NCBI GenBank assembly: GCA_020348925.1
Contig: CP070758.1
Coordinates: forward strand, 3,012,623-3,056,803
From: Gemmatimonadota bacterium
Lineage (GTDB): Bacteria; JBHIER01; G020348925
Reading direction: 5' to 3'
DNA length: 44,181 bases
The notes under the pieces are model-generated. The model saw nothing but the letters and a program-made list of their open reading frames with translations, did no database searches and was not told the origin of the DNA. Below are positions 1 through 44,181 of this stretch, piece after piece (the stretch's first letter is position 1; each line of letters opens with the position of its first letter). Made by a program: the position numbers and the translations under genes.

Positions 1-2430
1 ACGGCACTCGGCATCACCTGTCAGAGGAGTGATACCCAGGATGTGGTTGACCACAGCCAGCACGTCGAGCACGTCGGTGCCACCGTCGCCGTTGGCGTCC
101 CCTCTCGTCCCCTCGCACGTACCGCCGCACAAGCCCGGCCATGAGATGGTGGCTTGAATGACCGCATCGCAATCCTGACCACCTGCTGCCTCGATTCGCT
201 TCCACTCGTTCTTCTCGAACTCGAAGGAATTTGAGGGCGGATCCGGATCCACGGCATAGGACAGTCGGATGGGATAATCCGTATCCTGGGTAACGACCTC
301 GGCCCAGGTCCAGAAGACGCCTTCGTAACATCTCAGCTCTTCATAGCCGGAGAGATCGGCACCGTACAAATTGTACATGTTCCAGGCATTATCGATATCA
401 GGAAATCTATCCTCCGGAACATTGATCTCAATCGGTTCGATGAGATCCTCGCCAGGTTCTGTCTCCGTCCCTTCAGCCATAACATGGATTCTGACCGTCC
501 CTTCGCCACTGGGAAACTGAAAGGCAGCCCGAACAATGTTGAATGTCGGAATGTCATCCGGGGGAACGAATCGCATGGCCGGTCCCTCACCGATGCCCCA
601 GTTCCCGATCCAGCTCGTCTCGTAATGGTGATCCATCAGAATGCCCTGGTTCGGAGGAGACACGTATATCCAGGCCGTTTGCAAACTGTCGTTGGGCGGC
701 CAATCGTCCGGCAGAAACTGATAGGCCAGGACGCGATAGACGCCCTCCTCGGCCGGCGTCCAGTCGAAACTGAAGGTTTGCTGCACACCGGCAGGCAGAA
801 TACCCTGAAAGGCCGTCGTCGGGGCAATAATCACCGTGTGGATCGAATCGCCGCCCAAGACGGTCCAGGTCGTATCCTCCACCTGATAGAAGAAGAAGGC
901 GTTGATGTCTTCCAGACCGAAGTTCCACAACAGGAGATCGACCGTGGTCGTGTAGCCCGCCGTGTTCGGGAAATGAGCATCAATTCTCCGCACACCGGCG
1001 TCGTGGGCCGGAGCTCCTCTCGCTTCCACCATAAAGTCGTCGATATACATACCGATACCGTTTCCGCCGTCGTGATTTTTATCGGATTGAGGTGCGATTC
1101 GTATCTTGAACGAATCCGCGGCGGAATAGCGCGCCAGATCCATGGTACCGTTGTACAGGGTATCATCGTTCTGTTGAGTCCAGAAGGGATTCATCCCGTT
1201 CCCTTCGGCAGTCGTATCTTCACAAAAGTCGGGAAACCGCATGTAGTCGTGCGTCAGAGCCGTCCAGAGAATCCCGTCAGTCGAAATCTCGATATTGTAG
1301 GAGTCGTCCAGCGTGTTGTCATCGTCTCCATCGGAGTCCGGTGCATCGATTAAAGTATAGAAGCTGAACCAGCCAAACATTCCACCGAAGGTCATCCATG
1401 GTGACTCGATCCACGTGGCGTCGAGGTCGAAATAATCGTCGAAATCGATGTGGTAGCTGTGAGTCGGGCTCCAGGAATCGTCCTCCGTCAGGGTCCAGTG
1501 ATCACCTCTGACGACCTGATCAGGTATCAAGCCCCCTTGGTTTAAATTCCCATGGCCCTCGGCGTCGTCGAAGAAAATATTGCCCAAGCCCGGGTCATCG
1601 ATGGAGAAATTGTCGATCAAAACGCCCCAGTACCCCGGCTGATCCGCGGGCTCCCCGCAGTCGTTTCCGCCCGGCAGGTAAAACGTTGAGAAACACCAGT
1701 CGCTCAGAAAATTGATTCGAATGACGATCTCCTGGCCGACATAGTCGCTCAGGTCGAACTCCACATCGACCCAGCCGTGACTCGAATCGTTGAACACGGA
1801 GACGCCGCCGGGCACATAGATACCGTGAAACTCGTAAGCCTGGGACGTATCCCAGACAGCATTGTAGTCACCGACGGGAATGAGGAGATCATCAAAGGTC
1901 GCCCCACCGTCCGTTGAGACCCAGACATTCCACCCATCCCAATCCAGAGGCGGATCCGCCGACTCAGGATCGGAGGGTTCAACCGACCAGTTGGCCACCA
2001 TGGTCAGGGTCGGGCTCGAAGCCTCCCTGAGATCGATCACCGGCGTCCGCAGCACCTGAAACCACCAGTCACCGTACCCGTACAGGAGATCGTCCCCGTC
2101 ATAGCCGTAGGCGATCTCACCGCACCACCAGGCGTTGCCGTCGTACATGCCACCCTCGGCGGTCGGGACATCATTCGTTGTGTGCCACTTGATCCCCACA
2201 TCCGTCCCATCGACCGATTGCCACCCTTGCGTGCCGCCCTCAAAATCGTAGAAGTAGAGTGTCTCCACCTGAGCAGGCTCAAGGGTCTTCCAAGCAGGCT
2301 GAACGCGAGGTGTTTCAGCTGAGGTAACTTTCGGGGAGGTGTTCCGTATTTTGTCTCGCCCAAAACCGAGAGAAACAAGAGCCACACACAGACACAGCGA
2401 AAGAACTATCGTAAAAACCTTTTTAGACAT
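1..2430 (-). CDS. Secreted dockerin-containing protein, C-terminus cut by window edge
   Basis: The frame is open from an ATG at 2430 to the window edge (810 codons, no stop), so this is the N-terminal part of a larger protein. AAGGAGG lies about ten bases before the ATG. The start MSKKVFTIVLSLCLCVALVS is a clear signal peptide. The body is rich in Asp, Trp and Tyr and has repeated blocks resembling jelly-roll or MAM-like ectodomains (for example GTQGWQSVDG, VIDLRE, TLTMVANWS, and later IDDFMVEAR). At the window end a dockerin begins (GDANGDGGTDVLDVLAVVNH), which closely resembles the first dockerin repeat of the subtilase at 10163-14032. A second dockerin repeat and a sorting tail probably follow outside the window. 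It is transcribed away from purQL and has its own promoter candidate. The catalytic role, if any, is unknown. Confidence 0.85.
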   Translation of the reverse strand, partial: MSKKVFTIVLSLCLCVALVSLGFGRDKIRNTSPKVTSAETPRVQPAWKTLEPAQVETLYFYDFEGGTQGWQSVDGTDVGIKWHTTNDVPTAEGGMYDGNAWWCGEIAYGYDGDDLLYGYGDWWFQVLRTPVIDLREASSPTLTMVANWSVEPSDPESADPPLDWDGWNVWVSTDGGATFDDLLIPVGDYNAVWDTSQAYEFHGIYVPGGVSVFNDSSHGWVDVEFDLSDYVGQEIVIRINFLSDWCFSTFYLPGGNDCGEPADQPGYWGVLIDNFSIDDPGLGNIFFDDAEGHGNLNQGGLIPDQVVRGDHWTLTEDDSWSPTHSYHIDFDDYFDLDATWIESPWMTFGGMFGWFSFYTLIDAPDSDGDDDNTLDDSYNIEISTDGILWTALTHDYMRFPDFCEDTTAEGNGMNPFWTQQNDDTLYNGTMDLARYSAADSFKIRIAPQSDKNHDGGNGIGMYIDDFMVEARGAPAHDAGVRRIDAHFPNTAGYTTTVDLLLWNFGLEDINAFFFYQVEDTTWTVLGGDSIHTVIIAPTTAFQGILPAGVQQTFSFDWTPAEEGVYRVLAYQFLPDDWPPNDSLQTAWIYVSPPNQGILMDHHYETSWIGNWGIGEGPAMRFVPPDDIPTFNIVRAAFQFPSGEGTVRIHVMAEGTETEPGEDLIEPIEINVPEDRFPDIDNAWNMYNLYGADLSGYEELRCYEGVFWTWAEVVTQDTDYPIRLSYAVDPDPPSNSFEFEKNEWKRIEAAGGQDCDAVIQATISWPGLCGGTCEGTRGDANGDGGTDVLDVLAVVNHILGITPLTGDAECR

Positions 2431-2949
2431 CTAACCAACCCTCCTTGTTGTGAAATGTTTTCCTCTTAAGAATGTTGCACACTCAAACCTTCTCAAACTT
2501 TTCTCAACAACATCGATCGATCTCACCACCCCCTTTCCATTGTTCATTGATTACCTAAGACGAAAGAGTCCCGGACAGGACCCGGACGGACGTTAAAAGT
2601 GCGCGTTTCTCACCTCCCTCCACGAGAAAAAAACATATACAGTTAAGTATGGTCTGAAATAATTCAGACCAATGTCTGATTGTATTTGCCTGAAGTATTC
2701 ATTATGTTGGGAATGTCACAGGGACACAGCTGAGGTTTTTCATCGCCTCTCCCAATAGGCACGCACAAATTTACACGAAAAGGATAAAAAAGTCAAGTCC
2801 TTTATAGCCAGTTAGGAGCATTTTTTCATCCTTACCCAAAGGTTCTTAGGATAGGATCGCTCCCCGGACCCTTATCACCTTATGTGTTTTTGAGCGAATT
2901 CGGATATCGACGAGTCCCCCACTCTCTGTGAGGACTGAATGCGGTTTTT
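2431..2949. other. Gene-free leader region between purQ and the dockerin gene
   Basis: This 519-base stretch has no credible ORF. It holds a promoter candidate for the dockerin gene (2768-2796, minus strand), which would give a leader of about 330 nt. Inside that leader is a perfect 8-bp stem with a 4-nt loop at 2651-2670 (GGTCTGAA / TTCAGACC). No T-run follows the stem, so it looks more like an RNA structure or operator than a terminator. I see no clear terminator after purQ. Confidence 0.5.
2768..2796 (-). promoter_or_regulatory. Sigma-70-like promoter for the dockerin gene
   Basis: On the minus strand TTGACT (2796-2791) and TAAATT (2773-2768) are 17 bases apart. This is the only well-spaced pair I noticed in the purQ-dockerin gap. 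Transcription would start near 2761 and read toward the gene starting at 2430. Confidence 0.45.
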
Positions 2950-3738
2950 CTACAGGTTATGCTTGACGAAATCAACAGCGTTTTTGAAGATTTGAAGACC
3001 CTCCCCTTGCCTCGACCGGAAACCCCGAGTCCATCGAGGGTGATTCGTGGGATGAATATGGCGCTCGGGGTGGGGCATGAGTCCGAAAATGCGGCCAGTG
3101 CGATCGCATATTCCGGCTATGGCGTCCATCGAACCATTGGGATTCCACGGGTACTCCGCCGGCGCACCCTGGGGATCCACGTATTGGCAAACAACCTGAT
3201 TGTTTGCCCACAATTGCCTCATCGCATCATCATTACTGGTGACGAATTTGCCTTCGGCGTGGGCCACCGGGATGTAGAGAAGGCCCTCCATACCCCGGGT
3301 AAAGACGCACCTCTTGTTATCCAATATCTTTAAATAGATCCACCTGTCCTCGAACTTCGCGGAGTCGTTCCAGGTGAGCGTGATGCGTTGAACCTCCCTC
3401 CCCTTGCCGTCGCCCGAAAGGAGGCCCGCCTTGACGAGCACCTGGAATCCATTGCAAATGCCGAGAATCAGTTTTCCGTCATCAATAAACTCTCGGATCG
3501 ACTCCTGTAAATTGTACTTCAATTCATTGGCCAAAATCTTTCCGCCAGCAATATCATCACCGTATGTAAATCCGCCCGGAATGACAAGGATGTGATAATT
3601 CGCAAGGTCCCGTTCCTTCCGCTTCAAGCGATTGATATGGACCAGTTCAGTCTCTGAGCCTGCCAATTGAAAGGCATGATCGGTTTCGAGATCACAATTC
3701 GTCCCCGCGGCTCTGAGGATACACGTTTTGACTTTCAT
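2950..3738 (-). CDS. purQ: Phosphoribosylformylglycinamidine synthase, glutaminase subunit PurQ
   Basis: This 262-residue protein is the glutamine amidotransferase subunit of FGAM synthase, the fourth step of de novo purine synthesis. It releases ammonia from glutamine for PurL. The class I triad is visible: Cys95 in GICNGFQ, and His223 and Glu225 in MPHPERH. The oxyanion segment VIPGGFTYGDD is at about 52-62. The length fits stand-alone PurQ of the small-PurL systems (about 220-270). It lies 31 bases downstream of purL on the same strand, so the two are probably cotranscribed. Identification is firm. Confidence 0.96.
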   Translation of the reverse strand: MKVKTCILRAAGTNCDLETDHAFQLAGSETELVHINRLKRKERDLANYHILVIPGGFTYGDDIAGGKILANELKYNLQESIREFIDDGKLILGICNGFQVLVKAGLLSGDGKGREVQRITLTWNDSAKFEDRWIYLKILDNKRCVFTRGMEGLLYIPVAHAEGKFVTSNDDAMRQLWANNQVVCQYVDPQGAPAEYPWNPNGSMDAIAGICDRTGRIFGLMPHPERHIHPTNHPRWTRGFRSRQGEGLQIFKNAVDFVKHNL

Positions 3739-3769
3739 GAAACATACTCCGAATACATGGGGGCTTCAA

Positions 3770-6631
3770 TCACCATCGCAGTGGCCTTTGCCAGGCTTCT
3801 TTCAATGCCTCGATGTGAGACGTCACCACCGGCCGCCCCTTCGAATCGCGTATTATGAAATCCTGCGCATCTGTTACGCGGCCAATGGGGGCACAGGGAA
3901 CTTCCCGCATCGTCTCCTCGAACGCTTTTTGATGCGCCTGAGATACTTCCACTATGAATCGAGAATTCGACTCGGAGAAGAGGATGCTATCATTTCGATG
4001 TACGGCACTTCCGAGAGGAACATCGCCCAAGTTGATATCCATTCCATAACCGCCCGCAAAAGCCATCTCGGCTGCTGCCACGCCGATGCCACCCTCAGAA
4101 CAGTCGTGACAGGCCCGGACCAACCCACGGGCAACAGCTCTGTGGAGTGTCTCCATGACCTTTTTCCCGTAGACCGGATCAACCTGAGGCACACTGTTTC
4201 CGATGAAATTGTTGAGAGCATAGTAATGCGAACCGCCCATCTCCTCCTTGGTGGTCCCCACGACATAGACAACATCCCCGACACCTTTGGCATCCATCGA
4301 TACCGCCTTCGTCACATCATCAATAATACCCATGGCCGAAACAAGAAGGGTATGAGGAATGGAGATGTTTCGTTCGCCGTCGGAGAACTCATTGTTGAGG
4401 CTGTCCTTTCCGGATATGAAGGGCGTCCCATATCCTTTGGCAATATCATAACAGGCTTGGGCCGCCCGTACCAGAGCGCCCAATTTCGCCGGATCATCGG
4501 TATTGCCCCAACAGAAATTGTCCAGCAGCGCAATGCGCTCCAAGTTTCCTCCAACGGCCACAATCCCCCGCAGAGCCTCATCAATGGCCGAAGCAGCCAT
4601 GTGATAGGGATCAATGTCACCGTATTTCGGATTGATACCGTTGGAGATAATGACACCTCGCTCGGATGAAAGGATCGGACGAAAGACACAGGCATCACCG
4701 GGTCCGTCGTTATCCACCCCTACGAGAGGCTTCAGAACACTCCCCCCCTGCACTTCATGGTCGTACTGCCGGATCACCCACTCCTTGGAGCACACGTTCC
4801 ACGAAGAAAGAATGCCTTTCAGAGAGGGCGTCAGATCCTGGGGATCTTCAAAATCAGGCTCTGGATGCGTGGGCTGTGACCACGTTGCTCTTCTCTGGGG
4901 TCGGGGGACACCATGGTGGAGAAACTCCATATCCAGATCGGCCACCGTCTCTCCTTCATACGTCAGTCGAAGCCTCTTACTATCGGTAAACTCGCCGATG
5001 ACTGTGGCCTCCACATCCTCGCTCTCGAAAATGGACATGATTTCATCGATTTTTTGAGGATCAACCGAAACGATCATCCGTTCCTGGGCTTCGGAGATCC
5101 ATATCTCGGTATATGAGAGCCCCTTATATTTCAGCGGTACCTTTTCCAACTGAACGCTCGCTCCGACACCGCTTCCCATCTCACCCACGGCTGACGAAAG
5201 ACCGCCACCTCCACAATCCGTAATAGCCTTGTAGAGTCCTTTATCCCTGGCCTGGATGAGGGTATCAACCATCTTCTTTTCTGTGATGGGATTTCCGATC
5301 TGGACTGCCCCGCTGGAGATCATTTCCGATTCCTCGGTCAATTCCGACGATGCGAAGGTCACGCCGTGAATGCCGTCCCGCCCGGTCCTCCCCCCCACCA
5401 GAATAATGACATCTCCGGATCGAACCTCTTTGGTGCTGCATTCCCTGGGGAGAATGCCGACGGTCCCGCAATAGACAAGAGGATTGCCGAGATACCGCTC
5501 ATCGAAGAGAACGGCCCCATTGGCCGTCGGAATACCCATGCGATTCCCGTAGTCACGGACGCCCGCGACAACACCCTTGAAAACCCTTTTGGGATGAAGA
5601 GCACCCCGGGGCACCTCTTCGTGAGCCATATCCGGCGGACCGAAACAGAACACATCGGTGTTGAGTACCGGCTTCGCGCCCAAGCCTGTGCCCAACGGAT
5701 CCCGGATAACCCCGCCGATACCGGTCCCTGCTCCCCCGTATGGCTCGATGGCGGAGGGGTGATTGTGGGTCTCAACCTTGAAACAGAGATTGTACGTATC
5801 GTCAAATTCAATGATACCGGCGTTGTCCTCGAAAACCGAGATGCACCATGCTTTGTCGAGCTCCCGCGTCACTTTCATGACCGTCTCTTTGAGCAGGTTA
5901 TCAATGATTTGCCCCTCGTACTCCAAGATTCCGCGAAACGTTTTATGGACACAGTGTTCGGACCAGGTCTGGGCCAACGTTTCAAGTTCGACATCAGTGG
6001 GCTTTCGACCAAGCGCTCTGAAATGATCCCGAATGGCCTTCATCTCCGTCAGATCCAGGTACAACTGCCCCTGAATGCTGAGTTTTTTAAGCTCCTCTTC
6101 ATCGGCATGTTCCATATCGACATATTCTATGTGAAAAGTGTAGTCCGCAGTGCGAAGGTGAGCCGTCTCTCTCTCGCGAACCACATGTTGTATGACAGGA
6201 TTCATGAGCAGCTTCTCGGTGATTCGATCCAGCTGCTCCTCAGAAATCCGCCCGGAGACAAAGTACTTCTTCGCCGTCCTGATCGATTCGAGTCCCTGAA
6301 TATCCAGATCTCGTATGGCCTTTGTGGCCGACTCTTCCACCGGGTCCATCACTCCAGAGTTGTAGGCAACCTCAACCACCATCTGCCCTCGCCTCGACTT
6401 CGGACCCTCTCCATCCCCGATCACGTACTCCTGGGTCACAGGATCAGCAACGAGATGCTCTCCGATGCGTAGGATATCCTTTTTTGTAAGATCACCCACG
6501 ATCGTATACACCTGGACGGTTTCAACCGACGTCACACCGGAGATGCCCAGGTCCTCGATGTCCTTTTTCAATCCCAATCCCAAAGCATCGAGAACACCGG
6601 GTCTGTTTCGTACTTCAATCCTCCATTCCAT
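3770..6631 (-). CDS. purL: FGAM synthase PurL with two N-terminal PurS-like domains
   Basis: This 953-residue cytosolic synthetase makes FGAM from FGAR, ATP and the ammonia supplied by PurQ. The PurL core starts near residue 190 and shows SEHCVHKTF, ETHNHPSAIEPYGGAGTG and GGRTGRDGIHG. Before it lie two similar blocks of about 75 residues, roughly 1-75 and 83-155. Each has the PurS pattern, a beta strand, then a helix ending in DL/DLDI, then a strand with an -EQL/-DIL helix and a final PVTQEYVI or PVIQHVV. The two blocks would supply a PurS dimer in cis, so no separate purS is needed, and none is seen nearby. It starts at ATG 6631 with GAAGGGA upstream. That Shine-Dalgarno segment is duplicated: GAAGG plus ATTATAAT occurs twice within 6632-6668. 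purQ follows 31 bases later. Confidence 0.95.
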   Translation of the reverse strand: MEWRIEVRNRPGVLDALGLGLKKDIEDLGISGVTSVETVQVYTIVGDLTKKDILRIGEHLVADPVTQEYVIGDGEGPKSRRGQMVVEVAYNSGVMDPVEESATKAIRDLDIQGLESIRTAKKYFVSGRISEEQLDRITEKLLMNPVIQHVVRERETAHLRTADYTFHIEYVDMEHADEEELKKLSIQGQLYLDLTEMKAIRDHFRALGRKPTDVELETLAQTWSEHCVHKTFRGILEYEGQIIDNLLKETVMKVTRELDKAWCISVFEDNAGIIEFDDTYNLCFKVETHNHPSAIEPYGGAGTGIGGVIRDPLGTGLGAKPVLNTDVFCFGPPDMAHEEVPRGALHPKRVFKGVVAGVRDYGNRMGIPTANGAVLFDERYLGNPLVYCGTVGILPRECSTKEVRSGDVIILVGGRTGRDGIHGVTFASSELTEESEMISSGAVQIGNPITEKKMVDTLIQARDKGLYKAITDCGGGGLSSAVGEMGSGVGASVQLEKVPLKYKGLSYTEIWISEAQERMIVSVDPQKIDEIMSIFESEDVEATVIGEFTDSKRLRLTYEGETVADLDMEFLHHGVPRPQRRATWSQPTHPEPDFEDPQDLTPSLKGILSSWNVCSKEWVIRQYDHEVQGGSVLKPLVGVDNDGPGDACVFRPILSSERGVIISNGINPKYGDIDPYHMAASAIDEALRGIVAVGGNLERIALLDNFCWGNTDDPAKLGALVRAAQACYDIAKGYGTPFISGKDSLNNEFSDGERNISIPHTLLVSAMGIIDDVTKAVSMDAKGVGDVVYVVGTTKEEMGGSHYYALNNFIGNSVPQVDPVYGKKVMETLHRAVARGLVRACHDCSEGGIGVAAAEMAFAGGYGMDINLGDVPLGSAVHRNDSILFSESNSRFIVEVSQAHQKAFEETMREVPCAPIGRVTDAQDFIIRDSKGRPVVTSHIEALKEAWQRPLRW

Positions 6632-6693
6632 AATTATAATCCCTTCAGAAATTATAATTCCTTCGGATTTTCAAAGGAAAAAGAACATTTACA

Positions 6694-6722
6694 ATGTTAA
6701 CACATTTTGAGGGGTCATGCAA
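6694..6722 (-). promoter_or_regulatory. purL: Promoter candidate for purLQ with a palindrome over the -10
   Basis: On the minus strand TTGCAT (6722-6717) and TAACAT (6699-6694) are 17 bases apart, about 65 bases before the purL start. A perfect palindrome AACATT-TAC-AATGTT at 6684-6698 overlaps the -10 and could be a repressor site. It does not resemble the E. coli PurR operator. This is a moderate match only. Confidence 0.35.
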
Positions 6723-6805
6723 GATTTTTTTAAAAAAATTCGTGATGACAGTCAAGGAATGAACCGAGAGGCTTCAAAGATCTCGACAGCGATGGAGAAT
6801 TCCTG

Positions 6806-6834
6806 TTGACAAAAGTAAAAGAGTTTTTTATATT
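6806..6834 (+). promoter_or_regulatory. Strong sigma-70-type promoter for the small basic protein
   Basis: TTGACA at 6806-6811 and TATATT at 6829-6834 are separated by exactly 17 bases. The -35 is perfect and the -10 is 5/6. It points at the 53-codon gene at 6910, giving a leader of about 70 nt that ends in a strong ribosome-binding site (AAAAGGAGGATTC). It is divergent from the purLQ promoter. Confidence 0.7.
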
Positions 6835-6909
6835 TGCCCAAATTCTAAGATCGGCCGAACATGCCACATTTCCGAGAGCACCGTCTCTTATTTTTTAAAA
6901 GGAGGATTC

Positions 6910-7071
6910 ATGTCAGGAAAGAGAAGCAAGAGTAAACAAGCCCGAACGAAAATGAAAATCCGTCAACAGTACAAGGCCCGCATGAAGAGGAGGAAAGCGG
7001 AACTGAAAGTGAAGAAGGCGGCCGCGCCGGAGAAAACACCACAACCGCCAAAGGAGGAAACGGACACATAA
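6910..7071 (+). CDS. Small, highly basic protein (53 aa)
   Basis: The ATG at 6910 is preceded by AAAGGAGG at a good distance and ends in TAA at 7069-7071. The product begins MSGKRSKSKQARTKMKIRQQ and is dominated by Lys and Arg for the first 37 residues. It then has an Ala/Pro/Glu tail (KKAAAPEKTPQPPKEE). There is no signal peptide, Cys or membrane segment. The composition suggests a cytosolic nucleic-acid or ribosome-associated protein, with the basic part binding and the tail disordered. That is inference only, because I do not recognise a family. The near-consensus promoter and ribosome-binding site suggest high expression. The gene is monocistronic, with 750 bases of non-coding sequence after it. 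Confidence 0.65.
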   Translation: MSGKRSKSKQARTKMKIRQQYKARMKRRKAELKVKKAAAPEKTPQPPKEETDT

Positions 7072-7827
7072 GCGGATTACGACGTTCTCCTTCATATTTT
7101 TGGACATTTCAATCAGGATCTTTCGCCACAGAGGCACACAGATGAAGAAGCATAAAATGTACACTGATGTCAAAGGCATGCTCTGATCACACAAAACCTC
7201 TACAACGGTATATCCCCCTCTGTCTCCAACCTCTCCAGTGATTCTCCTTACACGCATCACCTTCCTCGCCTCATCCATTGTTCCATTCACACTACGTTGA
7301 CCGAGAAAACATCCATTCCACACCACGATCATCTACTGCCCCCCAACTGACAAAAAAGTGTCAATTTTCCCTTGACAATATTTGAATAGTTTAGTAAGTT
7401 GGTACAAAGACAGCACGCCCATCTGTATTGAGAAAGTAAACGTTTTGCATAATATTCAAAGTTGTCCCATTCAGACATTTTGCATTTTGGGCATTGAAAA
7501 TTGCTCGCAAAAAATTTAAAAATTTTTTCAATATTTCTGCCATCTCAGCAACTAAATATTGATGAAACACACAAAAACTGTCCAGGTTAGAAAAATTCAA
7601 ACCGCCGAAAGGAGATGATGCCTACGACATTCTTAATCCGGATGAAAGCGCAGAATGGAATTATTCAGATAACTGTGAACCTTTTTTATGGAGGCCTGTA
7701 ATGGTACAGCGAATCAAAGATACATAACCAGTTTTCGTAATTTTTTCAACATTCACAGGTCGTACGATGTTGAGGCTACTCTTAAAATATCCAACGGTTC
7801 AAACTTCTAAATGAAAGGAATTGGTAA
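7072..7827. other. Long gene-free region with repeat-like fragments
   Basis: I see no convincing gene in these 756 bases. Around 7121-7145 is a CGCCACAGAGGCACAC motif of the kind common as interspersed repeats in metagenome-derived genomes. At 7348-7363 a 5-bp stem (TGACA/TGTCA) sits just before a TTGACA at 7372-7377 whose -10 is poor. A 27-codon ORF (7618-7701) follows an AAAGGAG, but it has no recognisable content. The last 25 bases carry the GAAAGGA ribosome-binding site of the next gene. Confidence 0.4.
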
Positions 7828-10014
7828 ATGTTGAAAAAGGCCCTGATTCTCGCAGGTCTCGTGTGCAGCATTTTCATACTGCACGTAGATGTAGACACCC
7901 AGATTCCCCTTTCCGCATCTTCTCAATCGTTGACAATCGTAAAAAGGAAGCCGGTCAGCACAAATGAAACAAGTAACATGCTGCGGGAAGGTGGTATTAG
8001 AGCAAGCGCTGCAGTTACCCGAGCTGAGCTGGACTCCTTTCTTCTCGACCAGATGGATGAACTCAATGTGCCGGGACTTGCTGCTTCGGTCGTATTGGGG
8101 GATGACATCATCTGGTCCGGTGCTTACGGCTATGCAAACATCGATCAGGAGACCGAATTTACCGATACGACCAGTTTCATTATATTTTCGGCGTGCAAAC
8201 CTGTTGTTGCCACTGCGTTGATGCAGGTCTACGAAGACGGTCTGTTTCAGTTGGATGACGATATCAATGATTATCTCCCCTTTGAGGTGATACATCCGGA
8301 CTACCCGAATGCCACCATCACACCCCAGATGCTTCTGACACACACTTCAGGTATTCAGGACAACTGGTCAGTTATACTTGGAGTTATTGTTTTTGGAGAT
8401 AGTGACATGCCCTTGGGTGAATTCCTCGAGGAATATTTTACCCCGGGTGGAATATATTACGATGAGGATTTCAATTTTGAGCCGTGGGCGCCTGGTGAAG
8501 CATGGGATTACAGCAACATAGGAACGTGCGTTGCTGCCTATCTTGTCGAAGCCGTTACAGGCATTCCTTTCGATCAATACTGCAATGAGAATATATTTGC
8601 CCCGTTGGGCATGAGACATACATCCTGGTTTTTAGAGGATCTGGACATCAACAATGTCGCCATGCCCTACAGATATGATAATAGATTAGACACGTACGTC
8701 CCCTATGGACACATCGGCTTCCCCGACTATCCCGATGGACAGCTCAGGTCAAGTGCCCTCGATCTTGCCAATTTCCTCACTGCCTATGTGCAATACGGTC
8801 AATTTGATGGTGTGACAATCTTAGACAGCACAACCGTGGATCTCACGACCACCGTCTACGATCCTGAAGCTGTAAATGGACCTCAAGGATTTATGTGGTA
8901 CGGAGGGAGATATTACGGTTACAATTGGTGGCGCCATGGAGGCGGTTATGACGGGTCCAATGCGAATATAATGTTCAATCAGGAATTGAACGCTGGTACC
9001 GTAGTACTAACAAATGGAGATTTTTATTTCTCGAGTGCAGCTTGGACTATAATGATAAATAAGCTTGCGGAACTTGCCGCCACGGCCAGCCCCGATATCG
9101 CCATCAATCCAACGACAGTGGATGTTATGGTCGGGGAGAACGGAACCACGAGAGCGGAAATAACTATCACCAATCCGGGTTTTCTGGACCTGACGTTTCA
9201 GATCACCGAAACCACAGACTGGCTTGAGGTGGGCCCATCGTCCGGCAGCGTTGATCCCGAGGGTGAATTCCTTGTTGAAATTATGGTTGACGCTTCGACC
9301 ATGTCCACCGGAGAGTACACCGCGGAACTCACCATCGACAACAACGATCCTGACGATCCCCAGGTAATACTACCTGTCTCCTTGACAGTGGAAGCCGCCC
9401 GCGTTGTCGTCAGCCTGCCTTCGGCCGCCTCCTCGCCGGGAGCAATAGCTCAGGTTCCCCTCACCATGGATAACCAGACTTGGCTCGCTGTCCCTGTGAG
9501 TCAATTGGATCTGGAATGTACCTTCGACCATACTCTGATTGAATGTACCGACATTCTCCCGGGAGAAGATGCTCAGCATATGAGCACTTTCGAGTGGAGC
9601 ATCCCCGGCCCCGGAACACTCTCTCTCTCAATTTCAGATGACTCCGGAGATTTCATCGAGCCCGGCACAGGAACAATCGCTCAGATCGCTTTTCTCGTGG
9701 ACGCTTCCGCGCCGGCCGGTGGGAACGCCGACATCCCAATCACCGATCTTCTTCTCAAAAATGAGTATGGAGAAGACATCACGTATGAAACCATAGATGG
9801 TACGATCACCTTCGGGATGCGGGGCGATGTCACGGCCGACGGTGCGGTGAACATCATCGATGCCCTCGCTGCCGTGAACATCGTCATTGCGGTCGAAACA
9901 CCGACTGAAGCCGAATACTGGTCCGCCGACTGCAACGGGGACGGTAGTGTCAACATTGTGGATGTACTGGGCATTGTTAATGTCGTCTTAGGCACAGGAT
10001 CATGCTCAAATTAA
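7828..10014 (+). CDS. Exported serine beta-lactamase-family hydrolase with cohesin-like and dockerin modules
   Basis: This 728-residue protein begins with a signal peptide (MLKKALILAGLVCSIFILHV). Residues 62-415 form a beta-lactamase/DD-peptidase-related domain. The catalytic motif is SACK (Ser121, Lys124), the second motif is YSN at 228-230, and the third is HGG at 370-372. This is typical of the class C-like esterase/peptidase group. Residues 418-530 form a beta-sandwich (DIAINPTTVDV, ITNPG, TDWLEV, LTIDNNDPD) like BACON or related Ig-type domains. Residues 532-665 look like a cohesin (SPGAIAQVPLTMDN, FEWSIPGPG, then GTGTIAQIAFLVD). Residues 667-728 are a two-repeat dockerin (GDVTADGAVNIIDAL, then CNGDGSVNIVDVLGIVN). 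There is no type IX tail. The substrate is unknown. It is first in a run of dockerin genes on the plus strand. Confidence 0.9.
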   Translation: MLKKALILAGLVCSIFILHVDVDTQIPLSASSQSLTIVKRKPVSTNETSNMLREGGIRASAAVTRAELDSFLLDQMDELNVPGLAASVVLGDDIIWSGAYGYANIDQETEFTDTTSFIIFSACKPVVATALMQVYEDGLFQLDDDINDYLPFEVIHPDYPNATITPQMLLTHTSGIQDNWSVILGVIVFGDSDMPLGEFLEEYFTPGGIYYDEDFNFEPWAPGEAWDYSNIGTCVAAYLVEAVTGIPFDQYCNENIFAPLGMRHTSWFLEDLDINNVAMPYRYDNRLDTYVPYGHIGFPDYPDGQLRSSALDLANFLTAYVQYGQFDGVTILDSTTVDLTTTVYDPEAVNGPQGFMWYGGRYYGYNWWRHGGGYDGSNANIMFNQELNAGTVVLTNGDFYFSSAAWTIMINKLAELAATASPDIAINPTTVDVMVGENGTTRAEITITNPGFLDLTFQITETTDWLEVGPSSGSVDPEGEFLVEIMVDASTMSTGEYTAELTIDNNDPDDPQVILPVSLTVEAARVVVSLPSAASSPGAIAQVPLTMDNQTWLAVPVSQLDLECTFDHTLIECTDILPGEDAQHMSTFEWSIPGPGTLSLSISDDSGDFIEPGTGTIAQIAFLVDASAPAGGNADIPITDLLLKNEYGEDITYETIDGTITFGMRGDVTADGAVNIIDALAAVNIVIAVETPTEAEYWSADCNGDGSVNIVDVLGIVNVVLGTGSCSN

Positions 10015-10162
10015 GTCAAAAACAAAACTACCAATTGTCGGAAGGAGGGATAAGGATCTGAATTGAAAGAGTGGTATCTCTTTACGGAAAGGGAATAAGC
10101 TCTTGTACATCATTTATTTGCCCGACTCACTTCCATTTATTGTCCGAAGAAAGGATCTGACG

Positions 10163-13100
10163 ATGCAAACTACATACTTCACAGTCAGGACAAATTTCCT
10201 TGGGGATACTAAGGCAAAAGAACCTCGAACACAATCCAAAATGCAACGTATTCGAGTACCCCTGCCAAACCTTCTCTTTCTGACACTTTTTCTAACAATT
10301 TTTCTCCTCCCGGTGATCTCCATTAGTGGTGAAAAAGGATCTGATACTTTTATCCGAGCTAAAGAAGATCCTGTTATCCATTACACATTGCAGGAGAGAA
10401 CACAGAATAACGAATTGAACGAGGAGGTCACCGTCTGGGTCTTCTTCACGGACAAAGGCATCTTCACTGCAGAGGCGTATCGCACGTCCTGTCAAAAGGT
10501 TGAACAGAGTCTGAGCGACAGGGTGCGATGGAGAAGGGGGAAAGTGAGGGATGAACGATTGATCGATTTTCGCGATCTTCCTGTGGAGGATAGCTATATC
10601 GAAGCGGTTTTAGCAACAGGTGCCATACACAGAACGACCACCAGATGGTTCAACGGCATCAGCGTCAACGCCCCTGTTGAGTCACTGACCCGCATCGCCT
10701 CTCTCCCCTGGGTGCGGGAGATACGACCGGTTCGAGGGTACACAAGAGAGCCCTTGCCCTCTCCCCGGCCCGCGCTCAAAAGGCCACCATTCCAGAGGAA
10801 ATCTTTTCAGCTCAACTACGGCCCCTCCTACGATCAACTCCAGCAGATCAACGTGCCTGCCGTCCACGAAATGGGCTACAGCGGAGCCGGTGTCCTCATC
10901 TGCATGCTGGACTCCGGTTTTAATCGCGAACACGAGTCCCTTCAGAACATCGATTTCGTGGCCGAATGGGATTTCATCAACGATGACGGCAATACCAAGA
11001 ATGAGCTCGGTGATCCCCAGTACCAGGATTACCATGGGACCCGAACCCTGTCCGTCACCGGCGGATCGAGTCCGGGCAACCTCTACGGGCCGGCCTACGG
11101 AGCCAGTTTCATCTTGGGGAAAACGGAGGACACCTCCCAGGAGGTGCCTGTTGAGGAGGATTTCTGGGTGGAGGCGGTCGAATGGGCCGAGGCCCAGGGC
11201 GCCGATGTCATCAGCAGTTCCCTGAGCTACACGGACTGGTACACCTACGGCGACATGGATGGGAACACGGCGGTCACAACCCGGGCCGCTGATATCGCGG
11301 CGACGAAAGGTATTGTGGTCTGTAACTCGGCCGGCAATGCCAGGGACGATCCCTGGTACTACATCGGTGCGCCGGCCGATGCCGACTCGATTCTTGCTGT
11401 CGGGGCTGTGGATGTATCCGGCGAGATTTCCTGGTTCAGCTCCGCCGGTCCGACGTCCGACGGGAGGACGAAACCCGAAGTATGCGCCCGAGGCGTCGAT
11501 ACCTGCCTGGCCAATCCCGGGGATCCCTCCGGCTACCAGGATCGCAACGGCACCTCCTTCTCCTGCCCCCTGGTGGCCGGCTGTGCCGCCCTCGTCCTCG
11601 AAGCCCACCCGGATTGGACACCCATGCAGGTCCGTGAGGCCCTCATGATGACGGCCGACCAGGCCCATCATCCGGACAATTTATACGGTTGGGGGATTGT
11701 CGATGTCCTGGCCGCCATCGCCTATCCCTGCGATATTGACGTGACTATCCCCAACGGCGGGGAGACGTGGTCCGCAGGGGCCATCGAGACCATCACATGG
11801 TCCTCCGGGAACACTGGTGACTATGTGACCATCGACTATTCCACCAACGGAGGCGCGGATTGGTCGACGGTGATCCCCCTGACGGCGAACGACGGCTCGT
11901 ACCCCTGGTCCATCCCCAACACACCTTCCGTCGATTGTCTGGTGAAGATATGCGACGCGGAGAACAGCGGATGCTGCGATCAGAGCAACGGTGCCTTCGA
12001 AATCAGCGGCTACGGCTCGCACCTCATTGCACACTACCCTCTCAGTTCCAACGGAATCGATGCGACAGGGAACCAGGCACCTATGACCCTGATAGACACA
12101 CCTTTCCAGGAGGGGGGAATATACTGCAACGGGCTCTACTGGTATACAAATGCGGAGACACCGAACATTGAAGGATTTAATGAAACCGCATTCACAATCA
12201 GTGCCAGATTCAAAGTGACCGATTATCCCTCAGAAGACATGCCGGTCTTTATGCTCGGACATGGGTGCCGTTGGCTCGGTTATTACCTCGAGTCCGAAGA
12301 AACCGTCACGCTCAGCGGCAATAACGGTCTTATTGTTCAGAACAGCGTTGTCCGTTACGCAACGAACATATGGCACGAAGCAACCGTAACCTACGACGCC
12401 AATACCGGAACGGGCAGGCTCTATCTGGACGACATACTGGCCTGCACCGCAAACTTTCAAATCGATTTTTCTGTATGCCCTGATAGGTCAATCAGTATTA
12501 ATGACTATTCGGTCGGAAGAGCCTTTGAGGGATTCTTGAGCGATCTGAGGGTGTACGATATCGTCACAATCAACATCCCACCCTGTGACATGACACTGAC
12601 CTCACCAGTCGGAGGTGAAACATGGTGCATTGACGAAGAGCACGATATCACCTGGCTCACCGAGTACGGGAGCGGCACTGTGAAAATCGATTTTTCCATC
12701 GACGGGGGTTCATCCTGGTGGCCGGTGATCGCCGGCACTCCTGATGATGGAAGTTTTTCCTGGACTATCCCCACCTTTATCGCCCCTGATCTCCCCTCGA
12801 CAGCTTGTCTGGTGAGAATCTGTGACCTCCAGCAGACCGACTGCTGTGCCGAAACCATCACTCCTTTCGAAATCAGTGGGTGTGCGTGTCGCATTGCCAT
12901 TGTTTCACCCAGCGGTGGTGAGAGTTGGTGCGCTGAGGAGACTCACGACATCTCCTGGACCTCCAACTTCACCAGTGGCGCTGTGCATATCGAATACTCC
13001 ACCAACGGGGGTGCGGATTGGTTGACGGTGATCGCCGACACCCCTGACGACGGCTCCTATTCCTGGACCATTCCGAATAGACCATCAACCGACTGTTTTG

Positions 13101-14032
13101 TGCGGCTCTGCGATGTTGAAGACGCCGGATGTTGCGACGAGACCGATAGTCCGTCCGTAATCAGTGGCTGTGGCCCTCTGGAGATCGTGACTGAAAGCCT
13201 CCCGGACGGATATGCGGATATCCAATATAATGTCCCCCTCGTCGCCACAGGTGGGGTCCTCCCCTACTCCTGGTCCATCACATCCGGAGCTTTGCCGGTC
13301 GGACTCAATCTGGACACGAATTCAGGCGCCATCTCTGGGGCTTCGGAGGTATTGGGAACCTTCTGCTTTACTGTCGAGGTAACAGACGACCTCGGAGTGA
13401 CGGACACACAGGATCTCTGTCTCACTCTCTCGGAGTACGGTGGCCTCAGAGGCGACCCCAACAACGACGGCGTTATTGATATCCTCGACGTACTCGATGT
13501 CGTCAATCACATCCTGGGCACGACTCCTCTGACCGGCGATGGCCTCACCTGGGGGGACTGTAACGGGGACGATGTCGTTAATATCTTGGATGCCCTGGGA
13601 ATCGTGAACGTGGTCCTGGGCACCGGCGAGTGTACACCGGCTGCGTGCAGAACGCAACTTACGCCGGAAGTGATGAATGTGCTCAAGTCACTTCAAGTGT
13701 ATCTGTCGGCGGAGGAGTACTCCCGGATCATATCACTGGTGAAGGGCGAGAGACCAATCCCGGCTGAGTACAGCCTGGTCCAGAACTACCCCAATCCCTT
13801 CAATCCGGTGACCACCATCGCCTATGCTCTGCCCGAGGCCGCCCGGGTGAAGGTGGAGGTCTTCAATCTTTTGGGCCAGAAGATCGCGGTGCTGGTCGAG
13901 GCCGACCAGAGGGCCGGTACCCACAGTGTCCGGTGGGATGCCTCCGACATGGCCAACGGCGTTTATTTTTATCGACTGAGTGTGAATGACGGTTTCTGGA
14001 CGAAAACGATAAGGATGGTTCTCATGAAGTAA
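10163..14032 (+). CDS. Subtilisin-like surface protease with dockerin and type IX-like sorting tail
   Basis: The product is about 1289 residues. I chose ATG 10163 because AAAGGA sits seven bases upstream. ATG 10241 gives a tidier signal peptide (MQRIRVPLPNLLFLTLFLTI) but has no ribosome-binding site. The S8 triad is Asp250 (CMLDSGF), His291 (DYHGTRT) and Ser465 (NGTSFSCP). Then follow one Ser/Thr-rich GPI-anchor-like module (PNGGETW), a LamG/concanavalin-like domain (LIAHYPLSSNG to FLSDLRVYDI), two more such modules (SPVGGETW, SPSGGESW) and a putative Ig domain (GLNLDTNSGAISG). The dockerin (GDPNNDGVIDILDVLDVVNH, CNGDDVVNILDALGIVN) comes next. After a helical linker comes the sorting domain (NYPNPFNPVTT, WDASDMANGVYFYRL, end MVLMK). 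The three repeat modules are Cys-rich, as expected for a secreted protein. Confidence 0.92.
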   Translation: MQTTYFTVRTNFLGDTKAKEPRTQSKMQRIRVPLPNLLFLTLFLTIFLLPVISISGEKGSDTFIRAKEDPVIHYTLQERTQNNELNEEVTVWVFFTDKGIFTAEAYRTSCQKVEQSLSDRVRWRRGKVRDERLIDFRDLPVEDSYIEAVLATGAIHRTTTRWFNGISVNAPVESLTRIASLPWVREIRPVRGYTREPLPSPRPALKRPPFQRKSFQLNYGPSYDQLQQINVPAVHEMGYSGAGVLICMLDSGFNREHESLQNIDFVAEWDFINDDGNTKNELGDPQYQDYHGTRTLSVTGGSSPGNLYGPAYGASFILGKTEDTSQEVPVEEDFWVEAVEWAEAQGADVISSSLSYTDWYTYGDMDGNTAVTTRAADIAATKGIVVCNSAGNARDDPWYYIGAPADADSILAVGAVDVSGEISWFSSAGPTSDGRTKPEVCARGVDTCLANPGDPSGYQDRNGTSFSCPLVAGCAALVLEAHPDWTPMQVREALMMTADQAHHPDNLYGWGIVDVLAAIAYPCDIDVTIPNGGETWSAGAIETITWSSGNTGDYVTIDYSTNGGADWSTVIPLTANDGSYPWSIPNTPSVDCLVKICDAENSGCCDQSNGAFEISGYGSHLIAHYPLSSNGIDATGNQAPMTLIDTPFQEGGIYCNGLYWYTNAETPNIEGFNETAFTISARFKVTDYPSEDMPVFMLGHGCRWLGYYLESEETVTLSGNNGLIVQNSVVRYATNIWHEATVTYDANTGTGRLYLDDILACTANFQIDFSVCPDRSISINDYSVGRAFEGFLSDLRVYDIVTINIPPCDMTLTSPVGGETWCIDEEHDITWLTEYGSGTVKIDFSIDGGSSWWPVIAGTPDDGSFSWTIPTFIAPDLPSTACLVRICDLQQTDCCAETITPFEISGCACRIAIVSPSGGESWCAEETHDISWTSNFTSGAVHIEYSTNGGADWLTVIADTPDDGSYSWTIPNRPSTDCFVRLCDVEDAGCCDETDSPSVISGCGPLEIVTESLPDGYADIQYNVPLVATGGVLPYSWSITSGALPVGLNLDTNSGAISGASEVLGTFCFTVEVTDDLGVTDTQDLCLTLSEYGGLRGDPNNDGVIDILDVLDVVNHILGTTPLTGDGLTWGDCNGDDVVNILDALGIVNVVLGTGECTPAACRTQLTPEVMNVLKSLQVYLSAEEYSRIISLVKGERPIPAEYSLVQNYPNPFNPVTTIAYALPEAARVKVEVFNLLGQKIAVLVEADQRAGTHSVRWDASDMANGVYFYRLSVNDGFWTKTIRMVLMK

Positions 14033-14171
14033 CGGCATGATCGGATTCACCGTGAACGGTTGCGTTCTCAACCTGAAGGAGGTCCGCATGATTGAACATT
14101 CTTAATACGGAGTTGAGGTGATCTGAGTCCGTCGTGTTGTATTGTATTTGTATTTCATGAGGAGGGTTGCA

Positions 14172-17072
14172 ATGAAAACGTGCGTTGTGAACAAGAGATG
14201 CAGGACATATCATGTGAGCTTCATGTTTGGATTGATACTGACGGTCGGTCTTTTTTGGGTCCGGCTGGGGCAACCATCCTGGTCAATCGAAGTCTCTTTC
14301 CCTGAGGGAGAACGTTCATCGTCCGGCGCTGTGTCGGGGGCCAAAGCCTCCGGAGAAACATCAGCAGACATGCATAACTCCGCATCCTCCCAGATCCAGG
14401 AACTCGAATGTCGACAGGACACCCAATTCGGACAAAATCCCCACGATCCCAACGGTCTCTGGTGGTGGTACACGAGCGATCAGGAGTATGAATGGCTGGT
14501 CTACGATAATTTCTCAGGCGCATACGAAACGATCTGTGGCGTCCAGTGGTGGGGCCTTATGGCGGGCCTGATGAACAACGAATGGACGAGATGCGAAAAA
14601 GTGACCGATTACACGATTACCTTCTACACGGATGACGCCGGACGAACAGGCGATCCCGTAACAAGTCGCGTCGTCCGTCCGACCGTAACCAATACCGGCT
14701 TTGATCCGATCGCGTATAGCTCCCTGTGGTACTTTGAGGCTCATCTCGATCCCTGTGTCAATATCACAGAAGGATGGATCTCCATTCAGGCGCACGAAAA
14801 TCCGACCTATGCCAACTGTATCTTCGGGTGGTGGAGCAGCTCCGAGGGAGATGGCGTGGCCTACCAGTTGAATGAAACAACCGGTGCACTCGGCCCAACA
14901 AATTATGATCGGGCAGTCTGCATCGGCGGCAGTGACAGTGACGGTGACGGTTTTGCCGATATCGAGGACAATTGTCCCCACCATTACAATCCGACCCAGG
15001 AGGATTCTGAATCACCATATGCTCCGAAGAGTGATCCCGCCACTGCTTTGATCAGCAGTTCCAACAACGGTGTCATCTTCAGGGTCGAGCCCAAGGCCGT
15101 TTTGAGAAATACCACCAACACCATTGAATTGAGCTTGGACAATCCTGACGATCAAGTGGCCGCGCTTCAGACCGATATTCTGTTCGACACCGGCTGTTTC
15201 ACGGTGACGGCGGTAGAAAAGACGGTCAGAACTGCAGAAATCAACATTTTCCAGTTCGCCGCCTTTGAATGGGGTGTCAGATTATCGGCCACAGGCATAG
15301 GGACCTTTGTTGAACCCGGAACAGGACCGATTGCAGTATTCACGGTGGACGTGGGTGATTGTGCCGAGACCGAATACCTCTGGGATGTAACCTCTAGCCT
15401 CAGTGCAAATGAATGGGGGGTTGAAATTGAATGCGCCGAGGAGGATGCAATCATAGTGATCGGATGTTTTGGTGACGGTGTGGGTGATGTGTGCGACAAC
15501 TGCCCCGCTCACTGTAATCCCGGTCAGGAGGACGTCGACATGGACGGTCTCGGCGACGGCTGCGACAATTGTCCACAGATGTTCAATCCCGGTCAGGAGG
15601 ACACCGATTTTCCGGCTCCGTTGAAAATCATTCCGGGCGCACACCGGATCAGCGGAAAAAATGACGGTGTGACGATCTGGATCGAATCGCAGGCGATCCT
15701 GAGAGACGAGACCACCACCCTCGAATTGCACATGGACAACCCTGACGAAACAGTTGCTGCCTTTCAGATCGAAATTGTGTTCGACACCGACTGTTTCGCC
15801 GTGACGGCAGCGGAAGCGACGGTCCGGTCCGCCGATTTACAAATTTTTTCCTACTCCGACCGGGAATGGGGCATCATTCTCGCGACCACGGGCATCGGTA
15901 CCGCCATCGAGCCCGGCACAGGCCCGATCGCTGTGCTTACCGTGGATGCGGGCGATTGTGACGGCTGCGAATACATGTGGGAATTGACGGGATGTGTCGC
16001 CGCCAATCCCACCGGCGGAGACGTCACCTGCGACGCTGAGGATAGTCCCATTTTCTTTGAATGCGCCGACGGGGTCGGGAACCTCTGCGACAACTGTCCT
16101 GATCATATGAATTCCGACCAGACGGACACAGACGGGGATGGTGCGGGTGACGTCTGCGATCCCTGTCCCAACGATGCGGACGACGACGGGGATCAGGACG
16201 GACTGTGCGCCGATGAGGACAACTGCCCGCTGTTATCCAATCCTGACCAGACCGATACGGATGAGGACGGTGTGGGTGATGTCTGCGACAACTGCCCCGA
16301 CGATCCCAATTCCGGTCAACAGGATACCGACGAAGATGGTCTGGGCGATGCGTGTGATCCGTGCCCCAACGACCCGAACGGCGATGTCGACGGGGACGGT
16401 ATCTGCGGTGATATCGACAACTGCCCCTGCCTGTACAATCCAGAACAGGAGGACAGCAACGGCGATGGTCTCGGTAATGTGTGTGATGCCTTGCGAGGTG
16501 ATGTGGACGGCAACTGTCTCATCGATGTCCTGGATGTCCTGAGAGTCATCAACATCATACTGGATCTGCACCTGCCGACCGTGTATGAGCAGATCGGCGG
16601 CGACTGCAACAGTGACGGCGGTATCGACGTCGTGGATGCCCTGGGTATTGTGAATGTGGTCTTAGGGACCGGCACCTGTCCCCCCGCAGGCTCGAAACCG
16701 CTCCTCACCGCTGATGTGATGGGTGTTCTCGAGATGTTGAAACCGCATCTCTCCCGGGAAAATTTTGAGAGATTCATGGCCATGGTCAAAACCGTGAGCA
16801 GTCCCCCTGCTGAGTACCGCCTGTCCCAGAACTATCCCAATCCCTTCAATCCGGTGACCACCTTTTCGTATACTCTGCCCGAACCCGCGCAGGTGAAGGT
16901 GGAGGTCTACAATCTTCTCGGTCAGTTGGTCGAGGTGCTGGTCAATATCGAACAGGAGGCCGGCTTTCACAGGGTCCAATGGGATGCTTCGGACATGGCC
17001 AACGGAATCTACTTCTACAGGATTGAGGCGAATGAATTCAGAGCGACGAAACGGATGGTCCTGATGAAATAA
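14172..17072 (+). CDS. Thrombospondin type 3 repeat protein with two cohesin-like modules, dockerin and sorting tail
   Basis: The product is 966 residues. The start is ATG 14172, placed by GAGGAGGG a few bases upstream; 30 further codons upstream are open but lack such a site. A signal-anchor-like segment lies near residues 15-35 (FGLILTVGLFWV). After an N-terminal beta domain (YDNFSGAYETICGVQWWG) come two related modules of about 130 residues, each following a calcium-loop repeat. Both show a V..AVLR-like start, LDNPDD/MDNPDE, ILFDTGCF/IVFDTDCF and EPGTGPIAVFTVD/EPGTGPIAVLTVD. They are probably cohesins. At least six thrombospondin type 3 repeats (DGVGDVCDNCP type) follow, then a dockerin (GDVDGNCLIDVLDVLRVIN, CNSDGGIDVVDALGIVN), a helical linker and the type IX-like tail (NYPNPFNPVTTFSY, end MVLMK). 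Its multiple cohesin-like modules make it the best scaffold candidate of the block. Confidence 0.9.
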   Translation: MKTCVVNKRCRTYHVSFMFGLILTVGLFWVRLGQPSWSIEVSFPEGERSSSGAVSGAKASGETSADMHNSASSQIQELECRQDTQFGQNPHDPNGLWWWYTSDQEYEWLVYDNFSGAYETICGVQWWGLMAGLMNNEWTRCEKVTDYTITFYTDDAGRTGDPVTSRVVRPTVTNTGFDPIAYSSLWYFEAHLDPCVNITEGWISIQAHENPTYANCIFGWWSSSEGDGVAYQLNETTGALGPTNYDRAVCIGGSDSDGDGFADIEDNCPHHYNPTQEDSESPYAPKSDPATALISSSNNGVIFRVEPKAVLRNTTNTIELSLDNPDDQVAALQTDILFDTGCFTVTAVEKTVRTAEINIFQFAAFEWGVRLSATGIGTFVEPGTGPIAVFTVDVGDCAETEYLWDVTSSLSANEWGVEIECAEEDAIIVIGCFGDGVGDVCDNCPAHCNPGQEDVDMDGLGDGCDNCPQMFNPGQEDTDFPAPLKIIPGAHRISGKNDGVTIWIESQAILRDETTTLELHMDNPDETVAAFQIEIVFDTDCFAVTAAEATVRSADLQIFSYSDREWGIILATTGIGTAIEPGTGPIAVLTVDAGDCDGCEYMWELTGCVAANPTGGDVTCDAEDSPIFFECADGVGNLCDNCPDHMNSDQTDTDGDGAGDVCDPCPNDADDDGDQDGLCADEDNCPLLSNPDQTDTDEDGVGDVCDNCPDDPNSGQQDTDEDGLGDACDPCPNDPNGDVDGDGICGDIDNCPCLYNPEQEDSNGDGLGNVCDALRGDVDGNCLIDVLDVLRVINIILDLHLPTVYEQIGGDCNSDGGIDVVDALGIVNVVLGTGTCPPAGSKPLLTADVMGVLEMLKPHLSRENFERFMAMVKTVSSPPAEYRLSQNYPNPFNPVTTFSYTLPEPAQVKVEVYNLLGQLVEVLVNIEQEAGFHRVQWDASDMANGIYFYRIEANEFRATKRMVLMK

Positions 17073-17426
17073 GAAGAGGCGAAAAACGAAATCAAAGAGA
17101 TGTGCCAGGCACGTTCACAGTGCCTGGCACATCAACATCGAATGATTGATGCCACTCACTTGACACTTCAGACCCCTGAAGGACGCTCTGAAAAAACTGG
17201 AGCGACTCCACAAAACCTCTCCTGAGGTATCGAAGAATTCCCATTAATATTCTTATCTTTGCTGCGTCTTCTTGACCACGGTGGTGCTCTCATCCCTCCA
17301 CAAATTTATGTTGCTTTTGCCATGTTTTTCCATATTTTTTGTGAAACATCCTGAGGCAGCTCATCATGATTCGGTTCTCATACATTCCGTTATATTCAGT
17401 CCACCCTCATGTGAAAGGAGGAACGG
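17073..17426. other. Gene-free region with a perfect hairpin
   Basis: This 354-base gap holds a 12-bp perfect inverted repeat at 17101-17131 and otherwise AT-rich sequence without an ORF or a clear promoter. The last bases (GAAAGGAGGAACGG) are the ribosome-binding site of the next gene. Confidence 0.5.
17101..17131. repeat. Perfect 12-bp inverted repeat (TGTGCCAGGCAC hairpin)
   Basis: TGTGCCAGGCAC (17101-17112) and GTGCCTGGCACA (17120-17131) pair perfectly around a 7-base loop. It sits 28 bases after the stop of the thrombospondin-repeat gene. No T-run follows, so it is not a standard intrinsic terminator. It may be an mRNA 3' stabilising stem or a REP-like intergenic repeat. The GTGCCTGGCAC core is, from general experience, frequent in intergenic regions of some environmental genomes. 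Confidence 0.6.
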
Positions 17427-17927
17427 ATGAAAACTACGGTTTTTCTTCTCATTGTCGGGATTTTATTCCTGGCAGTGGGATTGCCGGGAGACGTTTCCGC
17501 CAAGGGACAGGAAAAGAAAATCGTTTTTCTGAACCTCACAATGGAAGACGATGGTTTCACACTGGAAAAAATATACATACGTCCGGGCAGCCTGAAGGAG
17601 AAATCCCTCAAGAACCGAGGTTCTCAGTTCACGTACGTCATGCTCTCCCGCGACGGGGATCTGATTGGTGAAGGTGCGTTCAAGGATCCGAGAGTGAACG
17701 CCAGGAGACTTGAGTACGAGGATCCCCATGTTCCGGGAGCGATACGAAAGATTCATGTTCTGGAGGAGACCCGGCGGTTCGTCCTGCGCCTTCCCTATCA
17801 CGAGGACCTGGCGCGGGTCGATCTCTTCAAAACACCCACAGGGTCAAAGGCCAGGGTTCAAGACGAAGAAACTGTTGACAGGGTGAAAATCGGGAGTATT
17901 CAGATCAACCTGGAGGATGCGAAATGA
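17427..17927 (+). CDS. Exported protein of unknown function coupled to M64 peptidase
   Basis: This 166-residue protein has a good signal peptide (MKTTVFLLIVGILFLAVG, cut near VSA-KGQ) and GAAAGGAGG upstream. The mature part is beta-rich and charged (KIVFLNLTMEDDG, SQFTYVMLSRDGD, RRFVLRLPYHEDLARVDLF). It has no Cys, no lipobox and no sorting tail. Its TGA overlaps the start of the M64 gene (ATGA, shared at 17924-17927), so the two are translationally coupled. The fold may correspond to the M64_N beta-sandwich found fused to M64 peptidases in Bacteroidetes. That would make it a separately encoded partner domain, but I am guessing from its size, beta pattern and position. Confidence 0.85.
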   Translation: MKTTVFLLIVGILFLAVGLPGDVSAKGQEKKIVFLNLTMEDDGFTLEKIYIRPGSLKEKSLKNRGSQFTYVMLSRDGDLIGEGAFKDPRVNARRLEYEDPHVPGAIRKIHVLEETRRFVLRLPYHEDLARVDLFKTPTGSKARVQDEETVDRVKIGSIQINLEDAK

Positions 17928-20068
17928 GAACCACGATTCAAATGTTCGGTCTCTGCGTAAGCTCGCTCCTTCTGTTGATCGGGAGCGCTTCTTCGCAGTT
18001 TACGGTCGACGAGATGCTGGTCAACGGACCCACGGACCAACGCATCAACATCGTCTTTCTCGCTGAGGGGTACACGGAATCGGAGCTGTCGGCATTCGGA
18101 AACGATGCTCAGGCGGCTCTGGATCACTTCCTGAGTGTGGAACCCTTAAGCAATTATGAAAACTATTTCAACGCATACAGGATCAATGTGATCTCGAACG
18201 AATCCGGGACGGATCATCCGGGCACGGCTGTCGACTGTCCTCCCGGAGAGCCGGTGTCCTATGCGGATACCTATTTCAACAGCTCCTTCGATGGCTGGGA
18301 TATTCACCGTCTCCTGACGATCCCACCCCACCCTTTCGACTGGAACGCCGCCAACGGGGAGGGGAAAGTCTACGATGTCCTGGCGAACCACTTCCCGGAA
18401 TACGACATCGTGGCGCTGATCGTGAATTCCGAAGAGTACGGGGGATCCGGCGGTGCCATTGCCATTTTTTCCGTGCACGAATTGTCCGCAGAAATTGCCG
18501 TACATGAGCTGGGACACTCCTTCGCCCAACTGGGTGACGAATACGGCGGCGACAATTCAGCCTTCAACGATCCTGACAACGAGCCGAACACAACCAAGGA
18601 GACCATCCGCGAGCTCATCAAGTGGAACCCCTGGATAAGCCCCTCGACACCGATTCCGACCCCTGAAACGTCCGCTTTCAGAACTGTTGTCGGCCTGTTC
18701 GAAGGAGCTCACTATTGTGATACCGGCTGGTATCGACCGAAATACGAATGTAAAATGCGGTATCTCGGGGTGGAATTTTGCGAGGTATGCCAGGAAACCT
18801 GGATCGTGGAGATCTATGCAATCCTGGACCCTATCCTGAGCTACGAACCCCAGCAGGCGTATATGACCATTGAGGATGGTCAATCGATATCTTTTTCCGT
18901 CGACGTCCTGCGGCCAAACAGGCACCTCCTCGATAAAGTATGGCGGCTCGACGGCGGTACTATTTCAAGTGCAACAGGAACCTCCCATCGATTGAATGGG
19001 TCCGATCTGGCAGGAGGTGTTCACACATTATCCGTCGAGGTGACCGATCCGACGGACAAGGTTCGAAACGATCCCTCCGGGCTGCTTCAGAGTATGCGCG
19101 TCTGGACCGTGGAGAAGCATGAGGAACCGGACATCCTGCTGTCGGAAACCGGCTACGATTTCGGTTACGTTCACTGCGGTGCTTCGGAGACATGGATGCT
19201 GACCATATCCAACACCGGGAACATCGATCTGGAGGTCACCGACATCAGCTCGGACGAACCGGATTTCACCCCGGATCCCACCTTCCTCACCGTCCCCCCG
19301 GGGAACAGTCAGGATGTCACCGTGACCTTCACCCCGTCACAAGTGGGACATATGAGTGGTGCACTGACCGTGACGAGCAACGACCTGGATGAACCGGCGG
19401 TGAACATATCTCTTTCAGGAACCGGCAGTGCCGCCACGGCCTCCCTGCCCAGGTACTGCGTTCCCCCCGGTGAGACCGCTGTCGTTTCCATCATTGTTGA
19501 CAATGAGACGTGGATCGACACGCCCCCCCACAGTGCCTTTATCGATCTGAGTTTCGATGACGACCTCTTGGATGTCGTATCGGTGGAGCGGTCATCCCGC
19601 ACGGCCGCCATGAGCATTTTTGAGTGGGACGTCCCCGAATCCGGTCACCTGGCCCTCAACATAGCCGACGAAAGCGACAATACCATTGCCACGGGGACTG
19701 GATCCATCGCCGAGATAAATTTTGCCGTCAGCCAGGAGGCACCTTACGGAGAAAGCACCCTGCTTCAGTTTCTCGGTGCCGATATGACGGACCTTCAGGG
19801 GCAAGCCTTCCCCGTCATGTTACAGGATGGCTCGATATCCTTCGGGGATATGGTCAAAGGAGACGCCAACACCGACTGTGCCGTGGACATCGTGGATGCC
19901 CTCATGTCCGTCAACATCTTCCTGCAGATTACATACCCCACATCCCAGCAGTCCTGGGCCGCCGATTGCAATGGCCCCACCGGCGTCTGCGACGGCGACG
20001 GCATGGTCGACATCCTGGACACGCTCAAGATCGTCAACATGATTTTGGGATTGGATGCGTGTCCCTGA
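17924..20068 (+). CDS. M64-family metallopeptidase with cohesin-like and dockerin modules
   Basis: This 714-residue protein has a signal peptide (MRTTIQMFGLCVSSLLLLIG). Residues 28-300 match the IgA-peptidase M64 family: RINIVFLAEGYTE near 40, then the zinc site HELGHSFAQLGDEY with His194, Glu195, His198 and the family Asp205. Residues 375-480 are an ASPM/SPD-2-like choice-of-anchor D domain (TISNTGNIDLEVT, VTSNDLDEPAVNISLSGTG). A cohesin-like module spans about 485-635 (FEWDVPESGHLALNI, GTGSIAEINFAV). The C-terminal dockerin is GDANTDCAVDIVDAL plus a second loop with an extra six residues (CNGPTGVCDGDGMVDILD). There is no sorting tail, so surface retention would need a partner. The family cleaves proteins, but the target here is unknown. 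A terminator follows. Confidence 0.92.
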   Translation: MRTTIQMFGLCVSSLLLLIGSASSQFTVDEMLVNGPTDQRINIVFLAEGYTESELSAFGNDAQAALDHFLSVEPLSNYENYFNAYRINVISNESGTDHPGTAVDCPPGEPVSYADTYFNSSFDGWDIHRLLTIPPHPFDWNAANGEGKVYDVLANHFPEYDIVALIVNSEEYGGSGGAIAIFSVHELSAEIAVHELGHSFAQLGDEYGGDNSAFNDPDNEPNTTKETIRELIKWNPWISPSTPIPTPETSAFRTVVGLFEGAHYCDTGWYRPKYECKMRYLGVEFCEVCQETWIVEIYAILDPILSYEPQQAYMTIEDGQSISFSVDVLRPNRHLLDKVWRLDGGTISSATGTSHRLNGSDLAGGVHTLSVEVTDPTDKVRNDPSGLLQSMRVWTVEKHEEPDILLSETGYDFGYVHCGASETWMLTISNTGNIDLEVTDISSDEPDFTPDPTFLTVPPGNSQDVTVTFTPSQVGHMSGALTVTSNDLDEPAVNISLSGTGSAATASLPRYCVPPGETAVVSIIVDNETWIDTPPHSAFIDLSFDDDLLDVVSVERSSRTAAMSIFEWDVPESGHLALNIADESDNTIATGTGSIAEINFAVSQEAPYGESTLLQFLGADMTDLQGQAFPVMLQDGSISFGDMVKGDANTDCAVDIVDALMSVNIFLQITYPTSQQSWAADCNGPTGVCDGDGMVDILDTLKIVNMILGLDACP

Positions 20069-20095
20069 GGAAATTTCTCATAGAAAACAAAATTT

Positions 20096-20134
20096 GCAGC
20101 TCCTCTTGAGAAAAGCGGGGCTGCATCTTTTTTT
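20096..20134. terminator. Rho-independent terminator between convergent genes
   Basis: GCAGCTCC (20096-20103) pairs with GGGGCTGC (20117-20124) with one T-G wobble, followed by ATCTTTTTTT on the plus strand. It lies 28 bases after the M64 stop. On the minus strand the same stem is followed by AAATTTTGTTTT, so it may also end the SpoIIM-like transcript. Confidence 0.8.
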
Positions 20135-20184
20135 CACTGCGAGAATCATGCGGGGGTCGCCTCTTTGATCTTCAATCTTTTGTG

Positions 20185-20775
20185 TCAATCAAAATCATGT
20201 TTTTGCATAGAGGTGATCAGTGCCGCCTCAAGAAGACCTGATAGAAAGAGCAGAGGAAGGACGAAGAGGATATAGACCCACCAGAGACTCATGAAAAATT
20301 GAGAAATCGATAGACCCATCACCGGACTTAAAATTTCCAGACCCAAACTCATACCCAGAGACAAAGCGATCCAGGCGGCGGGCAGCTCCATAAGGGCCAC
20401 GGGATTGAGAAAGATGGCGGCAAATCCCATTCGTCCCGCGACCTTGAAGGTGATGATGGAGACATTGAGACCAGTCAGAAACGCGAAGAGAAAGGGCAGC
20501 ACACCTGTAAAACCTGAGAGAAAACTGAGAAAAAGCGACGTCGCATTGAAACAGAAGATAATGACAAAAAGCTTGAAAAATCGAGGCCTGCCCCGGAGGA
20601 TTTTCTCAAGACAGTTGTAGATCCATAAGGGGTACGCGATCAGAAAGCGAATATTTCGCGCAACGATCCTCGGTCCCACAACAACACCCATTGTGAAGAG
20701 CACCACCGCAAGACCGAAGAGGTTCCAGTCAATCCTCTGCAGGAGCTCTCGATATATCGAAAGAAGTGAAATCAT
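20185..20775 (-). CDS. SpoIIM-like integral membrane protein
   Basis: This 196-residue protein has about five hydrophobic segments (LFGLAVVLFTMGVVVG, FFKLFVIIFCFNATSLFLS, VLPFLFAFLTG, AAWIALSLGMSLG, YILFVLPLLFLSG). The order FxFNA...GVLP...G...NPVALMELPAAWIALSLG resembles the stage II sporulation protein M (DUF95) family, where a PHGxxELPA motif is usual. Here His-Gly is replaced by Pro-Val. Proteins of this family occur widely in non-sporulating bacteria with unknown roles. Its ATG overlaps the stop of the upstream MFS gene (shared 20772-20775), so the pair is coupled. Confidence 0.65.
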   Translation of the reverse strand: MISLLSIYRELLQRIDWNLFGLAVVLFTMGVVVGPRIVARNIRFLIAYPLWIYNCLEKILRGRPRFFKLFVIIFCFNATSLFLSFLSGFTGVLPFLFAFLTGLNVSIITFKVAGRMGFAAIFLNPVALMELPAAWIALSLGMSLGLEILSPVMGLSISQFFMSLWWVYILFVLPLLFLSGLLEAALITSMQKHDFD

Positions 20776-21944
20776 TCTTGAAACTTTCTACGATTGATGA
20801 CAAAGAAAAATGAAGCTGTCAATGAAAGTACGCCCCACAGAGAAAAAGCAATCTGAGATCCGACGCGACTCCAGGCAAAACCGAACAGGAGATTCGCCGG
20901 AAGGGGGGCGATACCCACAGCCGTGTGGTACATCCCCAGGGCCGTTCCTCTCCTGTCCGCCACGACAAGATCCGAGACCAGTGCTCGGGGAATAGTCTCG
21001 GTAATAGCGACAACTATACCGTAGACCGCAAAGAGAATCAAGGCATGCAGAGCATGATCGGCGAGTGAAAATCCCAGAAGGAACAGCCCGTGAAGAAACA
21101 TGCCCGTTCCCAGAACGGCCGTTCTTCCCATCTTATCGGAAAGGCTGCCAACTGGAACAGCGAATAGTGCGTACATGATAGTATACAAAAGGTACACCAG
21201 GGGGATGAATTTCTCGGCAAGGCCAAGCTCATTGGCCCGCAGAATAAAAAAGGCATAACTCACGCTGGAAAACGTGAAGATTGAGATGCAAACCAGGAAG
21301 AGCTTGAACTGCTGGGTCGCAGCGCCATGAGGTTGAACGTGAACCGATCCATGCAACCCCTCATCGTGCTCTTTTTTCCGTTTCTCCCGGACACAAAGAG
21401 AAAGGACCAGGACAGCAATACTCCCCGGTATTCCGGACAGAAGGAAAATGGTCCGGTAGGAATCCGAAGCAATGGAGAGAAACAGAAAAGCGATGGAGGC
21501 CCCGACCACCGCCCCGACCGTGTCCATCATGCGATGGATACCAAATGCCTTGCCTCGACTGTTCTGTTCACTGGATTCGGCAATTAGGGCATCGCGGGGC
21601 GCCGTCCGCAGCCCCTTCCCCATTCTGTCGACGAAGCGAATGATCAGAACGTGACCGGCAGTATTGGCCAGTGCCAAAAGTGGCTTGACCATATTCGAAA
21701 CGCAGTATCCAATCAAAGCGAATGACTTCCGCCGCCGAACCCGATCCGAATACCACCCCGAGCCGATCTTCAAGAGACTGGAAGAGGATTCGGCCACACC
21801 CTCGATGAGACCGATAAAGGCTTTGCTCGTCCCCAGGACATTGGCCAGGAAGAGCGGGAGAATGGGAAGGATCATCTCGGAGGAGATGTCGGTCAGAAAG
21901 CTCACCCAACCCAATGCGATCACATTGTTCCTCTTTTTTCTCAT
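20772..21944 (-). CDS. Major facilitator superfamily transporter
   Basis: The product is about 390 residues with twelve predicted membrane segments. Loop 2-3 carries the MFS motif A variant GWYSDRVRRRKSFALIGY, and loop 8-9 has GSLSDKMGRTAVLG. The N-terminus LGWVSFLTDISSEMILPILP is typical of a clade of drug/metabolite MFS proteins in Deltaproteobacteria and candidate phyla. I prefer ATG 21944 (MRKKRNN...). A GTG at 21974 would add ten residues with Cys and Gly and has only a weak ribosome-binding site. The substrate cannot be read from sequence. It overlaps the SpoIIM-like gene by 4 bases and lies over 100 bases downstream of the dehydrogenase-like gene, so it may have its own promoter. Confidence 0.88.
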   Translation of the reverse strand: MRKKRNNVIALGWVSFLTDISSEMILPILPLFLANVLGTSKAFIGLIEGVAESSSSLLKIGSGWYSDRVRRRKSFALIGYCVSNMVKPLLALANTAGHVLIIRFVDRMGKGLRTAPRDALIAESSEQNSRGKAFGIHRMMDTVGAVVGASIAFLFLSIASDSYRTIFLLSGIPGSIAVLVLSLCVREKRKKEHDEGLHGSVHVQPHGAATQQFKLFLVCISIFTFSSVSYAFFILRANELGLAEKFIPLVYLLYTIMYALFAVPVGSLSDKMGRTAVLGTGMFLHGLFLLGFSLADHALHALILFAVYGIVVAITETIPRALVSDLVVADRRGTALGMYHTAVGIAPLPANLLFGFAWSRVGSQIAFSLWGVLSLTASFFFVINRRKFQE

Positions 21945-22082
21945 GAAACCACATCCGCCGTTCAAACGCTTCACTCAAAACCTACTGGAATATCGTAATG
22001 TCTCGTATCAATACATGAAGTACATCAATAATTGAAGGAAGAGTATTACAGAGTGGAGAGATGTATGATGTTCCGAAATCGT

Positions 22083-23270
22083 TTATTCGACGAATACCGT
22101 GCGTTCTGCTATGGCAAACCCTCTCCGTCGGGCCTCTTCAACTATTGTGGATCCCGGTACGGCCAATTCAACAGGTACTGCCCCGCGTTGAACCTTGCCC
22201 TGTGCAGCCAGAATGGCGATGATCGAAGCGTGCCAGCCGGTCAAGCGCTGCATGGCTGTGAAACCGGTCCTCTCATCGTAGGAGTCTATGAGTTCTACAA
22301 TCGCCTCCGCACGCTGCCCGTCCTTTTCCCCGATACATTTGATGCGCATCACGCCCATGTCCCGGATTTCAGGCTGTGTCACCTCGGGCTCAATCAGCGC
22401 GTGAAACACATCCCGCGGCACCACCTTCCTGCCATCGATCTCGATAGGTTCCCGTTCAAAGAGACCGAGTTCTCGAAAGGCCCGAAACTGCGCCCAGTGA
22501 CCGGGATAGCGCAGCGTCTTATTCTCCAGGCGGTCAAGCGTTCCCTGAAACGTCCACGGCGCGGTTGACAGTCCACCTGATGTGACGAAGGCCTCCAGCT
22601 TGCCAATGGGAGGAGGAAAGTCCAATTCTTCATATCCATCGAAACACGGGACTTCGGTGATTTTTCCGTTTCGGAGGTAATAGGCGTGGCCCGAATACTC
22701 GTTCGTCAGCCCATCGATATGAAAGGTCAGGAGAAAATTCCACGGCGGCTTGGGATCCTGGGGCAGACCGCCGTCCCAGATGAATACCTCCCGGGGATTG
22801 TCCAACAGGGACATGGCGTAGGTCGCCAGCGATATATTCATGCCCGGCCCCATGCCACAGTCAGGCACGATGGTGACACCTCTCGCTTTCGCATCCGCAT
22901 CACGCTGCAACTGCTCCCGGACAACATCCGTGTTGCCTCCGAAGTCACACATGTGGGCGCCGATACGAATGGCCAGGTCTGTGAGCGAAGGGTTTAAGGG
23001 ATAATGGACACCGCTGATGAAGGCCGTCACTCCGTCAAGAACGGACAGCAATCTTTCGACATCCTGGGCATCGGCCTGGACGGCACTCGCAACTTTTCGG
23101 TCCAGCAATGTATTGATCTGCTCGACCCCGGCTTCAGCAACACTTTCATCAATATCTATGAGCACAATCTCCCGGGCTCCCCCGAATTTTCCCAAATCAT
23201 AGGCTGAAGCAATCCCCTGTCTGCCTGCACCAAGTACCGCGTATCGAAATCTCACAGTCTGTTTCTTCAT
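22083..23270 (-). CDS. Saccharopine dehydrogenase-like NAD(P)-binding oxidoreductase
   Basis: This 395-residue protein has an N-terminal Rossmann fold (VLGAGRQGIASAYDLGKFGG, then a strand ending IDID) and the family motif VPDCGMGPGMNISLATYAM at about 137-155. That matches the saccharopine dehydrogenase / lysine 6-dehydrogenase group. The C-terminal substrate domain has FPPPIGKLEAFVTSGGLST and LIDSYDERTGFTAMQRLTG. It probably oxidises or reduces an amino acid or its imine. The exact substrate is uncertain, and no lysine pathway genes are adjacent. ATG 23270 lies 10 bases after the RND stop. An upstream TTG (23315) would overlap the RND gene by 35 bases and is less likely. It is likely the last gene of the efflux operon. 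Confidence 0.85.
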   Translation of the reverse strand: MKKQTVRFRYAVLGAGRQGIASAYDLGKFGGAREIVLIDIDESVAEAGVEQINTLLDRKVASAVQADAQDVERLLSVLDGVTAFISGVHYPLNPSLTDLAIRIGAHMCDFGGNTDVVREQLQRDADAKARGVTIVPDCGMGPGMNISLATYAMSLLDNPREVFIWDGGLPQDPKPPWNFLLTFHIDGLTNEYSGHAYYLRNGKITEVPCFDGYEELDFPPPIGKLEAFVTSGGLSTAPWTFQGTLDRLENKTLRYPGHWAQFRAFRELGLFEREPIEIDGRKVVPRDVFHALIEPEVTQPEIRDMGVMRIKCIGEKDGQRAEAIVELIDSYDERTGFTAMQRLTGWHASIIAILAAQGKVQRGAVPVELAVPGSTIVEEARRRGFAIAERTVFVE

Positions 23271-23280
23271 CCTTTCATTC

Positions 23281-26200
23281 TTAGCCGGATTTTCGTCTCG
23301 TGCGAATTTTGGCAATCACATTTTCAAAAGAAAAATAGAGAGACGGAATAATGACGAGTGTGAAAACAGCGCTGATGAGAACGCCGCCCATGGTCACCAG
23401 AGCCATTGCCGCGCGGAATTCGTATCCTGCTCCCGTACCCAGGACCTGGGGAACCATTCCCACAGCAATGGCAAGATTCGTCATAATGACCGGTCGCAGC
23501 CGCACAGGACAGGCCTCGATGATCGCTTCTTTCAACTCCACGCCCCGCCGTCGCAACTGGGCCACATAGTCCAGGAGCAAAATGGCATTGTTCACCACGA
23601 TGCCCACCAACATGACCATGGCCATGAGGCTCATGATGTTGATGGTCTGGCCGCCGAAGAAGAGACCCATGGCCGATCCGATCAGACCCAAGGGAAGTGT
23701 AATCATAACCGTTAGCGGATGAATGAAGGATTCGAGGATCATGGCCAATACGACGTAGGTCAAAATAATAGCCAGATTGAGCGCTTCGAAAATCGAGGCG
23801 AAGGATACCTGCTGGAACTCGTAGATACCGGCGAATTTGATGCGGTAACCCGGCGGTACATTCAGGGCATCGGTCTGATCCCGGATCTCCCGGACCACCT
23901 CGGAAAGCGTGCCTTCTCCGATGTTGGCCGAGACCGTAATCCGCCTCTGCCTCTCGCGGCGCAGAATCACCGCCTCACCTCGCTGCACCTGGACCCTTCC
24001 CAGCTGCGTCAGGGGTACGAGCACAGGTCCTGCCGCCAGGCGAATCTCTCTCAGCACCCGGGCATCCTGCCTGTCAGGATCGTCGAACTGAACGCGTATG
24101 GAATACTCCTCCCCTGCCTCGCGATAGACGGAGCCGTCGTCTCCCTCGAAGGAATTTCGGAGCAATGCGGCCACACCACCTGTCGACAGGCCGCGGCGGG
24201 CGATCTCCTCGCGGTCCGGGGTAAAGACCAACTCCTCCCCACCCACCTCCCAGCTGCTTTCCACATCCACCAGCCCTGGCGTCGAAGCCACGATATCGAG
24301 TACCTGGTCAGCGAGCCGCTTCAGCGGCCCTTGCTCATCCCCCATGACTTCAATTTCCAGGTCGGCGGAGGTCCCCCCCTCCCGTTCCTCCCCGGCCACC
24401 GAGACATCCGCCCCGGGAATACCGGCCAGCTTCGGGCGGGGCCTGTTGGAGATCTCGTAGGCGGATCTCTCACGCTCAGATCTGTCCACCAGTTTTGCCT
24501 GAATCATGGCCTCATGAATGCCCCGGTCAGCCCCACCGATCGTGCTCAGGACAGAGGCCACTTCCGGTTGTCCGGCCAGGATCCCCTCCACCTCGGTGAT
24601 AACTTTTTCGGTGATCTTCAGGGGGGTTCCCGCGGGGAGCTCGAGGGCCACGGAGACAAACCCCTCGTCGATTCTGGGCATAAATTCACCGCCGGAAATA
24701 CCCATCAACATAATGCCGAAGGCGAACATAAAGACGGTCAGTACGAAAAGGAGGGCACGATTGAATCCACGCTTCAAACTCCACTCCAACACGCCCCTGT
24801 AAGTTCCGGCCAGATTCGTCATCGCCCGTTCCATCATGTGGGGCCTGACATTCACTTCTTCTCTCGAAGAGCCATTCCCCTCGGATTCGTCACTGGGTTT
24901 CCGAATTCGTCTCAGAATGACCGCCGAGAGCATGGGGGTCAGGGTGAAGGAGATGACGAGGGAGAAGATGGTCGCAAAAACAACCGTCATCCCGAACTGG
25001 AGGAAGAACCGGCCAACGATGCCTCGCATGAACGCAATAGGTACAAAGACAACGACGTTCGTCATGACTGACGCCATCACGGCCAGGGCGACTTCATTGG
25101 TGCCCACCGTCGCCGCCTCAGGCGGCTGTTTCCCCATCTGGAGATGGCGGACAATATTCTCGATCACCACGATGGAATTCGTCACCAGTATGCCCACGGA
25201 AATGCCGAGGGCCATTAATGTCAGGATGTTGAGGGTAAATCCCGAGGCCTGCATGAGGAGAAAAGCCGACAGAATGGCCGAGGGCATAACGATGGCAGCG
25301 ATGAAGGTGACGCGGCCGTTTCTCAAGAAGAGATACAGCAGCAACGATGTCAGCAGAATACCGATGATGATGTTCTGCTGGACGTCCTTGACAGCGTCCC
25401 TGATAAAATTCGAATCGTCCTGGGCATATTCGATGACGAAATCCGAGGGGAGCTCTCTTCGGAGCTCCTCAACCGCTCTGTAAATGCCGTTTGCCGTCTC
25501 GATGGTGTTGGCCCCCGCCCGCTTGACAATATCGATCTGCACCGCCTCCTGCCCGTTGAACCGGGCCCGGGACCGCGTTTCCTCATACGTGTCCCGAACA
25601 ATGGCGATATCTTTGAGGGAGATGAACCCGCCGGATGAGAGTGGGACGCGAACGCAGCCGATCTCCTCGACGTTCGAGAACTCGCCCAGAGTCCTGATCG
25701 TATACTCCTGATCCGGCTCGATAATTCGCCCCTCAGGGACATTGACGTTCTCCGTGGCGATGGCCTGAGTCACGACATGAATGGGAAGCCCGTAATAGTC
25801 AAGCTTGTGTCGATCGACGGCCACCTGGATCTCCCGCCTCTGACCTCCGATGATTTCCACGGTGGCCACGCCGGAGACCTGGGAGAGGCGGTCGCGTATC
25901 GTCTTATCCGCCAAGGCATAGGTCTGGTTGACGCCCCTGGGACTGGAAACGGACAGGGAGATGATGGGTCTGGCCCCGATCTCGAACTTTTCCACTCTCG
26001 GTTTCTCGGTCCCGTCAGGCAGGTCGTTGAGAATGGCATCGACCTTCGCCCGCACATCGTTGGCGGCATCATCGCTGTTTCGCTCCAGCACGAAGCGGAT
26101 GATGACAAAGGAGACACTCTCCCTGGAGATCGACTCCATCAAATCGATATCAGCAATCGTACTGACAGCATCCTCGATCTTTTTCGTTATCTGGCTTTCG

Positions 26201-26376
26201 ACCTCCTCCGGACCTGCACCGGGGTAAATGGTGGTGATGGTGACAAAAGGGAAATCGATATTGGGCATGAGCTCAACGGCCAGTCTGAGATAGCCGAAGA
26301 TGCCCAACACGACGAAGGCCAGGACGAGCATCGTGGTGAATACTGGGCGGCGTACGGAAAGGGAGGAAAGAAACAT
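23281..26376 (-). CDS. RND efflux transporter, HAE1/AcrB type
   Basis: This 1031-residue inner-membrane pump has the usual RND layout: TM1 (FTTMLVLAFVVLGIFGYLRL), a long periplasmic loop, TM2-6, TM7, a second loop and TM8-12. The PN1-type segment PNIDFPFVTI and motif GAGPEEVE are present. The proton-relay positions are unusual. TM4 reads GILVTNSIVVIENI where AcrB has Asp-Asp, and TM10 reads VNNAILLLDY where AcrB has a Lys. Coupling may therefore follow the pattern of the non-AcrB HAE clades or use other residues. It sits between the adaptor gene (19 bases upstream) and the dehydrogenase-like gene in the tetR-led operon. The substrate is unknown. Confidence 0.95.
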   Translation of the reverse strand: MFLSSLSVRRPVFTTMLVLAFVVLGIFGYLRLAVELMPNIDFPFVTITTIYPGAGPEEVESQITKKIEDAVSTIADIDLMESISRESVSFVIIRFVLERNSDDAANDVRAKVDAILNDLPDGTEKPRVEKFEIGARPIISLSVSSPRGVNQTYALADKTIRDRLSQVSGVATVEIIGGQRREIQVAVDRHKLDYYGLPIHVVTQAIATENVNVPEGRIIEPDQEYTIRTLGEFSNVEEIGCVRVPLSSGGFISLKDIAIVRDTYEETRSRARFNGQEAVQIDIVKRAGANTIETANGIYRAVEELRRELPSDFVIEYAQDDSNFIRDAVKDVQQNIIIGILLTSLLLYLFLRNGRVTFIAAIVMPSAILSAFLLMQASGFTLNILTLMALGISVGILVTNSIVVIENIVRHLQMGKQPPEAATVGTNEVALAVMASVMTNVVVFVPIAFMRGIVGRFFLQFGMTVVFATIFSLVISFTLTPMLSAVILRRIRKPSDESEGNGSSREEVNVRPHMMERAMTNLAGTYRGVLEWSLKRGFNRALLFVLTVFMFAFGIMLMGISGGEFMPRIDEGFVSVALELPAGTPLKITEKVITEVEGILAGQPEVASVLSTIGGADRGIHEAMIQAKLVDRSERERSAYEISNRPRPKLAGIPGADVSVAGEEREGGTSADLEIEVMGDEQGPLKRLADQVLDIVASTPGLVDVESSWEVGGEELVFTPDREEIARRGLSTGGVAALLRNSFEGDDGSVYREAGEEYSIRVQFDDPDRQDARVLREIRLAAGPVLVPLTQLGRVQVQRGEAVILRRERQRRITVSANIGEGTLSEVVREIRDQTDALNVPPGYRIKFAGIYEFQQVSFASIFEALNLAIILTYVVLAMILESFIHPLTVMITLPLGLIGSAMGLFFGGQTINIMSLMAMVMLVGIVVNNAILLLDYVAQLRRRGVELKEAIIEACPVRLRPVIMTNLAIAVGMVPQVLGTGAGYEFRAAMALVTMGGVLISAVFTLVIIPSLYFSFENVIAKIRTRRKSG

Positions 26377-26395
26377 TGCGTGCTCTCTGTCTTTT

Positions 26396-27565
26396 TCAGA
26401 TACCCGGTTCGAAGTATTCAGCCGTCACATCGGCGTGTATTTTGACCCGGATACCATCCTTGAGTTTATTCTGCCCCTGGACCACCACCTTCTCCCCGCT
26501 GGAGAGCCCGCTGGGAATGGCGACGAAGACACCGTTCTCCAAGCCACGGGTCACTTCCCGTAGACGAGCTACCGGGTGTTCTCCGGACTCGTCGATAACG
26601 AAAATCCGATCGAGACCATCGTGTTTCAGCAAAGCACCCGGAGGGAGGAGCGGTTGGTCTTTCGTCGAGGCCACACGAATCTCGGGCGTCACCAGCGTTC
26701 CCGGCTGAAAGAGGTGCTGCGGATTATTGAGGATCACCTCAATCGAAAAGAGGCGGGTTTCCGGATCCGCACTCAAGGCAACTTTCACCACGTTCCCCTT
26801 GAGGGTAGGGGCAGTCCCGGTATCTCTGTTTCCGGTGGTTCCTTTTCCAGGGCAGTCCACTGCACCGGATCTGCTGGCATCCACAAACAATCGGACGGCT
26901 TGACCCTCTCTCACAAGGGCGCGCTCGGACTCGCTCAGTTCGAGGGGAACGCGAATACGATCGTACGAGGCGATGGTGGCAACGGTCTGCTCCCCGGCGG
27001 CGTAGTCGCCGGCTTCAACGCTCACCGCTGTCACCACACCGGAAATGGGCGTATCGAGCTCCACAGCCCGACGCGCCGTGAGATAGTGTGCCCTGGCCGC
27101 CTCAGTGGAGGCCCGGGCGTGGTCGAGCTCCTGTTGGGAGATCGCGCCGCTCTTGAACAGTTCTTCGAGACGGATACTGTCCCGCTTGGCCGTCCTGTAC
27201 TGCGTCTCGGCAGTTTTGAGGTTCATAGCAAATAGAGTCGGATCGTAGGGGTCGAGGGAGATGATGACTTTTCCCGCGGCCACCTCATCACCGACCCTGA
27301 CATGCACTCCTTCCACCAGAGTCCGGAACGGCGCCACCAGATTGACCTGTTCATAGCCCTCCGCAACACCGGCAAACTCGCGCCAATCCTCAATCGGAAG
27401 AGCACGAGTCCTGATAATATCGACAGGTATCCCTTCGGACTCCTGCACGTCCCTAATGCTCAAGACCTCTTCCTTCTCGAGTCTGCGGACGGCGGTCATG
27501 GCAAAAAGTGCAATAACGACAACCAGAATGAGGATCCAGATTCCTGCTTTTGCACCACGGCTCAT
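26396..27565 (-). CDS. RND periplasmic adaptor (membrane fusion protein)
   Basis: The product is about 389 residues. ATG 27565 is chosen because GAGGAG stands eight bases before it; a GTG nine bases upstream would leave no space for ribosome binding. A single N-terminal membrane segment (GIWILILVVVIALFAM) is followed by the lipoyl/barrel-sandwich half motifs (VHVRVGDEVAAGKVIISLD and TPISGVVTAVSVEAGDYAAG). These flank a coiled-coil hairpin of about 70 residues (TAETQYRTAKRDSIRLEELF, QQELDHARASTEAARAHYLT). A beta-barrel and membrane-proximal domain follow. It bridges the RND pump and TolC-like channel encoded on either side. Spacing to neighbours is 13 and 19 bases. Confidence 0.93.
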   Translation of the reverse strand: MSRGAKAGIWILILVVVIALFAMTAVRRLEKEEVLSIRDVQESEGIPVDIIRTRALPIEDWREFAGVAEGYEQVNLVAPFRTLVEGVHVRVGDEVAAGKVIISLDPYDPTLFAMNLKTAETQYRTAKRDSIRLEELFKSGAISQQELDHARASTEAARAHYLTARRAVELDTPISGVVTAVSVEAGDYAAGEQTVATIASYDRIRVPLELSESERALVREGQAVRLFVDASRSGAVDCPGKGTTGNRDTGTAPTLKGNVVKVALSADPETRLFSIEVILNNPQHLFQPGTLVTPEIRVASTKDQPLLPPGALLKHDGLDRIFVIDESGEHPVARLREVTRGLENGVFVAIPSGLSSGEKVVVQGQNKLKDGIRVKIHADVTAEYFEPGI

Positions 27566-27578
27566 TGAGTTCACTCCT

Positions 27579-29009
27579 CTATTTAGAGTTCAAGAAATCA
27601 GATGCATCATCATGCGAACCTCGAGCCGTACGCCCAAGAACTCGCTCCATATTGGCCACGGCAGCATTATACCGATAGAGTGTCTCGGCGAAATTCGTTC
27701 GGGCAAAATGAAGGGCCGTCTCCGCATCGGTCAGCTCCAGCTGCGTCGAAAGACCGTTGAGAAAACGCGTCTCGGCAATGGTGTACGCCTCTTGAGCGAG
27801 ATCGACGGTCGCCCTCTGGGATTCGTATTCACGCCGGAGGCTCCGAAGATCCTGGACCGCTTTCGTCACCTCAAGCCGCACCGCCTTGCGGGCCTGCTGC
27901 AGTTCGTATTCGGCACGATACAGGCTCGCCCTGGCCTGTTGCACCTTCCCCTTGGATCTGAAGCCGTCGAAAATCGGCATGCTCAGCGACAGACCTGCCG
28001 AGGCCGAGATGGCCCTGTGGTCCTTGTCAAAAGGATCAAGAGGATGCTCCTTTCCCGCCTGTCCCTGAAGCAGAACCTGTCCATAGAGACCGAGAAGAGG
28101 AAGTCTGCCTGCCTTCTCAATGGCAAGAATCTTTTTCCTTCCCTCCACATTGAGTTCCAGCGTACGAATTTCCGGCCGATGGCTCAAGGCTTCATTGATC
28201 GCGACCTCCTCACGTATATCGTACGGTACGTATCCCAGGGAGTCGGTGAGCACACACTCCGCCGTGTCGTCCAGACCCAGGACCCGTTTGAGGTCCTGCA
28301 GGGCAAGGGTAAGATCGTTCTCGGCACTGATGACCTCAGGTTCGCGGTTTTTGACCTCAACCTGAGCCCGGAGAAGGGTAAAACGCGACGTCGTCCCCTG
28401 AGAAAATTTCACCTCGATGTCCGCAAGATGCGAACGGGCCTGATTGAGGAATTGCCGTTGAATGTCGACCACGTGCTGCATCAAGAGCACCCTGAAATAG
28501 GCTTCCTTGGCCGAGAAGGTGACTTCACTTCGAGCGTTTCCAACACCCATAGCAGCCATTTCCTTGAAGATATTGGCGTACTGGACGGCGTTCCCCACGC
28601 GCCCGAAGGCATAGAGCACCTGATCGATTCTCAGATTGCCCAGAACCTCGATATCTTCACCGATCTCGAATTTCCCACCTCCAAACTCCTCGGGAGCAAA
28701 AAAAGCCGGCTTCTTTAAATTCCCCTGGTATGTTCCTTGGAACGCCACATTCGGCAGCGCCCCTGCCCAGGCCTCTTTCACAACACCGCTGGCCCGTTTC
28801 TCATCTTCCAGGGCAATCAAGAGGGTCTCATTGTGACGGATTGCAAGGGAAACCGCATCCGACAGGGAAAGTCGCAATCGTTCTGTACTTTCAATTCGCC
28901 CAACGAAACCAGCCAGAATAACAGAACACCAAACCAGAGTGTGTGCTACGTTCTTCATCCCTTGAATGATAGGTATCATGTGCGCTCTTCTCATACTATG
29001 CACTTTCAT
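27579..29009 (-). CDS. TolC-family outer membrane efflux protein
   Basis: This 476-residue protein has two OEP repeats with long helices. The first opens with LSLSDAVSLAIRHNETLLIA and later has RFTLLRAQVEVKNREPEVIS. The second has EALSHRPEIRTLELNVEGRK and FLNGLSTQLELTDAETALHF. An export signal follows the start (VAHTLVWCSVILAGFVG). It supplies the outer-membrane channel of the tripartite pump. Its start overlaps the 3' end of tetR by 14 bases, which indicates coupling. Internal Met codons at 28994 or 28958 are alternative starts and would give a more usual signal peptide. Confidence 0.92.
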   Translation of the reverse strand: MKVHSMRRAHMIPIIQGMKNVAHTLVWCSVILAGFVGRIESTERLRLSLSDAVSLAIRHNETLLIALEDEKRASGVVKEAWAGALPNVAFQGTYQGNLKKPAFFAPEEFGGGKFEIGEDIEVLGNLRIDQVLYAFGRVGNAVQYANIFKEMAAMGVGNARSEVTFSAKEAYFRVLLMQHVVDIQRQFLNQARSHLADIEVKFSQGTTSRFTLLRAQVEVKNREPEVISAENDLTLALQDLKRVLGLDDTAECVLTDSLGYVPYDIREEVAINEALSHRPEIRTLELNVEGRKKILAIEKAGRLPLLGLYGQVLLQGQAGKEHPLDPFDKDHRAISASAGLSLSMPIFDGFRSKGKVQQARASLYRAEYELQQARKAVRLEVTKAVQDLRSLRREYESQRATVDLAQEAYTIAETRFLNGLSTQLELTDAETALHFARTNFAETLYRYNAAVANMERVLGRTARGSHDDASDFLNSK

Positions 29010-29760
29010 TTTTCTCGTAACCTTTACGAGGAGAAAATGCTCTCATAATGACATTGACAACCGTCGGGGTTTCTTCGGTCCAATCCTTTTTTCCATCCTC
29101 ATACAGTAACCTTTCTCGAATGAATCCCCACATGATTGCCCTGAACGTTTTTGAGATGGTATGTGGCTTCTCCTCCGTGAGCACACCCTCCTGAACGGCC
29201 CCAGAAAAAAAAGCTTCAAAGCGTGTGTGCATCATGGTTTGATACTTGAGCCAATCGGAGGATAACCCTGCATCCGTATGAGCCAATGCATGCAGATCAC
29301 GGAGAGAACTCGTGGCATAGTCCATATTGTCATTGAGCCATGAGAAGATAGCGTTCACAACATTTGTGAAACGGCTCTTAAAATCAAGGGAAGCGTTCAG
29401 TTTCTCTTCAATAACTGACATGAGTGACTCATGTTTATGCCGAAGCAACGAGATGAAAATCGATTCCTTGTTTGGAAAAAGCTTGTACAGATACCCCACG
29501 CTGAATTCAGCCTCCGCAGCAATCTCCTGCATGGTTATTTCGCGGTAACTCTTATGCGTTAAAAGCGTCTCAGCGATCCCCAGGACATCCTGTCGGTGAC
29601 GCTCCTTTTCCCGCTCCTTCCGGGGTACTCGATGGGTACTGTTTGTCATTACGGCACCGTTATCCGTCTCGCATCCGACGATCTGTTGGAATTTGTCGAA
29701 AAATTTTTCTTCTGACACATCTCTTACGATTCTCTTTGAACCTGAAAAGATTATTCGCAC
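28996..29760 (-). CDS. TetR/AcrR-family transcriptional regulator of the efflux operon
   Basis: This is a 254-residue regulator if the GTG at 29760 is used; that codon follows TGAGGA by six bases. An ATG at 29649 would remove 37 residues and bring the length to the usual TetR size, but it has no good ribosome-binding site. The HTH is ITMQEIAAEAEFSVGYLYKLFPNKESIF, positioned after ETLLTHKSYRE, as in TetR proteins. The C-terminal half is a helical ligand-binding domain. It is the first gene of a tetR-tolC-adaptor-RND operon. A palindrome at its own promoter fits autorepression with induction by an efflux substrate. Confidence 0.9.
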   Translation of the reverse strand: MRIIFSGSKRIVRDVSEEKFFDKFQQIVGCETDNGAVMTNSTHRVPRKEREKERHRQDVLGIAETLLTHKSYREITMQEIAAEAEFSVGYLYKLFPNKESIFISLLRHKHESLMSVIEEKLNASLDFKSRFTNVVNAIFSWLNDNMDYATSSLRDLHALAHTDAGLSSDWLKYQTMMHTRFEAFFSGAVQEGVLTEEKPHTISKTFRAIMWGFIRERLLYEDGKKDWTEETPTVVNVIMRAFSPRKGYEKNESA

Positions 29761-29769
29761 AATGATTCC

Positions 29770-29788
29770 TCATTCACAATATGAATGA
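29770..29788. promoter_or_regulatory. Putative TetR operator
   Basis: TCATTCA-CAATA-TGAATGA is a perfect 7-bp inverted repeat with a 5-base centre. It lies just downstream of the predicted transcription start of tetR and just before its ribosome-binding site. Further ATTCA/TGAAT half sites flank it (29791-29795). Position and symmetry fit repression by the adjacent TetR protein. Confidence 0.55.
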
Positions 29789-29797
29789 AGATTCACG

Positions 29798-29826
29798 AAT
29801 GTAATGGATCAACACCGGTATGTCAA
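29798..29826 (-). promoter_or_regulatory. Promoter of the tetR-tolC-adaptor-RND operon
   Basis: On the minus strand a perfect TTGACA (29826-29821) and TACATT (29803-29798) are separated by 17 bases. The predicted start near 29791 abuts the TCATTCA palindrome. Confidence 0.7.
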
Positions 29827-29920
29827 GAAATTAATATTCGGAACACCCTTTTTCGAACGACTTGATGGTTATGTGTTCGTGAGGGAAAGCGGTGCTCTTT
29901 GAAAACTGACGATTGTTTTA

Positions 29921-29976
29921 AATATATTACTTTTTATAATACTTAATGTTATAGTTATTGTTTAAAGTAATATATT
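29921..29976. repeat. AT-rich 13-bp inverted repeat downstream of folE
   Basis: AATATATTACTTT (29921-29933) pairs perfectly with AAAGTAATATATT (29964-29976). The loop holds a second small stem (TATAA...TTATA). It lies 50 bases after the folE stop on the minus strand. It could be a weak terminator, a binding site or a simple AT-rich element. Confidence 0.45.
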
Positions 29977-30025
29977 AAGATTATTCCAAGCTATGCATTG
30001 AAAGTTTGCCTGAAGCATATCTCTT

Positions 30026-30574
30026 TCACTTCTCAATCAATCTGAGAAATTCGTTCCTCGTTTTGTCGTCCTCGCGAAAATCGCCCAGCATGGCGCTCGT
30101 CACCGTGGTCGAGCCCTGCTTCTCCACACCCCGCATCATCATGCACAGGTGGGCGGCTTCCATGACAACAGCCACACCGAGAGGATTCAGAATCTCCTGA
30201 ATGGCATTGGCAATCTGGTTCGTCAGTCGCTCCTGCAGTTGGAGTCTGCGACTGTACATTTCGACGATGCGTGGAAATTTGCTCAAGCCAAGAATTTTCC
30301 CCGTGGGCAGATAGCCGATGTGACACGTTCCGTAGAAGGGCAACAGGTGATGTTCGCACAGGCTGAAGAAATTGACATCCTTGACGATGACCATGTCATC
30401 GACTTTCTCTTTGAAAACGGCACCGTTCACAATGGCCGACAGGTCCTGCTGGTACCCGTCGGTCAAAAAGGACAGCACGTCCTCAACCCGCTGCGGGGTC
30501 TTGCGGAGCCCCTCCCGTCTTGGATCTTCACCGATCTGCTCTAATAATTCCTTAACGTATTTCCTCACCCGCAT
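30026..30574 (-). CDS. folE: GTP cyclohydrolase I
   Basis: This 182-residue enzyme converts GTP to 7,8-dihydroneopterin triphosphate, the entry step for folate, pterin and queuosine synthesis. The zinc ligands of the FolE family are visible: Cys73 and His76 in [10 protein letters not shown], and Cys144 in [10 protein letters not shown]. The substrate-binding segments [20 protein letters not shown] and [10 protein letters not shown] are also present. The length is normal for a short bacterial FolE. It overlaps the PTPS gene by 23 bases, so the two enzymes act in sequence from one transcript. Confidence 0.96.
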
Positions 30575-30977
30575 CGCCGTAATACTCCACGTAATTGTTT
30601 CGCGTCTCGTACAATCTCACCCTGTGCAGAGAACAGTTCTCAAGCTTACTCTCCAGTCTGCTCCAGACCCACATGGCCATGTTCTCGCATGTCGGCACGT
30701 TTTTTTTGAAATAGTCGATTTCCACGTTTATAAACCTGTGATCCAGAACGTCGACGACTTCTGCCCGAATAATCTGCTTCAATGTGTCGACATTGATGAA
30801 AAAACCCGTTTTTTTGTCTATTTCCCCTTTGACCGTAATTTCCAGGACATAATTATGTCCGTGCCCCTTCGGATTGCCGCACTTTCCGAAGCATTGTTCG
30901 TTCTCCTCAGGACTCATGTCGGGATTGTAGAGTGTGTGCGCAGCGCTGAATTCAACTCGTCGTGTCAAATAGATCAT
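30552..30977 (-). CDS. 6-pyruvoyl-tetrahydropterin synthase / QueD-family enzyme
   Basis: This 141-residue protein starts at ATG 30977, nine bases after GAAGGA; an upstream start would add twelve residues without such a site. Zinc ligands are His14 (FSAAHTLY), His39 and His41 (GHGHNY). The likely catalytic Cys33 lies in [13 protein letters not shown], and the Asp-His pair is in DVLDHRFIN. The segment [20 protein letters not shown] is closer to the animal-type PTPS used for tetrahydrobiopterin than to short E. coli QueD. Even so, either tetrahydrobiopterin or queuosine (6-carboxytetrahydropterin) synthesis is possible. No QueE, QueC or sepiapterin reductase gene is in the window to decide. Confidence 0.9.
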
Positions 30978-31525
30978 TATAATTTTTCCTTCATCTCTAT
31001 TGAATATTCTCACACATTATTCCGTGAAAATATAAAGACACACGCCTGCTAAAAAAAGGAAAAAGCTTCTCCTGTCCGGCCAGCGAATACAGTGTATGGG
31101 TCCTCTCTTCGATCGTTCAGGAGATGTCTCCTGAACGAAAAAATAGCTGAGGACTTAAGTCCTTTTCCGTTCATCCGTCATGGGGGTATCTCTCTGACGA
31201 TCATCAATCCCCTCTAACTCCCTTTACAAAAGGGGAGAACTTTCTGATCGCCTACCCGCGGGAAAAGTTGTACGCTCTCCCGTATCATCTTTCATGTCGG
31301 TTAAGGGGAACAGGAGTACAATTTCTGCCCCATCATAGAGTGGAATGAAACTGAATCGAGAAATTCGGGACCGTCGGCACGGACAGATTTCTCGTTACGC
31401 TCGCAATGACAAAGGAGGCGGAAGCTTTCGATTGAAATCCGTGCACAAGTAAACCTCCCAGAAGTTCGAACCTTCGGGAGGTTTTATCTTTTCGACTTTT
31501 AAACTTTTTAACTTTTAGACTTTTA
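30978..31525. other. Gene-free region with interspersed-repeat fragments
   Basis: No ORF here looks real. Two fragments look like intergenic repeats common in environmental genomes: CCCCTCTAACTCCC...AAAAGGGGAG near 31208-31240, and TTTCTCGTTACGCTCGCAATGACA near 31388-31411. A terminator-like stem is at 31451-31485, and a run of ACTTTT units spaced 8-9 bases apart lies at about 31494-31527. This looks like accumulated non-coding repeat sequence. Confidence 0.4.
31451..31485. terminator. Terminator-like hairpin downstream of the BNR/type IX-tail gene
   Basis: AAACCTCCC (31451-31459) pairs with GGGAGGTTT (31476-31484), with an inner GAAG/CTTC extension. The T-rich side (TTTTATCTTTT) is on the plus strand, but the nearest gene end is on the minus strand, 40 bases away. 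It may act in both directions. Confidence 0.5.
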
Positions 31526-33387
31526 TTACTTCATCAACACCATCCGCTTCGTATCGGTGAATTCACCGGCGGTCAACCGATAGAAATAGACTCCGCTGGC
31601 AAGCCCTTCACCATTCCATTGAATCTCGTAATATCCAGCCTGTTGCTCCGAATCGACAAGAACCTTAACCACCTGTCCGAGGATGTTGTACACTGTCAAG
31701 GTTACCCATGAAACCTCAGGGAGAGTATACTCAATCTTCGTCTCCGGGTTGAAAGGATTGGGTGAATTGGGGAATAGGGAGAATAAAGTTAATCTTGATG
31801 CCAAGGCTTTTTGTTCTAATATCCATCCCTTCGACGAGTATGGTGTTTCATCGGAGTAAGGAGAATACTGAGCGGAATCGTCTTTGGCCCTTATTTTATA
31901 CTTGACTTTAACCGGACCATCCGGGTCGAGGTAAAATAGTGAATCGATGTAACTGGTTTCAGTTGTGGAATCGATTTTACTCCAGGGTCCATGAACGTAC
32001 TTGCTGGTTTTAGGGTAGCGCCAGATCTCATATACGGCGATATCGTCCTCAGGATTTGAGTCCCAGGTGAGGTATGGATAATCATATGTTTCGTCATCAA
32101 GTGTCAAACCCGTTGGCTTAACTGGAGGGAAATCAACAAGGGCCAGATAAACACCGGAATCACTGGCTGTCTTTTGTGTCCAACAAGGATACGCAAAGCC
32201 ATCAGTGGAAGCAATGCCAATATAGTCGTAGAAACCTTGTCCCATAGCACGCACTTCACACTCTGAGGTTATTGCTAAGGTGTCCAAATTACCCATGCTT
32301 GATCCATAAGCAAGATATAAATCTGAACAAGATCCACTGCAGTTTAAATTAGTAGCAAAGGCAAGGCAAATTTCCCCTTGGGGTGTTACAGTTAACCAGG
32401 GATGGAATTCCTTTGAGGAGTCATATGCAACTGCTGGGGAAGGGGTGTTGTCCCAGTCAGTCCCAGCGTTTGTTGATTTCACATAGTAAATATCAAAGTC
32501 TCCGACGTCGTTAACCCTATGTTGGGTATATGCTACGTAAATATGGTCATCACCGGTTTGAGATACATCTACAGCTATAGTTGGAATTGACCAAATACGC
32601 ATACTGCAATAGGAATAAGATTCTATAGCACTATCAACATCAGCAATCTCCTGCATGTTATTCTGTTTGAAAGACGTACTATCCTTATCCCACTTATTAA
32701 AGTACACATCTGCAGTATCTTTAAACACATTAATGCGTAACCATACCAGATAAACATCGGAGTCCTTACCAACTGCTGGTACCGCTCCGATTGCACTTAT
32801 ATCTGTGGGGGGGTCGTCAATTGTATCAGGAGGAGTAGAGAAAGAATCTCCCCGATCTGTTGAATATGAAAAAAATAACTTGGAATATCTACTCCAGACT
32901 ACATATATATTGTTATCCCTTACGTTATCGTCGTTATTATCAACTACGATATAAGGCTTATCTACTCCATTTCCTGAATATACACAAGTTGTATCTGAAT
33001 CAAAAGAACTACCTTGCCCCTTTTTAGCAACGTATATTCCAGCGCTTTGACTGGCTGTTTTTCTTTTCACAAAAGCGTAGTATGCATTACCATCCTCATC
33101 AAATGCACAAGAAGGATCAAAACCATCATATGCTATGCAACCAGTGTCTGGCCAAGTATTTCCACCGTTTCCTGTAAAAGCATATCCAGGATATGTAGTA
33201 TCTTTTAAGTAATTAAATACCACACATAAGCTATCATCGTCACTGGGTTTACGGCTATTGCTGTCTCTCCAGATTGAATTCCATTTAGTACAGTTTTAGT
33301 GGTTTTAATTTGAGACTCTGAAATTTTGGATATGCTAAGGCTTACTACAAGCAAGCACAACACGAGAAAAATATCCTTTGTTTTCAT
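31526..33387 (-). pseudogene. Frameshifted secreted BNR-like/Fn3 protein with type IX-like tail
   Basis: Two overlapping frames together encode about 620 residues. The first (33387-33205) has a ribosome-binding site (AGAGGTG), a signal peptide (MKTKDIFLVLCLLVVSLS) and ends just after GETAIAVNPV. The second (from about 33240 to 31526) continues the expected pattern with DDDSLCVVFNYLKD and TGNGGNTWPDTGC. One missing base near 33242-33244 would restore a single frame. The body has BNR/sialidase-like blades (YVVWSRYSKLFFSYSTDRGD, STNAGTDW), an Fn3 domain (PTGLTLDDETYDYPYLTWDS) and a sorting domain (NSPNPFNPETKIEYTLPEV, end MVLMK). Either the gene is damaged or the assembly lost a base. The function of the propeller-like body is unknown. 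The region is AT-richer than the purine or efflux genes. Confidence 0.75.
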
Positions 33388-33420
33388 GGTAATTCACCTC
33401 TTTCTTTAGTAAAAATTCTC

Positions 33421-33450
33421 TTGACTTTACAAAGGAAGGAATTATATATT
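33421..33450 (+). promoter_or_regulatory. Promoter candidate for the small cohesin-dockerin gene
   Basis: TTGACT (33421-33426) and TATATT (33445-33450) have an 18-base spacer, with the start expected about 80 bases before the ATG at 33536. It lies in the 148-base gap shared with the divergent BNR-like gene. Confidence 0.45.
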
Positions 33451-33535
33451 TTAAATGTACCAAATGGTGGAGATCGAATGACATATTTTATTAAAATAAA
33501 GTTACTCGTCATTATATCATAATTCCTTAAAAAGT

Positions 33536-34255
33536 ATGAAAAAGATTCTTTTTATTTCTTATGTTTTAATCGTTTCAATACCAACTTTGCCCCTTTTATC
33601 TCAAGAAGCAGTTCTAACTCTAACTCATGGCTCAGGAGTCCCGGGAAGCAATAGCAATATCATCCATGTAGAATTGGAGCATGATCAATATGTAGTATCA
33701 AGTTTTGAGATCTATATTCTCTTCGAGCCGAATATTTTGTCTGTTTGCGATCATGAGTTATCAGAATGTCCACACTGTGGTCCCTGTTGTGTATGTGCTA
33801 TAGAAAGAACTACCGAATGGAGCATTTTTCAATATTTCTCTAAGGAGGATGCAGGAACTTTAGGTGTAGTTGGCTATACTGAAGGTCATGTATTAGAGCC
33901 TGGAATTAACGCAATTGCAGAAGTCAAGATTGATGTGGCAGAAACCGTTCCAGTCAATGAATACAAACTCTATTTCGGAAGAACTCAGGTTAAAAATCCT
34001 GCTGCTGAGGAAATTCCCTCCACTACAATCGATGGCGTCTTTTCTGTAGTTCATAAAGGAGATGTGAACCACGACGGCAGTGTCGATGTCCTGGACGTCG
34101 TTTTAACAGGACTCATCTTCCTGGAACAATACCAGCCAACTTTTGGAGAACTATCCATCGCTGATTGTATAGACGACAACGAAATAACTCTTGAAGATGC
34201 CTTTTGCATCGTTGACGTGATCCTTACTTCATATTCAAAGAAACAGAAAAAATAA
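33536..34255 (+). CDS. Small secreted cohesin-dockerin protein
   Basis: This 239-residue protein has a signal peptide (MKKILFISYVLIVSIPTLPL). Residues 22-172 form a cohesin-like module (HGSGVPGSNSNIIHVELEHD, FEIYILFEPNILSV, TEWSIFQYFSKEDAGTLGVV, EPGINAIAEVKIDV). Inside it is an unusual Cys cluster (ECPHCGPCCVCA). Residues 174-235 are a dockerin. The first loop is canonical (GDVNHDGSVDVLDVV), while the second is degenerate (ADCIDDNEITLEDAF). The end is Lys-rich (SKKQKK) with no sorting tail. With only these two modules it could be an adaptor linking one cohesin and one dockerin partner, which is inference. The ribosome-binding site is weak. Confidence 0.85.
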   Translation: MKKILFISYVLIVSIPTLPLLSQEAVLTLTHGSGVPGSNSNIIHVELEHDQYVVSSFEIYILFEPNILSVCDHELSECPHCGPCCVCAIERTTEWSIFQYFSKEDAGTLGVVGYTEGHVLEPGINAIAEVKIDVAETVPVNEYKLYFGRTQVKNPAAEEIPSTTIDGVFSVVHKGDVNHDGSVDVLDVVLTGLIFLEQYQPTFGELSIADCIDDNEITLEDAFCIVDVILTSYSKKQKK

Positions 34256-34372
34256 ATATGGTGTGATGAAATTTGCTCTTTAGTAACTCCTAACTCCAAG
34301 GTATACAATCACCTATACGATCAGATGACCGTCTTATCGATTAGAAGTTTCCACTCCTCTTATATCACTGTC

Positions 34373-34400
34373 AAAGTATAATTCTTAAAATTTCCGTCAA
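34373..34400 (-). promoter_or_regulatory. Promoter candidate next to the AraC-type boxes (broken-regulator copy)
   Basis: TTGACG (34400-34395) begins ten bases after the proximal box at 34411-34430. A TACTTT follows at 34378-34373 with a 16-base spacer. It reads toward the 3' end of the convergent cohesin-dockerin gene, so its first product would be antisense to that gene. The next same-strand gene is the BNR-like protein. Confidence 0.4.
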
Positions 34401-34410
34401 GTAAAAACAT

Positions 34411-34451
34411 TCGTACAATTCTGACATTCTTTCGTATAATTCTGACATTTT
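34411..34451 (-). promoter_or_regulatory. Pair of 20-bp direct repeats, AraC-type binding site candidate
   Basis: Box 1 (34411-34430, plus strand TCGTACAATTCTGACATTCT) and box 2 (34432-34451, TCGTATAATTCTGACATTTT) match at 18 of 20 positions with a 21-bp period, or two helical turns. That is the classic geometry of tandem AraC-family sites. Box 2 overlaps the stop codon of the AraC-domain ORF. A similar pair lies at 38755-38795. Confidence 0.6.
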
Positions 34452-35015
34452 ACTTGAAATTGGTATTTTTATGATCGTTTCTATATCCAGAAGGTGATTT
34501 CCCGGTCGAATTCTTAAACAGCTTATAGAAGTAATTTTGGTCGTTAAATCCTACTTTTACTGCCACTTCCTTGATCTCCAAATTCGAGCATTTCAAAAGG
34601 GATTTGGCTTTGTCAATCCTTAATCTATTCAACCAGATTTCAACTGTACAGTTTTTACTATCCTTGAAGGAACGGGCTAAATGACTGTAACTGACACCAA
34701 TACCTTGAGCCACATCTATAGCAGAGATCGGCCGACAATATAGTTCCTCCATGAAGTCAACGGCTTTATCTCCTAAAGACTTTCCTAATTTGATTGGGGT
34801 CAAGACATTTTCGATTATTTTCATTAGCTCCTTAACTCTGAAAGGCTTGATAATGTAATTCTCCATTCCTAAGCCTCAACAGCCACCTCTTCTGAACCTT
34901 TTCCAGTGACTATGATCACCGAGACATTGAAATCAAGTTTTTTCGTTCTTTCAGGCATCAAACAGAGTGCGGATTTCTGTCCCAACACAATAACTATTTT
35001 AAGGATTTCGCACTT
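34450..35015 (-). pseudogene. Degraded response regulator with intact AraC-type DNA-binding domain
   Basis: ATG 34866 opens a 138-residue frame that starts in the middle of a receiver domain (IIKPFRVKELMKIIENVL, where KPF is the conserved receiver Lys region). It ends in a full AraC HTH pair (AIDVAQGIGVSYSHLARSFK and EIKEVAVKVGFNDQNYFYKL). Just upstream, in another frame, the preceding receiver segment is still readable (FNVSVIIVTGKGSEEVAVEA) before a TAG. Adding one base there (GCT TTA GGA ATG) restores ALGMENYIIKPF, collinear with the intact paralogue at 38789-39511. The phosphoacceptor half is missing or unrecognisable. The AraC part might still be translated alone, since AGGA precedes the ATG. 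The AraC part is clearly similar to the paralogue. Confidence 0.75.
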
Positions 35016-35041
35016 ATGTTGTCTGTCTCACAATGAGTGCT

Positions 35042-35723
35042 TTATTGTAGTACGAAGGTTGAAGGCATTAGGATAGTTTTATGAAAGACAAATTTTGCAG
35101 GAACATGCGGAGGAGTGGGAGTGTTAACGCCGTCACTATCTGGATTATTGGACAAGAGATCCCCACTCCATGGAACTTGCTGCGTAAGACCAGCTGTACC
35201 TTGGTTAATCATGAGCCAAAATATCCCAGTAGTATGTGTCACCGGATGTAAGTGCGTTTGCTGTCATCAAAATCTCAGTTGTAATGCTATCATTGGTGCT
35301 CTTTCTAAAAAATATAGGGTCTTTGTCATTTGTCGTGAAGAATGCTTTTTTACCCTTATAGACATGGTGGGGGATAAAAAAAGCGTCCGCATCTTGCCCC
35401 TCGTCACGATAGATGACAAAGACCTAAATATATTATTCTCTAAGGTTTCAAGCATGGGGTTTTAATTCCACACTATTACCTCAAACTTGTCGGCTTCAGG
35501 AACAGGCTCCCAACGTAATATAGGAGTGTCATTGAAAAATAATACCATCCATTGGAAATATAAGCTGTGGAATAGAGAGCGAATTAATGATTTTAGATGC
35601 ATCAACATGAAACCGCATAGAGATAGGTTCGGACAATACAACTTTGGAATAGCCAACCACTCCCTGTTTCCCATGCAGGCTTGAATAGTTGACCAATTGG
35701 TCAATTCGAAAGTGAATACCCAA
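35042..35723 (-). pseudogene. Remnants of an Fn3-like domain gene with several frameshifts
   Basis: Protein-like pieces occur in successive frames on the minus strand. They are SKVVLSEPISMRFHVDAS and IPQLIFPMDGIIF, then NDTPILRWEPVPEADKFEVI, then (35210-35425) VFVIYRDEGQDADAFFIPHH and ALTSGDTYYWDILAHD, then LTQQVPWSGDLLSNNPDSDG. The RWEPVPEADKFEV start and the SGDTYYWDILAHD end are typical of a single fibronectin type III domain, so the frame is broken inside one domain. No piece has its own start signal. It follows immediately after the stop of the type IX-tail gene at 35725. Confidence 0.55.
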
Positions 35724-35724
35724 A

Positions 35725-37317
35725 TTATTTTAATAGAATCAACGTATCACTTGATACAAAGAGATGTTCTGAAGGTAATGTTTTAGCCTCAACGCGATAA
35801 TAATAGATTCCCGATGGCAAGAGTTGGCCTTGTTGACCAGAACCGTCCCATCGTACGCATGTTTTCTCAGCCAAGAGATTCCCATTTATTAGGGTTTTAA
35901 TAAGTTGGCCAGTAACATTGTAGATTCTTAGCCAAACCAAACATTTACACCCTAAGGTAATATGGAAGGTTGTGGTGTCATTAAATGGATTGGGATAATT
36001 AGTAACTGCTATAGGTTGGTCAACTGTCCGATGAATCCATGTCTCATCACTATCTACTCTCGTCGGATACGCTGATTTCCGTGAATACTTTATTTCTCGT
36101 GAGTGCTCAACTGAATCGACCGCAGTTTCAATCCAAACCAAATGCATTTGATCATGAGGGTCAATCGTGAGAGCGGGGTACGTCTTAATAACCGAGGCGT
36201 TCTCAAAGAGAACTTCGGGGTCCGACCAAGACGCCTCTCTGCCAAACCTATAGGTAACTTGCCTAGAGCAACTTTCGGTTTTATTTGGAATTATTTCAGT
36301 CCATATTATATGTATAGTATCATTACTATCCAAAGCGATCTGAGGATATAAGGGTACCTCTCCCGTTGAGGACAGTCCTATCGGATCTGACCAATTTTTA
36401 CCAGTGTGAGAGAATGAATAATACAGATCGTCTGGCCATAAATTCATGTCAGGGTCTTCCAGCCAAATAATGTGGCGAGTGTTGTTCCCATCGACGACGA
36501 TTTGGGGCTGATGGGCAAAGGAATGGGGATTACGATAGACGTTCACGGGTTCTGGCCAAAGGCTATCATTTTTGGCTTTGTAGGAATACCAGACATAATT
36601 CAAACTTTGATCCAGGATACTAATATCAAAACCAGTTTGGTCCTTTGCTCCAATGAAAACCATATGAAGGGAGTCTTGAGGCCCTATATAAAGATCAGGC
36701 CAAAAAGCCGCACCTCCAGGCGACCCCCAGGTCGGAAAAGGTCGAGTGGCGGAGGTCCAAGCACTATCGGTCCAGGTTTTGAGCCAAATGGTATTCCCCG
36801 GAGGAGACAACCACCAATAAACATATAAAGTGTTATCACGGCCAACACGGATGTTATATTTCCCTAGGTAAGAATTTGGTGAATCCGTCGAAATGAGGGT
36901 ATCAGGGATCCTCCCACCATTCTCCGTAAGCTGAAGGTGAAGAAGACTATAACTATGAAAAGGTTGTTCGGGAAATTCTTGATTCTCGCCCCAAAGGGCA
37001 TGAGGTATGTTGTCATAATCGACAACGATGTGAGGATCAAAAACGGTCCCCGAACCGGGAGCTAAGGCAATTGGTATAGTCCATTCATCATCAAGCATTT
37101 CAATATAGTAGACAAAGTCATCGCCGACATTGTAATCTGCATTCTCTCCCCAGACAAGGTGAAGCCGATTGTCTGTCCCGCTACACAATGACAACTGCTG
37201 CATAGCTCCACGATCGTCCGCGACCGGTTGTGGTTCCGACCAAGCTTGAGCAATTGAGACCCGGGGTAAAATGCAAAAAGATGCATAAAATAGAATGAGC
37301 AAAAAATAACCGCACAT
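35725..37317 (-). CDS. Secreted BNR-like repeat protein with type IX-like sorting tail
   Basis: The product is about 530 residues. ATG 37317 is chosen because AGAGGAAGT precedes it and the signal peptide then begins at once (MCGYFLLILFYASFCILP). The body contains repeated blades of the form D..N..H.IW.E followed by DDLYYSFSHTGKNWSDPI (also LHLVWGENADYNVGDDFVYY and QMHLVWIETAVDS), a pattern seen in exo-alpha-sialidase-like propellers. No catalytic residues can be assigned. The C-terminus is a sorting domain (TNYPNPFNDTTTFHI, CVRWDGSGQQGQLLPSGIYY, end LILLK), diverged from the VLMK proteins elsewhere in the window. A hairpin (37397-37433) separates it from the upstream lipoprotein gene on the same strand. 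Confidence 0.85.
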   Translation of the reverse strand: MCGYFLLILFYASFCILPRVSIAQAWSEPQPVADDRGAMQQLSLCSGTDNRLHLVWGENADYNVGDDFVYYIEMLDDEWTIPIALAPGSGTVFDPHIVVDYDNIPHALWGENQEFPEQPFHSYSLLHLQLTENGGRIPDTLISTDSPNSYLGKYNIRVGRDNTLYVYWWLSPPGNTIWLKTWTDSAWTSATRPFPTWGSPGGAAFWPDLYIGPQDSLHMVFIGAKDQTGFDISILDQSLNYVWYSYKAKNDSLWPEPVNVYRNPHSFAHQPQIVVDGNNTRHIIWLEDPDMNLWPDDLYYSFSHTGKNWSDPIGLSSTGEVPLYPQIALDSNDTIHIIWTEIIPNKTESCSRQVTYRFGREASWSDPEVLFENASVIKTYPALTIDPHDQMHLVWIETAVDSVEHSREIKYSRKSAYPTRVDSDETWIHRTVDQPIAVTNYPNPFNDTTTFHITLGCKCLVWLRIYNVTGQLIKTLINGNLLAEKTCVRWDGSGQQGQLLPSGIYYYRVEAKTLPSEHLFVSSDTLILLK

Positions 37318-37396
37318 ACTTCCTCTTGCACCAAAAACACTCTTGTTCAAACGTCTATTTTCTAAACATAAATGCGTTAACTCAAATCGAGTTTAA

Positions 37397-37433
37397 TGAT
37401 GGCACCCCCAGCAATTTGCTGAGAGTGCCATCA
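37397..37433. repeat. Two-tier hairpin between lipoprotein and type IX-tail genes
   Basis: TGATGGCAC (37397-37405) pairs with GTGCCATCA (37425-37433). Inside, after a 3x3 internal loop, CAGCA pairs with TGCTG. No T-run follows on either strand. It is likely an intercistronic RNA stem or attenuator-like structure. Confidence 0.5.
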
Positions 37434-37515
37434 GTCTTACGGCGCACTCAAATGGAAGTGGCCACGTTGAACCCGGAAAGCCTTTTTCCATAGGTAGGCT
37501 AAGGTAGTGGGAAAT

Positions 37516-38228
37516 CTATTTATCCACTACCCACAGTGCACAATCTTGGGAAAATCCTTGAGGGTACCAAGCACCGCCGCAATAGAATTCTTGGCAGAGG
37601 GGCATAGCAGGATCATAAAATGCATGACCCGACCACTCTCTTGCACACCACGATTGAGAATATGAAAATACATCTTCCACTTTCGCCCACATAGCGCAGT
37701 AGTCAAACGCATAACCTTCTGCGAGAGGCTGCCACGAACCTCCTACTAAAGGCTTCCACTCCACATAAATGGTAACATAGATATTACAGATAGGAAGGGG
37801 CCAGGATATGGATGCTGCACCAATCCACAGGGAAGGATTCTGATAAGGTTGGGTAACATCTATAACCCAACCTTCAGCCGACCAACCGCAGCCGTAAGCG
37901 GTCTCATAAGAATCTCCCCAAGACGCACGTATGGAATCCCCTGTTTTTCTTTTTGTGGTGGGATCCCCAAGTTTTTTCCTTATAGCGTCAGATTCTTCAC
38001 GCTTGACTTTTATCGGAGCATTGGGGTCATCGACTTTTATTAAAGACCCAGATGGGCACGGTTCATCACCCATTCTTTCAGCTATCTCCTGAGGCAATTT
38101 TTGGAGATCGTCTTGGGGGGGCGTCTGGGTGAGTTGTTCTTTTTCGCTACAGCCTGTCATGAGGACGACCACCGCGAAACTCACCATAGTAGAATCAGAC
38201 TTCTATTAGCAGCATTGACTAAGTACAT
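37516..38228 (-). CDS. Lipoprotein of unknown function with a frameshift in the signal peptide
   Basis: The main frame (38187-37516, 223 residues) carries a lipobox (VVVLMTGC) and a Cys/Trp-rich body (YGCGWSAEGWVIDV, WPLPICNIYVTIYVEWKP, QSWCAREWSG), but it lacks a basic N-region and a ribosome-binding site. Forty-one bases upstream, AAAGGAGG precedes ATG 38228 in another frame, which reads MYLVNAANRSLILLW then stops. Adding one base near 38185-38192 would fuse them into a normal lipoprotein signal (basic Arg, hydrophobic stretch, LMTGC). So the start is probably 38228, and the gene is frameshifted or the assembly has an error. The mature protein has several Cys likely to form disulfides. I do not recognise the family. 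It is the first same-strand gene after the AraC-type boxes at 38755-38795. Confidence 0.7.
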
Positions 38229-38700
38229 GACCATCCTCCTTTCTTTCTTTGGATTAGTGAGCCTGTTCACAGTCATGTGTAAATGACAATAACTAAAGCA
38301 TTGCTTTCACCCCCTTACCAATTGTATGATTGGTTCTTTCTTTCGTAAGACTTACTACGGCATTCAAAAAGTACCCACTCTCATTATCTGTTTTAAGTAT
38401 TTCTTTTGCTCACCTGCGAAATGACACCTACTTCCTCTCTCTTCAGAATCCCCTTTTCCGAAATGCTTCTCTGATCACTGCCACTCCATGTATCGACTAA
38501 GAATCTGGTTATTTTGCTGTCTTACCGAAGAGGTTTAGTACCTGCAAAGAATTTATATCCACTCAAACCTAATCAAATTTGAATAAACGGATTACCCCCT
38601 GGGAAATTTCAATTGACGATTTTAACTAAACTTGCTCAATTTATCCCCTTTTCCACAGTCTTGGAGAAAAAAACAATTCCTGTACCTAATTATTTTCCAA

Positions 38701-38734
38701 TCTACCTTTCTTAGAAATCTACCTTTCTTAGAAA
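38701..38734. repeat. 17-bp perfect tandem duplication over the -10 region
   Basis: TCTACCTTTCTTAGAAA occurs twice without a gap (38701-38717, 38718-38734). On the minus strand each copy makes a TAGATT-like hexamer, so the duplication creates two possible -10 elements downstream of the AraC-type boxes. Confidence 0.75.
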
Positions 38735-38744
38735 TCCCTGGCAA
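38716..38744 (-). promoter_or_regulatory. Promoter candidate next to AraC-type boxes (intact-regulator copy)
   Basis: TTGCCA (38744-38739) and TAGATT (38721-38716) are 17 bases apart. The -35 starts ten bases after the proximal box, the same distance as in the 34.4 kb copy. The sequence between box and -35 is also alike (AT, A or G, TTTTT, A or G, CTTG). It would drive the lipoprotein gene. Confidence 0.5.
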
Positions 38745-38754
38745 GCAAAAATAT

Positions 38755-38795
38755 TAGCACAATCCTATCATTTTATAGCACAATCCTATCATTTT
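38755..38795 (-). promoter_or_regulatory. Pair of identical 20-bp direct repeats, AraC-type binding site candidate
   Basis: TAGCACAATCCTATCATTTT occurs at 38755-38774 and again at 38776-38795, 20/20 identical, with a 21-bp period. It shares 14 of 20 positions with the 34.4 kb boxes. The distal copy overlaps the 3' end of the response regulator gene. Confidence 0.65.
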
Positions 38796-39511
38796 GTCGA
38801 AAAATCATTTTTAACAAACTGTTTTCTATATTCCAGCGGTGACGTCCCAGTATGCTTCTTGAAAACGCGACCGAAATAATTCTGGTCGTTAAATCCCACC
38901 TTTGTTGCTATTTCCCTGATTTCCAAATTCGAATTTCCCAGAAGGACTTGCGCTTTATCTATCCTCAGTTCATTTAACCAAACATCGATGGAACAACATT
39001 TCTCCGTCTTGAATAAACGAGCCAGATGAGGGTAACTTAAACCAACTCCTTGAGCGACATCGCTGGCAGAAACCGGCTGACAATAATGCTCTTCCATAAA
39101 CTCTATTGCCTGATCCACATGGGATTTTCTCACTTCTGGCGAACCACAGACTCTTTTTATAGTTTCCCTAAGCTCATTGACTTTAAAAGGCTTCTGAATG
39201 TAATCTCGTACTCCCATCTTGAACGCGCTGCGACATACCTCCTCCGTCCCCTTCCCCGTGACTACGATCACAGGAACTTCACAATTCAGTTCTCTCATTC
39301 TTTCCAGAACCTTCAGGCCATCTATTCCGGGTGGCAATAAAAAGTCCAGAAGAACAAGATCAATCTTTTCTCTCCTCTGTAGAATTTCTAACGCCTTTTC
39401 ACCCGTCTCAGCCTCAATAAGATTGTATTCATCCTCGAGGGCTATACGAAAAGCTTCCCTGCATGCACATTCATCGTCTACGATCAAAAAAGTACGTTTA
39501 TCTTCAATCAT
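38789..39511 (-). CDS. Response regulator with receiver and AraC-type DNA-binding domain
   Basis: The product is 240 residues from ATG 39511. The receiver domain has the acidic pair Asp12-Asp13 (LIVDDECA), phosphoacceptor Asp56 (LVLLDFLLPPGIDG), Thr85 (VVTGKG) and Lys107 (QKPF). The C-terminal AraC domain has two HTH motifs (ASDVAQGVGLSYPHLARLFK and EIREIATKVGFNDQNYFGRV). So it is a two-component transcription factor. Its sensor kinase is not in the window. A good promoter lies at 39749-39776. It is paralogous to the broken copy at 34450. Tandem repeats at its 3' end are its likely target, which would make the lipoprotein gene and perhaps the type IX-tail gene its regulon. Confidence 0.92.
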   Translation of the reverse strand: MIEDKRTFLIVDDECACREAFRIALEDEYNLIEAETGEKALEILQRREKIDLVLLDFLLPPGIDGLKVLERMRELNCEVPVIVVTGKGTEEVCRSAFKMGVRDYIQKPFKVNELRETIKRVCGSPEVRKSHVDQAIEFMEEHYCQPVSASDVAQGVGLSYPHLARLFKTEKCCSIDVWLNELRIDKAQVLLGNSNLEIREIATKVGFNDQNYFGRVFKKHTGTSPLEYRKQFVKNDFSTK

Positions 39512-39748
39512 CAATCATCAACCTTCACCCCCTCATCAGGATTTTCGGACGTGCCCGGTATCAGATGATGAATATGAAATGTTCCAGCAGATTTCCGACA
39601 TTGTATACTACTCCGCTTTTCCTCTTTTCGCCTCATAATGAAATCCTCAAAGAATCTCACAAGGAGCCTTTGAACGCAGACAGCCTCTTCCGACCTTTCG
39701 CCTGATGCCGTGTTCCCTGAATGCATTGAGTTCCAATCTGCTTTTCGA

Positions 39749-39776
39749 AATATAAAGTATATTTTCTTTCTGTCAA
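39749..39776 (-). promoter_or_regulatory. Promoter of the response regulator gene
   Basis: On the minus strand a perfect TTGACA (39776-39771) and TATATT (39754-39749) have a 16-base spacer. The transcript would have a leader of about 230 nt before ATG 39511. Confidence 0.6.
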
Positions 39777-39908
39777 GAAACAAGAACATCTTTTTCTTCC
39801 TATAAAAATCGACGAATTTGAGAATATTCCTAAGGTTTGTGGAGAAGGAAACGATCAAATGGAGCTAAATTTTGATTCAAATACAACAGCATCTGAACGT
39901 AAAAGGTA

Positions 39909-39936
39909 TTGCGAAAAAAAATATATGGAATATATT
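39909..39936 (+). promoter_or_regulatory. Promoter candidate of the sigma/anti-sigma operon
   Basis: TTGCGA (39909-39914) and TATATT (39931-39936) have a 16-base spacer, about 40 bases before ATG 39975. It looks sigma-70-like rather than ECF-type, so I see no clear sign of autoregulation. Confidence 0.4.
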
Positions 39937-39974
39937 ACACATATGTTTGTATATCATTATGAGAGGCAGTGAGC

Positions 39975-40556
39975 ATGCCAAACGAGGTGGCAGCATCCGA
40001 CCAAGAACTGGCCCGGAAAGCGAAGGGTGGACAGCTTTCGGCCTTTGACGAGCTCGTCCTCAAATACCGGAAGAACGTCTACGCCATCGCCTTCCGAATG
40101 ACCCGAAATCACAGCGATGCCGACGATCTGGCTCAGGAAACGTTTTTGCGGGCGTATCAGGCCCTCGATAGTTATAAACCCGGATTCGAGTTTCGCACCT
40201 GGCTCTACCGAATCGCTGTCAATGCGAGTATCAACCATCTCAAAAGGAAAGGGCGTCGTGTGGAGATGTCACTGGAGGACAACGCTGGTCTTGATGTTGC
40301 GGCATCAACGTCTTCCTACAATCCAGGCACAGGAATTGAAGAAAAAGAGCTCAGGGAAAAAATAGAGACGGCAATTCAACACTTACCACTGAAATTGAGA
40401 TCCGTCTTTCTCCTGAGAACATTTGAGGATCTCACCTATGAAGAGATCGCTCACGTGCTGAACATTTCGAAAGGTACGGTCATGTCCCGTCTCAGCCGGG
40501 CCAGGGAAAAACTGAAAATCATGTTACGAGAATATGTTGAGGGAAAGAACGAATAA
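39975..40556 (+). CDS. ECF (extracytoplasmic function) RNA polymerase sigma factor
   Basis: The product is 193 residues. ATG 39975 follows AGAGG by eight bases. Region 2 is complete (AFDELVLKYRKNVYAIAFRM, then DADDLAQETFLRAYQALDSY, then FRTWLYRIAVNASINHLKR). After a linker, region 4 has LPLKLRSVFLLRTFEDLTYE and the HTH ISKGTVMSRLSRAREKL. Size and layout are those of RpoE/SigW-type ECF factors, which redirect RNA polymerase in response to envelope signals. The next gene, 15 bases downstream, encodes a zinc-finger anti-sigma factor, as is usual. The target promoters are not known. Confidence 0.95.
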   Translation: MPNEVAASDQELARKAKGGQLSAFDELVLKYRKNVYAIAFRMTRNHSDADDLAQETFLRAYQALDSYKPGFEFRTWLYRIAVNASINHLKRKGRRVEMSLEDNAGLDVAASTSSYNPGTGIEEKELREKIETAIQHLPLKLRSVFLLRTFEDLTYEEIAHVLNISKGTVMSRLSRAREKLKIMLREYVEGKNE

Positions 40557-40571
40557 GCGAGGTGATTGAGA

Positions 40572-41780
40572 ATGCGGTGTTCACAAGTTCGAAAACTCCT
40601 CTCGCCCTACATTGACGGAGAGCTCTCCGAGAGAAAAGCCGAGAAAATCAGGGATCATGTATCCCACTGCACCATATGTGGCGAGGCGTTACAAGCCCTT
40701 CAGAACCTCGATGCCCTGAGCAGGGAAACATATGCCCACGAGCCGTCCGAGGCGTATTGGGCCAATTTCCTACCCCGATTGCATCGGAGGATCGAGGCAG
40801 CCCCTCCCCGATCATTCCAGGAGAAAGTTCGACATGTTTTTGGAGATATTCTCTTTCCATCGGGGCCGTGGCTCAAAGCAGCCGGAGCCGTGGCTTCAGT
40901 CGTCCTCATCTTTTTTGTCGGTCGGGCCGTGATTCAACACAAAGGAATCGATACACTGGTAACTTCCCCAGGTGAAAAGAGATTTCGGGAAAACGTCGAG
41001 CGCGTAGCCGATACTGTTCCGGAAAGAGCACAAAAAGGGGAAGTTGAGATCGAGGATAAAGAGGACACTGCCCATCAAAAGGACGCTGCAGAGAGAGAGC
41101 CCAGTGCAGATCTTGACAGACAGGAAGAGTTCGTATCCCCTCCGGTGACTCAAAAAAGTGAGGGGACGAAGGGATCTCCACCAGTGACGCTTGAAGCAAA
41201 GGAAACCGAAGCACCTCCCCCTGCAGCTCAAGACAGAGGTGCTGAACGCGTCTCGATTTCCCCCTCAGCTCCCAAAGAGGCGGATGAAGCGATACGAACT
41301 TATGTTGAGACTCAGAAGTCTTCAAAAAAAATGTATGCAGTGACTGGAGACGAATCACAGTTGGCCTACGAACAGGCTCTCCGGTCCCAAAAACTCGGAG
41401 AAAATGAATCGGCTTCTGCACAATTCCAATATATCCTCGATAACTACCCGAAAAGCCCGGTAGCCGACGATGCCCAGTTTCAGCTCAACTTGGCGCAAAG
41501 ATCCGGCGCATTGGAATCGCAAGACTTAAGTGGCTGGCAGCAACAGCGGGACGCCTGGCGGGATTTTCTTCAGACGTATTCGAACAGCGAGTTGGCGGAC
41601 GAAGCGTGCCTCAGGTTGGCAGAAAGCTGGTTCCATGTCGCCAACATGACCCTCTCAAAAGAAGACCTCTCTCAAGCCTTGGAAGTGAATAGAAACTGCC
41701 TGATAAAGAGAAAGGGAGAAAGCGTTCTGAAAAAACAGATACAAGATCTGGAGAAGGCCCTGAAGGAACATACAGAATAA
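40572..41780 (+). CDS. Membrane anti-sigma factor with zinc finger and TPR-like periplasmic domain
   Basis: The product is about 402 residues from ATG 40572, which follows GAGGTG by seven bases. The N-terminus is a ZAS-type anti-sigma domain: LLSPYIDGELSERKAEKI and then the HxxxCxxC zinc motif in DHVSHCTICGEAL. A transmembrane segment is near 100-120 (AGAVASVVLIFFVGRAVI). A long acidic, Pro/Glu/Lys-rich linker follows. The C-terminal 130 residues look like tetratricopeptide/YbgF-type helices (LAYEQALRSQKLGENESASA, FQYILDNYPKSPVADDAQFQ, FLQTYSNSELADEACLRLAE). The cytoplasmic part should hold the upstream sigma factor inactive, and the periplasmic part may sense envelope state or bind a partner. 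A strong terminator follows. Confidence 0.88.
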   Translation: MRCSQVRKLLSPYIDGELSERKAEKIRDHVSHCTICGEALQALQNLDALSRETYAHEPSEAYWANFLPRLHRRIEAAPPRSFQEKVRHVFGDILFPSGPWLKAAGAVASVVLIFFVGRAVIQHKGIDTLVTSPGEKRFRENVERVADTVPERAQKGEVEIEDKEDTAHQKDAAEREPSADLDRQEEFVSPPVTQKSEGTKGSPPVTLEAKETEAPPPAAQDRGAERVSISPSAPKEADEAIRTYVETQKSSKKMYAVTGDESQLAYEQALRSQKLGENESASAQFQYILDNYPKSPVADDAQFQLNLAQRSGALESQDLSGWQQQRDAWRDFLQTYSNSELADEACLRLAESWFHVANMTLSKEDLSQALEVNRNCLIKRKGESVLKKQIQDLEKALKEHTE

Positions 41781-41807
41781 CAGAATAGGCAGTGTCATTC
41801 TCACATT

Positions 41808-41844
41808 CGCCGGGTTTTGAAAATAACTCGGCGATTTTTTTATT
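41808..41844 (+). terminator. Rho-independent terminator of the sigma/anti-sigma operon
   Basis: CGCCGGGTT (41808-41816) pairs with AACTCGGCG (41825-41833) with one mismatch, followed at once by ATTTTTTTATTTTT. It lies 28 bases after the anti-sigma stop. Confidence 0.88.
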
Positions 41845-42254
41845 TTTGCTTATTCTCCAATTTGGTTGAAGGTTATGGCTCAAATACTATGAGCGTCTTG
41901 TAGATAATGACTTCACTTCATTTTCTTTGCTGGCCAAAGAAAATGAAGCAAAAAGAAAGGCCAGCCAAGCCTTCGCCGGGACCATCTGCGGCTCAGGTTT
42001 CAGGGCATCTGCTCTGTATCCTTCAGCGGAAAGGAGTGTGATCCTAAACGAAACGCCGAAAGGGGCTTGGTCATCATTATCGATGCTATGATATGTCAGG
42101 ACTATGTTGGTCTTCAATACAGAGAGTAATGAATTCATCAAAAAAATTGGAGATGATCTTTATTTTTTTTGGAATATTTCGCCGCCTCGATGGTATGTAT
42201 GAATAGATGACAGACAGAACCCTTGAACACGTTACCTGAAAGGAGGCGAAAGAA
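41845..42254. other. Gene-free region with an interspersed-repeat-like element
   Basis: This 410-base stretch has no credible gene. A 14-bp perfect inverted repeat lies at 41916-41948, and the following stretch (AAAAAGAAAGGCCAGCC onward) resembles a non-coding element often repeated in environmental genomes. The end carries the ribosome-binding site GAAAGGAGG of the VIT protein gene. Confidence 0.4.
41916..41948. repeat. Perfect 14-bp inverted repeat
   Basis: CTTCATTTTCTTTG (41916-41929) and CAAAGAAAATGAAG (41935-41948) pair perfectly around CTGGC. It may be the end or core of a small intergenic repeat or MITE-like element. No target-site duplication could be confirmed. Confidence 0.6.
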
Positions 42255-44181
42255 ATGAAAAAGGTTCTGTGTTGTGCAGCACTCATGGTCCTGATGATAT
42301 CAGGACCGGTTTTGGCCGACGGGTTCATCATTCCCATACGCCCGCCCGATGTCGTCCGAGTACCCCCCTTATCCATAAAATACCATCGGGTCGAGGTGGA
42401 CATCACGGACCAGGTGGCCAGAACCCGGATCGATCAGGTCTTCCTCAACGAATTCCACAGAGATCTGGAAGGAACGTACATCTTCCCCATCCCAGAGGAG
42501 GCCAGCATCTCGAAATTCTCCATGTGGGTCGACGGCGAACGCCTCGGCGGGAAACTCCTCGACAAGGAAGAAGCAAGGCGGATTTACGAGGACATTGTTC
42601 GCCGCGAACTGGACCCCGCCCTCCTCGAGTACGTCGGGCGGGATATGTTCAAAGCTCGGGTCTACCCTCTCCCCGCCCACGGTGAAAAACGGATCACCCT
42701 GGACTACTCGGAGACGCTGCGCATGGATTCCGGTCTGTGCCAGTACCGCTATTCGCTCAACACCGAATAATTCTCGGCCAAACCTCTTCAGGAGGTATCC
42801 GTCACCGTGAAGCTTCACTCACGGCTTCCCCTCAAGACGGTCTATTCTCCGACGCATGATATTGTCGTGACCAAACAGGACGACCATCGTGCCGAAATCA
42901 CTTACGTCGAAGAGCATACGAAACCTGACAAAGACTTCATACTCTACTACACCGTCTCCAGGAGCGATTTCGGTCTGAACCTGTTGACCTACCGCGAATC
43001 CGGAGAAGACGGATTCTTTCTGGCCATGATCGCCCCGAATGTCGAGATGAAGCGACACAACGTCATGAACAAACAGATCCTCTTTGTTCTCGACACGTCA
43101 GGCAGTATGAGCGGTGAGAAGATCGAACAGGCCAAAGATGCTTTGACTTTTTGTCTCAATAATCTCAACGAGGGTGACCTCTTCAACATCATCTCCTTCG
43201 ACACGGAGATTGAATCCTTTGTCTCTGAACCGGTACAGGCTACTTCTCAGCGAATCCAAGAAGCGAGGGATTTTGTAGCACGACTCCATGCCGATGGTGG
43301 GACGAACATCAACGATGCCCTTGTGACGGCCTTGAGGCAAATGAACAATGACCATCACCTCAATGTCATCGTCTTTCTGACCGACGGGCTGCCGACCGTC
43401 GGCATCACTGACAATCCTCAGATCTTGAAAAATGTGACCCAAGCAAACGATTCTCAGACCAGGATCTTCGTCTTCGGCGTCGGCTACGATGTGAACACCC
43501 ATTTGCTCGATAAAATGTCCGAGCAGAACGAAGCTGTCTCCGAGTATGTCCGACCCGAAGAGAGCATCGAGGTGAAAATCTCCAACTTTTACAGCAAGAT
43601 TGCACATCCCGTGTTGACCGACGTAGCTCTGGATTTCGGCCGTATTGACGTTTCACAGATCTATCCCCGGCGATTGCCCGATATGTTCAAGGGATCTCAA
43701 CTTCTTCTCCTCGGTCGGTACGAAAATGAAGGCCACACGACGATCCGCCTCGCCGGGAAAGCCGGAGGTGAAAATCAGAAATTCACGTATGAAGGTTCGT
43801 TTCCTTCTCGTTCCGAAACGAACGATTTCATCCCCCGCCTGTGGGCTTCCCGAAAAATCGGATACCTCATCGATCAAATCCGGCTCCACGGTCAGAACAA
43901 GGAGTTGGTCGACGAAGTTGTCAGGCTGAGCAAGAAATACGGCATCATGACCGAATACACATCCTTTCTCGTCGACATGGATGTCCACGTGGCCATGGAA
44001 GAGCTCGAAGACAGGGCCAGGGAGAATTTTGCCAGGGCGAAGAAAGTTGAAAAGGGCGCCTGGGCTGTGGGCCAGGCCCAAAACGCCAAGAGGTTGAGGG
44101 CTCAGGCCATGGCACCGACGAACGAGTTCTTCGACGCCTCAGGTGAAATGCAGCGGATTACAGGAGTGAGACAGATCGCCA
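42255..44181 (+). pseudogene. VIT/von Willebrand factor A protein with an in-frame TAA, partial at window edge
   Basis: The reading frame starts at ATG 42255 (AAAGGAGG upstream) with a signal peptide (MKKVLCCAALMVLMISGPVL) and runs to the window end (642 codons). The only interruption is a TAA at codon 172 (42768-42770). Before it lies a VIT domain (YHRVEVDITDQVARTRIDQV, VYPLPAHGEKRITLDYSE). After it the same frame continues as FSAKPLQEVSVTVKLHSRLP and then a VWA domain with MIDAS motif DTSGSMSG near codon 280, FLTDGLPTVG, and a helical C-terminal part. The break falls where a Lys (AAA or AAG) would be expected. AGGAGGT with a GTG ten bases later (near 42808) could allow restart downstream. 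Such inter-alpha-trypsin-inhibitor-like proteins are exported and of unclear function in bacteria. Confidence 0.75.

Follow-up and report, generated by a model that had tools for sequence, protein, structure and literature searches.

Two near-identical boxes, repeated directly with a 21-bp period, lie at the 3' end of an intact gene for an AraC-type response regulator in the 44,181-nt window (the whole stretch of DNA that was analysed; coordinates below are positions within it). These boxes are likely to be a local operator of the AraC type that is bound by the adjacent regulator (38789–39514, minus strand) and activates the minus-strand genes downstream. The candidate operator is probably functional and of a known kind, with an unusually tight placement at the 3' end of the regulator gene. 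Binding by the regulator, the dependence of that binding on phosphorylation, the direction of the promoter and the target genes are what we infer from the DNA and from published precedent. If this assignment is true, an orphan AraC-type response regulator is matched to its operator and to a single target nearby, and a natural pair of diverged regulator–operator units becomes available for the co-evolution of AraC recognition helix and half-site; no new mechanism is revealed by the arrangement.

Tandem boxes and the adjacent regulator genes

At the locus of the intact regulator (site 2), the promoter-distal box 1, AATGATAGGATTGTGCTAT (38775–38793, minus strand), contains the stop codon of the regulator gene, and the promoter-proximal box 2, AATGATAGGATTGTGCTAA (38754–38772, minus strand), follows at a distance of 21 bp. 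A second pair (site 1) consists of AATGTCAGAATTATACGAA (box 1, 34431–34449) and AATGTCAGAATTGTACGAA (box 2, 34410–34428), likewise on the minus strand and 21 bp apart. Each locus has two near-identical boxes of 19–20 nt in direct repeat, and at both the spacing is that of the half-sites of an AraC/XylS-type tandem operator. The presence of two sites with direct repeats of 21-bp period, first proposed in a sequence-only reading of the window, was borne out by Tandem Repeats Finder and by a window scan. With the former, 38755–38795 (period 21, 100% match, score 82) ranked highest in the window and 34410–34449 (period 21, 94%, score 73) third, the second rank being taken by a 17-bp repeat at 38699–38736. 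The window scan, set to periods of 20–22 and a match of at least 16/20 between direct repeats, returned only sites 1 and 2. For comparison, repeats of at least 19/20 at any period from 15 to 30, a stricter threshold than that of the window scan, were absent from 200 Markov-simulated sequences of 7 kb.

The gene at site 2 encodes an orphan response regulator of 241 aa with an N-terminal receiver and a C-terminal double helix-turn-helix domain of the AraC type (Pfam Response_reg, 4.7e-25; HTH_18, 7.2e-20), the architecture of an AraC-family response regulator. The best PDB relative of its DNA-binding part is the DNA-binding domain of E. coli AraC (2K9S, E 5.7e-16). Its own promoter is predicted at 39749–39776 on the minus strand (TTGACA-16-TATATT, 11/12), and no box was found near this element. 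The paralogue at site 1 (34450–34866, minus strand) is decayed: the AraC domain is in frame (138 aa; Pfam HTH_18 only), and the receiver part is cut short, having suffered deletions, and an in-frame stop lies upstream, which places the gene outside the AraC-family response regulators. The two AraC parts differ at 44, 35 and 70 of the first, second and third codon positions, respectively, in 139 codons, which indicates past purifying selection on this part. The boxes overlap the 3' ends of both genes, by 7 nt at site 2 and by the stop codon only at site 1; the earlier description of two paralogous AraC-type response regulators holds for site 2, whereas at site 1 only the AraC domain is left.

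Duplication and divergence of the two loci

A genome-wide BLAST search returned one significant second match, with 69% identity over 379 bp (E 7.7e-31), and the match between the loci stops just past the −35 element. When the two loci were aligned as DNA, the alignment began inside the regulator coding sequence, took in the stop, the two boxes, the linker and the −35, and ran into the spacer, fading about 95 nt beyond the stop. Judged by this alignment, sites 1 and 2 are parts of one duplicated block, so that their similarity is not independent evidence; as to conservation of the operator, its second copy is the duplicated locus in the same genome. Between loci, the 19-nt cores are identical at 12/19 positions in the first box and 14/19 in the second, close to the 14/20 reported previously, a similarity that follows from the duplication. 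The linker is identical at 8/10 positions.

Over a non-coding block of 63 nt, identity is 68%, compared with 49% at neighbouring third codon positions (Fisher p 0.009). The evidence for selective constraint on this block is modest, because its identity is not significantly above that of fourfold sites (p 0.12; 25 sites only). Of the 19 core columns, five distinguish the loci in both boxes simultaneously, and only two others vary. Under independent drift of the boxes, at least five such columns would arise with a simulated P of about 3e-4. Shared differences of this kind are expected if one protein reads both boxes; the matching of boxes within a locus may reflect either the preference of one protein or homogenisation by slippage. 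The period is the same and the repeat boundaries are nearly the same at both loci, with a variable junction of 1–2 nt.

By our own alignment, the AraC domains of the two loci differ at positions that we take to correspond to W42 (P/S), T95 (G/Y) and R96 (R/K) of MarA in its complex with DNA. These differences might be compatible with an altered box preference. It is a tentative suggestion that regulator and operator were duplicated as a unit and then diverged into two insulated pairs, in which both half-sites of each operator would have changed together with recognition-helix residues of the adjacent AraC domain and each pair would serve roughly a single local promoter.

Promoter-like elements and downstream genes

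A TTG-containing −35-like hexamer ten bases after the boxes, as claimed earlier, was seen at both loci. On the minus strand, TTGCCA at site 2 (38739–38744) aligns with TTGACG at site 1 (34395–34400), and the gap is 10 nt from the box edge used in the earlier claim, or 9 nt from the 19-nt core. A −10-like hexamer, TAGATT (38716–38721, minus strand), follows at site 2 with a spacer of 17. The element that aligns with it at site 1, TACTTT (34373–34378, minus strand; spacer 16), is weak, matching at only 3/6 positions, and was not returned by the promoter scan. Promoter-like matches of site 2 quality are frequent in any case, with 24 found and 18 expected by chance in 7 kb. The −10 region of site 2 is spanned by a perfect 17-bp tandem duplication of 2.2 copies (38699–38736), by which TAGATT is doubled. 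A search with Rfam detected no RNA element in the window.

The likely first target on the minus strand is 38187–37516, which encodes a predicted lipoprotein-like product of 223 aa with no Pfam match and a role suggested by its position; the leader between it and the site 2 promoter would be about 480–520 nt long. In the region 38181–38276, a well-placed ribosome-binding site and an ATG (about 38231) begin a short reading frame, which runs to 38181 and is offset by one frame from the 223-aa ORF; the start of the 223-aa gene looks frameshifted or affected by a sequence error. The second downstream gene, 37350–35725 (minus strand), encodes a secreted protein of 541 aa with a C-terminal sorting-type domain (FlgD_ig, 8.8e-07; CHU_C, 2.7e-4, which is below the CHU_C cut-off). 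Elsewhere, the non-coding stretch 35318–35424 contains an inverted repeat of 24 nt (88%) whose arms are 59 nt apart, and 35311–35434 recurs with 78% identity at G000:C1:1978310-1978436; it may be a MITE-like or REP-like element. A transcript from the site 1 promoter would first meet an opposing gene (33536–34255, plus strand). The secreted-protein ORF 33223–31526 carries an apparent frameshift of its own, its signal-peptide start (about 33387) apparently lying in another frame.

Searches beyond the two loci

When the tandem pattern was searched genome-wide with up to three mismatches, sites 1 and 2 alone were recovered; the absence of a third tandem site from the genome scan proposed earlier fits a local regulator–promoter unit. 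Single boxes with up to two mismatches gave 28 matches genome-wide, compared with 13 in a reversed control. No convincing partner box was present 20–22 bp from any of the new matches, for which reason a wider regulon was dropped.

The genome has three other receiver-AraC paralogues, none of which showed convincing tandem boxes at its 3' end. The best repeats there, 12/18 at period 20 (L006) and 14/18 at period 19 (L001), are at or near a background that is itself inflated by several sampled loci containing sites 1 and 2, and L008 gave none; the idea of 3' boxes at every receiver-AraC gene of the genome was rejected. Among 29 stand-alone receiver-AraC genes of other genomes, no 3' repeat rose above background. 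Two apparent 21-bp repeats past AraC genes were also set aside: the one in Treponema (L063) lies inside the coding sequence of the next gene, and the one in Prevotella (L108) belongs to a hairpin-like stretch, rich in G+C, from which the next long ORF is about 750 nt away. The latter stretch (L108:5560-5720) has G+C-rich hairpins behind the AraC-type gene and the 21-bp-period repeat CCACGGCTTGGGACAAAT / CCAGGGCCTGGGACAAAT. A portable regulator–promoter module, as had been envisaged in the sequence-only reading, is not established, because the other receiver-AraC genes compared, within this genome and beyond it, do not show the arrangement, which was seen in two copies only, 4 kb apart.

Proposed working of the unit and alternative explanations

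In the working that we propose, the two boxes would be the two half-sites of an AraC-type operator, occupied by two molecules of the 38789–39514 regulator that would sit next to each other on the same face of the helix, 21 bp or two helical turns apart. Bound directly upstream of the minus-strand promoter, the regulator would activate transcription of 38187–37516 and possibly of 37350–35725. Site 1 (34410–34449) would be the equivalent operator of the duplicated, now decayed regulator copy. From the published 21-bp operators of the AraC family, it is most likely that the regulator binds both boxes as a dimer and activates the minus-strand promoter, and, with no tandem site in the genome beyond the duplicated one, it would be a local regulator. 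Several points weigh against this reading: the weak −10 of site 1 and the opposing gene beyond it, the frequency of chance promoter matches, the leader of some 500 nt and the possibly broken start of the presumed target, and the lack of convincing boxes at the other receiver-AraC genes compared.

The same half-sites could instead serve feedback, either by blocking or driving plus-strand transcription antisense to the regulator's own gene or by forming a roadblock at its 3' end, in which case they would be autoregulatory and would not activate downstream genes. The overlap of the boxes with the stop codon suits such a role, as does a plus-strand promoter-like element, CTGACA-16-TATTTT, inside box 2 of site 1. 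Moreover, the boxes of site 2 start on the plus strand with TAGCAC, which resembles both the TAGC of the A-box in AraC sites and the GCAC of marboxes. Feedback is nevertheless judged unlikely, since the plus-strand promoter-like match occurs at site 1 only but the minus-strand −35 at both loci, and since no convincing plus-strand gene is found for more than 1 kb downstream of site 2.

It is also rather unlikely that the boxes arose by replication slippage, in a spot that is AT-rich and prone to it, and were passed on through the duplication without any regulatory function. That slippage happens at this spot is indicated by the perfect 17-bp repeat, which lies 20 nt from the boxes of site 2 and is missing from the homologous site 1. 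The two loci are one duplicated block, and slippage alone could also have homogenised the boxes within a locus. Slippage would leave less readily explained why period and boundaries have been kept so similar at both loci although third codon positions have diverged by about 50%, and the adjacency to an AraC-type gene together with the 21-bp period fits published operators. Recognition by a different protein, such as a recombinase or a regulator of the OmpR/PhoB type with its tandem 11-bp repeats, appears very improbable. PhoB boxes do form tandem repeats of about 22 bp, but no sub-repeat of 10–11 bp is visible within a box here, the genome has no further tandem copy, and no recombinase was recognised when the ORF list was looked through by eye.

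Comparison with known systems

As a candidate AraC-type operator, the arrangement resembles those of E. coli AraC at araI1-I2 and XylS at Pm, where two direct-repeat half-sites also lie 21 bp apart, next to a −35 where the present loci have −35-like hexamers. By our reading, the XylS repeats are separated by a gap of 6 bp, so that 15 + 6 gives the same period of 21. In those two systems the half-sites directly adjoin the −35 or run into it, whereas the present boxes end 9–10 nt upstream of the −35-like hexamers; AraC and XylS also differ from the present regulator in having a ligand-binding domain where it has a receiver domain. XylS binds 15-bp direct repeats (PMC5481539).

The spacing expected of AraC-family tandem repeats in the sequence-only reading agrees with published 21-bp geometry: 16 predicted motifs of HTCS, which are AraC-type response regulators, average 21 bp between tandem sites (PMC3878776), and AraC-family rhamnose regulators of Bacillales, Bacteroides and Enterococcus show a 21-bp periodicity (PMC3870299). 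The present loci share with Bacteroides HTCS an AraC-type response-regulator output, direct repeats of about 21 bp near the regulator gene, and related regulators with related motifs (PMC3878776). HTCS are single-chain sensor-kinase-regulators reported only from Bacteroidetes (PMC3878776), whereas the present regulator is a stand-alone protein of 241 aa: of the four parts that an HTCS chain unites (sensor, kinase, receiver, AraC domain), it has the last two only.

A close parallel in layout is the XydS/XydR system of Clostridium cellulolyticum: the AraC-type response regulator XydR has its binding site behind its own gene and ahead of the cluster that it controls, whose start codon lies about 415 bp from the predicted promoter (PMC3572039). 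In both cases a receiver-AraC gene lies directly upstream of the presumed target, the site, here a candidate one, falls in a long non-coding region after the regulator gene, and the predicted promoter is far from the start codon. XydR itself is a 532-aa protein whose gene neighbours that of a kinase and which also has a remote second target, and clean 21-bp tandem boxes at the stop codon are not reported for it (PMC3572039); the present locus, unlike that of XydS/XydR, has neither a recognised adjacent kinase nor a remote tandem site. With XydR, both a binding site downstream of the regulator's own gene and a long leader before the target have precedent.
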